64,000 nucleotides of DNA from Micromonospora luteifusca (GTDB taxonomy: Bacteria > Actinomycetota > Actinomycetes > Mycobacteriales > Micromonosporaceae): the NCBI RefSeq assembly GCF_016907275.1, contig NZ_JAFBBP010000001.1, positions 4,826,001 through 4,890,000 on the forward strand, in the 5' to 3' direction. Made by a program: the position numbers and the translations under genes. Every line of letters starts with the position of its first letter. Within the stretch, counting starts at the first letter, position 1. The notes beneath the pieces were generated by a model, which did not search any database, had not been told where the DNA came from, and saw only the letters and a list, made by a program, of their open reading frames with translations. Positions 1 through 64,000 of the stretch are shown here, in pieces.

Positions 1-1
1 G

Positions 2-1168
2 GTCTTCATCGGCGAGGAGGTGCTGGTCTTCCTCGCGCTCGCGGCCGGAGTGTTCGCGCTGGGCTACGCGCTCGCCGACCGGGCGGCCGCCCGACGGCTC
101 GCTCCGGCCCTCTTCGGGCGGCTCGCGGTGGCGGCCGGGGTGGCGGCGGTGCCGCTCGCGTACCCGCTGTGGTTCCAGTTCTACGGCCCGCAGCACTACT
201 CGGGCATGGCGTTCGCCACGCGCGGCTTCCAGTTGGACGCCGCGTCGTTCACCGCGTCGGCCCGGCAGACCGTGCTCGGTGACGACTGGCTGCCGGGGTT
301 GCTCTCGCCGAACCCGACCGAGGAGAACTCGTTCTTCGGCCCGGGACTGTTGGTCCTCGCCGTGGTGATCGTGATCTGGCAGTGGCGACGACCACTGGTC
401 CGGGCGCTGGCTGGTTGTGGAGTGGTCTTCGCCCTGCTCTCGCTCGGCACCGAGCTGCGGGTGGACGGCACAGCCACCGGCATCCCCGGGCCGTACCGGC
501 TGGTCGCCGGGCTGCCGCTGCTCGACCTCGCGGTGCCGGCACGGTTCGCGCTGGTCTGCGTACCGGTGCTGGGTGTGCTGGTGGCGCTGTCGCTCGACCG
601 GCTGCGTACCGCGCGCGGGCCGGCCACGGCGCCGGGCCTGCCGGTGCGGTTGCTGTGGGCCGGCGCGGTCGCCGCCGCGTTGCTTCCCCTGGTGCCGACG
701 CCGATCCGGGTGGTGCCGGTCGCGCCGGTACCGGCGTTCCTCGCCGACGGTGGCTGGCGTCCCCTGGTGCCGCCCGGCCGGACGGTGGTCGCGCTGCCCC
801 CGGTCACGGGTGCCGGGCGCAGTGCGGTGATGCTGTGGTCCGCCCGCACCGGTCTGGCGTTCCCCGCGCCCGGCGGTTACTTCATCGGTCCCAGCGGTCC
901 GGACGACCCGGCGGCCCGCTGGGGTGCCCCGGACCGGCCCACGTCGGTGCTGCTTCGCCGGGTGGCCGAGTCCGGCGCGGTGCCGGTGCTCGCCGACGCC
1001 GACCGCGACCAGGCCGTCGAGGACCTGCGGCACTGGCGCGCCGCGGTGTTGGTGCTCGGCTGGCTGGAGCACGGTGACGCGGTGCGCCGGACCGTCGACG
1101 ACCTGCTAGGCCCGGGTCGACCGGTGGACGGCGGGTGGATGTGGGACGTCCGGGACCGGGTGGGTTAG
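2..1168 (+). CDS. Polytopic membrane protein, C-terminal part (5' end outside window)
   Basis: The frame is open to the window edge, so only the C-terminal part of about 388 residues is present. It aligns with the convergent neighbour at 1169-3064: both contain a W-F/Y-Q-F-x-GPQ-x-Y loop and a late PGGYFIGP motif, and both end in a Trp-Asp-Val-Arg tail. Several hydrophobic helices alternate with extracytoplasmic segments, and the last quarter is soluble. The layout resembles GT-C or YfhO-like membrane glycosyltransferases, but I cannot see a diagnostic catalytic motif, so a sugar-transfer role is only an inference. The TAG stop is immediately followed by the stop of the opposing paralogue with no spacer. 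Confidence 0.75.
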   Translation, partial: VFIGEEVLVFLALAAGVFALGYALADRAAARRLAPALFGRLAVAAGVAAVPLAYPLWFQFYGPQHYSGMAFATRGFQLDAASFTASARQTVLGDDWLPGLLSPNPTEENSFFGPGLLVLAVVIVIWQWRRPLVRALAGCGVVFALLSLGTELRVDGTATGIPGPYRLVAGLPLLDLAVPARFALVCVPVLGVLVALSLDRLRTARGPATAPGLPVRLLWAGAVAAALLPLVPTPIRVVPVAPVPAFLADGGWRPLVPPGRTVVALPPVTGAGRSAVMLWSARTGLAFPAPGGYFIGPSGPDDPAARWGAPDRPTSVLLRRVAESGAVPVLADADRDQAVEDLRHWRAAVLVLGWLEHGDAVRRTVDDLLGPGRPVDGGWMWDVRDRVG

Positions 1169-3064
1169 TCAACCCACAAGTGCGCGGACGTCCCAGACCC
1201 AGACGTCGTCGACCCGTTGCGGCGACCCGAGCAGGCCGGTGACCAGTTCGCGTAGCACCGCCTCGCGTGGGTGTGCCCCGAGCACCACCACCGAGGCCCG
1301 CCAGAACCGCAGGTCCTCGATGGCCTGGCGGCGGTTCTCGTCGGTGAGCACCGGGACCGCGCCCTTGTCCATCGTGGAGTAGATGAGGGTGCTGGTGGGC
1401 CGGTTCGGTGCGCCGAAGACGCCCTCGCCCAGCTCGTTGGGGCCGATGAAGTAGCCGCCCGGGACGGGGAACTCCTGCCCGGTGAGCGCACTCCAGCGCA
1501 GTGTCGGCAGGCCGTGCACGTTGCTCGGGATCGGCACCGGTACCAAGGTCCGGCCCGCCGGCACGTACGGCCGCCAGCCGCCCGCGGTGATGAAGTGCGG
1601 CGGCGGGTCGATCTGCTGGGCGGGCAGCGGCCGCGGAAAGAGCGGCAGCACGGCGAGGGCGACCGCCGCGTACCCCACCGGGCGCAGCCACCGACGGCGG
1701 ACCGCGACCGGCGCGGGCGCGGCCAGCTCGTCGGACGTCGCCGGCTCGGCGGTGCGCTGGGCCGGCACCCGCGGCCGGTCGGCCACCGGGCGCCCCTGGC
1801 GGTGCGCGGCGTCCCAGGTCAACGCGAGCAGTACGCCCACCGCGGCGGCGACCACCAGCGTCAGTCGGGTCGGCATCATCATCTCGACCAGCGGCAGGTC
1901 GTCCGGCACGTACGACCACGGGCCGCGCACACCGGTCTCCATGCCGTCGAAGCGCACCCACGGCCCGATCGCGGCGACGCTGAACACCACGATCAGCACC
2001 GCGACGATCCGCGTGGCCAGCGACCGGCGCACGAGCAGCACCAGAGCCACCAGCGAGAGCAGCACCAGCGGCCAGCCGAACCAGGTGTTCTGCTCGGTCA
2101 GCCCGATCGTCTTCTCCACGGCCGGGTCGCCGGCCCAGGTGTCCCGAGCGAAGGTGACGAAGGCGACCAGGTCCTCGCCCCAGTTGTGGAAGACGCCACC
2201 CTGCAGCCCCCGGTAGGACTGCGGGCCGTTGAACTGGTACCAGATCGGGTATGCCGCGAGCACCAGGGTCAGTCCACCGGCGACGCCGAGCCCGGCCAGG
2301 AACGTGCCGGCGGCGGCCCGGGTGGCCCGCGGTCGCTGCACGGCGTACGCCAGCACGACGACCAGGCAGGCCAGCGCGGTGAGCAGCAGCATCTCCTCGT
2401 TGATGAAGATCTGGTACGTCACCAGGGCCCCGAGGACCAGCCCGTTGCGCCGCCACCGGCCCGGCTCACCGAGGCGTAGCACCCGCACCACGATCAGCGG
2501 CAGCAGGAAGTTGGACACGAAGTTGGGCTGCCCATTGGCATGGTGGATGACTCCCGGCGCGAAGCCGAGGAACGCGCCGCCGACGAAGGCCGCCGCCCGG
2601 GAGCGCACCAGGTGGCGGGAGAGCATCCAGTACCCGGTGCCGGCGGTGGCGGCGAGGGCCCCACCCAGGTAGAGCGCGTACATCACCTGCGGGCCGAGCA
2701 ACATGGTCAGCGGGGCGAGCGGCAGGGTCACCCCGAGCAGCGAGGTGTTGGCGATCATGTTCACCCCGTCCGGGGCGTTCTGCCGGGCCGTGAAGAGTGG
2801 GTTCTCCAGGTGCCGCACCGAGTACGCGCCGTGCGCGAACAGCCACTCGAACCAACTGTGGTCGGTGGGCAGGTGCGAGGAGACCCGGCCGGTCACGTCG
2901 CCCCAGTAGTTGAGGCAGACGAAGATGCCCAGCAGCACATAGGCTCCGAGGGCCAACAGGTCGGCTCGGGCCGGACGGCGTCGAGGCCGCCGTGTCGGCT
3001 CGACCTCGGCCGGGTCGGCGTCGGTCACGGGATTCAGCGAAGGGTCTACCACCGGCACGGCCAC
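1169..3064 (-). CDS. Polytopic membrane protein, GT-C/YfhO-like, paralogue of the facing gene
   Basis: This 631-residue protein has a short Pro/Arg-rich cytoplasmic head, then about ten to twelve hydrophobic helices, and a soluble C-terminal domain. A conserved early segment (PTDHSWFEW, then HLENPLFT and NAPDGVNM) and the GFAPG...HANGQPNF loop resemble the first periplasmic loop of GT-C-type membrane glycosyltransferases. The PGGYFIGP motif and the W-x-W-D-V-R end are shared with the facing gene, so the two are inverted paralogues. Its start leaves about 115 bp before the next plus-strand gene, enough for a divergent promoter. The enzymatic activity is inferred from architecture only; substrate unknown. 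Confidence 0.8.
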   Translation of the reverse strand: MAVPVVDPSLNPVTDADPAEVEPTRRPRRRPARADLLALGAYVLLGIFVCLNYWGDVTGRVSSHLPTDHSWFEWLFAHGAYSVRHLENPLFTARQNAPDGVNMIANTSLLGVTLPLAPLTMLLGPQVMYALYLGGALAATAGTGYWMLSRHLVRSRAAAFVGGAFLGFAPGVIHHANGQPNFVSNFLLPLIVVRVLRLGEPGRWRRNGLVLGALVTYQIFINEEMLLLTALACLVVVLAYAVQRPRATRAAAGTFLAGLGVAGGLTLVLAAYPIWYQFNGPQSYRGLQGGVFHNWGEDLVAFVTFARDTWAGDPAVEKTIGLTEQNTWFGWPLVLLSLVALVLLVRRSLATRIVAVLIVVFSVAAIGPWVRFDGMETGVRGPWSYVPDDLPLVEMMMPTRLTLVVAAAVGVLLALTWDAAHRQGRPVADRPRVPAQRTAEPATSDELAAPAPVAVRRRWLRPVGYAAVALAVLPLFPRPLPAQQIDPPPHFITAGGWRPYVPAGRTLVPVPIPSNVHGLPTLRWSALTGQEFPVPGGYFIGPNELGEGVFGAPNRPTSTLIYSTMDKGAVPVLTDENRRQAIEDLRFWRASVVVLGAHPREAVLRELVTGLLGSPQRVDDVWVWDVRALVG

Positions 3065-3179
3065 GACGCGCCATCGTACAGGCGAGGGTCCGTCGCTTTT
3101 GCCGGGCCGGTGCGCTCACGGCCGGTTTGCCGGACGTCGACCTGTCAGCGAGCCGTACGTGGTGACGAAAGGGCGGTCG

Positions 3180-3341
3180 TTGTCGATCATCGAGTTGGGT
3201 GAAGTCAGGGAACTGCCGACAGTCGCGCCGCCGGTCCGCCGGCCGCGCGCCGCCGGCCGCCCGCTGCACAACGCCGCCGTGCTGCTGCTCGCCCTGGTGG
3301 TGCTGACCGGCACGACCGCGCTGTGGCGGTTGCGACCGTGA
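3180..3341 (+). CDS. Truncated paralogue of the N-terminus of the downstream propeller protein
   Basis: The product is about 53 residues: an I-I-E-L-G-E-V head, a Pro/Arg stretch, then one hydrophobic helix ending in Trp-Arg-Leu-Arg-Pro. It matches, segment for segment, the first 50 residues of the next gene (V-I-D-L-G-E-L, Arg-Pro-rich, LLLVLVTVA helix), but the whole propeller is missing. I chose TTG 3180 because GAAAGGG lies 8-12 nt upstream and the homologous head begins here; GTG 3162 is possible. The stop overlaps the next start (GTGA), which suggests translational coupling. It is either a remnant of a tandem duplication or a free-standing membrane anchor. Confidence 0.5.
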   Translation: MSIIELGEVRELPTVAPPVRRPRAAGRPLHNAAVLLLALVVLTGTTALWRLRP

Positions 3342-4624
3342 CGGGCCCGGTGATCGACCTCGGCGAGCTGCGGCACGGGGAGGACGCGGACCCGCTGCCC
3401 CGTCCACCCCGCGCCAACGGCCGGCCGCTGCGCTGCGCGTTGGTCCTGCTGCTCGTGCTGGTCACCGTCGCCTCCGCCGGACGGCCGCCCCGGCGGAGCA
3501 TGGTGACGATGCCGGCACAGATCGCCGCCGAGACCTTGCTCGCCGACGACCTGTTCGTGGTCCTCGACCCGAATCCCGCCCAGCCGACACAGCGGCGCTT
3601 GAACGCCTACCGGCTGCCCGGCGGCGGGCCGGCCTGGCAGACCGCGGTGCCGGCGGAAGGCCGGTCCTGGGGGATCATGTCGATGGCCGGGATACTGCTG
3701 GTCACGGCCTACGAGAGGACCACGACCGGTCAGGGTGCCCTGTCCCTGGCGTTCGATCGGGAGACCGGGGCGTACCAGTGGCAGCAGCCGGGCAGCCCCA
3801 TCCGGTTGGCCGACGGCAACCTGCTGCTGCAGTCCGGCGACGAGGAGGAGCCGGTCAGCCTGCGCGCCGTCGATCCCTGCTGCGGCACCGTGCGCTGGCA
3901 ACTGCTCGACGCCGCCGCCCACATCAGCCTCCGGGACAACGGCGGCGGGGCGGACCGGGTGGTCCTCAACCAGCCGGACGGGTCGATCGAGGTCCGTGAC
4001 GCGAGCACCGGCGCCGTGCTGGCCCGCGGCAACCTGGGCGCACCCGGCGGCAGGTCGCCCGGTTTCGCGCAGGTGGTGAACGACCTCCTTGTGTTCATCA
4101 GCGAGTCACCGACCACGATCACCGCGTACGGACTGGACCGGTTGGACCGGCGCTGGAGCAGCACGACCGGCCCGGTCGACTACGTACAGGACTGCGGTCC
4201 CGTCCTGTGTTGGCAGACCCGCTCCGCCGGGCTGCGGGCCGTCGATCCCGCGACCGGCCAGGAGCGGTGGCGCAGCGACCGCTGGGCGTGGCTCTTCCCG
4301 TACGACGGGCGGCTGGTGGCCACCGTGCTGGACAGCTCGGCCACCGCCGTGCGGCAGCTCGCCGTGCTCGATCCGATGACCGGCCGCGAGCTTGCCGAAC
4401 TGGGCAGTTGGGAGCTGGCCCACTTCGCCCTCGGCGGCCCGCTGGTCGGTGTGCGCCGACACCCGGACGGTGGGCTGCTCGTCGCGGACTTGGACGTCCG
4501 CACCGGAGAGGCGCGCCTGCGGGACGTGCTGCCGGACGCCGCCGGGATCTGCCAGGCGACCGCCGGCGCCCTGCTCTGCCCGCGCATCGACGGCTCGTAC
4601 CGGCTGTTCGAGATACCCGACTGA
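3338..4624 (+). CDS. PQQ-like beta-propeller protein with N-terminal membrane anchor
   Basis: Residues 25-45 form one hydrophobic helix after a short Arg/Pro-rich head. The rest is a repeated beta-sheet pattern with blades such as D-P-C-C-G-T-V-R-W and D-P-A-T-G-Q-E-R-W, which are typical of PQQ-binding-like (BamB/YncE-type) propellers. The protein is probably anchored in the membrane with the propeller outside and acts as a scaffold or binding domain; no catalytic residues are evident. GTG 3338 is chosen because it overlaps the previous stop as GTGA; GTG 3323 is the alternative. The end is tail-to-tail with the C39 gene: one TGATCA supplies both stop codons. Confidence 0.8.
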   Translation: MTGPVIDLGELRHGEDADPLPRPPRANGRPLRCALVLLLVLVTVASAGRPPRRSMVTMPAQIAAETLLADDLFVVLDPNPAQPTQRRLNAYRLPGGGPAWQTAVPAEGRSWGIMSMAGILLVTAYERTTTGQGALSLAFDRETGAYQWQQPGSPIRLADGNLLLQSGDEEEPVSLRAVDPCCGTVRWQLLDAAAHISLRDNGGGADRVVLNQPDGSIEVRDASTGAVLARGNLGAPGGRSPGFAQVVNDLLVFISESPTTITAYGLDRLDRRWSSTTGPVDYVQDCGPVLCWQTRSAGLRAVDPATGQERWRSDRWAWLFPYDGRLVATVLDSSATAVRQLAVLDPMTGRELAELGSWELAHFALGGPLVGVRRHPDGGLLVADLDVRTGEARLRDVLPDAAGICQATAGALLCPRIDGSYRLFEIPD

Positions 4625-5776
4625 TCACCAGTTGGCCTGGGCGGGCGGCGGGGGCAGCGGCACCGACGCGGGTCGCAGCACGTACGTCACGCCCCCGCTG
4701 CCGCGCTGCCAGACCGCCTCGAACCGCTGCCGGGGCACGGTCCGGCGGACCGCGTCGTCGTCCGGGGCGTACGGGTCGTTGAGCACCGGGTCGCCGTCGA
4801 CGGTGAAACCGACAAGCACCATCAGGTGGCCGCCGGTGTCGTAGGCGAGCCCCGGCACCTCGTCGGCCCGGAACGCGGCGGAGACGATCAGGGGGATGCC
4901 GGCCGCGATGAACGCCTCGGCCTCACCCAGTGACCGTAGCCGGGTGACGAACGCGTCCACCCCGTGCAGACCGGCGTACGCGGTGTTGAACGGCCAGTTG
5001 CCGGCCCCGGCGTACGCGTGGTCGTAGCAGTGCCGGGCGGCGTGCACCACCACCGGACGTGGGCCGGACGGCTCCACCCAGGCGTAACGCTCCGGTGCCG
5101 GCTCGGCACCCCAGTAGGCGAGCACCATGGACGTGCAGGTGGGGCTGCACCAGGAGTCGCCGCCGCCACCCCACTGCGGGTACTGGCCGGCGTGCAACCG
5201 TTGCGAGTACCGGGGCACGTCCAGCACCCGCCCACGGGCGTCGACCGAGTCGGGTCCCTGCTCGTACCCCTGGTCGGTCGCAGTGGCGCCGGTGGCGACC
5301 GCGCCGATGCCGCGCAGCACCGGGCCGGTCGGGCTGCCGGCCGGCCGGCACAAGGTCACCCGCGCCTGCCAACCGGTGACCGTCGCGCCGGTCACGATCA
5401 GGGTGTCGGTGTCGACCCGGGCGTCGCCGTCGCGTTGCCCCGGCACCGAGGTGCGTCGAACCGCGTGGTCGCCCGCAGCCCAGCGGGCCAGCAGATACCA
5501 GTCGGTGCTGGCGGCGTCGTCGTGCCAGCCGCGCAGCTCGACCTCGATCCAGCAGTCGTCCGGGGTGTCGGCGGTCCAGGACGGCACGACCTCGGCGACC
5601 GGGAAACCGACAGGCACCGGCGGTGCCGTCCAGGTCCCACGCTCGACGGCGCCGTCGAGGGTCAGGCCCCGATCGGTCGCGAGCAGACCGTCGCCGCTGC
5701 CGGCCGTCGTGTCCGCCGGCAGGTGGAAGCCCCGGTAGGCGATGTCGCGCCGGGTGGGTGGTGCCGCGATGGTCAT
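4625..5776 (-). CDS. C39-like cysteine peptidase
   Basis: This 383-residue protein has an N-terminal beta-rich region (about residues 10-175) followed by a C39_2-type papain-fold domain. The catalytic Cys is in DSWCSPT (Cys210), the His in GGHLMVLVGF (His317), and the Asp in the following LNDP motif (Asp334), which are the Cys-His-Asp positions expected of the family. No signal peptide is visible from the chosen ATG, so it may be cytoplasmic or exported by another route. ATG 5776 is preferred over the longer upstream extension, which is low-complexity. The substrate is unknown. It is divergent from the response regulator, with a 143-bp intergenic region. Confidence 0.85.
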   Translation of the reverse strand: MTIAAPPTRRDIAYRGFHLPADTTAGSGDGLLATDRGLTLDGAVERGTWTAPPVPVGFPVAEVVPSWTADTPDDCWIEVELRGWHDDAASTDWYLLARWAAGDHAVRRTSVPGQRDGDARVDTDTLIVTGATVTGWQARVTLCRPAGSPTGPVLRGIGAVATGATATDQGYEQGPDSVDARGRVLDVPRYSQRLHAGQYPQWGGGGDSWCSPTCTSMVLAYWGAEPAPERYAWVEPSGPRPVVVHAARHCYDHAYAGAGNWPFNTAYAGLHGVDAFVTRLRSLGEAEAFIAAGIPLIVSAAFRADEVPGLAYDTGGHLMVLVGFTVDGDPVLNDPYAPDDDAVRRTVPRQRFEAVWQRGSGGVTYVLRPASVPLPPPPAQANW

Positions 5777-5919
5777 GATCGGTCCGTCCGTCGCTCGGTG
5801 CCGCCGCACAGCATCGCGTACGCCGCGGTGGTCCGCAACGCCGCCCGGCGCGGGCGGCGAGGGACGATGGTTGCCAGCCGGCACTAGGTTGTCGGTGGTC
5901 AGCAGCGAGGAGGCCGGGG

Positions 5920-6588
5920 ATGCGGGTACTGGTGGTGGAGGACGAGCGCAACCTCGCCGACGCGATCGCGCGCGGGTTGCGCAAGCGGGGGATGGCGGTC
6001 GACGTGGCGTACGACGGCGACGCCGGCCACGAGGCGGCGTTCGTCACCCGCTACGACGTGGTGGTGCTGGACCGCGACCTGCCGGGCGTGCACGGTGATC
6101 AGATCTGCGCCGATCTGGCCGCCTCCGGCGCGTTGACCCGGGTGCTGATGCTCACGGCGAGCGGCACGGTGGCCGACCGGGTGGAGGGGTTGCAGCTCGG
6201 CGCGGACGACTACCTGCCCAAACCGTTTGCCTTCGACGAGTTGGTCGCCCGGGTGCAGGCGCTGGGCCGGCGGGCCACCCCGGCCGCGCCGCCGGTGCTC
6301 GAACTGGCCGACCTGGTGCTCGACCCGGCCCGCCGGGTGGCGACCCGCGCGGGGGTGCCGGTCGACCTGACCAACAAGGAGTTCGGGGTGCTCAGCGAAC
6401 TGCTCAAGGCGCGCGGCGCGGTGGTTTCCAGTGAGGAGCTGCTGGAACGGGTCTGGGACGCCAACACGGACCCGTTCACCACCATCGTCCGGGTCACCGT
6501 GATGACGCTGCGCAGGAAGCTCGGCGACCCGCCGCTGATCGAGACGGTGGTGGGCGCGGGCTACCGCACGGCCGAGGTGGGCCTGTGA
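5920..6588 (+). CDS. OmpR-family response regulator
   Basis: This 222-residue DNA-binding response regulator has a receiver domain at about residues 1-115, with the acidic pair in VVEDE, the phospho-acceptor Asp51 in VVLDRDLPG, the switch Thr in MLTASG, and Lys in LPKPF. A winged-helix domain follows (about 128-220), with the EELLERVWD and TIVRVTVMTLRRKLG motifs of the OmpR class. It overlaps the histidine kinase start by 4 nt (GTGA), so the two are translated as a pair. The family controls envelope or stress genes; the target here cannot be told from the sequence. Confidence 0.95.
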   Translation: MRVLVVEDERNLADAIARGLRKRGMAVDVAYDGDAGHEAAFVTRYDVVVLDRDLPGVHGDQICADLAASGALTRVLMLTASGTVADRVEGLQLGADDYLPKPFAFDELVARVQALGRRATPAAPPVLELADLVLDPARRVATRAGVPVDLTNKEFGVLSELLKARGAVVSSEELLERVWDANTDPFTTIVRVTVMTLRRKLGDPPLIETVVGAGYRTAEVGL

Positions 6589-7760
6589 GCCGCAGGGTGC
6601 GGCCCACCCTGCGGCTGCGGCTGACCCTGCTCAACGGGGTGCTGCTGGTCGGCGCGGGGGCGATCCTCGTGCTGCTGGCCTGGCTGTTGGTCCGTGACGC
6701 GCTGCGGCCCACCGACGAGCTGCTGCCCGGCACGGTCGTGCTGCTCTCCGACGGCCGACGGATGGACGCCGGCGAGTGGCAGCGGCAACTGGTCGACGCC
6801 GCGTCCGGGGAGTTGTTGGCCAAGGGACTGGTCGCGCTGCTGGCGATCAGTGTGGTCGGGGTGGCCGGCGCGTACGCGGTGGCCGGTCGGGCGCTGCGCC
6901 CACTGCACCAGGTCACCGCGACCGCGCAACGGCTCGGCGAGGCGACCCTGGACCAGCGGATCGGCTACTCCGGCGCCGACGACGAGGTGGCCGAGTTGGC
7001 CAAGACGTTCGACGCCATGCTGGACCGGATCGCGTCGGCGTTCGAGGCGCAGAAGCGCTTCGTGGCGAACGCCTCGCACGAGCTGCGTACCCCGCTCGCC
7101 GTCATGCGCACCGAGATCGATGTGACGCTCAGCGATGACGACGCGGACGCCGCCGAGTATCGACGGATGGCGACAGTGGTCCGGGACGCGTCCGAACGTG
7201 CCAACGGCCTGGTGGACGCGCTGCTGGTGTTGGCCCGCAGCGAGGCGCAGGCTGGGCGGCAGCTGGGCCGGCGTACCGAGTGTGACCTTGCGGCCGGCAC
7301 CGCGAACGCGCTGTCGGCGATGCGCCGCGAGGTGGAGCGGATCGGCCTGCGGGTGCAGACGTCGTTGGAGTCCGCGCCCGTCGTCGGTGACCCGGGGCTG
7401 CTCGACCGGTTGGCCGGCAACCTAATCGAGAACGCGGTCCGCTACAACCACCTGCACGGCCGGCTCTGGGTGCGTACCGGCACCGACGGCGACCGGTCCT
7501 GGCTGGTGGTGGGCAACACCGGGTTCGAGGTGGACCAGGCCGACGTGCCGGGGCTGTTCGAGCCGTTCCGGCGCGGCGGCCGGGAACGCACCGGCGCCCG
7601 CGGCTCCGGCCTGGGGCTGTCCATCGTCCGGGCGGTCTGCACGGCGCACGGCGGCACGGTACGGGTCATCGCGCAGCCCGGCGGTGGCCTGGAGGTGACG
7701 GTCACCCTGCCGTCGGCGGACGCTCCGGCGGTCAACGGGTCGGTGCCCAGCCACGGCTGA
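6585..7760 (+). CDS. Two-component sensor histidine kinase
   Basis: This 391-residue kinase has TM1 at about residues 15-37, a short extracytoplasmic loop of about 40 residues, TM2 at about 80-100, and a HAMP linker. The HisKA domain carries phospho-acceptor His165 in ANASHELRTP, and the HATPase domain has an N-box (NLIENAVRYN) and a G-box (GSGLGLSIV). The small external loop suggests sensing within the membrane or of a small signal. It is coupled to the upstream response regulator through a GTGA overlap. The partner is clear; the stimulus is unknown. Confidence 0.95.
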   Translation: MSRRVRPTLRLRLTLLNGVLLVGAGAILVLLAWLLVRDALRPTDELLPGTVVLLSDGRRMDAGEWQRQLVDAASGELLAKGLVALLAISVVGVAGAYAVAGRALRPLHQVTATAQRLGEATLDQRIGYSGADDEVAELAKTFDAMLDRIASAFEAQKRFVANASHELRTPLAVMRTEIDVTLSDDDADAAEYRRMATVVRDASERANGLVDALLVLARSEAQAGRQLGRRTECDLAAGTANALSAMRREVERIGLRVQTSLESAPVVGDPGLLDRLAGNLIENAVRYNHLHGRLWVRTGTDGDRSWLVVGNTGFEVDQADVPGLFEPFRRGGRERTGARGSGLGLSIVRAVCTAHGGTVRVIAQPGGGLEVTVTLPSADAPAVNGSVPSHG

Positions 7761-7832
7761 CGGGGTTGCGCGCAGCGCTCGGCCGCTGGCAAGATCACTG
7801 CGTCAGCCCAAGAAGCGAAGGGGGGTGCGTCG

Positions 7833-7877
7833 ATGTCCACCAACCATGACTCCGCACCCCGGGTCTGCGTCGGCTGA
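7833..7877 (+). CDS. Possible 14-residue leader peptide upstream of the VOC genes
   Basis: An ATG preceded by AAGGGGGG opens a 14-codon frame (MSTNHDSAPRVCVG) ending in TGA, 43 nt before the first VOC start. The strong ribosome-binding site and the position suggest a translated leader, but nothing else supports expression, and no attenuator stem was convincingly found between it and the VOC start. Confidence 0.2.
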   Translation: MSTNHDSAPRVCVG

Positions 7878-7920
7878 CTCCCGGAAGCGGAGCGTCCCAT
7901 CCCGTTCGGAGGGAACACCC

Positions 7921-8328
7921 GTGTATCCACGGATCCGCAACATCAGTTTTGACTGCCACGACACGTACGCCCTGGCTGGCTTCTGGGAAGCCGTGCTCGG
8001 CTACGCCCCGCACGGCGAGAACGCCTCCGGTGAGCCGGAGGCAGCCCTGCTGCCGCCGGACGCCGCCACCCCGAACCTGTTCTTCCAAGAGGTGCCGGAG
8101 GACAAGGTGACCAAGAACCGGCTCCACATCTGCCTGGAACCCGTCGACCGGACCAGAGATGAGGAGGTCCAACGGGTGCTCGGCCTCGGGGCCACCCTGG
8201 TCACCGACTGTCGGAACGCCGATGGCACGGGTTGGGCGGTGCTCGCCGACCCGGAGGGGAACGAGTTCTGCGTGCTGCGCAGCGCCGGGGAACGTGTCGC
8301 CACCACCACTGTGGAGGAACAGCTGTGA
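7921..8328 (+). CDS. VOC (glyoxalase/bleomycin-resistance-like) family protein 1
   Basis: This 135-residue single VOC domain begins I-R-N-I-S-F-D-C-H-D-T-Y-A-L-A-G-F-W and ends with the typical LADPEGNEFCVL strand, including the metal-ligand-type Glu. GTG 7921 is chosen because GGAGGG lies 9 nt upstream and the family N-terminus begins here. It overlaps the next gene by GTGA, and the two are clear tandem duplicates. Members of this actinobacterial subgroup are usually of unknown substrate; dioxygenase, isomerase or resistance roles are all possible. Confidence 0.85.
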   Translation: MYPRIRNISFDCHDTYALAGFWEAVLGYAPHGENASGEPEAALLPPDAATPNLFFQEVPEDKVTKNRLHICLEPVDRTRDEEVQRVLGLGATLVTDCRNADGTGWAVLADPEGNEFCVLRSAGERVATTTVEEQL

Positions 8329-8744
8329 GTTCGACGATCCACAACATCAGCATCGACTGTCACGACACGTACGCCCTGGCCGGCTTCTGGGCGCAGGTCT
8401 TCGACTGCCCCCGGCAACCTGACGACTTCCCCGGTGACCCGGAGGCCATGCTCCTACCGCCGGGCGGCCCGGAGGTGCTGTTCATCGCCGTGCCCGAGGG
8501 CAAGGCGGTGAAGAACCGGCTGCACCTCGACCTGCAACCCGCCGACCGGACCCGGGCCGAGGAGGTCGAGCGGTTGCTCGGCATCGGCGCGACGCTCGTC
8601 GCCGATCACGTCGGCCCGACCGGCGGAGGCTGGGTGCTGCTCGCCGACCCGGAGGGCAACGAGTTCTGCGTGCTCGGCAACAAGGCTGAGCGGGCGGCGG
8701 CAGCGGCGGCGCGGGCCGCGGCGGGAGTCGGCGAACCGGCCTGA
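8325..8744 (+). CDS. VOC family protein 2, tandem paralogue
   Basis: This 139-residue protein shares the I-x-N-I-S-I-D-C-H-D-T-Y-A-L-A-G-F-W opening, the KNRLH strand and the LADPEGNEFCVL end with the preceding gene. It has a different middle and an Ala-rich tail. VOC domains work as paired modules, so the two coupled genes could make a heterodimer; this is an inference. GTG 8325 overlaps the previous stop. A strong hairpin follows at 8764-8792. Confidence 0.85.
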   Translation: MSSTIHNISIDCHDTYALAGFWAQVFDCPRQPDDFPGDPEAMLLPPGGPEVLFIAVPEGKAVKNRLHLDLQPADRTRAEEVERLLGIGATLVADHVGPTGGGWVLLADPEGNEFCVLGNKAERAAAAAARAAAGVGEPA

Positions 8745-8763
8745 CCGCCGGCGTACGGCCCGC

Positions 8764-8792
8764 GGCCCCGGTCATCGAAGGTGGCCGGGGCC
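8764..8792. terminator. GC hairpin between VOC operon and AHSA1 remnant
   Basis: GGCCCCGG (8764-8771) pairs perfectly with CCGGGGCC (8785-8792), and four more inner pairs (two of them wobbles) leave a 5-nt loop. It lies just after the VOC stop and overlaps the end of the opposing small frame, so it can act in both directions. Confidence 0.6.
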
Positions 8793-9014
8793 CCGGAACC
8801 ACTCTGCCGGGGCGGGGATCCGACCGGCGAGTTGCGAGCGCGGTGAGGGCGGCCCTGATGGCGCACCCTGGCTTTCGGCGACCCCGGCGAGTTGTGCGGT
8901 GACCGAACCCCAGCCGTCCGCGAAGCCGATCTTCTCGTGCAGGTCACGAGCGGCGGGATCACCGTGGCGGACGATGACCCGGTAGTCCGTGCCGTCCGGG
9001 TGATCGGGATCCAT
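8772..9014 (-). pseudogene. C-terminal remnant of an AHSA1/SRPBCC-type protein
   Basis: The frame has an ATG with a GGAG 8-11 nt upstream and 80 codons. Its first half (YRVIVRHGDPAARDLHEKIG, then FADGWGSVTAQLA) looks like the last strand and C-terminal helix of AHSA1-type SRPBCC proteins, where H-E-K-x-G-F and G-W-G-x-V-x-x-Q-L are characteristic. The rest of that domain, normally about 120 residues upstream, is absent, and the last 30 codons look unrelated. I read this as a decayed gene, though the ribosome-binding site means a short protein could still be made. Confidence 0.4.
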
Positions 9015-9073
9015 TGCTGATTCTCCTGATCGGTGACGAGGCGTTCGAGGCGATCCGTGCGCTCCGGGCGCAA

Positions 9074-9090
9074 GGGCAAAGTATTTGCCC
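9074..9090. repeat. Short inverted repeat next to a half-copy of a palindromic repeat
   Basis: GGGCAAA (9074-9080) and TTTGCCC (9084-9090) are perfect arms around GTA. They are followed by ATGATCGACCGGGGGCG, similar to the right end of the 61-bp palindrome at 14269-14329. It lies between two divergent starts (9014 and 9171), so it could be an operator or a remnant of the repeat. Confidence 0.4.
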
Positions 9091-9170
9091 ATGATCGACC
9101 GGGGGCGGCGGGGCGGGCGGCGGTGGTGTTAGATGAGCGGCCACAGCGAGCCAGCGAAAGGCGTGGGCAG

Positions 9171-9674
9171 ATGGACACGACGGCGACGGAGCCGGTGCGG
9201 GCGTACCTCACCGCGACCGGTGAGCGGCTTCGGGCCGACGGCTGCGAGGTGCGGACCGAGGACTGGGGCGGCGTACCGGTGCTGATCGGGCACCGGGGCG
9301 ATTTCCGGATGCGGTGGATGGCGACCAAGCTGCACCTGTTCACGGTTGCCGCACCGGCGACGCTCGTCACGGCGGACGCCCTGCAGAGGTTCACCGCCAC
9401 GGCGATGGACTACGTGTTGGCCCGCAAGGGGCAGCTGCGTGGCTTTCAGAACGGCGTGGCGGTGTTCCCCGCCCTGGTCGGCACCCAGGTCGAGCCGGCG
9501 GCCTCGGCGTGGGCGCAGGGGGGTCAGCAGGTGAAGTTCGCCGCGGTGGCCCGGCCGGTGGCGGTGGAGGTCGGCAGCGGGACGGCCAGCGCATACCGCG
9601 GCAACCCGGTGCTCGGCTTCATCTACGCGGCCCACCTCCGGAGCAAGCTGAACGCGTACTTCCCGGTGGTCTGA
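9171..9674 (+). CDS. Conserved hypothetical protein, about 167 residues
   Basis: I do not recognise the family. The protein is soluble and mixed alpha/beta, with a GDFRMRWMATKLHLFTV strand pair, a middle helix, and a C-terminal NPVLGFIYAAHLRSKLNAYF helix. There is no signal peptide or transmembrane helix. ATG 9171 is the natural start, although its ribosome-binding site is weak (GAAAGG about 10 nt upstream). A strong hairpin at 9703-9736 ends the unit. Codon use matches neighbouring genes, so it appears to be a real gene. Confidence 0.7.
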   Translation: MDTTATEPVRAYLTATGERLRADGCEVRTEDWGGVPVLIGHRGDFRMRWMATKLHLFTVAAPATLVTADALQRFTATAMDYVLARKGQLRGFQNGVAVFPALVGTQVEPAASAWAQGGQQVKFAAVARPVAVEVGSGTASAYRGNPVLGFIYAAHLRSKLNAYFPVV

Positions 9675-9702
9675 GCCTGAGCGGTCCGGTGGAGTACGGC
9701 AC

Positions 9703-9736
9703 GGGGCCTCGGCCACCCTGAGGTGGTCGGGGCCCC
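9703..9736. terminator. Bidirectional GC hairpin between convergent genes
   Basis: A 15-bp stem (GGGGCCTCGGCCACC against GGTGGTCGGGGCCCC, with two G-U pairs) closes on the 4-nt loop CTGA. It is placed between convergent stop codons at 9674 and 9750. Confidence 0.75.
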
Positions 9737-9749
9737 GGTCGCGTACGGC

Positions 9750-10598
9750 TCAGGAGCGCTGCTCGACCTGGCCCCGGATCGTGGCGAACTCGGCCTCCAC
9801 CTGCTCGGCGGTCTTGAAGTAGATCACCACCATGCCCAGGCTGCCCCGGTCGACCCAGACGCAGACACCCAGTGGTACGTCTCCGGCGGCCTTGCCGTCG
9901 CCGCAGCGCGCGTCACCGCCGAGCGGGCCGGCCTCGGCCACCGCCATGTTGGTCACGCTCAGCTCGGTGGAGAGCCCGTTCACGGCGTCTTCCAGTTCTT
10001 TCTTCGGGTCCGTCATCAGGCCGGACACGGCGGCAACCATGACCAGATCCCTCTTGATCGGGTCACCGTAGAAGGCACCGATCGTGCTGGTCTCGTTCTG
10101 CACCTCCGACTTCATCTGGGTGACCAGATCGTCGGCGGCCGACTGCAGCTGCGGATCAGTGAGCTTCGGCCGGCCGGCGAGGGTCGCCGGCGCGACCACC
10201 CGGGTCTTGGTGGCGTCGACGACGTCGCCCACGTCGTCCTTGACAGCGAACCAGGTGATCGCCACCCCGCCGAGGCAGAGCACCAACACCACCGCCAGCA
10301 CGATCAGCACGATCTTGCCGACGTTCGACTTCTTCGCCGGCGGCGGGCCGCCGGGCAGGTACGGGTCACCGTACGGCTGACCCGGCTGCGCGGGAGGGAA
10401 GCCCTGCTGCTGCGGTTGCGGCCAACCACCGGGCTGCGGCTGCTGCGGCTGCTGCGGCCAACCACCGGGCTGCTGCGGCGGCTGCGGCTGCTGCGGCCAA
10501 CCACTGGGCTGCTGCGGCTGACCCGGCTGGCCGGGCTGCTGCGGCGGGGTGGGGGAATCGTGCGGCGGGCCGTAGGGATCGGCCGGCGGCTGAGACAT
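9750..10598 (-). CDS. Pro/Gln-rich single-pass membrane protein
   Basis: Residues 1-125 are a low-complexity cytoplasmic region of repeated PQQPGGWPQQ-type units. One transmembrane helix follows (IVLIVLAVVLVLCLGGVAITW, about residues 133-153), and then an extracytoplasmic domain of about 125 residues with one Cys pair (CGDGK...GVCVW). ATG 10598 has GGAG at the right spacing. This architecture is common in actinobacterial cell-envelope proteins; the external domain is not one I recognise. A signalling or scaffolding role is possible, but nothing in the sequence fixes it. Confidence 0.75.
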   Translation of the reverse strand: MSQPPADPYGPPHDSPTPPQQPGQPGQPQQPSGWPQQPQPPQQPGGWPQQPQQPQPGGWPQPQQQGFPPAQPGQPYGDPYLPGGPPPAKKSNVGKIVLIVLAVVLVLCLGGVAITWFAVKDDVGDVVDATKTRVVAPATLAGRPKLTDPQLQSAADDLVTQMKSEVQNETSTIGAFYGDPIKRDLVMVAAVSGLMTDPKKELEDAVNGLSTELSVTNMAVAEAGPLGGDARCGDGKAAGDVPLGVCVWVDRGSLGMVVIYFKTAEQVEAEFATIRGQVEQRS

Positions 10599-10703
10599 CA
10601 GTTAGCTCCAGGTTGGGGGTGCAAAACGCGTGATCATAACCCAGGGCGGCTACCGGTGTTGTCCCTGCTGAAGCCCTCTACGACCGTCGGATGATCACAA
10701 ACG

Positions 10704-10749
10704 GTCGCGGTGGCCGGCCGTCCACGAGGGACGATCCGACCACCGCGAC
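10704..10749 (-). terminator. Hairpin downstream of the beta-oxidation operon
   Basis: GTCGCGGTGG (10704-10713) pairs perfectly with CCACCGCGAC (10740-10749). It lies 18 bp after the FadJ-like stop on the minus strand. The 26-nt loop has its own base pairing. Confidence 0.5.
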
Positions 10750-10767
10750 GGTGGTGCTGCGAAGCCC

Positions 10768-12828
10768 TCAGGCGGGCAGGCTCGCCGCCCCGCGCGGCAG
10801 GAACCGCTGACCGGTGACCCGCTCGGAGGTGCCGGTCCGGTCCAGGTACGGGGTGACGCCGCCCAGATGGAACGGCCAACCGGCACCGAGGATCATGCAC
10901 AGGTCGATGTCCTGCGCCTCGGCGACCACACCCTCGTCCAGCATCAGCCGGATCTCCTGCGCGAGCGCGTCGAGTGCGTTCTGGCGTACCTGCTCGGCGG
11001 TCAGCGGCTGATCACCGACGACGAGCAGCTTGGCGACCTCCTCGTCGATCTGGTCGTCGACCACGATCGGCCGGCCGGAGTCGGCGATCCGCTTGAGGTT
11101 CTCGCTGACGCCGAACCGGTCCGGGTACGCCGCGTGCAGGGTGCCGCCCACGTGGTACGCGACGGCCGGGCCGACCAGTTGGAGCAGGGCCAGTGGCCGC
11201 ATCGGCAGGCCCAACGGGTCCAGTGCGCTGTTCGCCACGTCCAACGGGGTGCCCTGGTCGACGGCGGCGAAGACGGTGCCCAGGAAGCGGGTGAGCAGCC
11301 GGTTCACCACGAACGCCGGGGCGTCCTTGACCAGCACCGAGGACTTCTTGAGCTGCTTGCCGACCGCGAACGCGGTGGCCAGGGTGGCGTCGTCGGTCCG
11401 TTCGCCCCGGACGATCTCCAGCAGCGGCAGCACCGCCACCGGGTTGAAGAAGTGGAAGCCGACCACCCGCTCCGGGTGCTCCAGCTCAGCGGCCATCTCG
11501 GTGATCGACAGCGAACTGGTGTTGGTGGCGAGCACCGCCTCCGGAGAGACGATCTTCTCCAGCTCGGCCCAGACCTGCTTCTTGACGCCCAGGTCCTCGA
11601 AGACCGCCTCGATGACGAAGTCGGCGTCCGCGAAGGCGCTCTTGTCGACCGTGCCCGACACCAGCCCGTACAGCTTGGCGGCGGTGCCCTTGTCCATCCG
11701 GCCCTTGATGACGGCCTTCTCGATCTGGGTGTGCACGTAGCCGACACCCTTGTCCACCCTGGACTGGTCCAGGTCGCTCATCACGACCGGCACCTGGAGG
11801 CGGCGGGCGAACAGCAGCGCCAACTGGCTGGCCATCAGGCCGGCGCCGACGATGCCGACCTTGGTGATCGTGCGGGCCAGACCCTTGTCCGGTGCGCCGG
11901 CCGGGCGCTTGGCCCGCCGCTGCACCAGGTCGAAGGCGTACAGGCCGCTGCGCAGCTCCTCGGAGAAGATCAGGTCCGCGAGGGCCTCGTCCTCCGCGGC
12001 GGTGCCGGCGGCGAAGTCGCCGTCCTTCGCCGTCTCCAGCAGGTCCAGGGCCTTGTACGCGGCCGGGACCGCGCCGTGCAGCCGCTGGTTCAGCGTCTCC
12101 CGAGCGAAGTAGAGCACGCCCGCCCACATGTCCTTGTCGACCTCCGGCCGGGTCACGGTGGCCTGACCACGCACCACGCCGGCGGCCCACTCCAGGGACC
12201 GCTCCAGGAAGTCGGCCGGCTCCAGCAGCACGTCCGCGATGCCCAGCTCGGCGGCCTGCTTCGGCTTGAGCATCTTGTTCTGCATCAGCGGGTTCTGGAT
12301 GATCACCTGGGTGGCGGCGGGGATGCCGATCAGGTTCGGCAGCAACTGGGTGCCGCCCCAGCCGGGCACCAGGCCGAGGGAGACCTCGGGCAGCGCGAGG
12401 GCCGCCGCGCCACCGGAGAGCGTCCGGTAGTGGCAGTGCAGCGCCAACTCCAGGCCGCCGCCCATCGCCGCGCCGTTGACGAACGCGAAGGTGGGGACCG
12501 TGCTGTCCTTGAGCCGGGCGAAGACCCGGTGGCCGAGCCGGCCGATCTCCAGCGCCTGCGCGCGATCGGCGAGCTGCGGCAGGCCGACGATGTCCGCGCC
12601 CACACAGAAGATGTACGGCTTGCCGGTGACCGCGATGAACGCCGGGTCGGCGGCGAGTGCGGCGGTGATCGCCTCGTCCAGGCTGGCCAGCCCGCCGGGG
12701 CCGAAGGTGTTCGGCTTGGTGTGGTCGAGCCCGTTGTCCAACGTGATCAGGGCGGCGGGTCGGTCCAACCCCGGTACGTTCACCTGGCGCAGCAGCGCCC
12801 GGGTGACGACCTCGTTCGGTGCCTTCAC
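10768..12828 (-). CDS. fadJ: Bifunctional enoyl-CoA hydratase / 3-hydroxyacyl-CoA dehydrogenase
   Basis: This 686-residue fatty-acid oxidation protein has an N-terminal crotonase domain (about residues 25-220, oxyanion loop NGAAMGGGLELALHC). A Rossmann dehydrogenase domain starts near residue 323 (VGIVGAGLMASQLA, NAD-binding), with the E-H-P-E-R-V-V-G-F-H-F-F-N-P-V active-site segment, followed by the two C-terminal 3HCDH domains. It hydrates enoyl-CoA and oxidises 3-hydroxyacyl-CoA. It is the downstream partner of the thiolase, 56 bp away, so both steps are probably co-expressed. GTG 12828 is chosen from the AAGGTGG ribosome-binding site; longer upstream frames run through a dispersed repeat. 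The symbol follows family usage. Confidence 0.93.
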   Translation of the reverse strand: MKAPNEVVTRALLRQVNVPGLDRPAALITLDNGLDHTKPNTFGPGGLASLDEAITAALAADPAFIAVTGKPYIFCVGADIVGLPQLADRAQALEIGRLGHRVFARLKDSTVPTFAFVNGAAMGGGLELALHCHYRTLSGGAAALALPEVSLGLVPGWGGTQLLPNLIGIPAATQVIIQNPLMQNKMLKPKQAAELGIADVLLEPADFLERSLEWAAGVVRGQATVTRPEVDKDMWAGVLYFARETLNQRLHGAVPAAYKALDLLETAKDGDFAAGTAAEDEALADLIFSEELRSGLYAFDLVQRRAKRPAGAPDKGLARTITKVGIVGAGLMASQLALLFARRLQVPVVMSDLDQSRVDKGVGYVHTQIEKAVIKGRMDKGTAAKLYGLVSGTVDKSAFADADFVIEAVFEDLGVKKQVWAELEKIVSPEAVLATNTSSLSITEMAAELEHPERVVGFHFFNPVAVLPLLEIVRGERTDDATLATAFAVGKQLKKSSVLVKDAPAFVVNRLLTRFLGTVFAAVDQGTPLDVANSALDPLGLPMRPLALLQLVGPAVAYHVGGTLHAAYPDRFGVSENLKRIADSGRPIVVDDQIDEEVAKLLVVGDQPLTAEQVRQNALDALAQEIRLMLDEGVVAEAQDIDLCMILGAGWPFHLGGVTPYLDRTGTSERVTGQRFLPRGAASLPA

Positions 12829-12842
12829 GCTGCCACCTTCGG

Positions 12843-12881
12843 TTCGCGACTGCGGGGCTCCCAGGCCCGGCTCACTCCTCG
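12843..12881. repeat. Dispersed repeat, copy 1, directly upstream of fadJ
   Basis: The core TTCGCGACTGCGGGGCTCC (12843-12861), followed 11 nt later by CACTCCTCG, recurs at the right edge of the window (63964-64000). In both places its left end, read on the minus strand, runs into CGAA(A)GG, the Shine-Dalgarno sequence of the next gene. Confidence 0.7.
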
Positions 12882-12884
12882 CGC

Positions 12885-14081
12885 TCACTTGTCGCCCTCC
12901 GTCCAGTGCGGGTTCTCCCAGATGACCGTGCCGCCCATGCCGATGCCGATGCACATCGCCGTGAGGCCGTAACGGACCTCGGGGTGCTCGGCGAACTGCC
13001 GGGCCAGCTGCGTCATCAGCCGTACGCCGGAGGAGGCCAGCGGGTGCCCGATGGCGATCGCGCCGCCCCACGGGTTGACCCGCGCGTCGTCGTCGGCGAT
13101 GCCGAAGTGGTCGAGGAAGGCGAGCACCTGCACGGCGAACGCCTCGTTCAGCTCGAACAGGCCGATGTCGTCGATGCTGAGCCCGGCCAGGCGCAGCGCC
13201 TTCTCCGTCGACGGGATCGGGCCGACGCCCATCACCTCCGGCTCCACGCCGACGAACCCGAACGACACCAGCCGCATGGCGACCGGCAGGCCCAGCTCGC
13301 GGGCGGTGGCCTCGTCGGCGAGCAGGCTCGCGGTGGCACCGTCGTTCAGGCCAGCCGCATTGCCCGCGGTGACCTTGCCGTGGGGGCGGAACGGCGTCTT
13401 CAGGGTGGCGAGCTTCTCCAGCGAGGTGTCCCGCGGGGCCTCGTCGACCGTCGCCAGGCCCCAGCCGCCCTCCGCGTCACGGATGGACATCGGCACCAGG
13501 TCGTCCTGGAGCTTGCCGTTGGCGTACGCCTTCGCGGTCTTCTGCTGCGAGGCGAGCGCGAACGCGTCGGTGCGCGCCTTGGTGATGTGCGGGACCAGGT
13601 CGTGCAGGTTCTCCGCGGTGGCACCCATGACCAGCGCGGACGGGTCGACCAGCTTCTCCGCGATGATGCGCGGGTTGGGGTCGACGCCCTCACCCATCGG
13701 GTGGTGTCCCATGTGCTCGACGCCGCCAGCGATGGCGATGTCGTACGCGCCCATGGCGATGCCGCTGGCCACGGTGGTCACCGCGGTCATCGCGCCGGCG
13801 CACATGCGGTCGATGGCGAAGCCGGGAACGGTCTTGGGCAGACCGGCCAGCAGGGCAGCGGTACGGCCGATGGTGAGGCCCTGGTCGCCGATCTGGGTGG
13901 TGGCCGCGATGGCGACCTCCTCGACCCGCTCCGGCGGCAGCTGCGGGTTGCGCCGCAGCAGTTCACGGATGCAGCGGATCACCAGGTCGTCGGCGCGGGT
14001 GTTGGCGTACATGCCACCCGCCTTGCCGAACGGGGTACGGACACCGTCGACAAAGACGACATCCCGAACTTCACGGGGCAC
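12885..14081 (-). CDS. fadA: Acetyl-CoA C-acyltransferase (3-ketoacyl-CoA thiolase)
   Basis: This 398-residue thiolase carries nucleophile Cys94 in DRMCAGAM, the His in AIGHPLASSG, and the second Cys in MCIGIGMGG near the C-terminus, the complete set for thiolytic cleavage of 3-ketoacyl-CoA. GTG 14081 is chosen because GGAGG sits 6-10 nt upstream; longer reading in the same frame is low-complexity. It is the first gene of the two-gene operon with the FadJ-like protein, so together they complete the last three steps of the beta-oxidation cycle. Confidence 0.95.
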   Translation of the reverse strand: MPREVRDVVFVDGVRTPFGKAGGMYANTRADDLVIRCIRELLRRNPQLPPERVEEVAIAATTQIGDQGLTIGRTAALLAGLPKTVPGFAIDRMCAGAMTAVTTVASGIAMGAYDIAIAGGVEHMGHHPMGEGVDPNPRIIAEKLVDPSALVMGATAENLHDLVPHITKARTDAFALASQQKTAKAYANGKLQDDLVPMSIRDAEGGWGLATVDEAPRDTSLEKLATLKTPFRPHGKVTAGNAAGLNDGATASLLADEATARELGLPVAMRLVSFGFVGVEPEVMGVGPIPSTEKALRLAGLSIDDIGLFELNEAFAVQVLAFLDHFGIADDDARVNPWGGAIAIGHPLASSGVRLMTQLARQFAEHPEVRYGLTAMCIGIGMGGTVIWENPHWTEGDK

Positions 14082-14394
14082 TTGAGCCTCCTTCTCGACC
14101 ACAATTCGGCCTTCGTGCCGCCAGGCCTCACTCGGGCCGAATGAGGGTCGCCGACACGGGCACGTTGCCCCGGATGCTACTCGCCAGTAACCAGCCCCGT
14201 CCCCGCCCCCAACTGTGGCCCACCCCACAGTGCCCCCGAACCCCCTCCCGACCCCGCATCCGACTTATGTCGATCATGAGGTTGTGGTCACGACACGCCG
14301 CTGCGGGTGGCAATAACTTCATGATCGACGGGGGCGTGCGGGGGGCGGGGAGTGCGGGAGTCGGGGAGTGCGGGGGTCGGGATGGGGTCGTCGG
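14082..14394. other. Intergenic region between rnd and fadA
   Basis: No gene is seen here. It holds the fadA promoter side, the 61-bp palindromic repeat, and a G-rich tract, each listed separately. The stretch nearest fadA (14090-14200) has no obvious -10/-35 pair. Confidence 0.5.
14269..14329. repeat. 61-bp imperfect palindrome
   Basis: The ends GTCGATCATGA (14269-14279) and TCATGATCGAC (14319-14329) are perfect 11-bp arms. The pairing continues imperfectly (16 of 20 positions) toward a central loop. It is 66 bp downstream of rnd and could act as its terminator. A partial match to one arm lies near 9091-9107, and another near 51425-51440. Confidence 0.6.
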
Positions 14395-14410
14395 TCAGGG
14401 GGTGGGAGGG
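14329..14410 (+). repeat. G-rich tract with two 16-bp tandem repeats
   Basis: The units CGGGGAGTGCGGGAGT (14346-14361) and CGGGGAGTGCGGGGGT (14362-14377) are adjacent, inside a run of many G3-G6 blocks on the plus strand. The tract could form a G-quadruplex. It overlaps the 3' end of rnd. Confidence 0.6.
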
Positions 14411-15717
14411 TTCAGGGCTTCGGTCAGGTCTGGGGTGAGCAGCGCGATCTGCCACTCACGCGCGTTGAGGCCGCGCAGGGTCTCCGCGACCGTCTCCTCG
14501 GACAGCTCCTCCGGCGGGGTCCAGGCCAGCCGGCGAACCGAATCCGGGGTGATCAGGTTCTCCGGTGGCAGGTTGTGCTCACCGGCGATGCGGATGACCA
14601 CCTCCCGGCTGCGAGCCAGTCGACCGGCCGCCACCGGGTCCCGTTCCGCCCAGCGGTGCGGCGGGGGCGGGCCCTCCACGGTCGGGGAGACCGGCAGCGA
14701 GTCCTCCGGCAGTTGCCGGGCGTCGTCGAGAGCGGCCAGCCAGGTGCGGGCCAACCGACGGACCGACCGACCGCCGAAGCCGGGCAGGGTCAACAGGGTC
14801 TTCTCGTCCTTCGGGTCCAACTCGGCGGCGGCGATGATCGCCGAGTCGGGCAACACCCGACCGGGCGCGGCATCCCGCCGGGAAGCGATCTGGTCCCGCG
14901 CGTACCACATCGAGCGGACGCGGGCCTGGGCCCGCGCACCCCGCAGCCGGTGAATGCCGGAGGTACGCCGCCAGGGCTCCGCACGGACCCGTGGCGGACG
15001 TGCCCCGGTGCGCACCAACGCGGCGAACTCCTCCGCGGCCCAGGCCGACTTGCCCTGCCGGGTCAGCTCGGCGTCGAGTGCGTCACGCAGGTCGGTGAGC
15101 AGCTCCACATCGAGGGCGGCGTACGTCAGCCACGACTCGGGCAGCGGTCGGCTCGACCAGTCGGCCGCCGAGTGGTGCTTCTCCAGGGTGAACCCGAGCA
15201 ACTGCTCGGTCAGCGCGGCCAGCCCGACCCGCTCGAACCCGGCCAGTCGAGCTGCCAGTTCCGTGTCGAACAACCGGCGCGGACGTAGCCCCACCTCGGC
15301 CAGGCAGGGCAGATCCTGGCTGGCCGCGTGGAGCACCCACTCGGCCTCGCCGATCACCGCGTCCAGCGCGCTGAGGTCAGGCAGTGGCAGCGGGTCGATC
15401 AGCGCTGTGCCCGCACCGGCTCGGCGCAGCTGCACCAGGTACGCGCGCTGGCTGTAGCGGTAGCCGGAGGCCCGCTCGGCGTCCAGGGCGACGGGGCCGG
15501 TGCCGGCCGCGAAGCGGGCCACGACCTCGGCGAACTCGGCCGGAGCGGCCACCGGATCGGGGGTGCCGTCACGCGGGGCGATCAGCGGAACGGGCCCACC
15601 GTCGGCCGGGTCGACCCTCTCGCCCGCCGGCTGCGGCTGGGCCGACGGCGGGTGTTGGGGTGCGTTTCCCGGGGGTTCTTCGGCGGGCCGACGGCGCAGG
15701 GGTGGTTCGTCGGTCAC
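14395..15717 (-). CDS. rnd: Ribonuclease D
   Basis: This 440-residue protein has a Pro-rich head (about residues 1-60) before a DEDDy 3'-5' exonuclease domain. Asp79 and Glu81 in VALDAERASG form motif I, the Asp in HAASQDLPCL motif II, and the Y-A-A-L-D-V segment motif III. One or two HRDC-type helical domains follow (for example LPGFGGRSVRRL). The family trims the 3' ends of tRNA and other stable RNAs. Its position next to DUF3000 and hemE is conserved in actinobacteria. ATG 15717 fits; no earlier start has a better ribosome-binding site. Confidence 0.93.
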   Translation of the reverse strand: MTDEPPLRRRPAEEPPGNAPQHPPSAQPQPAGERVDPADGGPVPLIAPRDGTPDPVAAPAEFAEVVARFAAGTGPVALDAERASGYRYSQRAYLVQLRRAGAGTALIDPLPLPDLSALDAVIGEAEWVLHAASQDLPCLAEVGLRPRRLFDTELAARLAGFERVGLAALTEQLLGFTLEKHHSAADWSSRPLPESWLTYAALDVELLTDLRDALDAELTRQGKSAWAAEEFAALVRTGARPPRVRAEPWRRTSGIHRLRGARAQARVRSMWYARDQIASRRDAAPGRVLPDSAIIAAAELDPKDEKTLLTLPGFGGRSVRRLARTWLAALDDARQLPEDSLPVSPTVEGPPPPHRWAERDPVAAGRLARSREVVIRIAGEHNLPPENLITPDSVRRLAWTPPEELSEETVAETLRGLNAREWQIALLTPDLTEALNPPTP

Positions 15718-15920
15718 CTGCCAACCCTAGTGCGCGCGGTGATCCGGTGGGTGCAGCCGGTCCGGCGTGTGTCGGTCAGGTGTCCGCAAGGTGTCCCTTC
15801 GGATGCCGGACATTGGGGGAGACAAAGCCCGTTCGCGCAGGTACGTTCCATCGAACCGCGACCCGTGACGCGTGACTCGTGACGGCTGCGGGGGCGACCA
15901 CGGGGAGAGGCGCGGCGATC

Positions 15921-17111
15921 ATGACGGCTGGCTTCGGTTCGGGGGACGGGCGACCGGCGGGTGCCGAGCCCGACGACTCGGGCGGCCCGGCGGCGGACCG
16001 GCCCGGGCCGCTGCCACCGCGCGTCGAGCCCTACCCGGGTGCCCAGCCGACCTGGTCGACGTCCCCGGCCGGCGGCACTGTCCCGCCCCGGCCCGTTCCG
16101 GCACCCCGCGCCGACCGGCCCGTCCCGCCCAACACCGGTCAGTGGGGCACCCCGTCAGTCGGGCCGTACGGCACGGGCGCTCCGACGGCGGCCAGCGGCT
16201 ACCCACCGGCCGCACCCGGCTTCCCGGCGGCAAGTGGCTACCCGCCACCCGGCGGCGTCCAGCCCTCCGCCGCCGCTGGACACCCCGTGCAGCCCGGTTG
16301 GCCGGGTGCGACACCACCGGCCGTCCGACCCGCCCGCCGCCGCTGGCCGACCGTGCTCGCCACGTTGGCCATCGTCGCGCTGGCCGCGGTGGCCGGCCTG
16401 CAGGCGTACCAGCTCGACAGGCTCGGCCAGCGGCTCGCCGAGACCGACCGCCGTTTGGCGCAGGCCCAGGACGGCGACGGCGCCCGCCTCGACGGCCTGG
16501 ACGAGCGCGCGGCGGCGTTGGAGAAGCAGGCGGGGGCCGCCTTCAATCCGGAGGCGGTGGCCAGCGCGGTGCTGCCCAGCGTGTTCCGGGTGCGGGCCGG
16601 CCAGTTCACCGGGACCGCGTTCGCGGTGGGCAAGCCGGCGGCCGACGGCGGGACCAACCTGTTCACCAACTTCCACGTGGTGGAGGCGGTCTGGGACGGC
16701 GGAGGCCGCGAAGTCTTCCTGGAACGCACCAGCCAGCGCTTCCCCGCGACCATCGTCAAGGTCGACAAGACAAACGATGTGGCACACCTGCGTACCAGCG
16801 GCAAGTTCACCGGCCTGGTCACCGCGCCCGCCGCGGCGAAGTCCGGCCAGCAGATCGTCGTCGTCGGCGCTCCGCTCGGCCTGGAGGACAGCGTCACCAC
16901 CGGTGTGGTGAGCGCGTTGCGCCCCGCCCAGGGCGGGTCCGGGCCGGCGATCCAGTTCGACGCCCCGATCAACCCGGGCAACTCCGGCGGGCCGGTGATC
17001 AACGGCAGCAAGCAGGTGGTCGGCATCGCCACCGCCAAGGCCCGCAACGCCGAGGGGATCGGGCTCGCCGTACCGATCAAGGTCGCCTGCGACGGGTTCA
17101 AGATCTGCTGA
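15921..17111 (+). CDS. Membrane-tethered trypsin-like serine protease without PDZ domain
   Basis: This 396-residue protein has a Pro/Gly-rich cytoplasmic head (1-138), one transmembrane helix (about 143-161), a short coiled coil (165-205), and then an S1C/HtrA-type protease domain. The catalytic triad is His252 (FTNFHVVEA), Asp286 (KTNDVAHL) and Ser355 (NPGNSGGPV). There is no PDZ domain, so it differs from classic HtrA. It probably acts outside the membrane on envelope or secreted proteins. ATG 15921 has GGGGAGAGG about 12 nt upstream; an in-frame GTG at 15879 adds 14 residues. The next gene encodes a similar TM plus coiled-coil membrane protein. Confidence 0.88.
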   Translation: MTAGFGSGDGRPAGAEPDDSGGPAADRPGPLPPRVEPYPGAQPTWSTSPAGGTVPPRPVPAPRADRPVPPNTGQWGTPSVGPYGTGAPTAASGYPPAAPGFPAASGYPPPGGVQPSAAAGHPVQPGWPGATPPAVRPARRRWPTVLATLAIVALAAVAGLQAYQLDRLGQRLAETDRRLAQAQDGDGARLDGLDERAAALEKQAGAAFNPEAVASAVLPSVFRVRAGQFTGTAFAVGKPAADGGTNLFTNFHVVEAVWDGGGREVFLERTSQRFPATIVKVDKTNDVAHLRTSGKFTGLVTAPAAAKSGQQIVVVGAPLGLEDSVTTGVVSALRPAQGGSGPAIQFDAPINPGNSGGPVINGSKQVVGIATAKARNAEGIGLAVPIKVACDGFKIC

Positions 17112-17164
17112 CCCACCCCCACCGCGCCTGCCGACGCGGGACCTGCCCACCTCCAGGAGCGAAG

Positions 17165-17989
17165 ATGACCCAACCACCGCCCGGGCCGGAGGGTCCGCCG
17201 CCGGCCCTCCCCACACCGCCCGATGGGGACCGGACCGTGCCGCAGCAAGCCGTTCCGCAGTCGACCAGCGACGACCCGACCGTGCCGCACCCGGTCGGCC
17301 AGCCCACACCAGAGCCGTACGCCCCGGGCCAGGCCCCGCCGCAGTACGGTGCCCATCCGCCCGTGCCAGCGCAGTACGGCGGACCGCAGGGCCCGCCGGG
17401 TTATCCGGCCAGCACCCCGCCGTACGCCGGCCCGGTCTCCGCGCCGCCGGTGCCCGGTCCCGGGTACGGGCAGCCGCTGTCCGCGCCGCCGGTCTCCGGC
17501 CCCGGGTACGGGCAGCCGCTGTCCGCGCCGCCCGGGATGGCGCCGGCGTACGGCCCGGCCGGTGCGTCGTCAACCGGCCGAGGTCCTGCCCTGCTGGTGC
17601 TGGCCCTGGTGGCGGCGCTGCTCTTCGTCGTCAGCGCGGTGATGACCGGGCTGTTCGTGACGAAGAACAACGAGCTGAACCGCACCGAAAAGCGCCTCAC
17701 CGGTCAGGTCAGCCAGCGCGACGACACCATCGCCGCCAACACCGCCGAGATCACGAAGCTGAAGACCGATCTGCAGGCCATGCAGGAGAAGCTCGACAAC
17801 ACCGAGCAGGACCTGACCGGCACCCGCAACGACCGCGACGAACAGGCCCGGCAGAAGGCGGTCATCGCGAGCTGCCTGGACAAGCTGACGACCGCGCTGG
17901 GAGCGGCGGCGGCAGGCAACAAGGGCGCGTACGACGCGGCGATGAAGGACCTCGACAAGGTCTGCGACGAGGCGGAGGACTACCTCTGA
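17165..17989 (+). CDS. Pro-rich membrane protein with extracytoplasmic coiled coil
   Basis: Residues 1-135 are Pro/Gly/Tyr-rich, including a duplicated GPGYGQPLSAPP unit. One transmembrane helix follows (about 141-163), then a heptad-like coiled coil of about 65 residues, and a helical tail with two Cys. ATG 17165 has GGAG 7 nt upstream. It is 53 bp downstream of the protease gene, on the same strand and with a similar layout (Pro-rich head, TM, coiled coil), so the two may be co-transcribed and could interact through the coiled coils. I do not recognise a named family. Confidence 0.75.
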   Translation: MTQPPPGPEGPPPALPTPPDGDRTVPQQAVPQSTSDDPTVPHPVGQPTPEPYAPGQAPPQYGAHPPVPAQYGGPQGPPGYPASTPPYAGPVSAPPVPGPGYGQPLSAPPVSGPGYGQPLSAPPGMAPAYGPAGASSTGRGPALLVLALVAALLFVVSAVMTGLFVTKNNELNRTEKRLTGQVSQRDDTIAANTAEITKLKTDLQAMQEKLDNTEQDLTGTRNDRDEQARQKAVIASCLDKLTTALGAAAAGNKGAYDAAMKDLDKVCDEAEDYL

Positions 17990-18047
17990 GCCATGCCGCC
18001 TCGGCTTCGGCCCCGGTCGTCATGGGCGTGGGGCGGGCTCGGGTGGG

Positions 18048-18620
18048 TCAGGCCGCGCCGGCGGGGCGGCGATCGGACAGGGCCGTGACCCCGGGTGGTG
18101 GCAGGCCGGCGGTGGAGGCGAGCAGTGCACACCAGCCGAGCAGGTGTGGGGTCAGCTCGTCGTCGACGGGCGTCCACGAGGCGCGGATCTCGATGTCGCC
18201 GACGGTCGGTGGGCCGGCGAGGTCGCCGAACCGGGTCGACATGGTCTGCGTCACCGTCCCGCCGATCGCCCGGTGGCCGGCGCCCTGGGTGTCCAACGCG
18301 TCGGTCAGCCACGTCCAGCCGACACCGGGCAGCAGCGGGTCGGCGGCCAGGTCGACCTCCAACTCGGCGGTCACATAGGTGACCAACCGCAGGGTGCCCT
18401 GCCACGCCTCGTGACCGATGGGGTCGTGCAGCAGGATCAGCCGGCCGGTGGCCACCTCGTCGCCGTCGCGCAGCACGGTCGCGGAGAGCGCGAACGTGAA
18501 CGGAGCCAGCCGCTGGGGTGCGCCGACCTCCTCCAGAGTGATCTCCGGCCGGGGGGCCGCCGACCGCAGCCCGGCGACCGCGCGGGCGAACGTCTCCGGG
18601 AGCGCGATCGGGGGGGCCAT
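18048..18620 (-). CDS. DUF3000 family protein
   Basis: This 190-residue soluble protein begins [16 protein letters not shown] and contains the [19 protein letters not shown] and [16 protein letters not shown] segments of DUF3000. The function is not known. Actinobacteria commonly carry it beside rnd and hemE (Mycobacterium Rv2680-Rv2681 with the heme genes), as seen here, so a link to heme or RNA metabolism is possible only by context. ATG 18620 is preferred over the Arg/Pro-rich extension to 18761. It is divergent from hemE with a 232-bp intergenic region. Confidence 0.9.
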
Positions 18621-18852
18621 GTCGGGCAGCCTATGCCGCCGTCGGCCCCCCTGCTTCGACGGCGCGCCGACACCCGACCGGACGGCCGTTCCGCTGCGCC
18701 GGGGCCCGGAGCGCCGGGATGCCCGGTCGAGCCAGCCGGGCCGCCGCTCGGGCGTTGACAAGGGGGTCCCTGCTCCACCACGGGCGTGGACCAGGTCTCG
18801 TTCCTTTCACCCCCGGCGGGGTGGGGGCGGTGGGCGTGGCACGATTGCGGCG

Positions 18853-19950
18853 ATGACCACGGACACCACGGGCACTGCCGCCCGAGACGGAGAAACCCGC
18901 CCCGGCGGACCGGCCGACTCGCCCTTCATCCGGGCCTGCCGACGCCGGCCCGTCCCGCACACCCCGGTCTGGTTCATGCGCCAGGCCGGTCGCTCCCTGC
19001 CGGAATACCGGGAGATCCGGGCGAGCGTGCCGATGCTGGAGTCCTGCCGTCGCCCGGAGTTGGTCACCGAGATCACCCTCCAGCCGGTGCGCCGGCACGG
19101 GGTGGACGCGGCGATCCTGTTCAGCGACATCGTGGTGCCGGTCGCCGCGGCCGGGGTCGACCTGGACATCGTGCCGGGCACCGGCCCGGTGGTCGCCGAG
19201 CCGATCCGCACCGCCGCCGACGTCGAGCGGATCCGCCCGATCACCCGCGACGACGTCTCGTACGTGGATGAGGCCGTCCGGCAGCTGGTGGTCGAGCTGG
19301 GCGACACCCCGCTGATCGGTTTCGCCGGCGCGCCGTTCACCCTGGCCAGCTACCTGGTCGAGGGCGGGCCGTCGCGGACCCACGCGAAGACCAAGGCCCT
19401 GATGTACGGCGATGAGGCTCTGTGGCACGCGCTCTGCGGCCGGCTGGCCGAGGTGACGCTGGCCTTCCTGCGGGTGCAGATCGAGGCCGGCGTGTCCGCC
19501 GTGCAGCTCTTCGACTCGTGGGCGGGCGCGCTCTCCGAGGCCGACTACCGCCGTTTCGTGCTGCCGCACTCGACCGCCGTGCTGAGCGGGTTGGTCGGCG
19601 CCGGGGTGCCGCGGATCCACTTCGGGGTGGGCACCGCCGAGCTGCTCGGCGCGATGGGCGAGGCCGGCGCGGACGTGGTCGGCGTCGACTGGCGTACCCC
19701 GCTGGATGTGGCCACGCACCGGATCGGCCCGGACAAGGCGGTGCAGGGCAACCTGGACCCGTGTGTGCTGCTCGCGCCGTGGCCGGTCGTGGAGGCCGAG
19801 GTGCGCCGCATCCTGGAGCAGGGCAGGGCGGCCCCCGGGCACGTGTTCAACCTCGGTCACGGGGTGCTGCCGGAAACCGACCCGGAGGTGTTGACCCGGG
19901 TGGTCGCGCTGGTGCACGAGCTTTCCAGCCGCCGGGTCGACCAGGGCTGA
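18853..19950 (+). CDS. hemE: Uroporphyrinogen decarboxylase
   Basis: This 365-residue cytoplasmic enzyme converts uroporphyrinogen III to coproporphyrinogen III. The signature [16 protein letters not shown] lies at residues 41-56, with the substrate-binding Arg residues. LFSDIVVP supplies the conserved Asp, followed by FAGAPFTLA and the C-terminal [11 protein letters not shown] 18853 is the start that leaves a normal family N-terminus. It is the first gene of hemE-hemY-hemQ, with only 7 bp before hemY. Confidence 0.97.
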
Positions 19951-19957
19951 GGCGGCA

Positions 19958-21367
19958 ATGCGGCAGCCCTGGCGGGTGGCGGTGGTCGGCGGCGGGATCG
20001 CCGGGTTGGCCGCCGCGGTCCGGTTGCGCGACCGCGCACCGGCCGGCACCGAGATCACGGTGTACGAGCAGTCCGGCGCGCTGGGCGGCAAGCTGCGCAC
20101 CGGGGAGTTGGCTGGTCAGCCGGTGGAGCTCGGCGCGGAGTCGTTCCTGATGCGCGACCCGACGGGCAGCGAGAGCGCGGCGGTGGCGTTGGCCCGGCGG
20201 CTCGGGCTGGCTGATCGGATCGTGCACCCCACGGTCGGGCAGGCCGCGCTGGTCATCGACGGAGGGCTGCGCCCCATCCCGGGCGGCACCCTGGTGGGCG
20301 TACCCGGGGATCTGGACCTGGTGCGCACGGTGGCCCGCCCGAGGACGGACGCCGACACCGACGGTGGTCGGCCGCTGGTCGGGCCCGACGCGGACGTGTC
20401 GGTGGGTGCGCTGGTCCGGTCCCGCTTCGGCGACGAGGTGGTCGAGCGGCTGGTCGACCCGATGCTGGGCGGCGTGTACGCGGGCCGCGCCGACGATCTC
20501 TCCCTGGTCACGACGATGCCGGCACTGGCCCGCACGGCCCGGGTGGAGCACACCCTGACCGGCGCGGTCCGGGCCGCGCAGGCCGCCGCGCCGCGAGCAC
20601 CCGGCGCCCCGGTCTTCGGCACCCTGGTCGGTGGGCTCAGCACCCTGGTCGAGGCGGCGGTGACGGTCAGTGGCGCGACGGTACGGCGAGACGCCGCCGT
20701 CCGCGAGCTGACCCCGACCGACACGGGTTGGCGGCTCACGGTCGGCCCCACGCGTGATCCAGAGCTGGTCGACGTGGACGCCGTGGTGCTGGCGGTGCCG
20801 GCACGACCGGCGGCCCGGCTGCTCGCGGGCCCGGCCCCGGCGGCCGCGGCGAGCGTCGGGGAGCTGGACTACGCGAGCGTCGCGTTGGTCACCCTGGCGG
20901 TGCCGCAACCGCAACTGCCCGAGTTGTCGGGTTTCCTGGTGCCCAGCACCGAAGGGCTACTGATCAAGGCCGCCACCTTCTTCACCACGAAGTGGGGGCA
21001 CCTGCGCCACCCGGACGGGTTGGCGTTGGTGCGCGCGTCGGTGGGCCGGTACGGCGAGGAGGCGCACCTGCAGCGCCCCGACGCGGACCTGGCGACCACC
21101 GTGCACCGAGAGCTCTCGGCGGTGCTCGGCACCCCGCTGCCCGCTCCGGTCGACGGGCACGTGCAGCGGTGGGGCGGGGCGCTGCCCCAGTACACCCCCG
21201 GGCACGCCGACCGGGTCGCCGCCGCGCGGACGGCGTTGCGGGCCGCACACAGCACCCTGGTCCTCGCCGGCGCCGGTTACGACGGCGTCGGCATCCCGGT
21301 CTGCGTCCGCTCCGGCGAGACGGCGGCCGAAGAGATCATCACAGCACTGGGAGGATCGGCGAGATGA
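19958..21367 (+). CDS. hemY: Coproporphyrinogen III oxidase (HemY/CgoX, formerly protoporphyrinogen oxidase)
   Basis: This 469-residue flavoenzyme has the FAD dinucleotide motif [12 protein letters not shown] at about residues 8-19 and the C-terminal [13 protein letters not shown] segment. In Gram-positives this family oxidises coproporphyrinogen III to coproporphyrin III. That fits the next gene, hemQ, which uses the iron-loaded product. Its stop overlaps the hemQ start (ATGA), so the two are translationally coupled. The older name hemG is often used for the same protein. Confidence 0.95.
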
Positions 21368-22065
21368 CCGAGCAGACCAACGCGGCCCGCATGCGGGAGC
21401 TGAACGACAGCATCCGCTACACGATGTGGTCGGTGTTCCGGGCCAGCGCCCCGCTGCCGTCGCTGCGGGACAACGTCACCGGTGAGGTCGAGTCCCTCTT
21501 CGAGGAACTGGCCGGCAAGGACGTGGCGCTCCGGGGCGTGTACGACGTCTCCGGTCTGCGTGCCGACGCGGACGTGATGATCTGGTGGCACTCCGCCTCC
21601 AGTGACGCGCTGCAGGACGCGTACCTGCGGTTCCGCCGCACCACGCTGGGGCGGGCGCTGACCCCGGTCTGGTCGCAGATGGCGCTGCACCGGCCGGCCG
21701 AGTTCAACAAGAGCCACATCCCGGCGTTCCTGGCCGGCGAGGAAGCCCGCCACTACATCTGCGTCTACCCGTTCATCCGCTCGTACGAGTGGTACCTGCT
21801 GCCCGACGCCGAGCGGCGCGAGATGCTGGCCGAGCACGGGAAGATGGCCCGCGGCTACCCGGACGTACGGGCCAACACGGTCGCCTCGTTCGCGTTGGGT
21901 GACTACGAGTGGATGCTCGCGTTCGAGGCCGACGAGTTGCACCGGATCGTCGACCTGATGCGTGACCTGCGCGCCTCTGCCGCCCGCCGGCACGTCCGCG
22001 AGGAGGTCCCCTTCTACACGGGCCGCCGACGCACGATTGCCGAGATCGTCAACTGCCTGGTCTAA
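21364..22065 (+). CDS. hemQ: Coproheme decarboxylase (HemQ/ChdC)
   Basis: This 233-residue chlorite-dismutase-fold enzyme performs the last step of the coproporphyrin-dependent heme pathway, oxidative decarboxylation of coproheme to heme b. The [13 protein letters not shown] segment carries Tyr135 at the expected catalytic position, and His158 in AEHGK is where the family places its heme ligand (by family comparison). [12 protein letters not shown] is also typical. The ferrochelatase (hemH/cpfC) needed between HemY and HemQ is not in this window. Confidence 0.95.
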
Positions 22066-22071
22066 CCCGGT

Positions 22072-22560
22072 TCACAGGGGGCGGAGCATGACTTGTTCGC
22101 GGCTCACGCCGTCGGGCAGGAGATCGCCCAACTCGTCGGTCTGGTGGAAGCCGGTGCGACGGTAGAGGGCCTTCGCCCGCGCGTTGTCGGGCATGACGGT
22201 GAGGCGTAGCCGGTCGGCGCCGCTCTCGCGGGCCCAGCGCGCCACCGTGTCCACCAGGAGGTTGCTGACCTTCCGGCCGCGGGCGTCGGGGTGCACCCAC
22301 ATCGAGATCAGTTCCATCATCAGTGGGTCCGCCGTCGGTACGCCGCTGGCCATCCCGACCGGACGTCCGTCCAGGACGGCCACCAGGTTGTGTGAGCCGG
22401 GGATGCTCAGCCGGTCGCGCCAGCGTTGCTCGCGGTCGCCCTCGCCCTGCCAGTCGGCGAGCCGGGATCCGAACGCCTCCGGCGCCTCGGTGAGGGCGGC
22501 CAGCCGCAGGTCGCGCCAGGTTTGCCAGTCGTCGGGGGTGAGCACCCGCATTTCGATCAT
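22072..22560 (-). CDS. GNAT family N-acetyltransferase
   Basis: This 162-residue single GNAT domain has the acetyl-CoA loop as V-H-P-D-A-R-G-R-K-V-S-N-L-L and the late N-A-R-A-K-A-L-Y-R-R-T-G-F helix and strand. It acetylates an unknown amine or protein N-terminus. ATG 22560 is chosen; an in-frame ATG at 22551 is almost as good, and neither has a strong ribosome-binding site. It is convergent with hemQ (6 bp between stops). Confidence 0.88.
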   Translation of the reverse strand: MIEMRVLTPDDWQTWRDLRLAALTEAPEAFGSRLADWQGEGDREQRWRDRLSIPGSHNLVAVLDGRPVGMASGVPTADPLMMELISMWVHPDARGRKVSNLLVDTVARWARESGADRLRLTVMPDNARAKALYRRTGFHQTDELGDLLPDGVSREQVMLRPL

Positions 22561-22611
22561 GTGGGGATGATGCCCTGTGGCGGTGTGCGGGCGCCATCGA
22601 AAACCCACCGG

Positions 22612-22645
22612 CCGGTGCCGCACCCCCGCCCGGGTGCGGCACCGG
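22612..22645 (-). terminator. Strong hairpin downstream of the LPMO gene
   Basis: CCGGTGCCGCACCC and GGGTGCGGCACCGG form a perfect 14-bp stem around a 6-nt loop. It lies 6 bp after the LPMO stop and before the GNAT start. There is no clear T-run, as usual for actinobacterial terminators. Confidence 0.8.
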
Positions 22646-22651
22646 ACGGGG

Positions 22652-23779
22652 TCAACTGGTCGCCGTGCAGGAGACCAGCGGAACCGGGTTGCTGCCGTTC
22701 CACGAGCCGAGGAAACCGAACGTGGTGCTCGCTCCGGCGGCGAGGGTGCCGTTGTGGCTGACGTTGCGCGCGGTGACCAGCGTGCCGTTGGTGCTGACGG
22801 TGGTGTTCCACGACGAGGTGACCTGCTGGCCGTTGTTGTAGTTCCAGCTCACCGACCAGCCTCGGGTGGGCGAGCCGCCCGCGGTCACCTTCACCTCAGC
22901 CTGGAAGCCGCCGGACCACTGGCCGGTGACCTGGTACGTCGCCGTGCAGGCCCCAGCCGGCGGCGGGGTGCTCGGCGGCGGGGTGGTCGGCCGCGGAGAG
23001 GTGGGCGGGGCCGTGGTGGGCGGGGCCGTGGTGGGCGGGGCCGTGGTGGGCGGGGGAGTCGTCGGCGGCGGGGTGCTCGTCCCACCGAAGGTCACGTCGC
23101 TGCACAGGTAGTACGACTGGTCCAGGTGGCTGGCCTGCCAGACGGTGTAGACGATGTGCCGTCCGGTGCGTCCGGACGCGCTGACCGGGATCTGGATGGA
23201 GACCCCACCGGTGTCCTGATCCCACTGCGAGGCCGGGGTGTTGCCGATCTGACCGGCCAGCTCCAGGTCGTCCCAGCCGAGCGGTTCGGTGAGCGCGTTG
23301 AAGCCCTGTTTGGTCACGTACACCCGGATGTAGTCGGCGCCGTGACTGGCCTGGTCGAAGAAACGGAGCCGGAAGTTGTTCGACACCGAGGTGGTCTTCC
23401 ACGCGCCGATGGTGTCCAACGAGTTGTAGCGCGGGCTCTGGGTGCGCCCGCCGCTGCACAGTTGGCCGTTGGGGACGGCGGCCTGGTGGTTGCCGCCGAC
23501 GCCCTCGCGGAACAGGCCGTTCCAGTTCCACATGGCGGCCGGGTCGGCCTGCCAGGCCTGCCAGCACATCGGGTCCTCGGTGGCCATTCGGGGGTTCTGG
23601 AAATCGCTGCCCCAACGTTGCCAGCAGCTGTAGTTGCGCGAGGCCGGGTCGACGACCGAGCCGTGCGCCGAGGCGGGCTGGACCAGCATCGTCATCAGCG
23701 CGGTGGCCAGCAGGAGCGTGGCGGCCGACGCGACGGCGAGTGGCCGGAGCACGCGTGGTGATCGTACGAGAATGGACAT
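22652..23779 (-). CDS. Secreted AA10 lytic polysaccharide monooxygenase with CBM2
   Basis: This 375-residue protein has a signal peptide (1-38, QPASA cleavage) that exposes His39 as the N-terminal copper ligand. The AA10 domain (39-233) has second ligand His146 in QASHGADY. The sequence HGSVVDPASRNY and the Cys positions match the S. coelicolor LPMO10B type, which cleaves cellulose and also chitin. A Pro/Thr linker with repeated PPTTA units leads to a CBM2 (about 268-375) with surface Trp residues. It oxidatively cuts crystalline polysaccharide outside the cell. Activity on a given substrate is inferred from family resemblance. Confidence 0.95.
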   Translation of the reverse strand: MSILVRSPRVLRPLAVASAATLLLATALMTMLVQPASAHGSVVDPASRNYSCWQRWGSDFQNPRMATEDPMCWQAWQADPAAMWNWNGLFREGVGGNHQAAVPNGQLCSGGRTQSPRYNSLDTIGAWKTTSVSNNFRLRFFDQASHGADYIRVYVTKQGFNALTEPLGWDDLELAGQIGNTPASQWDQDTGGVSIQIPVSASGRTGRHIVYTVWQASHLDQSYYLCSDVTFGGTSTPPPTTPPPTTAPPTTAPPTTAPPTSPRPTTPPPSTPPPAGACTATYQVTGQWSGGFQAEVKVTAGGSPTRGWSVSWNYNNGQQVTSSWNTTVSTNGTLVTARNVSHNGTLAAGASTTFGFLGSWNGSNPVPLVSCTATS

Positions 23780-23823
23780 GGAGCCCCCGGGGGGATGAGG
23801 TCGGACGACGACACCCGGACCGC

Positions 23824-23842
23824 TGGGAGTTGCCCACTCCCG
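23824..23842. promoter_or_regulatory. Candidate operator upstream of the LPMO gene
   Basis: TGGGAG (23824-23829) and CTCCCG (23837-23842) are inverted half-sites, 45 bp before the LPMO start codon. They resemble the half-sites of the CebR box (TGGGAGCGCTCCCA) but with a different spacing. Weak evidence. Confidence 0.2.
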
Positions 23843-23897
23843 GGCCTATTCGCTGGCTCCCGCGACGGCTCTACCCGGCACCATGCCAGGTTGATAG

Positions 23898-24353
23898 TCA
23901 GGCGTCAATGGGTTCGCGTCGCATCGGCGTGTGTGGGATGCCGTCCTCGACGTACTCCGCGCCGCTGACCGTGAAGCCGTGCCGGGCGTAGAACGGGACC
24001 AGGTGCGACTGGGCCTCCAGCACGCAGGGCTGGTTGCCCAGCACCTCCAGCGCCGCCGTCATCAGCCGGCCGGCGTGCCCGCCGCCGCGGGCTGCCGGCG
24101 CCACCACGACCCGACCGATCCGGGCGGTGCCGTCCGGGTCGGCCAGGATCCGCAGGTACGCCAGCGGCGCGCCGCCGTCGGTCAGCCAGAGATGCCGGGT
24201 GCCCGGCTCCACGTCCCGCCCGTCGAGTTCCGGGTACGGGCAGTGCTGCTCCACCACGAACACGTCGATGCGCAGCTTGAGTAGATCGTGGAAGGTGCGG
24301 GCGTCCAGGTCGGCGAAGGAGGCCGTCCGGATTTCGGTGGTCTGCTGGGGCAC
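23898..24353 (-). CDS. ElaA-type GNAT acetyltransferase
   Basis: This 151-residue protein has the ElaA-like opening LLKLRIDVFVVEQHCPYPELDG, the strand RIGRVVVAPAARGGGHAGRL that holds the acetyl-CoA loop, and the HLVPFYARHGFTVSG end. It is probably an acyltransferase of unknown substrate. GTG 24353 is the first start, and the family N-terminus begins there. It has 61 bp before the EamA gene upstream on the same strand. Confidence 0.85.
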   Translation of the reverse strand: MPQQTTEIRTASFADLDARTFHDLLKLRIDVFVVEQHCPYPELDGRDVEPGTRHLWLTDGGAPLAYLRILADPDGTARIGRVVVAPAARGGGHAGRLMTAALEVLGNQPCVLEAQSHLVPFYARHGFTVSGAEYVEDGIPHTPMRREPIDA

Positions 24354-24414
24354 CCACCGATGGTAGGCCGTGGCGTCCGGCCGGGCCGCGCGCGCCCGAC
24401 CCGGCCGGATCCGC

Positions 24415-25362
24415 TCACCGGGTCTTCGGACCCGCGGGCGTCAGGTAGGTGGCGGCCACGGCGGTGAGCAGCAGTACGCCGCCGCCGATGACCGGCAGCG
24501 GGAGCGGCTCGTGCAACAGCGCCACCGCCAGTGCCGCGGCGGTGAGCGGTTCGAGCAGGGTCAGTACGGCGGCGACGCTGCCCGGGGTGGTGCGCAGCCC
24601 GGCGTAGAACAGCGCGTACGCCACTGCGGTGGTGACCACGCCGAGGTGCAGCAGCAGTGCCACGGTGTCGAGGCGTACCGGCGTGCTGACCCCGGCGACC
24701 AGGGCGAACGGTGCCAGGGTCAGTGCTCCGACCGTGGTGGAGATGGTGGTCAGGGTCATCGGTTCGGTGCGCTGTGACACCTGCCGGCTGATCAGGGTGG
24801 TCACCGCGTACCCCAGGCCGGAACCGGCCGCCGCGAGCAGGCCGAGCAGTGGGGCGGGCGCCGCGGCGCCGGGATCCGTCGTGGCGCCGGTGATCAGGAC
24901 GAGACCGGCCACGGCAGCGATCAACGTGCCGAGTCGCAGCGGGCCGGGGATCCGTCGGGCGCGCACCGACTCCCAGGTCGCGGCGAGCACCGGGGCCAGG
25001 CCCAGGCTGACGACGGTTGCCACGCTGACGCCGGCCCAGGCCACGGCGGCGAAGTAGAGCGCCTGGTAGAGGCCGAGGCCGACGCCGGTGAGCAGCAGCG
25101 GTACGGGTGCCGCGCGCAGGGCGGCCAGGACCGTGCCGAGCCGACCGGCGGTGCACGCCAGCAGGACGAGCGCGGCGATCGCGAGGCGGTGGAAGCCGAT
25201 GCTCACCGGGCTGAGACCGGTGCTTTCACGCAGGAGTTGCACCGCCACGCCGGTGGTGCCCCACAGCACGCCGGTGACGGTGATCTGGATCAGGCCGGTG
25301 CGGGCCTGGGTGACCGCCGGGGCCGAAGCGGCCGACGGCGCGGTACGGGAGGTGGACGACAC
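24415..25362 (-). CDS. EamA/DMT family permease
   Basis: This 315-residue protein has about ten transmembrane helices in two EamA repeats. The first includes GVLWGTTGVAVQLL and ALYFAAVAWAGVSVA; the second includes SGLGYAVTTLISRQV and LEPLTAAALAVALLHE. The family exports small metabolites, amino acids or drugs. GTG 25362 is chosen. It is followed by the ElaA-type GNAT on the same strand, 61 bp apart, so a small operon is possible. Confidence 0.9.
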   Translation of the reverse strand: MSSTSRTAPSAASAPAVTQARTGLIQITVTGVLWGTTGVAVQLLRESTGLSPVSIGFHRLAIAALVLLACTAGRLGTVLAALRAAPVPLLLTGVGLGLYQALYFAAVAWAGVSVATVVSLGLAPVLAATWESVRARRIPGPLRLGTLIAAVAGLVLITGATTDPGAAAPAPLLGLLAAAGSGLGYAVTTLISRQVSQRTEPMTLTTISTTVGALTLAPFALVAGVSTPVRLDTVALLLHLGVVTTAVAYALFYAGLRTTPGSVAAVLTLLEPLTAAALAVALLHEPLPLPVIGGGVLLLTAVAATYLTPAGPKTR

Positions 25363-25546
25363 GGATGCGCTCCGAGGGGTGAGCCGTTGACGGGGACGAC
25401 GTCGACGGAGCGCGTACGGCGAGATGGCCGAGCGGGGTCGGTCACCCGGTCGGCGAAAGGCGTGGCGCTCCGCTCAGGAGCGCGGTGGGGGCAGGACGCC
25501 CAGCAACGGCCGCATGGGGACGACCGTACCGCAGGGCGCGGCGCGG

Positions 25547-25807
25547 TCAGGCTGGGCGTGCGCCGACGGCGTCGCGGATCTCGGCGCCCACCGTGCCCTC
25601 GACGGCGCGGGCGCAGTGCCCGCAGCAGAAGAAGCGGCCGTTGACCTCGACACCGTGCCCAACGATCTTGACTTGGCAGTGCTCGCAGATCGGTGCCAAT
25701 CGGTGGGCCGCGCACTCGAACGAGTCGAAGGTGTGCACGTCGCCGCTGACGGTGTGCACCTCGAACGCCATCCAGTAGTCGTTGCCGCAGACCTCGCACG
25801 TTGCCAT
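25547..25807 (-). CDS. Small zinc-ribbon protein
   Basis: This 86-residue protein carries three Cys-x2-Cys-like clusters (CEVC at residue 4, C-E-H-C near 43, CCGHC near 63) and a F-E-C-A-A-H motif, the pattern of a treble-clef or zinc-ribbon fold. It has no transmembrane helix. ATG 25807 is preferred: GGAAGG lies 7-12 nt upstream. It may bind zinc and partner with another protein or RNA; the role is not known. It is divergent from the CBM48 gene. Confidence 0.75.
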   Translation of the reverse strand: MATCEVCGNDYWMAFEVHTVSGDVHTFDSFECAAHRLAPICEHCQVKIVGHGVEVNGRFFCCGHCARAVEGTVGAEIRDAVGARPA

Positions 25808-25963
25808 GGTCAACCTTCCGCATCAGGACATATACGAACAGATTGCCTCAGACGAAGGCGTCGATGACGTGAAATGTCGGTGTTCCATGACCCGGGCGGC
25901 GTGTCGGCCCCGGCGTGTTGCCCGTTGTGCCGGGTGAACCGCCGCAACCCCCGGAGGATCACA

Positions 25964-26239
25964 GTGATCAAGCGCAACAGGCTCTTCGGCAATCAGACCC
26001 GGGTGACCTTCTGTCTGCCCCGTGACGCCCCGCCCGGTCCGGTGAGCGTCGTCGGCTCCTTCAACGGCTGGGAACCGGGCCGGCACGAGTTGGTGATCCG
26101 CCGCGACGGCACGCGGACGGTCACCGTGAAGCTCCCGCCCGGGGAGCACCGGTTCCGCTACCTCGCCACCGGTGGTGTCTGGTTGGACGACGAATCAGCC
26201 GACCAGGTCGACGACCGCGGCAGCCTGCTTCGACTCTGA
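25964..26239 (+). CDS. Small isoamylase N-terminal/CBM48-like protein
   Basis: The 91-residue protein is a single Ig-like glycogen-binding domain with the VTFCLP strand, the VVGSFNGWEPG loop (W-E contacts) and HRFRYLATGGVWLDD, all typical of CBM48 of glycogen-branching enzymes. It has no catalytic domain, so it may bind glucan or act as an adaptor. GTG 25964 has GGAGG 7 nt upstream. The AT-rich LPMO promoter follows. Confidence 0.82.
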   Translation: MIKRNRLFGNQTRVTFCLPRDAPPGPVSVVGSFNGWEPGRHELVIRRDGTRTVTVKLPPGEHRFRYLATGGVWLDDESADQVDDRGSLLRL

Positions 26240-26254
26240 GAAGAAAACTCGTCA

Positions 26255-26310
26255 CCATCGATGTATTTATCGATGGAGGTCTTTACTGTTAACAATGTTT
26301 AAATTACGTT
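26255..26310 (+). promoter_or_regulatory. AT-rich promoter with perfect palindromic operator for the chitin-type LPMO
   Basis: The block 26250-26310 is unusually AT-rich. CCATCGAT (26255-26262) and ATCGATGG (26269-26276) are perfect 8-bp arms around 6 nt. Just downstream, TTTACT (26282-26287) and TACGTT (26305-26310) have a 17-bp spacing and could be -35/-10. The palindrome would sit just upstream of the polymerase. The regulator is unknown. Confidence 0.5.
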
Positions 26311-26348
26311 GAGGGCACCTCACCAGAACTGGAGAAGGAGCCGCCCCG

Positions 26349-27092
26349 ATGCGTAGAAAAATCACCGTCCCGCTGGTGGCGGCGGGTGCTGTCGCCGCCA
26401 CCCTCACCGTCGCCGCCCCCGCGCAGGCGCACGGTTACGTCTCCGCCCCGCCGAGCCGGCAGGCGCTCTGCGCGCAGGGCCGGGTGCCCGACTGCGGGCA
26501 GATCAAGTACGAGCCGCAGAGCGTCGAGGGGCCCAAGGGCCTGCGCAGCTGCAACGCCGGGATCGCCCAGTTCGCCGTCCTCAACGACGACAGCCGGGGC
26601 TGGCCGGCCACTTCGGTCGGCAGCTCACTGACCTTCACCTGGGTGAACACCGCCCGGCACGCCACCAGCAACTGGGAGTACTGGATCGGCAACACCCGGG
26701 TCGGCGTGGTCAACGGCAACGGCCAGCAGCCGGGGGCGACGGTCTCGCACACCGTCAACCTCGGCGGGTACTCCGGCCGGCAGAAGATCCTCGCCGTGTG
26801 GAACATCTCCGACACCGCGAACGCCTTCTACTCCTGCATCGACGTGCAGATCGGCGGCGGAGGCGGACCGGCGCCGACCCCCACCCCGACCACCTCACCC
26901 ACCCCACGGCCCACCCCGACCACCGCGCCGCCCACGACGCCCGCCCCGGGCGGCAGTTGGACGACCGGCCGGGCGTACCAGGTCGGCGACCAGGTCACCT
27001 ACGGCGGGCGGACGTACCGCTGCCGGCAGGCGCACACGGCGATCCCCGGGTGGGAGCCGCCGAACGTACCGGCGCTCTGGCTCCAGGTCTGA
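26349..27092 (+). CDS. Secreted AA10 LPMO with CBM5/12
   Basis: This 247-residue protein has a signal peptide (1-27) that exposes His28 (H-G-Y-V, copper ligand). The second ligand is His104 in TARHATSNW, in the short chitin-type AA10 fold with fewer loops than the CBM2 LPMO. A Pro/Thr linker leads to a CBM5/12 (G-R-A-Y-Q-V-G-D-Q-V-T-Y, then P-G-W-E-P-P at the end). It is expected to oxidise chitin outside the cell, by family. A strong AGAAGGAG ribosome-binding site lies 9 nt before ATG 26349. With the CBM2 LPMO it makes a two-enzyme oxidative set. Confidence 0.95.
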   Translation: MRRKITVPLVAAGAVAATLTVAAPAQAHGYVSAPPSRQALCAQGRVPDCGQIKYEPQSVEGPKGLRSCNAGIAQFAVLNDDSRGWPATSVGSSLTFTWVNTARHATSNWEYWIGNTRVGVVNGNGQQPGATVSHTVNLGGYSGRQKILAVWNISDTANAFYSCIDVQIGGGGGPAPTPTPTTSPTPRPTPTTAPPTTPAPGGSWTTGRAYQVGDQVTYGGRTYRCRQAHTAIPGWEPPNVPALWLQV

Positions 27093-27154
27093 CCGCACGG
27101 GTGCGGCCGCTGGTCGCACCCGTGTCGCCGCCCTAGCGTGAACGGAGCACCGGC

Positions 27155-27745
27155 ATGTCCCGCCGTACCCGTCTGGCGTCCCTCGCCGCCGCGCTGCTGC
27201 TCACCAGTGCCTGCGCCGGGTCGCCCACGTCGAGCCCGTCAGCGGTGCCACAACCAGCTCCCGCGGACCCGGCCGGGTCCGCGGGAGCTGACTCCCCGGC
27301 CGACGCCGAGATGAGCGGCATCGACGTGGTGTTCCTGAGCACGAGGGTCGGGCACAGCCAACGCACCCTGCAGATCGTCCGGCTCGCGCGCGACCGGGTA
27401 CGCGACGACGCGCTGCGTACCCTGGTCGCCGCCATCGAGTCGACCGAGGCAGATGAGCTGTCCACGATGCGTGGCTGGCTGCCCACCGCCGGGCCGGGCG
27501 CCAGCGCGGCCGTACACCAGCACGAAGGCCATGGTGACGAGGCCGCGCTCGACCGGCTGCGGACCGCGCCCGACGCGGACGTCGACCGGATGCTGCGCGA
27601 GGTGCTCGCGGACCACCAGCGGGCGGCGGCCGACCTGGCCCGCGCTCAGGTCGGCGTCGGCCGAAACGAGCGGGTCCGCGACCTCGCCCGGCGGATCGAG
27701 CAGTCCCGCACCGCCGAGGTCCAGTTGCTCAGGGGTACGCCGTGA
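27155..27745 (+). CDS. DUF305 lipoprotein
   Basis: This 196-residue protein has a lipobox (LLTSAC, residues 15-20) followed by a Pro/Ala/Ser linker and a DUF305 helical domain (about 50-190), including the repeated DRxR pattern and the H-Q-H-E-G-H metal-like cluster. DUF305 is associated with metal stress in actinobacteria, though its activity is not known. The linker coding sequence contains a 36-bp perfect palindrome (27255-27290). ATG 27155 fits. A 36-bp gap separates it from the msrB stop on the opposite strand. Confidence 0.8.
   Translation: MSRRTRLASLAAALLLTSACAGSPTSSPSAVPQPAPADPAGSAGADSPADAEMSGIDVVFLSTRVGHSQRTLQIVRLARDRVRDDALRTLVAAIESTEADELSTMRGWLPTAGPGASAAVHQHEGHGDEAALDRLRTAPDADVDRMLREVLADHQRAAADLARAQVGVGRNERVRDLARRIEQSRTAEVQLLRGTP
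27255..27290. repeat. 36-bp perfect palindrome inside the DUF305 gene
   Basis: Both halves are exact reverse complements with no unpaired centre; the left half starts CAGCTCCCGCGGACCCGG at 27255. It encodes the linker after the lipobox. It could form a cruciform or a very stable mRNA hairpin. Confidence 0.85.
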
Positions 27746-27781
27746 GCGCGCGCCGGCGGCACCCCACCCGGACAGCTCAGG

Positions 27782-28186
27782 TCAGCGGGGTTCCAGCCGG
27801 ATGGAGACCGAGTTGACGCAGTGCCGGGTGTCCTTCGGGGTGAAGCCCTCGCCGTGGAAGACGTGCCCGAGGTGGCTGTCGCAGCGGGCGCAGCGGATCT
27901 CCGTGCGGGCCATGCCGAGGCTGCGGTCCACGATCTCCTTGACCCGGCCCGGGATGGCATCGTCGAAGCTCGGCCACCCGCAGTGCGAGTCGAACTTCGT
28001 GTCGCTGGAGAAAAGCTCCAGCCCGCAGGCTCGGCAGTTGTAGACGCCAGCCGTCTTCGTGTCCACGTACTCGCCGGTCCACGGGCGTTCGGTGCCGTGC
28101 TCCCGCAGGACGTGGAACTCCTCGGGGGTCAACCGGACCCGCCACTCGTCCTCGGTGCGGGGCAGCTCGTTGTCGTCAAGACTCAC
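27782..28186 (-). CDS. msrB: Peptide-methionine (R)-S-oxide reductase
   Basis: This 134-residue MsrB has two zinc Cys pairs, Cys51/Cys54 (NCRACG) and Cys99/Cys102 (RCARCD), and catalytic Cys123 in RHCVNSVS. The CGWPSF segment and HLGHVFHGEG are conserved. It reduces methionine-R-sulfoxide in proteins, with electrons from thioredoxin. It lies 6 kb after hemQ; in Mycobacterium msrB (Rv2674) is near the heme genes, so the spacing here reflects an insertion of other genes. Confidence 0.95.
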   Translation of the reverse strand: MSLDDNELPRTEDEWRVRLTPEEFHVLREHGTERPWTGEYVDTKTAGVYNCRACGLELFSSDTKFDSHCGWPSFDDAIPGRVKEIVDRSLGMARTEIRCARCDSHLGHVFHGEGFTPKDTRHCVNSVSIRLEPR

Positions 28187-28233
28187 CCCTCAACGGTACG
28201 TCGAACGTCGGGGCTGTGGCATATGGTCGCGAG

Positions 28234-29271
28234 ATGGCTGGCACAAAGGCTGCGGTCGCCGAGGTCGACGTGGCCGGGCGCAGCGTTCGACTGAGCAGTC
28301 CCGATCGGGTCATCTTCCCGCAGCGGGGCTTCACCAAGGCGGACGTCTTCCACTACTACCTCGCGGTCGGCGACGGGATCATGCGCGCCCTGCGGGACCG
28401 GCCCACCACGCTGCAACGGTTCCCCGAGGGCGTCGAGGGCGAGATGTTCTTCCAGAAGCGGGTGCCCACGCGGGGCGTGCCACCCTGGGTGACGACTGCG
28501 GAGATCACCTTCCCGAGCGGTCGGAGCGCCGCGGAGCTCTGCCCGATCGATCTGGCGCACGTGGCCTGGGCGGCCCAGATGGGCACCATCGTGTTGCACC
28601 CGTGGCCCGTGCGCGCCGCCGACGTCGACCGACCCGACGAGCTGCGCATCGACCTGGACCCGCAGCCCGGCACCGACTTCGCCGACGCGGCGCGGGCCGC
28701 CGGGGAGGTCCGCGCGCTCCTCGACGAGCTGGGTGTGACCGGTTGGCCGAAGACCTCCGGTGGCCGGGGCGTGCACGTCTATCTGCGCATCCAGCCCCGT
28801 TGGACGTTCACCGAGGTGCGCCGGGCCACCATCGCGCTGGCCCGGGAGGTGGAACGCCGCCACCCCGACCTGGTCACCACGGCCTGGTGGAAGGAGGAGC
28901 GCGGCAGTCGGGTCTTCGTCGACTTCAACCAGATGGCTCGGGACCGGACGATCGCCTGCGCGTACTCGCTGCGGGCCAACGCGCGGGCCACCGTCTCGAC
29001 ACCGGTCACCTGGGACGAGCTGCCCCACGTCGACCCGGACGACTTCGACCTGCGGACCGTCCCGGCCCGGCTCGCCGAGCGCGGCGACCCGCACGCCGGC
29101 ATCGACGACGCCCCGTGGGACATCACGCCGCTGTTGGAGTGGGCCGACCGGGACGCCGCCGCCGGTCAGGGCGACCTGCCATACCCGCCGGACCACCCGA
29201 AGATGCCCGGCGAGCCCAAGCGGGTGCAGCCGAGCCGCGCCAAGCGCGCCCCCGAGGACGAGAGCGCCTGA
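28234..29271 (+). CDS. LigD-type NHEJ polymerase (primase-polymerase domain)
   Basis: This 345-residue stand-alone LigD polymerase domain has catalytic Asp140/Asp142 in RIDLDPQPG, Asp230 in FVDFNQMAR, and His181 in GGRGVHVYLRI. The opening V-I-F-P-Q-R-G-F-T-K-A-D and the ending YPPDHPKMPGEPK also match the family. The polymerase adds ribo- or deoxynucleotides during double-strand break joining. No ligase or nuclease domain is fused; the ATP-dependent ligase is 19 kb away. ATG 28234 is preferred over GTG 28216. It is divergent from msrB, 47 bp apart. Confidence 0.93.
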   Translation: MAGTKAAVAEVDVAGRSVRLSSPDRVIFPQRGFTKADVFHYYLAVGDGIMRALRDRPTTLQRFPEGVEGEMFFQKRVPTRGVPPWVTTAEITFPSGRSAAELCPIDLAHVAWAAQMGTIVLHPWPVRAADVDRPDELRIDLDPQPGTDFADAARAAGEVRALLDELGVTGWPKTSGGRGVHVYLRIQPRWTFTEVRRATIALAREVERRHPDLVTTAWWKEERGSRVFVDFNQMARDRTIACAYSLRANARATVSTPVTWDELPHVDPDDFDLRTVPARLAERGDPHAGIDDAPWDITPLLEWADRDAAAGQGDLPYPPDHPKMPGEPKRVQPSRAKRAPEDESA

Positions 29272-29419
29272 GCGCGCTGGAGGCGAGGCCGGCCGGGCTG
29301 CCTGGGGCCGGCAGGTCACCGTCCCCGTTAGGGACCAGCCGTGCCGGTGTCGCGCTGTGCTCGGGGAGCGCACACGACACGCAAGTCACCGATCAGCCGT
29401 GATAGCCGTCCGGCGTCGC

Positions 29420-30034
29420 TCATTCGACGGCTTCGCGCTGGCGCCGCCGGTAGACACGGTTCTTGTTCCGTGCCCCGCACAACTGCATGGTGCACCAGCG
29501 GCTGGAGCCGTTGCGCGACTGGTCATAGAAGACCCACCGGCAACTGTCTGCCTGGCACACCTTCAGCCTGGAGAGCGTGCGGTCGGCGTCGCCGAAGGCC
29601 AGCGCCACCAGGATCGCCGCGAGCGCCCCGGACAGCCCAGTGCCCGTGGGAGCGATGGTGAACCGCTCGCCGACCACGACCGCGAGCGGCAGGTCGGCCG
29701 CGGCTTCGGCGAGCACGCGGCGGCCTCGCTCCCGGCGGTCGAGTCCCGGTGACTCGTCCTGCGGGCCGGGCCGACCGTGGTGTGCCGGGACGCTCAGCAG
29801 GTCACGCAACGCCTCCCGGAAACGCAGCACACGCCCTACGTCGTCGGGTCCCAGCCCTCCTTCGCGGACCGCGTGGCCCTTCGCGGCCAGCCAGGTGGTC
29901 AGGCCACCGGGGTCGGCGAGGTCGTCCCAGCCGCCCTCGAAGTCCACGCTGTTGCAGAAGTCCTGTACGAGACGGAGCCGACCGGGTGCGGGGCGACGCG
30001 CGTCGGCGTCCTCGGTAGTCACAGATACCAGCAT
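29420..30034 (-). CDS. CGNR zinc-finger transcription factor (CGAR variant)
   Basis: This about 204-residue protein has an ABATE-type N-terminal stress-sensor domain (about residues 20-150), and a C-terminal CGNR zinc finger with W-C-T-M-Q-L-C-G-A-R and upstream Cys residues. The motif Asn is replaced by Ala. It probably regulates the divergent MFS/GNAT operon. ATG 30034 is chosen; GTG 30022 could be a leaderless start, and ATG 30061 would overlap the opposing unit. No Shine-Dalgarno sequence is visible. Confidence 0.85.
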   Translation of the reverse strand: MLVSVTTEDADARRPAPGRLRLVQDFCNSVDFEGGWDDLADPGGLTTWLAAKGHAVREGGLGPDDVGRVLRFREALRDLLSVPAHHGRPGPQDESPGLDRRERGRRVLAEAAADLPLAVVVGERFTIAPTGTGLSGALAAILVALAFGDADRTLSRLKVCQADSCRWVFYDQSRNGSSRWCTMQLCGARNKNRVYRRRQREAVE

Positions 30035-30035
30035 A

Positions 30036-30077
30036 ACCAGTTGACCGGCATCGCCACGCATGATCTACTTCTCGGCG
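30036..30077 (+). promoter_or_regulatory. Divergent promoter region, likely leaderless
   Basis: TTGACC (30041-30046) lies 17 bp before TCTACT (30064-30069), 9 bp from ATG 30078. No ribosome-binding site precedes the ATG, which fits a leaderless transcript. On the other strand TATGCT (30030-30035) would place a start near the CGNR start codon. Confidence 0.45.
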
Positions 30078-31385
30078 ATGCCAGTGAAAACGCCAAGCAG
30101 GTATCGGCCTCCATGGACCGATGTCGAGCCACTCCAGACCTCGCACCAGCTCCCGCCCGGATTCGGCCTGCTCTGGGCCGGCCAGGGCGTCAGCGAGTTC
30201 GGCACCGCGATCGCCGGGCTCGCCCTGCCGCTCCTCGCGGCGCTGCACCTCGGCGCGGATTCCGTACAGCTCGGTTGGCTCGGCGCGGCCACGATGCTGC
30301 CCTGGCTGCTCGCACTGCCGATCGGCGCCTGGATGGACCGGGTGCCGGCGCGGCCGGTCATCGTCACGGCCGAACTCACCCGCGCCGCGGCAACCCTGCT
30401 CATCCCGGCCCTGTGGCTCGCCGGTTCGCTGTCCCTGCCGCGGTTGTACCTGCTGGTCGCGGTGATCGGCCTGGCCCAGGTGTTCTTCGAGACCGCCTGG
30501 GGCACCGCGCTGCCGCGGATGGTGGGCCACGGCGCCCTGCTCGCCGCGCACAGCCGCCTCGAATCGGTCCGATCGGCCACGTCGGTCGGCGGACCGGGGG
30601 TCGCGGGCCTGCTGATCCGCGCCGTCGGCCCGGCCGCCGCCCTGGTCGTCGACGCACTGAGCTATCTGGTCAGCGCCGCCACGACCTGGCGAGCACTCCC
30701 GCACGCCCCGGCGACGGTCGGCGACCAGCCCCGTGAGCCCCTGCTCACCGCCATCCGCGCCGGGCTCACGGTGATCACCCGGACGCCGATGTTGCGGGCG
30801 ATGGCGCTCCAGGCCGCAATCTGGAACTCCGTCACCGGCGCCACCCAGGCACTGTTCATGCTCTACGCTCTGCGCGTACTCGGCCTAGGCCCCGGCGGCA
30901 TCGGCGTGCTGCTCATGATCGGCGGCGTCGGCGCGCTGCTGGGCTCGACCACCGCACCCATGCTGCTACGGCGGTTCGCCTTCGGACCGACCTACATCGT
31001 GCTGGTCCTCGTCGCCTGCCTGGGTACGCTCCTGACCGCGGCGGTCACCCGACCCCTGCCGGTGGCGCTGGCGCTGGTCGGCGTCGGGGAGTTCCTCGTC
31101 GGCGTGGGCATCGCGGTCACCCGGGTGCAGGCCGTCAGCCTGCGCCAGACCATCACCCCAGCCCCACTGCTGGCCCGCATGCTGGCGACGTACCGGCTGC
31201 TGGCCTTCGGCACGATTCCGCTCGGCAGCGTTCTCGGCGGTTTCCTGGGTGGAGCGCTCGGCCTGCGCGCCGCCCTGCTGCTCATCGCCATCGCCGGGGT
31301 GGCCGCCGCCGTCCCGCTCCTGCTCTCCCCGATCCGCACCCTGCGTACGCTTCCCCACACCAGCACCGAAGGACCCCTCCTGTGA
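30078..31385 (+). CDS. MFS transporter
   Basis: This 435-residue protein has about twelve transmembrane helices. The first cytoplasmic loop holds the W-M-D-R-V-P-A-R-P signature (the DRxPxR variant of the MFS motif A), and LFMLYALRVLGL lies at the start of the second half. The family exports drugs or small metabolites. It is divergent from the CGNR regulator and overlaps a GNAT by GTGA, an arrangement seen in efflux plus modification units. ATG 30078 is preferred over ATG 30060 on the basis of the candidate promoter; neither has a ribosome-binding site. Confidence 0.85.
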   Translation: MPVKTPSRYRPPWTDVEPLQTSHQLPPGFGLLWAGQGVSEFGTAIAGLALPLLAALHLGADSVQLGWLGAATMLPWLLALPIGAWMDRVPARPVIVTAELTRAAATLLIPALWLAGSLSLPRLYLLVAVIGLAQVFFETAWGTALPRMVGHGALLAAHSRLESVRSATSVGGPGVAGLLIRAVGPAAALVVDALSYLVSAATTWRALPHAPATVGDQPREPLLTAIRAGLTVITRTPMLRAMALQAAIWNSVTGATQALFMLYALRVLGLGPGGIGVLLMIGGVGALLGSTTAPMLLRRFAFGPTYIVLVLVACLGTLLTAAVTRPLPVALALVGVGEFLVGVGIAVTRVQAVSLRQTITPAPLLARMLATYRLLAFGTIPLGSVLGGFLGGALGLRAALLLIAIAGVAAAVPLLLSPIRTLRTLPHTSTEGPLL

Positions 31386-32317
31386 CCACGATCCGCGTTG
31401 CCCACTCCGACGAGATCCCCGGGCTCGTCCAGTACCCGAACGATGCCGAACGCAACGCCGCGACCGGCACGTACCTGACCGACCTGCTCGCCAAGGGCTG
31501 CACCCGGCCGGAGTGGTGCCTGGTGGCCGAGGACGACGGCCGACTGGTCGGCAGTGTCGTGCTGTGGACCATGCCCGGTAACGAGATGCCCATCGACGTG
31601 GTGCTCCTGGAGGCCCCCTGGGACGACCCCGACCTGACCGTCGGACTCGCGCTGCTCGCGGAGGCGGCCACCCTGGCCAGGACGCTCGGCGCCACGGAAC
31701 TCGGTCACGTGGTGGACTCGCCGGCCCAGGCACCACAGTTCCAGCGCCATCCCGAGGAGCGCGCGGAACTGCTGCGCCGGGCCGGATTCACCGTGGCCCG
31801 CGACGGCCGGCGCTTCCGCTGGCTGGCCGGCGGGGAACTGCCCGCACAGGACGGGCGGCTTCGGTTCCGGTCCCTCGCCGAACTGGGCCCCGAACCCTTC
31901 GTCGACCTGTTGGAGACCCTGCTCGCCGAGACCGCCGACGCGCGGCTGACCGAGGACGTACGGCGGCACGGCCTGCGCAAGGCCGCGGAGCTGCTGTTCG
32001 AGGAGTCAGCGGAACTAGACCACGAGCCGCAGTGGTGGGAGATCGGGTACGACGCTGACGGCACCCAGGCCGTGATCAGCCTCCCGGCGCACAGCCCCGC
32101 CTTCCCCGTGATCGGCTTCGTCGGTGTCGCTCCCGCGCACCGGGGCAAGGGCTACAGCTCGTCGGTCGTGGCACGGGGAACGGCGATCCTGGCCGAGAAC
32201 GGCGCCACCGAGATCCGGGGCGACTGCGACGTAGAGAACGTCGCGATGTTCAAGGGCTTCCAGCGCGCCGGTTACGACAACTTCGCCAACCGGATGGAGT
32301 TCACCCGCCCGCTCTGA
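31382..32317 (+). CDS. GNAT protein with two tandem acetyltransferase folds
   Basis: This 311-residue protein has an incomplete first GNAT-like fold (about 1-145, with LLEAPWDDPDL) and a second complete fold whose acetyl-CoA loop is V-A-P-A-H-R-G-K-G-Y-S-S-S-V-V. The end C-D-V-E-N-V-A-M-F-K-G-F-Q-R-A-G-Y is typical. It is probably an N-acetyltransferase of an unknown small molecule, perhaps a drug, given that its start overlaps the MFS stop (GTGA). A 13-bp perfect hairpin follows. Confidence 0.85.
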   Translation: MTTIRVAHSDEIPGLVQYPNDAERNAATGTYLTDLLAKGCTRPEWCLVAEDDGRLVGSVVLWTMPGNEMPIDVVLLEAPWDDPDLTVGLALLAEAATLARTLGATELGHVVDSPAQAPQFQRHPEERAELLRRAGFTVARDGRRFRWLAGGELPAQDGRLRFRSLAELGPEPFVDLLETLLAETADARLTEDVRRHGLRKAAELLFEESAELDHEPQWWEIGYDADGTQAVISLPAHSPAFPVIGFVGVAPAHRGKGYSSSVVARGTAILAENGATEIRGDCDVENVAMFKGFQRAGYDNFANRMEFTRPL

Positions 32318-32329
32318 CCCGTACCCCGC

Positions 32330-32362
32330 GACGCCGCCGGACTGCCCTGGTCCGGCGGCGTC
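32330..32362 (+). terminator. Terminator of the MFS-GNAT operon
   Basis: GACGCCGCCGGAC and GTCCGGCGGCGTC form a perfect 13-bp stem around a 7-nt loop, 12 bp after the GNAT stop. Confidence 0.85.
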
Positions 32363-32824
32363 TACGCCGTGTGGCTGCCCCGCCGACATCGCTGCCACAG
32401 CGCCGAGGTCAGGCCGGGTCCGGACCGATCCGTACGGCACCACCTGATCGACCTGCTTCACCGAGGAAGAGATCGCCGCCCTCGACGCACGGAGTCACCG
32501 GGTGGCACCGGCGGATCGGTCCCACGAGGCGACTGACCCGCCGACGACCACGCTCCCCGGCCTGGCGACCTCGCGGCGCATGCGGACCGCGTCCCGGGAC
32601 CGAGCCCGAACGCACGCTCGGCGGCCAGCACTTCGATCAGGCCCGGAGTGATTTCCTCGTCGGCCAGTTCCCGGAACCACAGCGGGCGTGGGGCCGGCGT
32701 TCCACGGCACTTGTTTCGGCACCACATGGCTGGATTCGCGAAGCCGCGCCACCTGCGGCGCTTCTGGGCTCTGGTATGTACGCGGCCGCGATGGGTGTGC
32801 GTACCGTCCATCCGAGCGCTCGAT

Positions 32825-33055
32825 AGAGGACGGGAGGGCAGCACGCAAGTGGGTCGGATTTCCTACGATCTTGATCCAGGTTCCAGGTGCGTTCTGGTGT
32901 CGGCCGAGCCAAGCAAGCGTCTGCTCGTCGGGATCGTGCAGCACGTACCGCAGGCGGTGGGCGTGGAGTCCCACGTCGACACGCCACCCACCGGGTACCT
33001 CAACAGGTGGGGGAGCGGTTCGGGAGATGACCCAACCCCGTACCCATGCGCTCAC
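32825..33055 (-). pseudogene. N-terminal fragment of a GNAT-type acetyltransferase
   Basis: From a GTG at 33055 the frame reads a 77-residue segment (W-V-R-G-W-V-I-S-R, P-G-G-W-R-V-D-V-G-L, R-Y-V-L-H-D-P-D-E, A-P-G-T-W-I-K) that looks like the N-terminal half of a family of actinobacterial GNAT proteins. After about 77 codons the frame turns to low-complexity Arg/Pro text and the catalytic half with the acetyl-CoA loop is missing, which indicates a frameshift or deletion. Confidence 0.4.
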
Positions 33056-33181
33056 CAGGCTGGCCAGGCCGCCATGGGGCCCACTCCCGATCTCTTCAAC
33101 CAACACGATCGTCCACCCTTGCTTGGCCTTATTGAGCGCCGCCACCTTATTGCAAAGTAGTGGCAACAAGATAGGCGAGTG

Positions 33182-33222
33182 TTGTGTGAACGATTGACTT
33201 TCGATAGGTAACGAGCGAAACT
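33182..33222 (+). promoter_or_regulatory. Candidate promoter/operator of the DUF2975 operon
   Basis: The region is AT-richer than its surroundings. TTGACT is at 33194-33199. TTTCG (33199-33203) and CGAAA (33216-33220) make short inverted arms around AGGTAACGAG, close to the start codon. It may be a site for the HTH regulator encoded by the second gene. No clear -10 is seen. Confidence 0.3.
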
Positions 33223-33228
33223 CGATGC

Positions 33229-33708
33229 ATGGTTACAGAGCATCGAGCGGTTGCCGCTCTCCGAGTGTTCCTCGTGGTGCTGTTCGGGGTCCTGGTTGTG
33301 TTCCAGACCTTCTCGCTGCCGGGGCAGTTCGCGTACATGGCCGCGGAATCACCGGAGGACGCCTATCTCCGGTGGCCGGCGACCGTCGTCGCGGTGTTCT
33401 GGGTGCTGTGCGTCCAGGTGGTCATCGTCTCGACCTGGAAGTTGCTCAGCCTGGTCAAGAACGACCGCATCTTCACCGAAGCCTCTTTGAAATGGGTGGA
33501 CGCGATCGTGTGGGCCATCGCCGCCGCGTGGGTGGTGCTCGTGGGTGTCTTCCTCTACGTCGGGTTCAAGGCCGACGACCCCGGAGTGCCGCTGCTGCTG
33601 TTCCTGCTGACGGTGGGAGTCACCGTGCTGGGGCTCCTCATGGTGGTGATGCGTGCGCTGCTGCGGCAGGCGACCACGCTGCGGTCCGACATGGAAGCGG
33701 TGATCTGA
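33229..33708 (+). CDS. DUF2975 membrane protein
   Basis: This 159-residue protein has about four transmembrane helices (10-30, 47-68, 88-108, 118-140) and short loops, matching DUF2975. The middle K-N-D-R-I-F-T-E segment is typical. The family commonly lies next to a small YozG-type HTH protein, as here: the next start overlaps its stop by one base (TGATG). Its function is unknown. Confidence 0.88.
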   Translation: MVTEHRAVAALRVFLVVLFGVLVVFQTFSLPGQFAYMAAESPEDAYLRWPATVVAVFWVLCVQVVIVSTWKLLSLVKNDRIFTEASLKWVDAIVWAIAAAWVVLVGVFLYVGFKADDPGVPLLLFLLTVGVTVLGLLMVVMRALLRQATTLRSDMEAVI

Positions 33709-33923
33709 TGCCCATCGTCGTCCGCATCGACGTCGAGCTGGCCAAGCGCAAGATGAGCGTGGGGGAGTTCGCCGAGCGGGTCGGGCTCACGCCGGCGAAC
33801 GTGGCGGTGCTGAAGAACGGCCGCGCCAAGGCCGTCCGCTTCAGCACGCTGGAAGCAATGTGCCGGGTGCTCGACTGCCAACCCGGAGACCTGCTCGAGT
33901 GGGTCGAGGACGAAACCCCATGA
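33708..33923 (+). CDS. YozG-type HTH regulator
   Basis: This 71-residue XRE-type helix-turn-helix protein has S-V-G-E-F-A-E-R-V-G-L-T-P-A-N-V-A-V-L-K-N-G, the recognition helix, followed by C-R-V-L-D-C-Q-P-G-D-L-L-E. It is probably a transcription factor that controls the operon in which it lies. It is coupled to DUF2975 by TGATG and to the next gene by ATGA. Confidence 0.9.
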   Translation: MPIVVRIDVELAKRKMSVGEFAERVGLTPANVAVLKNGRAKAVRFSTLEAMCRVLDCQPGDLLEWVEDETP

Positions 33924-34084
33924 GGTACGTCCTGACAGTCGTCGCCATTCTCGGGGTCGTGCTCGGCGTCGCCGCCATCGCGCACGGGGAGGCCGACGAC
34001 TCGCCGGGTCTCCAGGTCCTGGGCCTCGCGCTCGCGATCGGCGCGGTGGTGTTCGGCATCCGGAACCTTCGGGGCGGCAGCTGA
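33920..34084 (+). CDS. Small two-helix membrane protein
   Basis: This 54-residue protein has two hydrophobic helices (3-21 and 31-47) joined by a Gly/Asp loop (HGEADDSPG). It overlaps the HTH gene by ATGA and is the last gene of a tight three-gene operon with DUF2975. Its function is unknown. Confidence 0.7.
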   Translation: MRYVLTVVAILGVVLGVAAIAHGEADDSPGLQVLGLALAIGAVVFGIRNLRGGS

Positions 34085-34212
34085 CCGCCCAGGCGCGGGG
34101 GCCAGGTTGAGCTGCCTCCCCGGAATAACGATCACATAACGGGCGCGAACCTTTCCCGGTGCGTGGCCTGTCTTGATGGTCGTCGGCCCATTGGGGCCAG
34201 GGGAGGCGTCGG

Positions 34213-37200
34213 ATGAAGTTGGTGTGGAGGCGTGCACGCGAGGCGCGCGGGCTGCTGGTGGCTGCGGTGATCGCGGCTCTGGTCGCCGTCGCGTTGGTCA
34301 CCGGGCTGTCCGACTACAACCGCCGGGCGGTGGACGCCGGGCAGCGGGCGCTGGTCGCCGCCTCGCCAGCGGAGGAACGCGGTCTCCTGGTCGGTGGTTC
34401 GAGCGGCAGCGACGCGGCCGAGTTCGCCAACCGCGACAAGGCGGTCCGCGCCGAGTTCGCCAACGGGCTCGCCGGGGTCCCGGTCAGCGTCGCTGTCGCC
34501 CGGTACGGCACCGGACGGGAGCTGACCGGTTCCCTCGGATCCGTGCCCCGTACCGGCGACGAGCCCATCTTCGCCAACCTGGCCACCCTCGACGACCTCG
34601 CCGCGCACGCGGAGTTGACCAGCGGAGCGTGGCCCCGCCCGGGGGCGAACCCGATGCAGGTGAGCCTCCCGGAGCGGGCCGCGGTTGCGCTGGGCCTGAG
34701 CGTCGGCGAACGCATCCCGGTGCGCGACCGGGCCACCGAGCGGCGCGGCGAGTTCGTGCTCGCCGGCACCTGGCGGCCCCGCGACCCGACCGACGCGTAC
34801 TGGCTGCTCGCCCCCGGGGTGGGCGCGGGCAGCGCCCCCTCCGGCACCTCCTACGGGCCGTTCGCACTCGACCGGGCCGACTTCGAGGCGATCTTCCCGG
34901 GCGCGGTGTCGGTGTCCTGGCTTGCCGAACCGGATCTCGGTGACGTCGACACCGCCGACCTGCCCGCCGTACGGAAGGCCCTCACCGCGGCCGGCACGGC
35001 GGTGCCGGAGGCCGCCCAACTGGGCTCGTCCGCACAGACCGCGACCAAGATGGCGGGGCTGCTGGACCGGATCGCCCGCGCCGACCTGGTGGGCCGCTCC
35101 TCGCTGGCCACCCCGCTGCTGCTCATCCTGGTGCTCGGCGGGTACGCGTTGGTGCTGGTCGCCGCCCTGCTGCACGAGGACCGCCGCCCGCAGACCGCGC
35201 TGCTGCGCGCCCGGGGCGCGGCCCGCCGGCAGTTGGCCGGTCTCGCCGCCCGCGAGGCCACCCTGGTGGTCGCCCCGGCCGCCGTGCTCGGGCCACTGAT
35301 CGCCGTGGAAGCGCTGCGGTTCGTCCGGCCCGGCGGGTCGGCGGAACTCTCCGCCGCGGGCGGCAACACCGCCCTGGTCTGGGCGGCCGCCGTGGCAACC
35401 GCGGTGGGCTGCCTGGTGGCCATGGTCGCGCCGACGCTGCGCCGTACCGGAACGTACGTGGCCGACATGGCCGCCCGATCCCGCCCGACCCGGGCGGCGA
35501 GCGTCCAGCGGGCCAGCGTCGACCTGGTGCTGGTGGCGCTCGCCGTGCTCGCCTGGGTGCAACTGCGCCGGTACGCCTCACCGCTGGCCGGCTCGAACGG
35601 CCGGCTCGGGCTCGACCCGCTGCTGGTCGCCGCCCCGACGCTCGGCGTGCTGGCCGGCGCCGTGCTGGCGCTGCGGGTGCTCCCGCCGCTGACCCGGTTC
35701 GCCGAGCGGTTCGTCGACCGACGTCCCTGGACCGCCACCATGTTCGGCATGTGGCAGGCCGGACGGCGCCCGCACGCCGGTCCGGTACTGCTGCTCGCCC
35801 TCGCCGTCGGTGGCAGCACCCTGGCCTGGTCCCTGATCAGCACGGGGGAGCGATCGCAGGTCGAGCAGGCCGGCCACACAGTCGGCGCCGACCTGCGGGT
35901 CACCGAGCGCGGCGGTTCCGCTCCGCCGACCCGGGCCGCTCAACTCGCCGCGCTGCCGGGCGTGGAACGTGCGCTCCCGGCGTGGCGCGACGAGGTGCGG
36001 GTCGGCCGCGAGGACCTGCCGGTAACCGTCGTCGGCGTCGACCCGGCCAGCGCCCCTGGCGTCGTCCGTCTCGCCGACCGCCTCACCGACGAGCCGGCGT
36101 CGGAGCAGTACAAGCGGATGATCGATGCGCGCGGGGTGCCTGCGGGTATCGAACTACCCGCCGACGCGCGCGCGATCACCGGCACGGTCCGTACCCCGGT
36201 GAGCAACGCCTTCCGGTCATTCCGGGTCGCGGTGGCGCTGCTGGTCACCAGCTCCGACGGGCTTGCCCTGCGGCTGCCGGCGGCCGACGCCGACAGTGAC
36301 GGCCGGGCCACCCAGTTCACCGTGCAACTACCCGACGTGGGCGGGGCGCGGCTACGGCTGGCCGGGTTCGAATCCGACGGCGGGGTGGCGGCCGGCAACG
36401 CCTACCGACTCCAGGTGGACGGGTTGGCGGTGGTCAAGGCCGACGGCGCAACCCAGCCAGCCGAGCTGAGCGGCGACTGGGCGATGACGGCACTCGGCAT
36501 GAAACCCGCGCCGGTGCGGACCACCGGTACCGGGTTCGCCGCAGTCCGCGCCGTGGAGGTGATTCCCGGCGGCCAGTTCGCGTACCAACCGCCCACCCGG
36601 TTCGCCGTCGTGCCCGCCGGACCGAGCGCGGCCGTCCCGGTGCTGATGACCTCCGCGGTACGCGAAGCGATGAGCCTGCGCATCGGCGACTCCGTCGACC
36701 TGACGCTCTCCGGGGTGTCACTGAAGGTCCAACTGATCGGTGAGCTGGCCTCGGTGCCGACCACCACCGGCGAGGGGGTGCTGCTCGACCTGCCCGCCGG
36801 GGTCGACGCGGTGATCCGGGACGGCGGCACGGTGCGGTCCATTCCGGAGTGGTGGGTCGGCACCGACGACGCGTCGGCCGCCGCCCAGGCCGCCATCGAA
36901 CTGCCCGGCGTGACCGTGCTCGACCGGGAGAAGGTGATCGAGTCGGCCGCCGAGGACCCGTACTGGCGTGGGTCGCGTACCGGGATGCTCGCCGCCGCCC
37001 TCGGCGCGGTGCTGCTCGCCATCGTCGGCCTGATGGTGGACGTGTGGGCCACCGCCCGGCGCCGGCTCGGCGAGTTCGCGGTTCTGCACACCCTCGGCGC
37101 CACGCCCCGGCTGCTGGCCCGGGCGCTGCTGGCCGAACAGACCTTCCTCGCCGGCATCGGGGTAGGCGTCGGTCTGCTGCTCGGTGCCGCGGTCGGGGCC

Positions 37201-37398
37201 ACCATGGCCCCACTGGTCATCCTCACCCCGGCCGCCGGCCGGCCGATTCCCCCGGCGGCGTTCGCGCTTCCCTGGGTGCCGATCGGTCTGACCGCGGTCG
37301 GTCTGCTGCTGGCGGCGCTCGCCTTCAGCGCGTTCATCGCCGCCGGCATCCGTCAGCGGGTGGCGGCGGTGCAGTTGCGAATCGGGGGAGAACGATGA
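34213..37398 (+). CDS. FtsX-family ABC permease 1
   Basis: This 1061-residue protein has an N-terminal transmembrane helix (14-32), a large extracytoplasmic domain (about 40-290), then an FtsX permease block with helices near 300-330, 340-375 and 385-410, a further helix pair, a second external domain (about 540-900), and a C-terminal FtsX block (from about 920). It is the usual two-domain MacB/LolC-type layout. ATG 34213 has GGGGAGG 7 nt upstream. It overlaps permease 2 by ATGA. Together with two ATPases it probably moves lipids, lipoproteins or peptides across the envelope; substrate unknown. Confidence 0.93.
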   Translation: MKLVWRRAREARGLLVAAVIAALVAVALVTGLSDYNRRAVDAGQRALVAASPAEERGLLVGGSSGSDAAEFANRDKAVRAEFANGLAGVPVSVAVARYGTGRELTGSLGSVPRTGDEPIFANLATLDDLAAHAELTSGAWPRPGANPMQVSLPERAAVALGLSVGERIPVRDRATERRGEFVLAGTWRPRDPTDAYWLLAPGVGAGSAPSGTSYGPFALDRADFEAIFPGAVSVSWLAEPDLGDVDTADLPAVRKALTAAGTAVPEAAQLGSSAQTATKMAGLLDRIARADLVGRSSLATPLLLILVLGGYALVLVAALLHEDRRPQTALLRARGAARRQLAGLAAREATLVVAPAAVLGPLIAVEALRFVRPGGSAELSAAGGNTALVWAAAVATAVGCLVAMVAPTLRRTGTYVADMAARSRPTRAASVQRASVDLVLVALAVLAWVQLRRYASPLAGSNGRLGLDPLLVAAPTLGVLAGAVLALRVLPPLTRFAERFVDRRPWTATMFGMWQAGRRPHAGPVLLLALAVGGSTLAWSLISTGERSQVEQAGHTVGADLRVTERGGSAPPTRAAQLAALPGVERALPAWRDEVRVGREDLPVTVVGVDPASAPGVVRLADRLTDEPASEQYKRMIDARGVPAGIELPADARAITGTVRTPVSNAFRSFRVAVALLVTSSDGLALRLPAADADSDGRATQFTVQLPDVGGARLRLAGFESDGGVAAGNAYRLQVDGLAVVKADGATQPAELSGDWAMTALGMKPAPVRTTGTGFAAVRAVEVIPGGQFAYQPPTRFAVVPAGPSAAVPVLMTSAVREAMSLRIGDSVDLTLSGVSLKVQLIGELASVPTTTGEGVLLDLPAGVDAVIRDGGTVRSIPEWWVGTDDASAAAQAAIELPGVTVLDREKVIESAAEDPYWRGSRTGMLAAALGAVLLAIVGLMVDVWATARRRLGEFAVLHTLGATPRLLARALLAEQTFLAGIGVGVGLLLGAAVGATMAPLVILTPAAGRPIPPAAFALPWVPIGLTAVGLLLAALAFSAFIAAGIRQRVAAVQLRIGGER

Positions 37399-40103
37399 GC
37401 GTCGGCGCGGCTGTCCGGCGGGTCCGGGCGTACGGAGGGCAGTTCCTGCTCCTGGCGGTGTTGACGCTGGTGGTCACGCTCCTGATCAGCGGCGTACCCC
37501 GGCTGGTCAACCGGCTCGCTGAACAGGGGCTGCGGGCGCAACTGAACAGCGAGCCGGCAGCCCGTCGGGACATCTCCTACACCAGCGGCGTGGTGAGCGC
37601 CCTCGCCACGCAAAGCGCGACGAACAACGCCCGTCAGCGGTTCGACGCCCTGGCCGCGGGGATGCCGCCGCAGGTGCGTTTGGCGGTGAACGAGCGGTGG
37701 TACAACGTGGACGCCGAAGCGGCCCGGGTGGTCGGGCCGGACCTCGCGGCCCGCAACCTGCTGGTCGACCTGGGCCTCCGGGCCGTGCCCGACATCAAGG
37801 AGGCCGCCACCCTCGTGGAGGGGGCGTGGCCGAGCGAGACGTACGTTCCCGACCGGCCGATCGAGGTGGTGCTGGACGTCGACGTGGCCGGCAAGCTCAA
37901 CCTGCGCACCGGCAGCCAACTGCGCATCGGCAGGGCCGAAGGCAAGAACAGCCTTGTCGACGATTCCCCGCTGACCGTGGTCGGGCTGTTCCGCCCCGTC
38001 GACCGTACGGGCGGCAGCTGGGACGGGTTGCCATCGATGCTGCGGATCACCGACCCGATCGGGGACGGTGAGCCGTTCATCGTCACGGGTGCGGTCGCCC
38101 CGTCGACCCTCGACAAGCGGGCTGCGGCGGGTTGGTCGATCCGGTACAACTGGCGGTATCGACTGGGCGTCGACAGCATCGATGCGCGGAAGCTGGACCA
38201 GCTGATCGACGGTCTGCAGGAATCGCAGCGCAGCAAGCCGGCCGACCTCTCGTTGGCCCAGGGCATTGATATTCCGTTGCGGGCGTTCGCCGCGCAGGTG
38301 AACGCCGCCCGGACCCTGCTGGCGGTGATCGCGGCCGGCGTACTGGCAACCCTGGCCGGGCTGATCCTGCTCGCCGCGACCCTCGCCACCCGGCGGCGCC
38401 GATCGGAGTTCGTGCTGATCCGTGCACGAGGTGGCGGGGCCACGGCCGGCGCCCGCCGCAGCCTCGCCGAGTCACTACTCGTGGTGCCGGTCGCCGCCGT
38501 GCTCGGTTGGTGGCTGGGCACCCTGCTCCCCGGCGCCCCGGACCCCATCACGCCGTACGCGATCGGCGCGACCGTCCTGGTCACCCTTGCGTTGCCGCTG
38601 GCCACACTGGCCGTGCCGACCGGCGGGGCGTCCCGCCGTGACCTGGTGCGGATGCGCCCGTCGACCCGCCGGCTCACCGGCGAGCTCTTCGTGCTGGGGC
38701 TCGCAGTGCTCGCCGCAGTGCTGCTGCGTCGACGCGGCCTCACCCTCGGTGAGGTGGACCCACTGCTGGTGTCGGTGCCGGTGCTGCTCGCGATCGCCGC
38801 GGCGGTGCTCGCGCTGCGGGCGTACCCCTGGCCGTTGCTGCTGGTCAGTCGGCTGGCCGCGCGGACCCGGGGCAGCGTCACCTTCCTCGGGACGGCGCGG
38901 GCCGGTCGATCGGCTGTCGCCGCCCCGCTGGTCGTCGTGGTGCTGGCGATCGGCACTGCGGCGTTCTGTGCGGTCGTCGCCGCAGGCGTCGACGCGAGCC
39001 GGGACCGGGCCGCCGAGCAGATCGTGCCCGCCGACGCGGTGATCCGCGGGGAGCGCTTCGCCCCCGACACGGTCGACGAGTTGGGCCGCCTGCCGGGGAT
39101 CCGGGCCGTGACGCGACTGCTGTACGCGTCTGACGAGCAGTTGGCATCCGACGAGCTCGGAACCAGCCCTCGGCTCGGGGGGACGGCTGTGCTGCTGGTC
39201 GACGGATCGGGACTGGCCACGGTGGCCCGGGAATCCGAGGTGGACCTGGCGCTTCCGGAGCCGTTGCGCACCGCCCGGCCCGAACCGGGGCCGCTGCCGG
39301 CGATCGTCTCGCCGGCGGTCGCCGCCGATCTGACCAAGGCCGGGCTGGACCGTTCCGCCTTCATCTCGGTGCAGGGCCAGCGGTACGAGTTCCGGGTGGC
39401 CGGCAGCGAGGAGAGTTTCCCACTGCTGTCGGCGAACACCAGCCGGTTCGTGATCCTGCCCTGGCAGGCGCTGCCGGCGCGAAACACCACACCGGTGGCG
39501 ACCAGCCTGCTGGTCGCCGGGGATCGACTGGACGCGGAAGCGCTACGCCGCGCCGGCGACCAGGGGCAGCTGCGTTACCAGCAGGAAGGGGCGGTCACCG
39601 GGCGGGAACGGCCGATCGGGGTCGTCGTCGACACCCGGGCCGACGTCCGGCGCGATCTCGGTAACGGCGGTGCGAACGGCGTACTGGCCTTCGGGTTCGT
39701 GGCCGGCGCCGCCGGTGGTTCCGTGCTCGGGCTGCTGGCCATCGCGTTCACCGTGCTGGCCGGCGCGCGAGCCCGCGGCCAGGTGCTGTCCCGGCTGCGT
39801 ACCCTCGGTTTGTCCCGCCGGCAGTGGCGCGGGCTGCTGCTGGTCGAGCTTGCCCCGCTGGTCGGGGTGTCGGTGCTGACCGGCGCGCTCGTCGGTGCGG
39901 TGCTGCCCCTGCTGCTCAACCCGGTGCTCGGCCTGTCCGCCTTCACCAGTGGTATGCCGGTCCGAGTGGCCTTCGAGCCCGGCCTGGTGGCCGCGGTGCT
40001 CGCGCTCGGGGTGGTCGCCCTCGGCTTCGCGGTCGCCGTCGAGGCCCTGAACAACCGCCGGTTGCGCCTCGGTGAGGTGCTTCGGCTCGGAGAGGAGAGC
40101 TGA
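37395..40103 (+). CDS. FtsX-family ABC permease 2
   Basis: This 902-residue protein has an N-terminal transmembrane helix (about 18-35), a long extracytoplasmic domain (40-290), an FtsX block (about 300-420), further helices (430-500), a second external domain and a final FtsX block (about 760-890). ATG 37395 overlaps the preceding stop by ATGA. It is a paralogous partner of permease 1. The following ATPase start is 1 nt after its stop, so the four genes form one operon. Confidence 0.93.
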   Translation: MSVGAAVRRVRAYGGQFLLLAVLTLVVTLLISGVPRLVNRLAEQGLRAQLNSEPAARRDISYTSGVVSALATQSATNNARQRFDALAAGMPPQVRLAVNERWYNVDAEAARVVGPDLAARNLLVDLGLRAVPDIKEAATLVEGAWPSETYVPDRPIEVVLDVDVAGKLNLRTGSQLRIGRAEGKNSLVDDSPLTVVGLFRPVDRTGGSWDGLPSMLRITDPIGDGEPFIVTGAVAPSTLDKRAAAGWSIRYNWRYRLGVDSIDARKLDQLIDGLQESQRSKPADLSLAQGIDIPLRAFAAQVNAARTLLAVIAAGVLATLAGLILLAATLATRRRRSEFVLIRARGGGATAGARRSLAESLLVVPVAAVLGWWLGTLLPGAPDPITPYAIGATVLVTLALPLATLAVPTGGASRRDLVRMRPSTRRLTGELFVLGLAVLAAVLLRRRGLTLGEVDPLLVSVPVLLAIAAAVLALRAYPWPLLLVSRLAARTRGSVTFLGTARAGRSAVAAPLVVVVLAIGTAAFCAVVAAGVDASRDRAAEQIVPADAVIRGERFAPDTVDELGRLPGIRAVTRLLYASDEQLASDELGTSPRLGGTAVLLVDGSGLATVARESEVDLALPEPLRTARPEPGPLPAIVSPAVAADLTKAGLDRSAFISVQGQRYEFRVAGSEESFPLLSANTSRFVILPWQALPARNTTPVATSLLVAGDRLDAEALRRAGDQGQLRYQQEGAVTGRERPIGVVVDTRADVRRDLGNGGANGVLAFGFVAGAAGGSVLGLLAIAFTVLAGARARGQVLSRLRTLGLSRRQWRGLLLVELAPLVGVSVLTGALVGAVLPLLLNPVLGLSAFTSGMPVRVAFEPGLVAAVLALGVVALGFAVAVEALNNRRLRLGEVLRLGEES

Positions 40104-40104
40104 G

Positions 40105-41100
40105 ATGACCGCTACCGCCCAGACTTCACTGGTGCCCGACCTGGCTGCCCTGCAGCAGCGGGCAGCGCTTCGCGCCGCCGAGCGGGCCGGCGGGCAGGAC
40201 CGGCTGCGCGGGCACATCGTCTGCGACGGTCTGGTGCGCATCTTCAAGACCGAGGGGGTGGAGGTGGTCGCCCTGCAGGGGCTCGACCTGGTCATCGACC
40301 GGGGTGAGCTGGTGGCGATCGTCGGCGCGTCCGGTTCGGGAAAGTCGACCCTGCTCAACATCCTCTCCGGCCTGGACACGCCGACCGCCGGTATCGCCCG
40401 GGTGGCCGACTACGACCTGCTCTCGCTGTCCACGAAGCGGCGGTTGAGCTACCGGCGGGAGCTGGTCGGCTTCGTCTGGCAGCAGACCGGCCGCAACCTG
40501 CTGCCGTACCTCACCGCGTTGGAGAACGTCGAGCTGCCGATGCAGCTGACCGGCAAGCTCGGTGGCAAGGCCCGCCGGCAGCGGGCTCGGGAGCTGCTCG
40601 ACATGGTCGGTGTGGGTTACTGCGCGGATCGGCGGCCGGGGCAGCTCAGCGGTGGCGAACAGCAGCGGTGCGCGGTGGCCGTGGCGGTGGCCAACGACCC
40701 GGAGGTGCTCTTCGCCGACGAGCCGACCGGTGAACTCGACGAGGCGACCGGCGCCGAGGTTTTCGCCGCGCTGCGCACCATCAACGCCGAGCTGGGCGTG
40801 ACCATCGTGGTCGTCACCCACGACCAGGCCGTTGCCACGCAGGTTCGCCGGACCGTCGCGATCCGCGACGGTCGGACCGCCTCCGAGGTACGCCGAACCG
40901 CTCGGATCGGCGAGGACGGCAACACCGAGTTGGTCAGCGAGGAATACGCGGTGCTGGATCGAAACGGCCGGATGCAGCTGCCGGCCGCGTTCGTCGACGC
41001 GCTCTCGCTGAAGGAGCGGGTCCGGCTCGATCTGGAACCGGACCATGTGCAGGTGCGGTCGGGTGACCGGGCTTCGGACGAGCGGGGGGCAGGGGCATGA
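40105..41100 (+). CDS. ABC transporter ATPase 1 with AbrB-like C-terminal tail
   Basis: This 331-residue LolD/MacB-type ATPase has Walker A GASGSGKST (74-82), a Q-loop near V-W-Q-Q-T, the signature L-S-G-G-E-Q-Q-R, Walker B V-L-F-A-D-E-P-T-G-E, and a H-loop V-V-T-H-D. The last about 45 residues (L-D-R-N-G-R-M-Q-L-P-A-A-F-V-D-A-L-S-L) resemble a SpoVT/AbrB-like domain, unusual for ABC ATPases. It may stabilise or regulate the protein. ATG 40105 follows the permease stop immediately. Confidence 0.92.
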   Translation: MTATAQTSLVPDLAALQQRAALRAAERAGGQDRLRGHIVCDGLVRIFKTEGVEVVALQGLDLVIDRGELVAIVGASGSGKSTLLNILSGLDTPTAGIARVADYDLLSLSTKRRLSYRRELVGFVWQQTGRNLLPYLTALENVELPMQLTGKLGGKARRQRARELLDMVGVGYCADRRPGQLSGGEQQRCAVAVAVANDPEVLFADEPTGELDEATGAEVFAALRTINAELGVTIVVVTHDQAVATQVRRTVAIRDGRTASEVRRTARIGEDGNTELVSEEYAVLDRNGRMQLPAAFVDALSLKERVRLDLEPDHVQVRSGDRASDERGAGA

Positions 41101-41837
41101 GCCGTCGGGACATGGTGGTGACCGGCGCGGCCGGGTTCGGTGGTGGGCCTGCGGCGCACCCTGCCGAGGTGGTCCGGGTCAGTGGTGTGAGCCGTACCTT
41201 CGGCCGGGGCGAGCACGCCGTGCACGCGGTGCGGGATGTCTCGTTCAGCGCCAACCGCGGCGAGCTGGTCGCCATCCGGGGCCGGTCCGGCGCCGGAAAG
41301 ACAACGCTGCTGAACCTGGTCGGCGGGTTGGACCGGCCGGACAGCGGCCAGGTGGTGGTGGCCGGGCACGAGGTGACCTCGGCCGGTGAGGCGGAGCTGC
41401 TGCGGCTGCGCCGGGGCACCGTCGGGTTCGTGTTCCAGACCTTCGGGCTGGTGCCGATCCTCTCCGCCGCCGAGAACGTGGGCGTGCCGTTGCGGCTGGC
41501 GCAGGTGCCGGCCGCTGAGCGGGAGCAGCGGGTCGCGGTGCTGCTGGAGCTGGTCGGCCTGGGCGGGCACGCGGCCCAGCGCCCGTACGAGCTTTCCGGT
41601 GGTCAGCAGCAGCGGGTCGCGGTGGCCCGAGCACTGGCCAACGAGCCGGACCTGCTCATCGCCGACGAGCCGACCGGCCAGCTCGACTCGGAGACCGGTC
41701 GGTCCATCATGGACCTGCTGCGCGCGGTGGTGCACGCCCGCGGCATGACCGCGCTGGTGGCCACGCACGACCCGGCCCTGATCGACCTCGCCGACCGGGT
41801 ACTCGTCCTGCGCGACGGCCGCCTGGTCGAGGCGTGA
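41097..41837 (+). CDS. ABC transporter ATPase 2
   Basis: This 246-residue LolD/MacB-type ATPase has Walker A GRSGAGKTT near residue 64, signature L-S-G-G-Q-Q-Q-R, Walker B L-L-I-A-D-E-P-T-G-Q, and the H-loop V-A-T-H-D. It overlaps the preceding ATPase by ATGA and is the last gene of the operon. Two ATPases and two permeases suggest either one heteromeric complex or two complexes sharing a promoter. Confidence 0.95.
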   Translation: MSRRDMVVTGAAGFGGGPAAHPAEVVRVSGVSRTFGRGEHAVHAVRDVSFSANRGELVAIRGRSGAGKTTLLNLVGGLDRPDSGQVVVAGHEVTSAGEAELLRLRRGTVGFVFQTFGLVPILSAAENVGVPLRLAQVPAAEREQRVAVLLELVGLGGHAAQRPYELSGGQQQRVAVARALANEPDLLIADEPTGQLDSETGRSIMDLLRAVVHARGMTALVATHDPALIDLADRVLVLRDGRLVEA

Positions 41838-41861
41838 CCCGACTGCGGCTCGCGCGGCGGG

Positions 41862-41915
41862 TCGCGGCTCGGGGACGCGGGGCGCGGCTCGCGGCTCGGG
41901 GGCGTGGGGCGTGGA
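41862..41915. repeat. 27-bp tandem repeat after the ABC operon
   Basis: Two near-identical 27-bp units, 41862-41888 and 41889-41915, share TCGCGGCTCGGGG and GGGGCG. They lie 24 bp after the last ATPase stop. Confidence 0.7.
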
Positions 41916-42220
41916 CTCGGCATGGGTCTTAGTCCCACCGTGGCTGCCCGCCGGACTCGCGGACCGGTTACCGATACGAGCCACGGGTCATCTGCTCGGG
42001 CCGGCTCTGCCTGGTCGCCTCCCCGCCCGAGCTGCGCGCCGATTCGATCAAGGTCGAGTGCAATCGCCGTTTCGCCGCAGCGGTGCAAGGAATGCGATGG
42101 CACCGGGCTACGGACTTCACGGCGCCATCGCGCTGACTCGGGTTCGGCTATCATGTCGAACTTCAGCGCCCAAGATCGATGGGGCCTCAGGGAAACACCT
42201 CACGGGGAGCTCCGCTAAAC
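41916..42220. other. Intergenic region with a possible promoter
   Basis: No gene is supported. The stretch contains TATCAT (42149-42154), a possible -10, flanked by GTTCG (42142-42146) and CGAAC (42157-42161) as inverted arms. No matching -35 is clear. It is the likely promoter of the acyltransferase gene. Confidence 0.4.
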
Positions 42221-43432
42221 GTGCTCGACGCCATCAGTCCCACCAGTTCAGTGGCCCCCGCGGCGCCGCCCCCGGCGAAGCGCCCCCGCCTCGCCGTCCT
42301 CGATGGCTTGCGCCTGGTCGCCGCCGTCTCGGTGGTGTTTTGCCACTACACGGCGTCCAATGACGCCTGGGACCAGAACGCCAAGCAGCTGTTTCCCTTC
42401 CTGCACCAGTTCTCCCAGTACGGGTGGCTGGGCGTCGAGGTGTTCTTCCTGATCAGCGGATTCGTCATCTGCATGTCCGCCTGGAACAAGTCGCTCGGTG
42501 ACTTCGTGGTGTCCCGGGTCGCCCGGCTCTACCCGGCGTACTGGATCGCCATCGTCCTGGCGGTGACGGTGATCAGCATCTGGCCGTCCGTGCGGTACGT
42601 CCGGTCCTGGACCGACGTCGCGGTGAACCTGACCATGCTGCAGGAGGGCCTCGGCGTCAGGAACGTCGACGGCGTCTACTGGACGCTCTTCATCGAGCTG
42701 AAGTTCTACCTGCTTTTCGCGATCGTGGTCGGCTTCGGCGTCACCTATCGGCGCTGCGTGCTGTTCTGCGGCCTGTGGACGGTCGCTTCGCTCGCGGCCA
42801 CGGTGGCGGGCGGTGACCTGCTCGTCATGTGGGCCGAGCCGCTCTACTCTCCCTACTTCATAGCGGGAATCGCCCTCTACCTGATCTACCGCTTCGGGCC
42901 GACCGCGGTGCCGTTCGGCATTCTCGGGCTCTCGTTCATCCTGGCGGAATTGACCGTGACCCGTCGGGTCGCGCGGTTGACGTTCGACACGACGAACGAG
43001 CACCACCCCATCGCCACGTGGCCGGCGCAGGCCGTCGTCGCCGTGGCGTTCTGCTTCATGACGCTGCTCGCCCTCGGCGCCTTCAACCGCATCCAGTGGC
43101 GCTGGCTGACCACGGCCGGCGCGCTCACCTATCCGCTCTACCTGCTCCACCAAGACATCGGGTTGACGGTGCTGCACGCGCTGCGCGACGACGTGCCGCC
43201 CTATGTCCTGGTGTTCGGCACCCTGCTCGCCATGCTGCTGCTCGCCTGGCTGGTGCACCGGTTGGGGGAGCGGCCGTTGGCCCGGCTGGTGGAGCGCGTC
43301 ATGCGCAACGGTATGGCGGATCTTCGCCGCCACTCCGCCGATCCGCCGCCCCGGCGCGACCGCGTGTCGGTGCCGCCGGTCGCTCTCCCGCAACCGGAGC
43401 CGGTCGGCGCCGGATCCAGCCTGCGGCCCTGA
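42221..43432 (+). CDS. Acyltransferase 3 (OafA/YrhL family)
   Basis: This 403-residue protein has about ten transmembrane helices. The opening L-D-G-L-R-L-V-A-A-V-S-V-V-F-C-H-Y holds the conserved His, and the F-F-L-I-S-G-F-V-I motif and the R-x-x-R-L-Y-P-A-Y segment are typical. The family transfers acetyl or other acyl groups onto surface sugars. GTG 42221 is chosen for the family N-terminus; ATG 42179 would add 14 residues. It ends in a strong hairpin with the PIG-L gene facing it. A role in decorating the Stealth-made polymer is plausible by location. Confidence 0.9.
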   Translation: MLDAISPTSSVAPAAPPPAKRPRLAVLDGLRLVAAVSVVFCHYTASNDAWDQNAKQLFPFLHQFSQYGWLGVEVFFLISGFVICMSAWNKSLGDFVVSRVARLYPAYWIAIVLAVTVISIWPSVRYVRSWTDVAVNLTMLQEGLGVRNVDGVYWTLFIELKFYLLFAIVVGFGVTYRRCVLFCGLWTVASLAATVAGGDLLVMWAEPLYSPYFIAGIALYLIYRFGPTAVPFGILGLSFILAELTVTRRVARLTFDTTNEHHPIATWPAQAVVAVAFCFMTLLALGAFNRIQWRWLTTAGALTYPLYLLHQDIGLTVLHALRDDVPPYVLVFGTLLAMLLLAWLVHRLGERPLARLVERVMRNGMADLRRHSADPPPRRDRVSVPPVALPQPEPVGAGSSLRP

Positions 43433-43435
43433 GCA

Positions 43436-43471
43436 GCCGGCGCCCGGGCCGACAGTGGTCCGGGCGCCGGC
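43436..43471. terminator. Bidirectional terminator between acyltransferase and PIG-L genes
   Basis: GCCGGCGCCCGG and CCGGGCGCCGGC make a perfect 12-bp stem that continues with a G-U pair and two G-C pairs. It lies between two convergent stops. Confidence 0.85.
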
Positions 43472-43479
43472 CGTTCCGG

Positions 43480-45531
43480 TCAGGCGGTGACCCACTCCTG
43501 CGGGGTGAGTACACCCTTGGCCACCGAGAGGCGGATCGAGCGGAGCCGCCCGTCGGCGCCGACCACCGCCACGGTGGGCAGCCCTGTCGCGTCCGTCTCG
43601 ATCGCCGGTGTACGCAGCACGGGGCTGCCGCCCAGATCGACCCATCGAGTGTGGAAGGCGTCGCCGGACGCGGGCTGCAGGCATACGCTGATCCGCCCGG
43701 CATCGTTGCGCTGCGCGATCACCACGCCCTGGTCGTCGTTGAGCACCATGGCGGCCAGTAGTCCGATGCCGCCGTCCCCGCCGAGGAAATGCGCCGTCGG
43801 ATCCCAGCGGCCGCCCGGCCTCTCCTGGCGGTACGCCACGACCCACGCGGTGTTCGGCTGCCGGACCAGCAACAACAGTCGGCCGTCCGGCAGCTCGACC
43901 ACGGTCGGCGGCCCGGCGGGCGCCGGCAACAGCGTGTTGTACGCGGGTTTGATGGCGCCCTCGGCGTTCTGCTGACTCCATCGCACGATGCCCGGCTGGA
44001 CGCCGTCTCCGACGGAGCCGCCGTAGAGCTCGATGGTCCCGCGACCGGTCCGGATCGCGTGGTAACCGTCCTGGGATCGGCCACCGTGGTCCAGCCAGGG
44101 ACCCCAGGTGCCGTCGAGCTCGCGGACCCGGGCGCTCATCCCGGAACCGAAATTGCGGACGAAGAAGCGAAGCCGGCCCTTACCGTCCACGACCGCCGCC
44201 GGTGAACCGATCTCGCGGCGCTTGATCGGATTGGGGCCCGAGCCGTTGTACGGGTTACCGAGGTTCTCCCAGTCGGCGAACTCGCCCTGCCGGTCCGTCT
44301 CGCTGGCCAGCACGACGTCACGGAGGTGGCCGTAGATGTTCGCGGAGAAGGTCGCCCGAATCCCGAAGGCGTGCAGTCTGCCGTCGGTGTCTCGGACCAC
44401 CTCCAGCAGCGGGAGAAACGCCTCCTGGTCAGCTCCGGCGGAGCCGCCGAACGATTCCGGACCGGTCCAGGTCCCGGAGCCGGCGGCCGATTCGAGCCAG
44501 CGGACCGGGCGCCCGTCGAGCACGCCGAATGCGGCCAGCCGGCCGTCGCGCATGCGGCGCAGCCAACTGGTCGAACCGTGGTACCGGTAGGTGGTGCTCT
44601 GACCGTAGCCGCGGTTGTACGAACGGTTGCCCAGCTGCCGGTCCCCGCACAGCAGGGGCTGGTCGCACGTGTGGCCGTCCTCACCGCCGTAGATGCTCAG
44701 GTACTTCACCTTTTCGGCGAACGCCGCGCCGCTGAGGTTGAAAGGCCAAAGCTTGTTCCAGTAACCGCGGTAGCTCTCGGTCGTCACCCGCTGGGGATGG
44801 CCGGCCACGTCGTAGCGCCGCAACGCTTCCATGGCGAACAACGCGGCGGCCGTGTGGTCCTCGTTGTCGCAGTAGTGCGTCGGCCCGTCGCCGTACTTGG
44901 TGTGATCGGGATCAGGGTCCATCACCCGGACCACGCTCGGCTGGTTCGCCTCGAGCAGGTCGACCAGCGTGGTGAGCAGTCCTTCCCGGGTGAAGCGATA
45001 GGAACCACTCGCGGCCGGAATGGGGCTGTCGGTCGGCCGCAGGGTCTCCTGTGCCTCGGAGTCGCCGGTCCACAACGTCCGCAGGCGAACCCGCGCGTCC
45101 CCCGGACCCATGCGCAGATTGAGAAAGATCAAAGTGACCGGCGCGCAGCCCTCCTCAAGGGTGTTCACCTCGGCGACCACGCCGTCGCGGACATCGAGCG
45201 TGGTGCGCTTCCAGACCGCGTCCCGGCGACCGGTGACGATCGCGGAATAGGCAGCTCGCAGGCCACTCTGCCGGCCCGTCGTGTAGCCCTCGAAATCCTG
45301 CGGGTAGTCCAGCCGGTTGCGGTCCGAGGTCGGCACGTTGCGGCCGTCCGCCTCGCCGGCCGTGAGATAGACGCAGACCACCGCGGTGCCGGACCGAAGC
45401 GTTTGCAGCAGGTCGGGGACCATGAAATACAGGTCATCGTCGGTGTGGGCGAGGATCTGCAGGTGGGTCAGCTGGCGCGCGGGACTCACCGGAAGTTCGC
45501 CCTTTTTCGATGCGCCTCGAAACAGCCTCAT
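43480..45531 (-). CDS. PIG-L deacetylase fused to a beta-propeller
   Basis: This 683-residue protein starts with a PIG-L fold: the zinc-binding A-H-T-D-D-D motif (His29, Asp31, Asp32), and a later N-E-D-H-T-A-A-A segment with the second His. From about residue 305 a repetitive propeller follows with blades such as D-G-R-L-A-A-F-G-V-L-D and G-R-L-R-F-F-V-R-N. PIG-L enzymes remove N-acetyl groups from GlcNAc in small molecules or polymers. The propeller may bind a sugar polymer. GGGGAG lies 5 nt before ATG 45531. Its last blade resembles the small propeller protein at 55376, linking the two loci. Confidence 0.88.
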   Translation of the reverse strand: MRLFRGASKKGELPVSPARQLTHLQILAHTDDDLYFMVPDLLQTLRSGTAVVCVYLTAGEADGRNVPTSDRNRLDYPQDFEGYTTGRQSGLRAAYSAIVTGRRDAVWKRTTLDVRDGVVAEVNTLEEGCAPVTLIFLNLRMGPGDARVRLRTLWTGDSEAQETLRPTDSPIPAASGSYRFTREGLLTTLVDLLEANQPSVVRVMDPDPDHTKYGDGPTHYCDNEDHTAAALFAMEALRRYDVAGHPQRVTTESYRGYWNKLWPFNLSGAAFAEKVKYLSIYGGEDGHTCDQPLLCGDRQLGNRSYNRGYGQSTTYRYHGSTSWLRRMRDGRLAAFGVLDGRPVRWLESAAGSGTWTGPESFGGSAGADQEAFLPLLEVVRDTDGRLHAFGIRATFSANIYGHLRDVVLASETDRQGEFADWENLGNPYNGSGPNPIKRREIGSPAAVVDGKGRLRFFVRNFGSGMSARVRELDGTWGPWLDHGGRSQDGYHAIRTGRGTIELYGGSVGDGVQPGIVRWSQQNAEGAIKPAYNTLLPAPAGPPTVVELPDGRLLLLVRQPNTAWVVAYRQERPGGRWDPTAHFLGGDGGIGLLAAMVLNDDQGVVIAQRNDAGRISVCLQPASGDAFHTRWVDLGGSPVLRTPAIETDATGLPTVAVVGADGRLRSIRLSVAKGVLTPQEWVTA

Positions 45532-45683
45532 CGAACTCCCCGCAATCGTCGGTGGCCGGCCAGCTCTTACGGCCCGGGAATCTACCAGCCGACGGGGTCT
45601 TGGTCCTTGGCTAACCGTCGATCGGTATGAGCATGGAGGACTCGGGGAGGAGGGCGTCGCCGCGGGGCAGCACCGGCGGGCGG

Positions 45684-46136
45684 TCAGAGCGTGAGCTTCA
45701 TGCCCTCGTGGCTGGCCACGAAGTCGAGGCCCAGGTAGAAGCGGTGCGCGTCCTGGCGGGTCTTGTCAGTGGTGAGCTGCACCAGGGCGGAGCCGCGCTG
45801 CCGGGCCTGGTCGATGGCCCAGGTCATCAGGTCTCGGCCCAGCCCCTGGCCGCGCCGGTCGGAGCGAACCCGGACCGACTCGATCAGGGACCGCTCGGCA
45901 CCGTGCCGCCCGAGCCCGGGGATGTAGGTGATCTGGAGGCAGCCGACCAGCTCACCGCCCTGCTCGGCGACGATCAGTTGGTTGCGCGGGTCCGCGCTGA
46001 TCTCCGCGAACGCCCGCTCGTACGCCTCGTCGACCTCGGTGAAGTCACGCGCCTTGCCCAGGACGTCGTCGGCGAGCAGGGCGATGACGGCGGGCAGGTC
46101 GGCCCGGACCGCCTCCCGGTAGGTCACGTCGGTCAT
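45684..46136 (-). CDS. GNAT acetyltransferase
   Basis: This 150-residue GNAT has the acetyl-CoA loop V-R-S-D-R-R-G-Q-G-L-G-R-D-L, and a late R-F-Y-L-G-L-D-F-V-A-S-H-E-G-M-K end that resembles aminoglycoside- or amino acid-type acetyltransferases. Substrate unknown. ATG 46136 is chosen; the long upstream extension is low-complexity. It is divergent from the K+ channel gene, 74 bp apart. Confidence 0.9.
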   Translation of the reverse strand: MTDVTYREAVRADLPAVIALLADDVLGKARDFTEVDEAYERAFAEISADPRNQLIVAEQGGELVGCLQITYIPGLGRHGAERSLIESVRVRSDRRGQGLGRDLMTWAIDQARQRGSALVQLTTDKTRQDAHRFYLGLDFVASHEGMKLTL

Positions 46137-46210
46137 GCCGCTGAGCATGACACAGCGACATCGGCGGATGGGTCGGTGCCCATTGCCGGGAGGGGGCAGC
46201 ATGGGACGGC

Positions 46211-46723
46211 ATGGACCTTCTGCTGCTGCCGTTCCGATGGATCTACCGGGCGTTGGTGTGGTTCGCGAACTCACCCCGCACGCTGATCACGTCGTACCTG
46301 CTGATGATCGTGGTGGCGGGGGTCATCTACGGCGAGGTCGAGCACCGCAGCCCCGCCGACGCCGTCTGGTGGGCGGTGGTGACCGCGTCCACCGTCGGGT
46401 ATGGCGACATCTCGCCGACCACCTGGGCGGGCCGGACGCTTGCCGCGCTGCTCATCTCGACCATGGTGTTGCTGGTGATCCCGCTGATCACCGCACACTT
46501 CGCCAGCCGACTCATCGTCGATGACGACGCCTTCGTGCACGAGGAGCAGGAGCAGCTCAAGACCGACATCCGCCGGATGCGGGCGCTGCTGGAGGAGTTG
46601 GCCACCCGGCAGGGCATCGAGCTGCCGCCGCTGCCGCCGACCCGGCCGGTCACCGGGCCGGGCAGCGTAGCCCCTCCCCGGGGACGGTCAGGTCGATCAG
46701 GTAGGCGTCCACCGCCGAGGTGA
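46211..46723 (+). CDS. Two-TM potassium channel
   Basis: This 170-residue protein has TM1 (about 22-40), a pore helix, the selectivity filter TVGYGD (residues 61-66), and TM2 (about 72-95). A short cytoplasmic coiled coil (EEQEQLKTDIRRMRALLEEL) follows, with no RCK domain. It would form a tetrameric K+ channel. The last 74 bp overlap, antisense, the 3' end of the lipoprotein hydrolase, so the Pro/Arg-rich tail of the channel is probably not functional. Confidence 0.93.
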   Translation: MDLLLLPFRWIYRALVWFANSPRTLITSYLLMIVVAGVIYGEVEHRSPADAVWWAVVTASTVGYGDISPTTWAGRTLAALLISTMVLLVIPLITAHFASRLIVDDDAFVHEEQEQLKTDIRRMRALLEELATRQGIELPPLPPTRPVTGPGSVAPPRGRSGRSGRRPPPR

Positions 46724-48248
46724 TGCAGGAGGTCTGCGGGTACGCGGTGTGCCCCTCGCCCTCCCAGGTGAGCACCCGGCCGACGCCCAGCATCGACGCG
46801 AGCCGTGGGGTCTGCTCGTAGGGCGTCGCCGGGTCGCCGGTGGTGCCGACCACCACGATCGGCGGCGCGCCGTTCGCCCGGCCGGTCGGGTACGGGTCAC
46901 GCCCACCCGGCCACTCGACGCAGCTCAGCATGCCGACCGCCAGCGCCGGCCCGAACAGCGGATACTTCCCACGCCACTCCGCCTGCAACTGCCGGATCTG
47001 CTCCCGGCTCGGCTTCTCCGTCTCGTCGGCGCAGTTGATGGCCAGGTTGGCGTCGAACAGGTTCGAGTAACGCCCGTCGTCGCCCCGGCCGGCGTACGCG
47101 TCGGCGAGCCGGAACACGTCCTTCGGGTCACCCGCGGCCAACTGGTCGATCGCCTTGGCCAGTTCCTGCCAACCGGACTCGGTGTAGAGCGACGAGATGA
47201 CTGCGTAGAACACCCAGCCGGCAGTTGCCTCCCGCCCGTTGGCGCCGCGTACCGGGGAGGCCTTGGCCTTGTCGATGGCCGAGGTGACCGCGGCCCGCGC
47301 GTCCGGGGCGATCGGGCAGCGGTCGGCGTTCGCCGCGCACCAGCGGGTGAAGTTGTTGAACGCCCGCTCGAAACCGCGGGCCTGACTCTCCGAGCCCTCC
47401 ACCAGCCGCTGCTGCGGGTCGACCGCGCCGTCGAGCACCAACGCACGCACCCGCTGTGGGTAGAGCTGGGCGTATGTGGCACCGAGCAGAGTGCCGTAGG
47501 AGTAGCCCAGGTAGGTGAGCTTGTCGTCGCCCACGGCGGCGCGCACCGCGTCCATGTCGCGGGCGGCCTGCTCGGTGCCGTACAGCGGCAACTGGTCGCC
47601 GTACCGATCGCCGCAGCCACGCCCGATCCGCTGGCTCAGGCCCACGAAGCCGTCGAACGCCGACTGGCTGGCCGGATCCGGGTCGAAACCGAAGCTGGCG
47701 TCCAGGTCGGCGTCGGAGATGCACTTCACCGGGCTGGACCGGGAAACCCCGCGCGGGTCGAAACCGACGATGTCGAAGCGCTCGGTGATCGAGGTGGGAA
47801 GCCCGCCGAACTGAGGGCCGAAGGAGAGGTAGACGGCGGTGTCGACGCCGGAGCCGCCCGGGCCGCCCGGGTTGACCACCAACGAGCCGACCCGGTCGCG
47901 CTGCTTCGTGGAGCGGGCCCGCAGCAGGGCGATCTCGAAGGTCTGCCCGGCGCCCGGGCCGGTGCTCGCGCCGCCGCCGGTGCCCCAGTCGCGAGGCACC
48001 GCGATCCGCGCGCACTCGTAGCGCATGTCCGGTGCGCCGCGCCCGACCAACTCGTCGGGCACCTCCGGGCAGGGCCGCCAGGTGGGCGCGCTGCCGGTCG
48101 CTGCGGCCGCGCCCTCCACCTCGGTGCGTGGCGCGAACGCCGGCAACGTGCACCCGGCGGTGAGCAGCGCCGCGACGGCGAAGGCGGCCAGAGTACGACG
48201 GACCCGGCGACTGGTCGCCATCCGAAGCTGATGGGCGGTGCGCGTCAC
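46650..48248 (-). CDS. Lipoprotein alpha/beta hydrolase (tripeptidyl aminopeptidase-like)
   Basis: This 532-residue protein has a signal peptide with lipobox (LLTAGC, Cys33), then an alpha/beta hydrolase fold: oxyanion loop N-P-G-G-P-G-G-S-G, nucleophile Ser250 in GYSYG, the Asp in G-T-T-G-D-P-A-T, and the His in E-G-E-G-H-T-A. It resembles SlpD/SlpE or TAP-type secreted peptidases of actinomycetes that remove tripeptides. GTG 48248 has GGAGG 5 nt upstream. Its 3' end overlaps the K+ channel gene on the other strand by 74 bp. Confidence 0.92.
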   Translation of the reverse strand: MTRTAHQLRMATSRRVRRTLAAFAVAALLTAGCTLPAFAPRTEVEGAAAATGSAPTWRPCPEVPDELVGRGAPDMRYECARIAVPRDWGTGGGASTGPGAGQTFEIALLRARSTKQRDRVGSLVVNPGGPGGSGVDTAVYLSFGPQFGGLPTSITERFDIVGFDPRGVSRSSPVKCISDADLDASFGFDPDPASQSAFDGFVGLSQRIGRGCGDRYGDQLPLYGTEQAARDMDAVRAAVGDDKLTYLGYSYGTLLGATYAQLYPQRVRALVLDGAVDPQQRLVEGSESQARGFERAFNNFTRWCAANADRCPIAPDARAAVTSAIDKAKASPVRGANGREATAGWVFYAVISSLYTESGWQELAKAIDQLAAGDPKDVFRLADAYAGRGDDGRYSNLFDANLAINCADETEKPSREQIRQLQAEWRGKYPLFGPALAVGMLSCVEWPGGRDPYPTGRANGAPPIVVVGTTGDPATPYEQTPRLASMLGVGRVLTWEGEGHTAYPQTSCITSAVDAYLIDLTVPGEGLRCPAR

Positions 48249-48279
48249 GAGGTCCTCCGGAATCGAGTCGACGGCCAGG

Positions 48280-49395
48280 CTACGCCGAACCGGTGGCGGC
48301 CCGGTCCACGGTGGTCGCCGGATCGCCGCGCAACACCTCGTCCACATCGAAGCGGATCGGGCGGTCGAGCTGGTCGTAGCGGCAGGATCGGGGATCGCGG
48401 TCCGGGCGCCAGCGGACGAACTGGGCGGTGTGCCGGAACCGTTCGCCCTCCATCGCGTCGTAGCCCACCTCGACCACCAGCTCCGGGCGCACCGGCTCCC
48501 ACTCCAGGTTCTTCGTGCCGGTCCACCGGCTCACCCCGCCCGGGATGCGTTGGCCGCGCTCGTGGTCGCCATGCACCCACGGGTGCTCGCCGCCGATGTC
48601 CCGGTAGGGCGCCAGCTCGTCGAGCAACTCGGCGCGGCGGGCCATGCTGAACGACGCGCTCACCCCCACGTGGTGCAGGACCCCGGCGTCGTCATAGAGG
48701 CCGAGCAGCAGCGAACCCACCACCGGGCCGGACTTGTGCCAGCGGAACCCGGCCACCACCGCGTCGGCGGTGCGGGCGTGCTTGACCTTGAACATCAGCC
48801 GTTTGCCCGGTTCGTACGGCAGGTCGGCCGGCTTCACGATCAACCCGTCCAGGCCGGCGCCCTCGAAGACGTCGAACCAGCGGCGGGCGGTGTCGGGATC
48901 GGTGGTGACCTGGGTGACGTGCACCGGCGGGCGCACCCCGGCCAGCGCCTCGACCAACCGCTCCCGGCGGCGCGGGTAGGGCTGGTCGAGCAGCGCCTCG
49001 TCGCCGATGGCCAGCAGGTCGAACGCGACGAAGTCGGCCGGTGTGGTCTCGGCCAGCATCTTCACCCGCGACGCGGCCGGGTGGACGCGCTGGGCCAGCA
49101 GCTCGAAATCCAACCGGGCCTGGCCGCTCGACCCGTCACGCCGAATCACGATCAGCTCACCGTCGACCGCGCACCGCTCGGGCAACTGCCGGCGCGCCTG
49201 ATCGACCACCTCGGGGAAGTAGCGGGTCATCGACTTGCCGCCCCGGCTGGCCAGCTCGACCTCGTCGCCGTCGCGGAACACGATGCACCGGAACCCGTCC
49301 CACTTGGGCTCGTAGGTCACCCCCGGCGTGGTGGGCAGCTTGGCGACACTCTTGGCCAGCATCGGCTCGACCGGAGGATTGATCGGCAGGTCCAC
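48280..49395 (-). CDS. ATP-dependent DNA ligase (LigC-like)
   Basis: This 371-residue ligase has catalytic Lys31 in Y-E-P-K-W-D-G-F-R (motif I), the V-D-G-E-L-I-V motif, the D-G-L-I-V-K motif (IV), and the K-V-K-H motif (V), followed by an OB-fold. It seals nicks during end-joining or base-excision repair. It carries no polymerase or nuclease domain. The likely partner polymerase lies at 28.2 kb, on the opposite strand. No Ku gene is seen. The lipoprotein hydrolase follows 31 bp downstream on the same strand. Confidence 0.94.
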   Translation of the reverse strand: MDLPINPPVEPMLAKSVAKLPTTPGVTYEPKWDGFRCIVFRDGDEVELASRGGKSMTRYFPEVVDQARRQLPERCAVDGELIVIRRDGSSGQARLDFELLAQRVHPAASRVKMLAETTPADFVAFDLLAIGDEALLDQPYPRRRERLVEALAGVRPPVHVTQVTTDPDTARRWFDVFEGAGLDGLIVKPADLPYEPGKRLMFKVKHARTADAVVAGFRWHKSGPVVGSLLLGLYDDAGVLHHVGVSASFSMARRAELLDELAPYRDIGGEHPWVHGDHERGQRIPGGVSRWTGTKNLEWEPVRPELVVEVGYDAMEGERFRHTAQFVRWRPDRDPRSCRYDQLDRPIRFDVDEVLRGDPATTVDRAATGSA

Positions 49396-49530
49396 GGCGA
49401 CCAGTCAATCAGACGGTACCGACAGTCGTGAGGCAGATCACCGTGGGTGCCGGGGTGGCGTGTCCGCCCACGCGCCGCTCGTCCCCACCGGGCGAATCGA
49501 ATAACCGCAGGTCAGAGCTACTTTCGCGAG

Positions 49531-49743
49531 GTGTCCGAGTGGGTCTGTGACTGCTGCGGGCGGTGGCGGGTGAGCGTCGAGCTGATCCGGGGCCGCTACC
49601 GCTACCGGCTGACGCGCCGTTACCCGCAGCGGTTCGGCGGCGGACGGAACGTGCTCGGAGAGGTCGGTTCCGTGCCGGAGCTGGAGGAACTGCTGCGTCG
49701 GCGTACCCCTCTGAGCCTGGCCGACCTGCGCGAAGCCGCCTGA
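49531..49743 (+). CDS. Small hypothetical protein with Cys-x2-Cys
   Basis: This 70-residue basic protein begins V-S-E-W-V-C-D-C-C-G-R-W-R-V and has many Arg. It could be a small nucleic-acid-binding or zinc-binding protein, but I do not recognise a family. GTG 49531 is chosen: the longer frame has an unlikely Arg/Pro-rich head. It has a regular ending and is not a shadow of a gene on the other strand. Confidence 0.55.
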   Translation: MSEWVCDCCGRWRVSVELIRGRYRYRLTRRYPQRFGGGRNVLGEVGSVPELEELLRRRTPLSLADLREAA

Positions 49744-49838
49744 TCCCGCCCGGGTTGCGTGCTGCTGTCACGATCCACCTGGCGGCCTCGTCTGCGTCCG
49801 TGGCGGGTGCCGGACGGCACCGCCGGGGAGGGGAGACA

Positions 49839-50261
49839 ATGCGGTTCGAAGCCGCTACGGAGATCGCTGCCGACGTCGAGCAGGTTTGGTCGGTGCTGGT
49901 CGACGTGCCGCGCTGGCCGGAGTGGACGGCCTCGGTGACCCGGGCCGAGCGGGGGGAGCCAGGGCCCCTTGCCGTCGGCGCGACAGCCCGGTTGATTCAG
50001 CCGAAGCTACGGCCGGCGGTGTGGCGGGTCACCGAGCTGACCGAGCAGCGGGAGTTCGTCTGGGTCTCCGACGCCCCGGGCGTGCGGACCACGGCCGAGC
50101 ACCGGCTGCTGCCGCTGCCCGACGGACGCACCCGCGTCGAGCTGGCAATGAGCCAGTCCGGGCTGCTGGCCGGCCTGATCGGTCGGCTGTACGGTGAGCT
50201 GTTCCGCCACTACCTCCGGTTGGAGGCCGACGGGCTCAGGAGCCGGAGCGAGCGGGGCTGA
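49839..50261 (+). CDS. SRPBCC (polyketide cyclase-like) protein
   Basis: This 140-residue START-like protein has A-A-D-V-E-Q-V-W-S-V-L-V-D-V-P-R-W-P-E-W at the start, the usual first helix. The ligand is unknown. ATG 49839 has GGGGAGGGGAG upstream. It is convergent with the glycosylase gene (54 bp between stops), and no strong hairpin is seen there. Confidence 0.9.
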   Translation: MRFEAATEIAADVEQVWSVLVDVPRWPEWTASVTRAERGEPGPLAVGATARLIQPKLRPAVWRVTELTEQREFVWVSDAPGVRTTAEHRLLPLPDGRTRVELAMSQSGLLAGLIGRLYGELFRHYLRLEADGLRSRSERG

Positions 50262-50315
50262 CGGCCAGCTTTCCGCAACGCCGGCGGGATCCCCTTGCGG
50301 GCGAGCTGTCGGGAG

Positions 50316-51236
50316 TCAGAATCGGGCGAACGAGCGGATCGGGGCGCGCGGACCATATTTCGGCGCCCGGATGCCGGCGGCCCCCAGCAGCAGGCACACC
50401 CGGCCCCGGTGACCCCGGAACGGCTCCAGCAGGGCCAGCATCCGGGCGTCGTCGCCCCTCGGCTCGCCTGCGAGCGCCCAGGCCACCGTGTTCGGGACGT
50501 GATAGTCGCCGACGCTGACCGCGTCCGCGTCGCCGTACGCGACCCGGACCACCTCGGCGGCCGTCCACGGCCCGATACCGGGGATGGCGGTCAGCCGGCG
50601 GGTGGCATCGGCGGCGTCGGCGCTGCGCTCCAACCGGTCGGCGAGCGCTGCGGCACGACGCAGTGTGTCGGCGCGACGCTGTTCGACCCCGAACGGATGG
50701 AACACCCAGTACGGGGTGGCGGCCACCGCGGCGGCCGCGGGCGGCAGCAGCAGCGGCTGCAACGGGCCGGGTGCCGGCTCCCGGAAATGCCGCACGGTCG
50801 CCGCGTACGCCCGGTACGCCTCCTTCACGGTGACCTTCTGCTCGAAGACCGCCCGCAGCAGGTGCGGGAAGACCTGCCCGGTGGCGGGCATCCGGAGCCC
50901 CCGGTGCTCCCGGGCCAGCCGGGCGACCAGCGGGTGGGCCCCGGCCAACTCGGTGAAGCCGGCCAGGTCGTCGCGCAGCCCGGCGATCGCGTCAGCGCGC
51001 GCCAGGACGTGCTCGGCGCCCGGCCCATAGCCCTCCGCGAGCAACTCACCGCCGACGGGTCGCAGCGCGAGGGTGGCCGGCCCGTCCGGGGTGCGGGTGG
51101 CCCACCAGAAGGCGCCCGCGACGACGCGCGCGCACGGGTCGTACGGGCTGAAGGTGAGCGCACGGACGGAAGCCGCCAGCCGGTAGCCGACCGGCGGGTG
51201 CAACACCCTGGTCGCGGCGGGTTCGGTGTCGGTCAC
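50316..51236 (-). CDS. AlkA-like DNA-3-methyladenine glycosylase
   Basis: This 306-residue base-excision repair protein has an N-terminal AlkA-type beta domain and a HhH-GPD domain with L-T-A-I-P-G-I-G-P-W-T-A-A-E (the hairpin), followed by D-A-D-A-V-S-V-G-D-Y, where the catalytic Asp lies (G-D-Y). It removes alkylated bases. GTG 51236 is chosen; it has only a weak ribosome-binding site. A TTGCCAGG...CCTGGCAA hairpin (51246-51273) precedes its start. Confidence 0.9.
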   Translation of the reverse strand: MTDTEPAATRVLHPPVGYRLAASVRALTFSPYDPCARVVAGAFWWATRTPDGPATLALRPVGGELLAEGYGPGAEHVLARADAIAGLRDDLAGFTELAGAHPLVARLAREHRGLRMPATGQVFPHLLRAVFEQKVTVKEAYRAYAATVRHFREPAPGPLQPLLLPPAAAAVAATPYWVFHPFGVEQRRADTLRRAAALADRLERSADAADATRRLTAIPGIGPWTAAEVVRVAYGDADAVSVGDYHVPNTVAWALAGEPRGDDARMLALLEPFRGHRGRVCLLLGAAGIRAPKYGPRAPIRSFARF

Positions 51237-51656
51237 CCCGCTACTTTGCCAGGTCAGGGTCTGGCCCTGGCAACCGCCGTACCGGTCCCGCCATCGGTTG
51301 GGGAGAAACGTGAGGGCACGTTCAGGCAGCCGTAACGGTGGCAAGAACCACCCGAACGGCCAGGATTCTTCCGGCAAAGCAGAGCAGAACTCGCTTATGC
51401 CACCAGAGCTTGTGGGTCAGGTATCGATCATGTGGTTGTTTGATGTCCTGCAGGTAAAAACACTGTCCCGGGTCACCTGCGGCGGCCACCATCGTCCCCG
51501 CTCGGGCGACCGTGGCCCGGCCCGGAGATCGGTGTCCGTCGACAGCCGCCCAACACGGCGAGCGATCGGCGCTAGATCGCCACGCAGTGCCAACGGGGGA
51601 TCTGTGGAAAGGCATGCAGTGATGGCTGCACGAGTGTGTGTCGGACGGCCCAGCGC
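51237..51656. other. Divergent promoter region between alkA-like gene and Stealth locus
   Basis: No gene is supported, except a weak frame in the middle. It holds an inverted repeat at 51246-51273 (8-bp perfect arms), a half-site CGATCATGTGGTTGTT near 51426-51441 that resembles the palindrome at 14269, and GCGATC...GATCGC near the middle. No clear promoter elements were identified. Confidence 0.4.
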
Positions 51657-53474
51657 ATGATCGCCCTGAAGGTCTACCGACTTCTGCCGCCGCAGGTGCG
51701 GCGGCGCCTGCTCGGTGTGCTGCCAGCCCACCGGCGGATCGGCCTGGTGCAGACGCTCTCCCGGCCGCGCGGCGGCGACACCGTGCATCCCCTGGGCGCC
51801 CGGGTGACCGTGTCCGACGGCGGCGTCCGAATCAAGGCCGAGGTGGTCGCCACAGCTACGCCGTTGGAACAGTGGCACCGCAACCTCACCGCCGTCACCA
51901 CCGCGCTGCACGCTGCCGGCATCGACTACCACTGCATCCGTAACGATGACCACCTGCGCAGCACTGTCGCAGTCCTCGACGACCATCGGCCGGCGGTGCA
52001 ACACCTCATCCGCTCCGCGCCGGAGTTGTCGGGAGCCAACGTCCGGGTGGTGCAGGTCCAACCCGGTCGGGACCAGCCGGACGCCACCCCGACCGAGGTG
52101 TTCCAAGTCTGCTTCCCGGTCACCGACGCCCGAGCCGGTGTGGTCCTCGGCGCCCAGTTCGCCTGCGAGATCGAGTTCTGGAGCCGGCGCGGGGACATGG
52201 TCCGCGCGCCCCGACGCAACGGTGTCGTCGACGAGGCGCCCGCCCGGGCACAACCGGTCCGGGTGGCCGCGGCCTTGATGAGTCACTTCGTGCCCGAGGC
52301 CGACGACCACACCTACGGCACCCGCCGCGATCTGTCCGTCCGGGCGCCGGACCGCGTTGGCTTCCCGATCGACGCCGTCTACACCTGGGTGGACGGCTCC
52401 GACCCGCAGTGGCAGAAGCGGAAGTCGATGGCACTCGGTGCCCCCGACGGCCCGCTGCACGCGGTGGCAGCGAACTCCTCGCGCTACCACAACCGCGACG
52501 AGCTGCGGTATTCGATGCGGTCGCTGCACAGCTTCGCGCCCTGGCTGAGGCGGATTTTTCTGATCACCGACAGTCAGTTGCCGAGCTGGCTCGACCCGAG
52601 CCATCCCAGGATCACGCTCATCTCACACGCGGAACTCTTCGCCGACCTCGGCGGCCGGTCCTCGTACAACTCGCACGCCATCGAGTCCCGGCTGCACCGC
52701 ATCGACGGTCTGGCCGAACACTTCCTCTACCTCAACGACGACGTGTTCCTCGGGCGTCCACTGCTGCCGAACCACTTCTTCCACGCCAACGGGATCGCGA
52801 AGTTCTTCCCCTCACCGGCGCAGTTCGGCCTGGGCGAGGCGAATCCTGAGGACCCGCCGGTGAAAGCCGCCGGAAAGAACAACCGTCGACACATCCAGCG
52901 GCAGTTCGGCGTGACCATCACGCAGAAGATGAAACACACCCCGTTCGCGCTGCGACGCAGCATCATGCAGCAGATCGAGGGCAGGCTGCCGGAGGAGGTG
53001 ATGGCCACCGCCCGGCACCGGTTCCGTCACCACGGCGACCTGTCCATCCCGTCGTCGCTGCACCAGTACTGGGCGTTCCTGACCGCGCAGGCCGTCCCCG
53101 GCGACATCGAGTACGAGTACGCCGACCTGGGCCACCCCTCGACCCCCGCCCGACTGGCCGAGCTGCTGGCCCGCCGGCACCGCGACGTCTTCTGCCTCAA
53201 CGACACCGACTCCGACCCGCGGTCGTTCGAGGAGCAGGAAAAGATGTTGGCCGACTTCCTGCCGCGCTACCTGCCCTTCCCCGCCCCGTTCGAGCTGCCC
53301 GACGACGTGGTGGCGGAGCGGCGGTCCGTGGGTGCCGGTGAGCTGTGGCGGCGGTCGTACCGCTCGGTGGTGGATGCCCGTCAAGGCACCCCGATCGACG
53401 CGCCCACCATGCCCAACACCATGCTAAGCACGGCCACCGACTTCAGGGGCTTTGCGCCGAGGATGGATGGCTGA
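51657..53474 (+). CDS. Stealth-family sugar-phosphate transferase 1
   Basis: This 605-residue protein has a basic N-terminus, a Stealth-associated N-terminal domain (about 75-225) shared with the two other Stealth genes here, and the four conserved Stealth regions. CR1 is VYTWVDGSDPQW (about 240-252). CR2 runs from N-R-D-E-L-R-Y-S through S-Y-N-S-H-A-I-E to Y-L-N-D-D-V-F. CR3 has K-N-N-R-R-H-I, and CR4 D-V-F-C-L-N-D. Stealth proteins transfer hexose-1-phosphate to make phosphodiester-linked capsule or cell-wall polymers. ATG 51657 is preferred; GTG 51636 is possible. Confidence 0.9.
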   Translation: MIALKVYRLLPPQVRRRLLGVLPAHRRIGLVQTLSRPRGGDTVHPLGARVTVSDGGVRIKAEVVATATPLEQWHRNLTAVTTALHAAGIDYHCIRNDDHLRSTVAVLDDHRPAVQHLIRSAPELSGANVRVVQVQPGRDQPDATPTEVFQVCFPVTDARAGVVLGAQFACEIEFWSRRGDMVRAPRRNGVVDEAPARAQPVRVAAALMSHFVPEADDHTYGTRRDLSVRAPDRVGFPIDAVYTWVDGSDPQWQKRKSMALGAPDGPLHAVAANSSRYHNRDELRYSMRSLHSFAPWLRRIFLITDSQLPSWLDPSHPRITLISHAELFADLGGRSSYNSHAIESRLHRIDGLAEHFLYLNDDVFLGRPLLPNHFFHANGIAKFFPSPAQFGLGEANPEDPPVKAAGKNNRRHIQRQFGVTITQKMKHTPFALRRSIMQQIEGRLPEEVMATARHRFRHHGDLSIPSSLHQYWAFLTAQAVPGDIEYEYADLGHPSTPARLAELLARRHRDVFCLNDTDSDPRSFEEQEKMLADFLPRYLPFPAPFELPDDVVAERRSVGAGELWRRSYRSVVDARQGTPIDAPTMPNTMLSTATDFRGFAPRMDG

Positions 53475-53518
53475 CCCACCGCATCGTCCCTGCCCGCGTT
53501 TTTCGGCCATCGTCTGTA

Positions 53519-55303
53519 GTGGAGCCCAGCTTGGTACGCCCCGCACCTCAACCGCCATCGTCGGAGCCGCCGCGGGCGCTCGCCGAGCCGTCGGGGCTTG
53601 TCGACGTCTACCGTCGGGTGCTGAGCGCACAGACCCGTCGTGCGATCGCGACGAAGGTGAGTCCGCGGGCACGCCACCAACTCAAACAGTGGGTCGCACG
53701 GGCATCCCGAGACGCCCTGGTGGCGGGGCGCCGGGGCGAGCGGTTGGCCCGACGGCAGCCGGAACTGCTCGCCGGTGGTGACCGGGCGGTCGTGACAGCG
53801 GACCGGGCGTCGCGAATTGCCCTCGTCGACCCGGCAGCCACGCCGCTGCGGGCCCGGGCGGCGAACCTGACCGCCGTGACGGCAGCGCTCGACGAGGCTG
53901 GCATCGAGTACTTCCAGGTCCGCGGTCGGTCACCTCGTGCGTCCGTGGTCGCCGTCGACGTCGCCGACCGCAGCCGTGCGCACGCCGCGCTCGCGGCTGC
54001 TTGCGCCCGAGTTCCCGGCTACGTCTCCATACCTCGGCAGCACGGTGAGCGGCCCCCGGCCGCGGGCTTCGAGCCACGGACGTGGGATCGGGTCGCCGAC
54101 GCTCCGGTGCTACGACTGACCTGGTACTTGACGGATCCGCGGCACCGTCTGGTGCTGGGGCCGGCGTACGGCTGTGACGTCGAGTTCTGGACCCGGCAGG
54201 AGGACGTCCTCGTCGCCCCTCGCCGTAACCCGGTGGCGGAGCAGGTCCAGGTGTCGTCGCCTCCGGTCCTCGTACCCGAGTCGCTGTTCACCGGCCTGGT
54301 GCCGCCCACCGACAGCACGACCGTTCGAAGCCGGCCGGAGTTCGCCGGCCGGTCCCCGGACGACGTGGCCTTCCCCATCGACGTCGTCTACACCTGGGTG
54401 GACGGCACAGATCCGGACTGGCTACGTCGACGCGCCGCCGTGACCGGAATTCCCTACCACGCCGAGGCGGCGAGTCCGGCTCGGTTCCTCAGCCGCGACG
54501 AGCTGCGCTACTCACTGCGGTCGGTGCATCTGTTCGCGCCGTGGGTGCGGCACATCTACCTGGTGACCGACGACCAGGTGCCGAGTTGGTTGGACCCGTC
54601 GGCGCCGGGAATCCGCGTGGTCAGCCACCGGGAGATCTTCACGGACCCATCGGTGCTGCCCACCTACAACTCGCACGCGATCGAGAGCCAGCTGCATCAC
54701 ATCGACGGGCTCTCCGAGCACTTTCTGTACTTCAACGACGACGTCTTCCTCGGCACCGAGGTGCTTCCCCAGGATTTCTTCCTGGCCAACGGCATCTCCC
54801 GCTTCTTCCCGTCGCCGGCGCTCGTGCCTCCGGGCGCGCCGAGCGCTGAGGACATCCCGTCGTCGGCCGCTGGGAAGAACAATCGGGCACTGCTCGCCGA
54901 GCGCTTCGGCACAGTGCTCAACAAGAAGATGAAGCACATGCCGCACGCGCTGCGGCGCAGCGTCCTGTACGAGATCGAGCAGGAGTTCTCGGCACCGCAT
55001 CGTGGGACCGCCGCGAGCCGGTTCCGCGGCATGACCGACATTTCGGTCGCCTCGTCGCTGCACCACTACTACGCGTTCCACACGGGCCGGGCCGCGCCGG
55101 GCGAGCTGGAATACACCATCGCCGAGTTGTCCCACCCCGACACTCCCGCGCGGCTCGCGCACCTGCTGGCCCACCGGGACCGGCACGTCTTCTGCCTGAA
55201 CGACGCCTTCTCCTCCGAGGCGGACCTGACCGCCCAGCTCGCGGTCCTCACACCCTTTCTGGACACCTACTTCCCGGTGCCCAGCCCGTGGGAGAAGGCC
55301 TGA
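53519..55303 (+). CDS. Stealth-family sugar-phosphate transferase 2
   Basis: This 594-residue paralogue has an N-terminal domain (about 100-250), CR1 VYTWVDGTDPDW (about residue 290), CR2 with R-D-E-L-R-Y-S-L-R and Y-N-S-H-A-I-E-S, F-N-D-D-V-F-L-G, CR3 K-N-N-R-A-L-L, and CR4 H-V-F-C-L-N-D. The upstream frame to 53345 is a shadow of gene 1, so GTG 53519 is used; no good ribosome-binding site precedes it. It follows gene 1 by 44 bp. It probably makes a second linkage in the same polymer. Confidence 0.88.
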   Translation: MEPSLVRPAPQPPSSEPPRALAEPSGLVDVYRRVLSAQTRRAIATKVSPRARHQLKQWVARASRDALVAGRRGERLARRQPELLAGGDRAVVTADRASRIALVDPAATPLRARAANLTAVTAALDEAGIEYFQVRGRSPRASVVAVDVADRSRAHAALAAACARVPGYVSIPRQHGERPPAAGFEPRTWDRVADAPVLRLTWYLTDPRHRLVLGPAYGCDVEFWTRQEDVLVAPRRNPVAEQVQVSSPPVLVPESLFTGLVPPTDSTTVRSRPEFAGRSPDDVAFPIDVVYTWVDGTDPDWLRRRAAVTGIPYHAEAASPARFLSRDELRYSLRSVHLFAPWVRHIYLVTDDQVPSWLDPSAPGIRVVSHREIFTDPSVLPTYNSHAIESQLHHIDGLSEHFLYFNDDVFLGTEVLPQDFFLANGISRFFPSPALVPPGAPSAEDIPSSAAGKNNRALLAERFGTVLNKKMKHMPHALRRSVLYEIEQEFSAPHRGTAASRFRGMTDISVASSLHHYYAFHTGRAAPGELEYTIAELSHPDTPARLAHLLAHRDRHVFCLNDAFSSEADLTAQLAVLTPFLDTYFPVPSPWEKA

Positions 55304-55375
55304 CATGGTTGCCGCCCTCGTTGCACGCCATCGCGCGGCGACCCGTCGTCGCTATCCCAGACCGGGGGTAACGCC

Positions 55376-55690
55376 ATGTTCTGGTTGAGACAGGGCGTCG
55401 GCCGGGCCGCCTCCGCGCCGGCGCACCAAGCCGCGGCCTACCTCCGCGACGGCACCGGCACGACCAGCCTGTCCTGGCAGCCGGCGGGGCGTGGGGTGTC
55501 CACGACGTGGTCCACCTCCGGTGTCCCCTTCGTCGGTTCCCCGGCCGTGGCGGTGGACGCCAGCGGACGAGTCGTGGCCGCGGTCGTCGGGGTGGATGGA
55601 CGACCGCGGGCGTCCCGGCAGCGACGGGCGGGCAGTGATGGACAGTTCGGCGACTGGACGGCCATCGGGAACAGGCGGGGACAGGCATGA
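55376..55690 (+). CDS. Single-blade propeller-like small protein
   Basis: This 104-residue protein has one clear blade-like segment, G-S-P-A-V-A-V-D-A-S-G-R-V-V-A-A-V-V-G-V-D-G-R, close in pattern to the last blade of the PIG-L/propeller gene at 43480 (T-P-A-I-E-T-D-A-T-G-L-P-T-V-A-V-V-G-A-D-G-R). It has no signal peptide. It is either a remnant of a larger propeller or a small accessory protein. Its stop overlaps the next start (ATGA), so it is translated within the operon. Confidence 0.6.
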   Translation: MFWLRQGVGRAASAPAHQAAAYLRDGTGTTSLSWQPAGRGVSTTWSTSGVPFVGSPAVAVDASGRVVAAVVGVDGRPRASRQRRAGSDGQFGDWTAIGNRRGQA

Positions 55691-56736
55691 GCGGAGCTGG
55701 CATGAACGGGGCGCATCTGCGCGAGCTGGCGTCCGACGCGCTGCGGCGCTGGCCCCGGCTGCGGGTCGCCCTGCGCCGGGCCGACCGGCAACTGGTTCGG
55801 CAGGTGGCGCAGCTGAAGGGCACGATGCGGGCACCGGCTCCCCGGCGGATCTTTCGGGCCGCCCTGCCGGCCGGACCGTCGATCCAGGCCCGCTTCGTGG
55901 GCGTGCTCGACGGGCACACCCTCAACCTGGACCTCGAGGTGCCGCCCGCGCTCGCCGCCGACGTCGTCGGTGCCGAGCTGCACCTCGTCCACGGCAGTAC
56001 GCGGCTCACCGTGCCCGCTGACCTGCGTCACGCTGGCGACGGTCTGGCCGTCTCCGCCGCCGTCCTGCTCTGCGCTCGGCCGGGCGGCCTGGACCTGCCC
56101 CCGGGTGGCTCGTGGCGGGTGGAGTGCTGCCTGATCAGCGAAACGGGTGGGGGAGACCCCGTCCGGGTGGTCGGAGGCGCGACCGAACGAGCTGCCGGCC
56201 CCACCGTGTCGGCCCCGCCCTGTCCCGACTCGGGATACCGGTACCGGCCGGTGACCGACCAAGCCGGCCGGCTCGCGCTCGCCGTCACGGCTCCCGGAGC
56301 GTTGGCCGAACTCACCGACGTCCGACTGGACTGGACCGGGGCGAGCCTTCAGGTGCGGACGGTCGGTTGGCAGGCCGACGGGCCGGTGGAGGTGGGGCTG
56401 GAGTCGCGCGGTGGCGGCGAGTCTCTCCGCGTCCAAGGTGAACTGGTCGGCCCCGACCTGCTGCGGTTCAGCCTGCCGCTGTCGGCGATGACGGAGGCCG
56501 GGCACGTTCGGGAGCGGATCTTCGACGTCCGGCTGTACGCCGAGTCCCGCCGGCTGCGTGTCGGCATGGTGCTGCACGACCTCGCCAACCCCAAGAAGTC
56601 CCTGCGGCCGCCGGCGGCGATCGTCTGGGCCGCGCCCGGCCGGTCGGTCCGCGTACGCCCCTACTTCACCCCGGCAGGCAGTCTCGCCCTGGCCTGCCTG
56701 CCCATTCAATCCCGCTCGACGGACGGCAACTCATGA
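55687..56736 (+). CDS. Unrecognised beta-rich protein in Stealth operon
   Basis: This 349-residue soluble protein begins with a basic helical segment (A-S-D-A-L-R-R-W-P-R-L-R) and continues with many beta-strand-like stretches in two repeats (about 55-190 and 195-345). No catalytic motif stands out. It is coupled on both sides by ATGA overlaps to the propeller-like gene and the GT4-Stealth fusion, so it is very likely to act in the same polymer pathway, perhaps as a polymer-binding or scaffolding module. Confidence 0.75.
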   Translation: MSGAGMNGAHLRELASDALRRWPRLRVALRRADRQLVRQVAQLKGTMRAPAPRRIFRAALPAGPSIQARFVGVLDGHTLNLDLEVPPALAADVVGAELHLVHGSTRLTVPADLRHAGDGLAVSAAVLLCARPGGLDLPPGGSWRVECCLISETGGGDPVRVVGGATERAAGPTVSAPPCPDSGYRYRPVTDQAGRLALAVTAPGALAELTDVRLDWTGASLQVRTVGWQADGPVEVGLESRGGGESLRVQGELVGPDLLRFSLPLSAMTEAGHVRERIFDVRLYAESRRLRVGMVLHDLANPKKSLRPPAAIVWAAPGRSVRVRPYFTPAGSLALACLPIQSRSTDGNS

Positions 56737-59576
56737 AGATCACCTATCTGCTCACCTGGGCCGATGCCATCGGTGGCACCGAACGCACCGTCCTGCGGCA
56801 GGCGAACTGGCTGGCGAGTCGGCACGAGGTGGAGATCATCGGCGTCCTCCGCACCCGCGACGAGGTGCCCTTCGAGGTGGATCCCGCCGTTCGGCTGGTG
56901 CACCTTCTCGACACCCGTGACGGCGTGATCCGGCCAGTGCGGGGCGGGATGCCCGATGCCGTCGCCGAGACGCTCGCCGCCGCGCCCAGCACGCTGGTGC
57001 AGCGACACTGGGAGGGCGCGTTCTCGGCGCTGTCCGACCTCGAACTCGAACGCGTGCTCGGCGAGACCGACGCCGACGTGGTGGTCACCACCACCCCCGC
57101 GTTGCTCGCCGTCGCCGCGAAGCTGTTGCCCCGACGCGTGGTGATCGTCGCGCAGGAGCACCGTGTCGCCGAGCTGCGGGGTTCCTCCGGTGAGCCGTTC
57201 GGGCTCTTCGCCGCCCGGGCCGACGCGATCGCGCTGCTCTCCCGACCGACCCGGGACTGGTTCGCCGACCTGCTGGCGGACGCCGCTCCCCGGCTGGTCG
57301 TGCTGCCCAACCCGATCGAGGAGGGCTACCGGCCGCGATCGACCCGGGAGACCCGCACCGTGGTCATGGCGGGTCGGTTGAGCCCCGAGAAGCAGTTCGA
57401 GCACGCGATCGCCGCCTTCGCCCAGATCGCTCCGGACCATCCCGACTGGCGGCTGCGTATCTTCGGCGGCGGGTCACGGTCGCGCTTGGAGGAGCGGATC
57501 GCCGGCCTCAAGCTCGGCAATCAGGTTCAACTGCTCGGCCCCACCGAGAGCATCGAGGACGAGTGGGCCAAGGCGTCGGTGGCGATGGTGACGTCCCGCG
57601 TGGAGTCGTTCGGTCTCACCCTGATCGAGGCGATGAGCGCTGCGGTGCCGGTGGTGGCGTACGACTGCCCCAACGGCCCCCGCGAGGTCGTCGAGGACGG
57701 TAAAACCGGCTTCCTGGTCGCCCCGGACAACATCGACGAACTAGCCGTCGCACTGCGCAAGCTCATCGAGGACGATGGCCTGCGGCACGCGATGGGGCAC
57801 GCGGCCCTGCGCGATGTGGAGCGGTTCTCGGTCGAGCGGGTGATGCCGCAGTGGGAGCAGCTCTTCACCGACCTGCTGGCCGACCGTGGCAGTCCTGGAT
57901 GGACGGAACGTCGATTCGACGCGGTTGCGGCCAACCAGGCCCGCAGGGCGGCACCCAACGTGGTGCCGAGCAGGGCCGCCGCCCGCAGCGTGGGCACGGT
58001 CGATGTCGAGGCATGGGCGGCTGGAGTCGAGGCCGGACGCGAGGACCTGATCTGGACTCGGGGGCAGTTGACCCGCCTGCGGGACTCCACGCCGTACGAG
58101 GTCGCACGGGACAACCTCGACCTGACGGTGGAGAGTCTCGACACCGCGGGCATCGACTACTTCCTCGTCCGACAGATGTCGCCGACCTTCCGGGTGGCCG
58201 TTCGAGAGGAGGCCCGACAGTCCGTCGTGGCCGCCCTCGCCCGCCGGTACGCCGATCGCCCGGTCTACGTGGAGGCCTTTGACCAGCGCAACCGCACGAT
58301 GGGGGTCTGGCCGGCCGCAGCGACACCAGGGGTCACCGCGATGGCCACAGCCTCGTGGCTGCGCGTGTTCGAACCCGCGATGACCCTGTCGCAGACGCTG
58401 CGGATGGGCACCATCTACGGGTGTGCCGTGGAGTTCTGGCACACCGCCGAGGACGGAACGGACCTCTGCGGCCCATCGCGGACCCTGGTGGGAGACCGGT
58501 TGGCAGCCGAATCCCTCACCCCTGCCGTGGTGACCGTGGGCAGGCAGAGTTACCGATCCGTCGACCCGTTCACGCGGCGGCTCGCTGACGAGATCACCTT
58601 CCCCATCGATCTCGTCTACACCTGGGTGGACGGAGCGGACCCGGCCTGGGCGCGCCGTCGGGCGCAGACTCTGGGGATCGGGTACTCCGAGCAGGATTCG
58701 CTGCAGGGCGCCGCACGTTTCCGCAGCCGGGACGAGCTGCGGTATTCGCTGAGGTCGGTCGACCTCTTCGCACCGTGGGCGAACAGGATCTGGATCGTCA
58801 CCGACGATCAGGTGCCGGAGTGGCTCGACACCACACATCCCAAGGTCCAGATCGTCGACCACCGGGAGATCTTCACCGACCCTGGGGTTCTGCCGACGTA
58901 CAACTCCCATGCCATCGAAACTCAGCTGCACCACATCGAGGGGTTGTCCGAGCACTTCGTCTATCTCAACGACGACGTCTTCTTTGGTCGTCTGTTCGGC
59001 CCCGACATGTTCTTCAACCCGGGTGGGCTGCCCAAGTCGTTCCGTAGTCCCACGCAGATCCCGCTCACGCTCCCCAACCCTGACGACGAGGCGTTCGCGG
59101 TGGCCGGCAAGAACAATCGGCGGCTGCTGGAGGAGGCCTTCGGCAAGACGCTGATCCACGCGTTCCTGCACGCTCCGCACGCACATCGACGCAGCACCCT
59201 CTACGAGGTCGAGGCGGCGTTCCCGGAGGCGGTCCGACGGACGGCGGCCAACCGGCTCCGGTCGACCGACGACGTGTCCATGCTCTCGTCCCTCGCGCAC
59301 CACTTCGGGCTGATGAGCGGACGGACGACGGCGGGTTCGGTCCGTTGCACCTTTGCCAACGTCGGCCTGGCCGCTCACCTGCCGCGGCTGGACAGCCTGC
59401 TGGCGAGCCGGGCGTTCGACGTGTTCTGCCTGAACGACTACCACGACGGCGACGTGCCGGCGGAGGATCAGGCGAAGGTCCTCGAGGCGTTCCTCGGTGC
59501 CTACTTCCCCATCGCCAGCCAGTTCGAACGGGGGAGTGAGCGCAACCTCCGGCTGTCCACCGCCGCGTGGCGGTGA
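56733..59576 (+). CDS. GT4 glycosyltransferase fused to Stealth transferase
   Basis: This 947-residue two-enzyme fusion has residues 1-390 as a GT-B fold retaining glycosyltransferase (GT4): W-A-D-A-I-G-G-T-E-R near the start, M-A-G-R-L-S-P-E-K, and the EX7E motif ESFGLTLIE (Glu291, Glu299). Residues about 440-620 are the Stealth-associated N-terminal domain, followed by CR1 VYTWVDGADPAW (about 628), CR2 with R-D-E-L-R-Y-S-L-R and L-N-D-D-V-F-F, CR3 K-N-N-R-R-L-L, and CR4 D-V-F-C-L-N-D. It probably adds a sugar and then a sugar phosphate to the growing polymer. ATG 56733 overlaps the previous stop (ATGA). Confidence 0.93.
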   Translation: MKITYLLTWADAIGGTERTVLRQANWLASRHEVEIIGVLRTRDEVPFEVDPAVRLVHLLDTRDGVIRPVRGGMPDAVAETLAAAPSTLVQRHWEGAFSALSDLELERVLGETDADVVVTTTPALLAVAAKLLPRRVVIVAQEHRVAELRGSSGEPFGLFAARADAIALLSRPTRDWFADLLADAAPRLVVLPNPIEEGYRPRSTRETRTVVMAGRLSPEKQFEHAIAAFAQIAPDHPDWRLRIFGGGSRSRLEERIAGLKLGNQVQLLGPTESIEDEWAKASVAMVTSRVESFGLTLIEAMSAAVPVVAYDCPNGPREVVEDGKTGFLVAPDNIDELAVALRKLIEDDGLRHAMGHAALRDVERFSVERVMPQWEQLFTDLLADRGSPGWTERRFDAVAANQARRAAPNVVPSRAAARSVGTVDVEAWAAGVEAGREDLIWTRGQLTRLRDSTPYEVARDNLDLTVESLDTAGIDYFLVRQMSPTFRVAVREEARQSVVAALARRYADRPVYVEAFDQRNRTMGVWPAAATPGVTAMATASWLRVFEPAMTLSQTLRMGTIYGCAVEFWHTAEDGTDLCGPSRTLVGDRLAAESLTPAVVTVGRQSYRSVDPFTRRLADEITFPIDLVYTWVDGADPAWARRRAQTLGIGYSEQDSLQGAARFRSRDELRYSLRSVDLFAPWANRIWIVTDDQVPEWLDTTHPKVQIVDHREIFTDPGVLPTYNSHAIETQLHHIEGLSEHFVYLNDDVFFGRLFGPDMFFNPGGLPKSFRSPTQIPLTLPNPDDEAFAVAGKNNRRLLEEAFGKTLIHAFLHAPHAHRRSTLYEVEAAFPEAVRRTAANRLRSTDDVSMLSSLAHHFGLMSGRTTAGSVRCTFANVGLAAHLPRLDSLLASRAFDVFCLNDYHDGDVPAEDQAKVLEAFLGAYFPIASQFERGSERNLRLSTAAWR

Positions 59577-59603
59577 CGGCGCCGCTGAACCTGCGGACAC
59601 GAC

Positions 59604-59642
59604 GGTGGTCGGTCGCGCCCTCCCCGGCGACGACCGACCACC
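59604..59642. terminator. Bidirectional terminator after the Stealth locus
   Basis: GGTGGTCGGTCG and CGACCGACCACC form a perfect 12-bp stem with a 15-nt loop. It lies between the convergent GT4-Stealth and lipoprotein stops. Confidence 0.75.
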
Positions 59643-59663
59643 GCGTCCTGGTGCCAAACGGAC

Positions 59664-60311
59664 TCAGTACGAGTAGCCCGCGCCTCCGGCGTCGGTCGAG
59701 CCGCTGTTCGCCGGCGGCGCGACCGCCTTCGGCGTGGAGGTGGGCAGGCAGCTCAGGTTCTTCTTGCCGTCCGGCTGAACCACGAACCAGGTGCCACCAA
59801 CAGCCTGGCCCTTCCACTGGCCGGGCTTCTTGTCGCCGATGTAGCGGTACACCGGCCAGCCGGCGATGGTGAGCTGACGGGTGCCGTCCTGGCGGGTCAC
59901 GCTGCTGACCTTGTCGTCGGAGACACCGGTGAGCTGCGGGTTGCCGTCGGTCAGCGCCGGCGGCCACACCTCCGCGCACTTGTCGACACAGTTCGACGAC
60001 GGCGGGTCGGCGGTGTCCTTGTCGAAGCGGTACAGGATCCAGCCGTCCTGGTCGGTGACCACCTTGCCCATCCGGGCGACGCTCTTGCCGTTCAACTGCT
60101 CGGTCAGGTCGACGTTCGCGGGCGGCGCGTCGGCGGCCGGCGCCTCCGCGGACGCCGACGCCTCGGGTTCAGCCGTCGCGGTGGGCTCGGCCGCGGCGAC
60201 GGCGACCGGCTCGGCCGCGCTCGAGTTCGCCCCGTCGTAACCCGCGGGAGCGCAGGCCGTTAGTGCGACCATCGCGCTCGCGACGATGACGGTCCGCTTC
60301 ATCTGTGCCAC
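59664..60311 (-). CDS. Lipoprotein with Yx(FWY)xxD-type repeats (Lipoprotein_15-like)
   Basis: This 215-residue lipoprotein has a lipobox (A-L-T-A-C, Cys20), an Ala/Glu/Pro-rich linker, and a domain with two repeats that each contain a Y-R-F/Y-x-x-D motif (W-I-L-Y-R-F-D-K-D and W-P-V-Y-R-Y-I-G-D). These belong to the predicted-lipoprotein repeat family (COG4315), sometimes found with redox proteins. A Cys pair (N-C-V-D-K-C) may bind heme or form a disulfide. GTG 60311 fits the AGGAGG spacing better than ATG 60302. Confidence 0.85.
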   Translation of the reverse strand: MAQMKRTVIVASAMVALTACAPAGYDGANSSAAEPVAVAAAEPTATAEPEASASAEAPAADAPPANVDLTEQLNGKSVARMGKVVTDQDGWILYRFDKDTADPPSSNCVDKCAEVWPPALTDGNPQLTGVSDDKVSSVTRQDGTRQLTIAGWPVYRYIGDKKPGQWKGQAVGGTWFVVQPDGKKNLSCLPTSTPKAVAPPANSGSTDAGGAGYSY

Positions 60312-60337
60312 GTGCCCTCCTCATTCTTGGCAGTTCA

Positions 60338-60365
60338 CCCATAGGTACGGAGAGCGGGCTGTCAA
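60338..60365 (-). promoter_or_regulatory. Candidate promoter of the repeat lipoprotein
   Basis: On the minus strand TTGACA (60365-60360) is 16 bp before TATGGG (60343-60338), about 27 bp upstream of the start codon. The first hexamer is a perfect consensus. The second is weak. Confidence 0.4.
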
Positions 60366-60464
60366 GGTTGAAGCAGTAACAGTGGTCAATTTCACGCGAA
60401 TTGATTGAACTGATTCGGGCTGGCATACGTACGTCCCCAGCACCGGAACACTCCGAAACAACAG

Positions 60465-60501
60465 ATCGGCGCCGGCCATTGTGAAAATGGTCGGCGCCGA
60501 T
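60465..60501 (-). terminator. Terminator of the sigma/anti-sigma operon
   Basis: Arms of 16 bp (60465-60480 and 60486-60501, one G-U pair) close on the 5-nt loop GTGAA. They lie 13 bp after the anti-sigma stop, and a T-rich stretch follows on the minus strand. Confidence 0.8.
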
Positions 60502-60514
60502 ACGTTCCGCGAGA

Positions 60515-61297
60515 CTACAACGGCACCGTGACCAGCGGGCTCGCTACACCGGTCGCATCCACCGACTGCACCTGGAGCTGCTTGATCTCCTCCGCCAGGG
60601 CCGACGTCGAAGCACTCAACTCAAGGCCCTGCGGTCGGGTGTTGGTGCCGTAACCCTCATTGGGCACCGACCAACTCGACACAACCTCGGTGCTGCCGTT
60701 CTTCCGCACCACCACCAACCGGCACGTACGCGGGCCGGGCAGCTTCCGCAGGCTGAAATTGATCCGGGTGCCATACTCCCGCTTCACCAGGAACATGGTG
60801 GTCTGCACACCGGTGGTCGGGTCGGTGGCCTCGACCTGGTCGCCTTCCTCCTCAGTGCCGCCAACACCCGGGCCGCTCGGCGGGGCCGTCGGCCCGTTCG
60901 TCGCCGGGTCGCCCGGTGCGCTCGGCGTCGACTCGGCGAGCACCCCCGGCGACGGCTCGCTGCCGGTCACGCTGACGAAGCCATACCCGGTCAGCCCACC
61001 GAAGACCACCACCGCGGCGGCCGTCGCGAGCATCTGACGAAACCGGGTGCGCCGGCGGTCCGCCCGCACCGCGCCCAGCGTCCGGTCCAGCAGCGCCGGA
61101 TCCGTCGCGGTCTGCTCCAGCGCCATCATCGTCTCGCCGTCGATGTCGGAGAGCAGCCCCACCACCGGAACCATCGTCTCCAACTCGGCCGCACACGCCC
61201 AACAGGTGGCGAGATGCTCCTCGAACCGCTCAGTGTCCTGCTCATCGAGCACGCCCAGCGCGTACGCCGCGACGTCCATGTGGTCTGGCCGGCTCAT
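60515..61297 (-). CDS. Zinc-binding transmembrane anti-sigma factor
   Basis: This 260-residue protein has the zinc anti-sigma motif His28...Cys32-x2-Cys35 in E-E-H-L-A-T-C-W-A-C, a transmembrane helix (about 89-110), and an extracytoplasmic Ser/Thr/Pro-rich region with a final beta-rich domain. It holds the ECF sigma factor inactive until an envelope signal triggers release. It overlaps the sigma gene by ATGA. The long frame running upstream in the same phase (to 62623) is a shadow of the sigma and methyltransferase-like genes. Confidence 0.93.
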   Translation of the reverse strand: MSRPDHMDVAAYALGVLDEQDTERFEEHLATCWACAAELETMVPVVGLLSDIDGETMMALEQTATDPALLDRTLGAVRADRRRTRFRQMLATAAAVVVFGGLTGYGFVSVTGSEPSPGVLAESTPSAPGDPATNGPTAPPSGPGVGGTEEEGDQVEATDPTTGVQTTMFLVKREYGTRINFSLRKLPGPRTCRLVVVRKNGSTEVVSSWSVPNEGYGTNTRPQGLELSASTSALAEEIKQLQVQSVDATGVASPLVTVPL

Positions 61298-61854
61298 TCT
61301 GTCACCCCCCGCTCCTGCAGAGCCGTGCGCAGCGCGCGCAGCGCGTAGTAGACCCTCGACTTGGCGGTGCCCAGTGGCAGCCCCAACTCCTCGGCGGCCT
61401 CCGGCACCGTCCGGCCCCGAAAGTACGTCGAGATCAGGATCTCCCGGTGCGACTGACTGAGCGTACGCAGCGCGTCCGCCACCGTCATGGTCCGCAGCAC
61501 CCGGTCGGTGCTGTCCGCCTCGGCGAACGCGGTGAGATCCCGGTCGTACGTCTCCGGCGGGCGGGCCTCCTGGCTGCGGTGCTCGTCGATGGCGATCCGG
61601 CGAGCCACCGTGACCAACCACGGCCGCAGCGAACCCTGTCCCTGCGTGCCCAGGCGGTGCGCGTTGCGCCACGCCCGCAGCAGGGTCTCCTGGACAATGT
61701 CCTCCGCACGCTGCCGGTCCCCCCCGGTGAGTCGCATGACGAACATCAGCAACGGCCCGGCGTGCTCGGCGTAGAGCAACCGGATCAGCTGGTCGGAGTG
61801 GCTGGCCTCGGTCGACGTCGCCTGATGGCGCCCGGGCGCCGGTCGCGGCGTCAC
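61294..61854 (-). CDS. ECF sigma factor
   Basis: This 186-residue sigma-70 family protein has region 2 (about 25-95, with A-E-D-I-V-Q-E-T-L-L-R-A-W) and region 4 (about 130-180, with helix-turn-helix T-V-P-E-A-A-E-E-L-G-L-P). GTG 61854 is chosen from the family N-terminus; longer in-frame starts to 62070 are possible. It is co-expressed with its anti-sigma factor through an ATGA overlap. The regulon cannot be seen from this window. Confidence 0.94.
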   Translation of the reverse strand: MTPRPAPGRHQATSTEASHSDQLIRLLYAEHAGPLLMFVMRLTGGDRQRAEDIVQETLLRAWRNAHRLGTQGQGSLRPWLVTVARRIAIDEHRSQEARPPETYDRDLTAFAEADSTDRVLRTMTVADALRTLSQSHREILISTYFRGRTVPEAAEELGLPLGTAKSRVYYALRALRTALQERGVTE

Positions 61855-62112
61855 CGGACCATTCTGGCGAGACGTCGCGCGCGCGTCGACCCCTCGGGCT
61901 GACGACGTCGGCCGCGACGAGGACCGCGCCGACAACCAGTCCGCGCGTACCGCATCGCCATGCCAACCGGCCGCCACCGCGTGCATGCAGACCTCCGGGA
62001 TGTCCGTGACCATCGCCGGCCCACGAAGCGGGCCGCCCGGTGGTACGCAGCGCCGCCCCGAGCGGATCAACGAACGGCGAAAAAACTTCTGCGTGGCCGT
62101 CGGATCGGGCGG

Positions 62113-62970
62113 TCAGCGGCGGACGGAGAACAGGCCTGGCGGTGGCGGATCGGAGCCGGTGGCATCCGCGTCCCGCACCACCTGCGAACCGCCGGCGAAG
62201 CGGTCCAACTCGTCGCCGGCCACCACCCGGCCGGGGAACCAGTCGCCAGCAGCGCGCCGGGTCAGCTCCGGCACCGGCGGCGTCACCCGCCCGGCGACCA
62301 GCACCAGATTCCCGTACCGGCGGCCACGCAACACCGCCGCGTCGCCGATCAGGCAGGCCTGCGGCAACACCGAACGGACCGTGGCGACCTGCCCACGCGC
62401 GTGCCGCAGCGGCGGGCCGTCCGCCAGGTTCGCCAGGTACCAGCCGGCGGGGCGGAGCACCCGCGCCACCTCGGCCGCGTACTCGACCGACGTGAGGTGC
62501 GCCGGGGTACGGGCACCGGCGAAGACGTCGGCGACCACCACGTCGTAACTGGCGTCCCGCGTGGAGGTCAACACCGCCCGCGCGTCCTCCACCCGGACCC
62601 GCAGCCGGGCATCGGACGGCCACGGCAACACCCGGCGGACCAACTCCACCAGAGCGCCGTCCACCTCGGACACCCGCTGGGTGGAACCGGGCCGGGTGGC
62701 GGACACGTACCGGGGCAGGGTCAGAGCGCCGCCGCCCAGATGCAGCACCCGCAGCGGCTCACCCGCCGGTGCGATCAGGTCCACCGCGGCGGCCAACCGC
62801 CGCACGTACTCGAATTCCAGATGAGTGGGATCGGTCAGGTCGACGTGCGACTGCGGCGCGCCGTCCAACAGCAGCGTCCACGAGCCGGCCCGGTCCTGGT
62901 CCGGAACAAGCTCCGCCTGCCCCGTGTCCACCTGCTCGACCACCCGGTCACCCGCCCGTTTACGTCCCAT
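62113..62970 (-). CDS. Spermidine synthase-like methyltransferase-fold protein
   Basis: This 285-residue protein has a short N-terminal beta domain and a Rossmann fold with V-L-H-L-G-G-G-A-L-T-L-P-R (the nucleotide-binding motif), V-S-E-V-D-G-A-L-V-E, and V-V-V-A-D-V-F-A-G. This matches actinobacterial spermidine synthase-like proteins, but the catalytic Asp pair of true spermidine synthases is not obvious, so it may bind S-adenosyl-type cofactors without making polyamines. ATG 62970 fits. It is 18 bp after the NurA-like gene on the same strand. Confidence 0.88.
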   Translation of the reverse strand: MGRKRAGDRVVEQVDTGQAELVPDQDRAGSWTLLLDGAPQSHVDLTDPTHLEFEYVRRLAAAVDLIAPAGEPLRVLHLGGGALTLPRYVSATRPGSTQRVSEVDGALVELVRRVLPWPSDARLRVRVEDARAVLTSTRDASYDVVVADVFAGARTPAHLTSVEYAAEVARVLRPAGWYLANLADGPPLRHARGQVATVRSVLPQACLIGDAAVLRGRRYGNLVLVAGRVTPPVPELTRRAAGDWFPGRVVAGDELDRFAGGSQVVRDADATGSDPPPPGLFSVRR

Positions 62971-62988
62971 CCCGACCAGTATCCGTGT

Positions 62989-63948
62989 TCAACGGGCGGC
63001 GCGGGCCGCAGCGGTCAACGCGCGGTGCAGCAGTCGGGAATCGCCGAGCAGGGCACGCAGTCGGCGCTCCAGCCCGGCGATCGGGATCAGATTCTGTGGG
63101 GCCCGCGGATCCTTGTACGGGGTGGAGGCGAAGCGCGGCAGCGTGACCAGCGACAGGTCGGCCAACTCGATCGCCGCCTCGACGGGCAGGTCGGCAGAAC
63201 ACTCCACCCGGACGATGCCCGCCCACGGCGCGCCGACCGCCACCGGCAGCCGCAAATACCACGACCAGCCACCCCAGGCGGTGCCCAGCCGGAACACCGG
63301 CGAACGCTCACCCGACGCCATACCGGTCACCACCGCCGTCAGCCGGGCATCCAGGTACTGGCTGTGCTGGGTCTTGATATACCCGAGCGTGCGCGGCAAC
63401 TGCCGGCGACTACGCAACGGGCCGTCCACCACCAGCAGGTCACCGTCGACCCGGGCGGCATCGGACACCGCCACCTCCAGCGCGGTCAGCGGACCCTGCA
63501 CGGCGGCCGGCAGCTTCGCCAGCTCACCGGTGCCACCCACCCGGTGCACCGGGTAACGAATCGCACCGGCCACCACGTCCTGCGCCGACGGGCTCGCGGT
63601 GAACAAGCCCCGACCAACCCGGGTACCGGCCAACTGCGCCGCACCCCGACCGAGGTCGCACCGGACCACCCCGGCCGCGTACGAGGCGGCCAGACCGGGG
63701 AACGACCCGCCGTCGGACTCCGCCGTCCAGATGCTCGCGTCGATCCGGCGAACACCGTCGACGAGCAGCACCACGTCGGGTGCCCGCACCCCTGGGCGTA
63801 CCCCGATCGCCCGCCAGTCCACGGCGGGCAACTCCACGTCCGCCTCGACCTGCGCGCTGCTCGGCGTGGCCGGTCCGGCAGCGGACGCCTCGAACGACGC
63901 CCCATACGCCGGATCCCACGAGTCGACAAAGAACGCGGCGTCGCTCAA
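62989..63948 (-). CDS. NurA-like DNA repair nuclease
   Basis: This 319-residue protein has the NurA acidic motifs: Asp64 in V-V-L-L-V-D-G-V-R, Asp175 in L-V-V-D-G-P-L, and the G-Y-I-K-T-Q-H-S-Q-Y segment with Lys192, followed by the D-P-R-A-P-Q-N-L-I-P-I-A-G-L-E-R-R-L-R block. NurA partners with the HerA translocase in resecting DNA ends. The HerA-like gene is often adjacent, so it would be expected just beyond the right edge. The start is TTG 63948, with AAAGG 9-13 nt upstream from the dispersed repeat. Confidence 0.8.
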   Translation of the reverse strand: MSDAAFFVDSWDPAYGASFEASAAGPATPSSAQVEADVELPAVDWRAIGVRPGVRAPDVVLLVDGVRRIDASIWTAESDGGSFPGLAASYAAGVVRCDLGRGAAQLAGTRVGRGLFTASPSAQDVVAGAIRYPVHRVGGTGELAKLPAAVQGPLTALEVAVSDAARVDGDLLVVDGPLRSRRQLPRTLGYIKTQHSQYLDARLTAVVTGMASGERSPVFRLGTAWGGWSWYLRLPVAVGAPWAGIVRVECSADLPVEAAIELADLSLVTLPRFASTPYKDPRAPQNLIPIAGLERRLRALLGDSRLLHRALTAAARAAR

Positions 63949-63963
63949 CGCGTGAGCCTTTCG

Positions 63964-64000
63964 TTCGCGACTGCGGGGCTCCGCTTCGCTGCACTCCTCG
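63964..64000. repeat. Dispersed repeat, copy 2, upstream of the NurA-like gene
   Basis: The core TTCGCGACTGCGGGGCTCC (63964-63982) is identical to copy 1 (12843-12861), and CACTCCTCG follows 9 nt later (63992-64000). It is cut by the window edge. On the minus strand its end runs into CGAAAGG before the TTG start. Confidence 0.75.

Follow-up and report, generated by a model that had tools for sequence, protein, structure and literature searches.

A locus of Micromonospora luteifusca places three Stealth family proteins side by side, the last of them fused to a GT4 glycosyltransferase, and thereby raises the question of what such a set of enzymes makes and whether each Stealth protein contributes a phosphodiester of its own. 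Meningococcal capsule enzymes are Stealth hexose-1-phosphate transferases. A preliminary description of the 64,000-nucleotide stretch that was analyzed (here, the window; positions count from its first letter) had read the locus as one for a surface polymer and had suggested more than one phosphodiester linkage per repeating unit.

Gene content and catalytic residues of the locus

The genes of the locus and the neighbors to which we refer are the following.

42221..43432, plus strand: acyltransferase 3 family protein, 403 aa (PF01757), adjoining the PIG-L gene
43480..45489, minus strand: PIG-L family deacetylase with a C-terminal repeat domain, 669 aa (PF02585 over the cut-off)
50316..51236, minus strand: alkA, left border gene (DNA-glycosylase-like reading), a fixed flank
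51657..53474, plus strand: S1, Stealth protein, 605 aa, adjoining alkA (Pfam CR1-4 over the cut-off); the constant gene of the locus
53519..55303, plus strand: S2, Stealth protein, 594 aa, GTG start (Pfam CR1-4); common to types A1, B, and C (see below)
55376..55690, plus strand: 104-aa ORF, deletion scar of a PIG-L gene (protein matching and blastn against genome G112)
55687..56736, plus strand: beta, 349 aa, two Ig-like sandwiches; predicted fold like accessory domains of teichoic-acid enzymes
56733..59576, plus strand: GT4-Stealth fusion, 947 aa (Pfam GT4 domains and Stealth CR1-CR4)
56733..57917, plus strand: GT4 half of the fusion, residues 1-395 (PF00534, E = 2e-39; PF13692; PF13439)
57918..59576, plus strand: Stealth half of the fusion, residues 396-947; NTase-like domain (about residues 446-620), then the catalytic module
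59664..60311, minus strand: secreted lipoprotein (PF03640), right border gene, a fixed flank

All five ORFs between 51657 and 59576 lie on the plus strand, and the coordinates and lengths of the three Stealth proteins (605, 594, and 947 aa) proved correct on checking. Each of these proteins contains the motifs VYTWVDG, YNSHAIE, and VFCLND once and matches the Pfam Stealth CR1-CR4 models over their cut-offs (CR2, E = 2e-41 to 7e-46), and the three are the sole Stealth_CR2 matches of the 7.16-Mb single-contig genome. The ATGA overlaps reported for the accessory genes are present between the small ORF and beta (55687-55690) and between beta and the fusion (56733-56736); S2 and the small ORF are separated by a gap of 72 nt. 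NCBIfam gave no match for S1, S2, the 104-aa ORF, or beta, and Pfam gave none for alkA at E ≤ 0.01.

The window Stealths match CpsY of M. tuberculosis (PDB code 8J2N) and GNPTAB, from which they differ in the GT4 fusion, in the presence of three paralogues in one locus, and perhaps in their N-terminal NTase-like domain, which lacks a conserved acid pair. Mutation of CpsY is reported to have shown that E305, N322, D324, and R419 matter (PMC10668966). The equivalents are E343, N360, D362, and R457 in S1 and E389, N406, D408, and R503 in S2; these residues are identical in S1, S2, and the fusion, and their columns are invariant in a 42-row alignment that includes all three. The preliminary description had held that loss of the family's catalytic residues would speak against it; since none of the three proteins has lost the glutamate, the NDD triad, or the arginine, this objection falls away. 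Judged by these residues and motifs, S1, S2, and the fusion are intact Stealth family proteins, for which sugar-1-phosphate transfer is predicted. Their N-terminal domain (residues 51-225 of the module) has a predicted fold like that of FKRP, an enzyme of the nucleotidyltransferase fold. The missing acid pair in the aligned sequences weakens the case for an active NTase; residues 1-200 of CpsY were omitted for crystallization (PMC10668966). The GT4 half of the fusion has GT4-type domains and keeps the pair E291/E299, which we take to be the EX7E motif of GT4 enzymes.

The 104-aa ORF had been described as a single-blade propeller protein, a reading ruled out by comparison with G112, a genome of the same genus, where the slot after S2 is filled by a gene for a PIG-L deacetylase with a C-terminal repeat domain (L059, 12179-14074; incomplete at the end of the contig, with 632 aa or more). 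The N-terminus of the ORF (about 22 to 24 aa) is the N-terminus of this PIG-L protein, and the remainder is a PIG-L C-terminal part, with 33 residues at 85% identity followed by a match to L004 at 1-137, a stretch that there sits just before beta. In blastn, the window DNA is colinear with L059 up to 12240 and then jumps to 13958. The ORF is thus a deletion scar, left where a PIG-L deacetylase gene lost about 1.7 kb of its interior in frame. Of the protein, the first ~24 and last ~80 residues remain, nearly the whole catalytic domain being gone; the ORF gave no PIG-L match in Pfam at E ≤ 1.

Overlooked by the preliminary description, as were the neighboring acyltransferase gene and the fixed but variable site treated below, an apparently full-length PIG-L gene (43480-45489) lies about 6 kb upstream of the locus. 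It is a relative, at an ectopic place, of the gene whose scar lies at 55376; a PDB sequence search with its product gave no match at E ≤ 0.1. PIG-L domains also act on small molecules. Of the 160 genomes of the genus, 14 have a gene of this kind (E ≤ 1e-40), namely, 13 of the 39 Stealth-positive and 1 of the 121 Stealth-negative ones (Fisher P = 2e-8, kinship ignored). By its coordinates, the gene lies within the Stealth locus or on its margin in 12 of these genomes, the exceptions being the window's genome and G069. The acyltransferase next to the window PIG-L gene has a 52% identical counterpart within the Stealth locus of Streptomyces noursei (L018), and the pair was not called at that place in the gene maps of G112, G074, and G005. 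This pair (42221-45489) looks like an insertion, which perhaps compensates for the deleted in-locus PIG-L gene.

A fixed site and its cassette types in Micromonospora

Among the 160 genomes of the genus, alkA was found in 158 (E ≤ 1e-60) and the lipoprotein gene in 137 (E ≤ 1e-40). Stealth_CR2 was matched in 39 (38 over the cut-off), with three matches per genome common among the positives; there was no Stealth match in the other 121, so the polymer should be dispensable for the genus. The length of the site was counted in 124 genomes, in which both border genes were among the matches listed and lay on one contig; the alkA positions of G003 and G139 in this count come from their extracted regions. 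The gap from alkA to the lipoprotein gene measures 6.0 to 10.7 kb in 31 of 33 Stealth-positive genomes and 76 to 463 bp in 89 of 91 Stealth-negative ones (site filled versus empty, Fisher P = 2e-24). The locus occupies one fixed chromosomal site, filled or empty by genome. Six Stealth-positive genomes fall outside this count. By gene map, G040 and G112 carry the locus at the site, G068 carries it beside alkA with no recognized lipoprotein gene, and G010 has a Stealth gene at another site; G061 and G154 are not among the mapped genomes, and the remaining unmapped positives are known by coordinates.

Twenty-four occupied loci (that of G112 spans two contigs) were gene-mapped with a caller script of our own, which missed beta in L049, L052, and L055, where it was found by search, did not call the single Stealth gene of G061 (L064), and shifted some starts. 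They fall into four types.

Type A1 (2 loci): S1, S2, PIG-L or its scar, beta, fusion (gene maps)
Type A2 (9 loci): Stealth, beta, fusion; 8 with a convergent S1, 6 with a 684- to 688-aa membrane protein
Type B (9 loci): S1, Stealth, GT4/beta, S2; 6 with PIG-L (gene maps)
Type C (4 loci): S1, GT2/TagF, S2 (gene maps)

The membrane protein of type A2 is DUF6541 in the one locus tested by Pfam (L050). The type C protein between S1 and S2 is a GT2 (GT-A)-TagF fusion, identified by PF00535 and PF04464 in L063 and by blast in the other three.

Four genomes depart from the rule of site length: G094, G051, G062, and G107. The Stealth-negative G094 has at the same site (L069, 3260-9313) a 1,170-aa GT2-TagF protein with a weak TarS_linker match between its domains, along with a CDP-alcohol phosphatidyltransferase-like (CDP-OH_P_transf) and a phosphatase-like (Exo_endo_phos) gene; this content is a fifth cassette type. 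An ORF of G051 (L070, 2798-4033) joins part of a GT4 protein to a Stealth C-terminus and appears to be what a deletion left of a type B locus. G107 has a weak Stealth match alone, and G062 (L078, 8769-12867), like G010 (L077, 9200-13300), carries at a second site an A2-like Stealth gene beside a relative (by blast) of the DUF6541 membrane protein.

The flank proteins of 28 genomes gave a tree whose well-supported branches call for no fewer than 5 changes in type A2, 5 in type B, and 3 in type C. The tree as drawn takes 6, 6, and 4 changes, against shuffled means of 7.8, 7.9, and 3.8, and 44, 48, and 500 of 500 shuffles, respectively, came as low. The types are thus hardly more clustered than by chance, which points to repeated exchange or to gain and loss. 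Four cassette types alternate at one site, scattered over the flank tree, and the rows nearest to the window, G074 and G005 (also its two best alkA matches among those listed), have an empty site. The site, which holds other polymer genes or nothing in related species, is like the swappable capsule loci of pathogens. Bacillus subtilis wall teichoic acid cassettes, whole or partial, are likewise reported to be swapped by recombination (PMC8753576); the Micromonospora case differs in its enzymes, in the phylum, and in that an empty site is common (89 of the 91 Stealth-negative genomes).

The predicted polymer and its enzymes

We consider it likely that the locus is an exchangeable, serotype-like module for a phosphodiester-linked surface glycopolymer, in which the fusion acts as a two-domain polymerase and S1, probably with S2, performs shared steps; the polymer probably belongs among the poly(diglycosyl 1-phosphate)s. 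The gene content, catalytic residues, model folds, fixed site, cassette exchange, and scar are the data on which this proposal rests, and we infer the donors, linkages, and order of steps, as well as the roles of S1, S2, beta, PIG-L, exporter, and ligase. The earlier view, in which Stealth sugar-1-phosphate transferases and a fused sugar transferase form the basis of a surface glycopolymer locus, is thus upheld as to the enzymes, whose motifs and residues are kept, while the polymer is one that we infer.

The GT4 half of the fusion would add one sugar from a nucleotide sugar, probably in alpha linkage, as this half is of the retaining kind; the Stealth half would use a UDP-sugar to attach the following sugar as sugar-1-phosphate, with release of UMP, and the two halves would alternate along the chain. 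Beta, like the corresponding domains of TarS/TarK/TarL, may serve the polymerase as an accessory domain (scaffold or polymer-binding), here detached. S1, and probably S2, would carry out steps common to all of the polymer types, e.g., priming or joining of the chain to a shared carrier. The PIG-L enzyme would de-N-acetylate a sugar and would be encoded 6 kb away because the in-locus copy was deleted. Export and attachment to peptidoglycan would fall to an ABC-2 exporter (TagGH-like) and LCP proteins encoded elsewhere.

Several known systems offer points of comparison. TagF-like capsule polymerases of the GT-A/TagF and TagF/GT-B architectures (CslB, Cps1B, Cps12B, Cps3D, and Cps7D) likewise combine a glycosyltransferase and a phosphotransferase in one polypeptide and make alternating glycosidic and phosphodiester links, GT-A/TagF being reported as a two-linkage capsule polymerase architecture of Gram-negatives (PMC5974469); a GT-A/TagF protein occupies the same slot in related genomes. 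In the window fusion, the phosphotransferase is Stealth and not TagF, and the order is GT4 first and Stealth second. The fusion has no PF04464 (TagF-like) match in Pfam at E ≤ 1, so it resembles these polymerases in its predicted working without being a member of their family. Streptomyces coelicolor has a poly(diglycosyl 1-phosphate) and an LCP ligase, PdtA (PMC7831098 and PMC11481543); the Streptomyces versions of our locus carry an LCP gene. A Gal-GlcNAc-1-P repeat would be the expected product of a retaining galactosyltransferase and a GlcNAc-1-P transferase. The enzyme families are known, but a limited literature search (Stealth in actinomycetes and two-domain Stealth polymerases) recovered no description of the locus, of the GT4-Stealth architecture, of a detached TarS-type domain, or of the exchangeable Micromonospora site. 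We give even chances to the broader view that the GT4-Stealth fusion is a third self-sufficient polymerase architecture, next to GT-A/TagF and TagF/GT-B, and the alkA-lipoprotein site a Micromonospora serotype locus in which exchange of polymerase cassettes leaves the Stealth genes around them constant, perhaps under selection by phages or predators. The locus offers a concrete gene set for the phosphodiester-linked wall polymers of filamentous actinomycetes, and the site displays allelic variation in the style of capsule loci in a soil actinomycete genus. The replacement of GT4-Stealth by GT-A/TagF at one site could help to separate repeat-unit genes from shared-linker genes, and a two-domain Stealth polymerase, if the proposal is true, would be of use in the synthesis of defined sugar-phosphate polymers.

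Beta, unrecognized in the preliminary description, now has a candidate identity from its predicted fold (AF2 pTM, 0.60). Its model resembles the Ig-like domain of TarK/TarS/TarL/RmlT, the good match being the C-terminal domain, with Foldseek TM-scores to TarS and TarK of about 0.3 of the query; we regard it as a candidate relative in structure of the Ig-like accessory domain of these teichoic-acid enzymes. From these it differs in being a separate protein without a catalytic domain and in having a Stealth fusion as its partner. It is homologous to the domain fused to GT4 in type B loci. Searches for full-length relatives of the fusion by exact 8-mer seeds, which give a lower bound, recovered at least 23 named loci (21 of Streptomyces, one of Spirilliplanes, and one of Micromonospora, with L026 and L028-L030 excluded as matching the GT4 half alone); the nearest named relative is that of Micromonospora sp. 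ALFpr18c, at 90% identity to the fusion. Beta adjoins the fusion in 22 of these 23 loci by tblastn with the window beta and in the 23rd, L020, by blastp with a Streptomyces beta. Elsewhere in the family, other genera have seven full-length betas; each precedes, by about 2 kb, the CR2 of a Stealth encoded in a long frame (962 to 1,263 codons), and by coordinates six of them have a Stealth gene on either side. Across the phylum sample of 396 genomes, beta was matched in 5 and Stealth_CR2 in 14 (our own included), of which only the window's genome has three.

Within the sequence covered, gene calls in the 21 Streptomyces loci recovered LCP and propeller genes in 20 loci each, an S2-like Stealth gene in 19, and PIG-L in 15, with Pfam confirmation for L010 only; L005 is the locus without LCP, propeller, S2-like Stealth, and PIG-L. 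The Streptomyces "propeller" protein is named after its match to one Photorhabdus chain (8q82_A; E = 4.6e-6) and the preliminary description. The S. noursei locus (L018, 3-15487) has two GT4-Stealth fusions together with acyltransferase, PIG-L, beta, LCP, and propeller genes. In Streptomyces sp. sk2.1 (L022, 10001-13172), the GT4 and Stealth parts appear as two separate ORFs in the gene calls, and the sequence is longer by about 300 bases, which may reflect a natural split, an insertion, or an assembly error.

The window locus itself has no LCP, exporter, or nucleotide-sugar gene, and the pathway is therefore incomplete as it stands. The seven LCP genes of the genome all lie outside the window, and since their products are 27 to 38% identical to three LCPs of the Streptomyces loci, no partner can be named. 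Two ABC-2 permease/ATPase pairs lie beside TagF-like genes (L113, 3991-9747, at 3.73 Mb; L114, 6948-12019, at 5.26 Mb). These TagF-like genes comprise one GT2-TagF fusion and one partial TagF match with an IspD-SDR protein, and by their gene content L113 and L114 appear to be separate teichoic-acid-like loci of the same genome.

The missing LCP gene bears on another reading, in which the product is a secreted exopolysaccharide or a glycan of the sporulation matrix, or glycans are decorated, and no wall-anchored polymer is made. The gsf cluster of Actinoplanes missouriensis, which may act in this way in sporangia, includes a Stealth family protein, and its deletion is reported to give smaller sporangia and immature spores (PMC13390465), but 20 of the 21 Streptomyces loci with this fusion also have an LCP gene, and the modeled fold of beta resembles wall teichoic acid enzymes, and so we consider this reading unlikely.

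Constant and variable Stealth genes

A tree of 79 Stealth cores, built by a quick method and including 8 of the 21 Streptomyces loci, has clades of fusions (20 rows), S1 (23 rows), S2 (15 rows), A2 Stealths (11 rows, taking in both second-site copies), and type B Stealths (9 rows). Rows of the S1 clade come from all four cassette types, and those of the S2 clade come from types A1, B, and C. S1 is present in 23 of the 24 mapped loci (L055 is without it, and that of L061 is diverged, at 63% identity) and S2 in all 15 loci of types A1, B, and C, while 8 of the 9 type A2 loci combine S1 with a middle Stealth of a clade other than S2. The identity of S1 to that of the window tracks the identity of alkA (Spearman 0.69, n = 22; P = 3e-4, indicative as the rows are related). 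Being kept whatever the polymerase, S1 should serve a shared step, and on this distribution we find it more likely that S1 and S2 would perform shared steps beside three different polymerase architectures, including the TagF type. Transition transferases, which join variable capsules to a constant glycolipid, offer an analogy, the known ones belonging to TagF-like and LicD families in the account that we cite (PMC11666461); S1 might be an enzyme of this kind. The type B Stealth (SxB) lies outside the fusion clade, so it would be too simple to regard the split and fused forms as rearrangements of a single enzyme.

These distributions count against the conclusion drawn earlier from the three paralogues, that the repeating unit has more than one phosphodiester. 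Were each of the three Stealths to add a different sugar-1-phosphate, there would be two or three such linkages per repeat, and the three do keep their catalytic residues and do belong to different clades. However, S1 constant beside different polymerases means that three Stealths need not imply extra phosphodiesters, and the idea of one linkage per Stealth is weakened by the TagF-type polymerase in the same slot, by the non-S2 partners of S1 in type A2, and by the tracking of S1 with a flank gene; we rate it as quite improbable. It is very improbable that the fusion (phospho-)glycosylates protein or small-molecule substrates or serves as an effector of a conflict system, for although the GT4 half matches the GT4-conflict model PF20706 (E = 3e-11) and the Stealth relative GNPTAB, a GlcNAc-1-phosphotransferase, acts on lysosomal enzymes (PMC11418123), general GT4 models match far more strongly (E = 2e-39), TagF-type polymerases swap into the same slot, and no immunity-like or secretion partner was recognized in the gene maps, where many genes are without a Pfam search.

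The affinities of the window's own Stealth genes are mixed. Its S1 has its nearest neighbor in a genome of type B (99% over 311 columns), and its S2 and fusion are nearest to those of the A1 locus of G112; by these affinities, the window locus is a mosaic.
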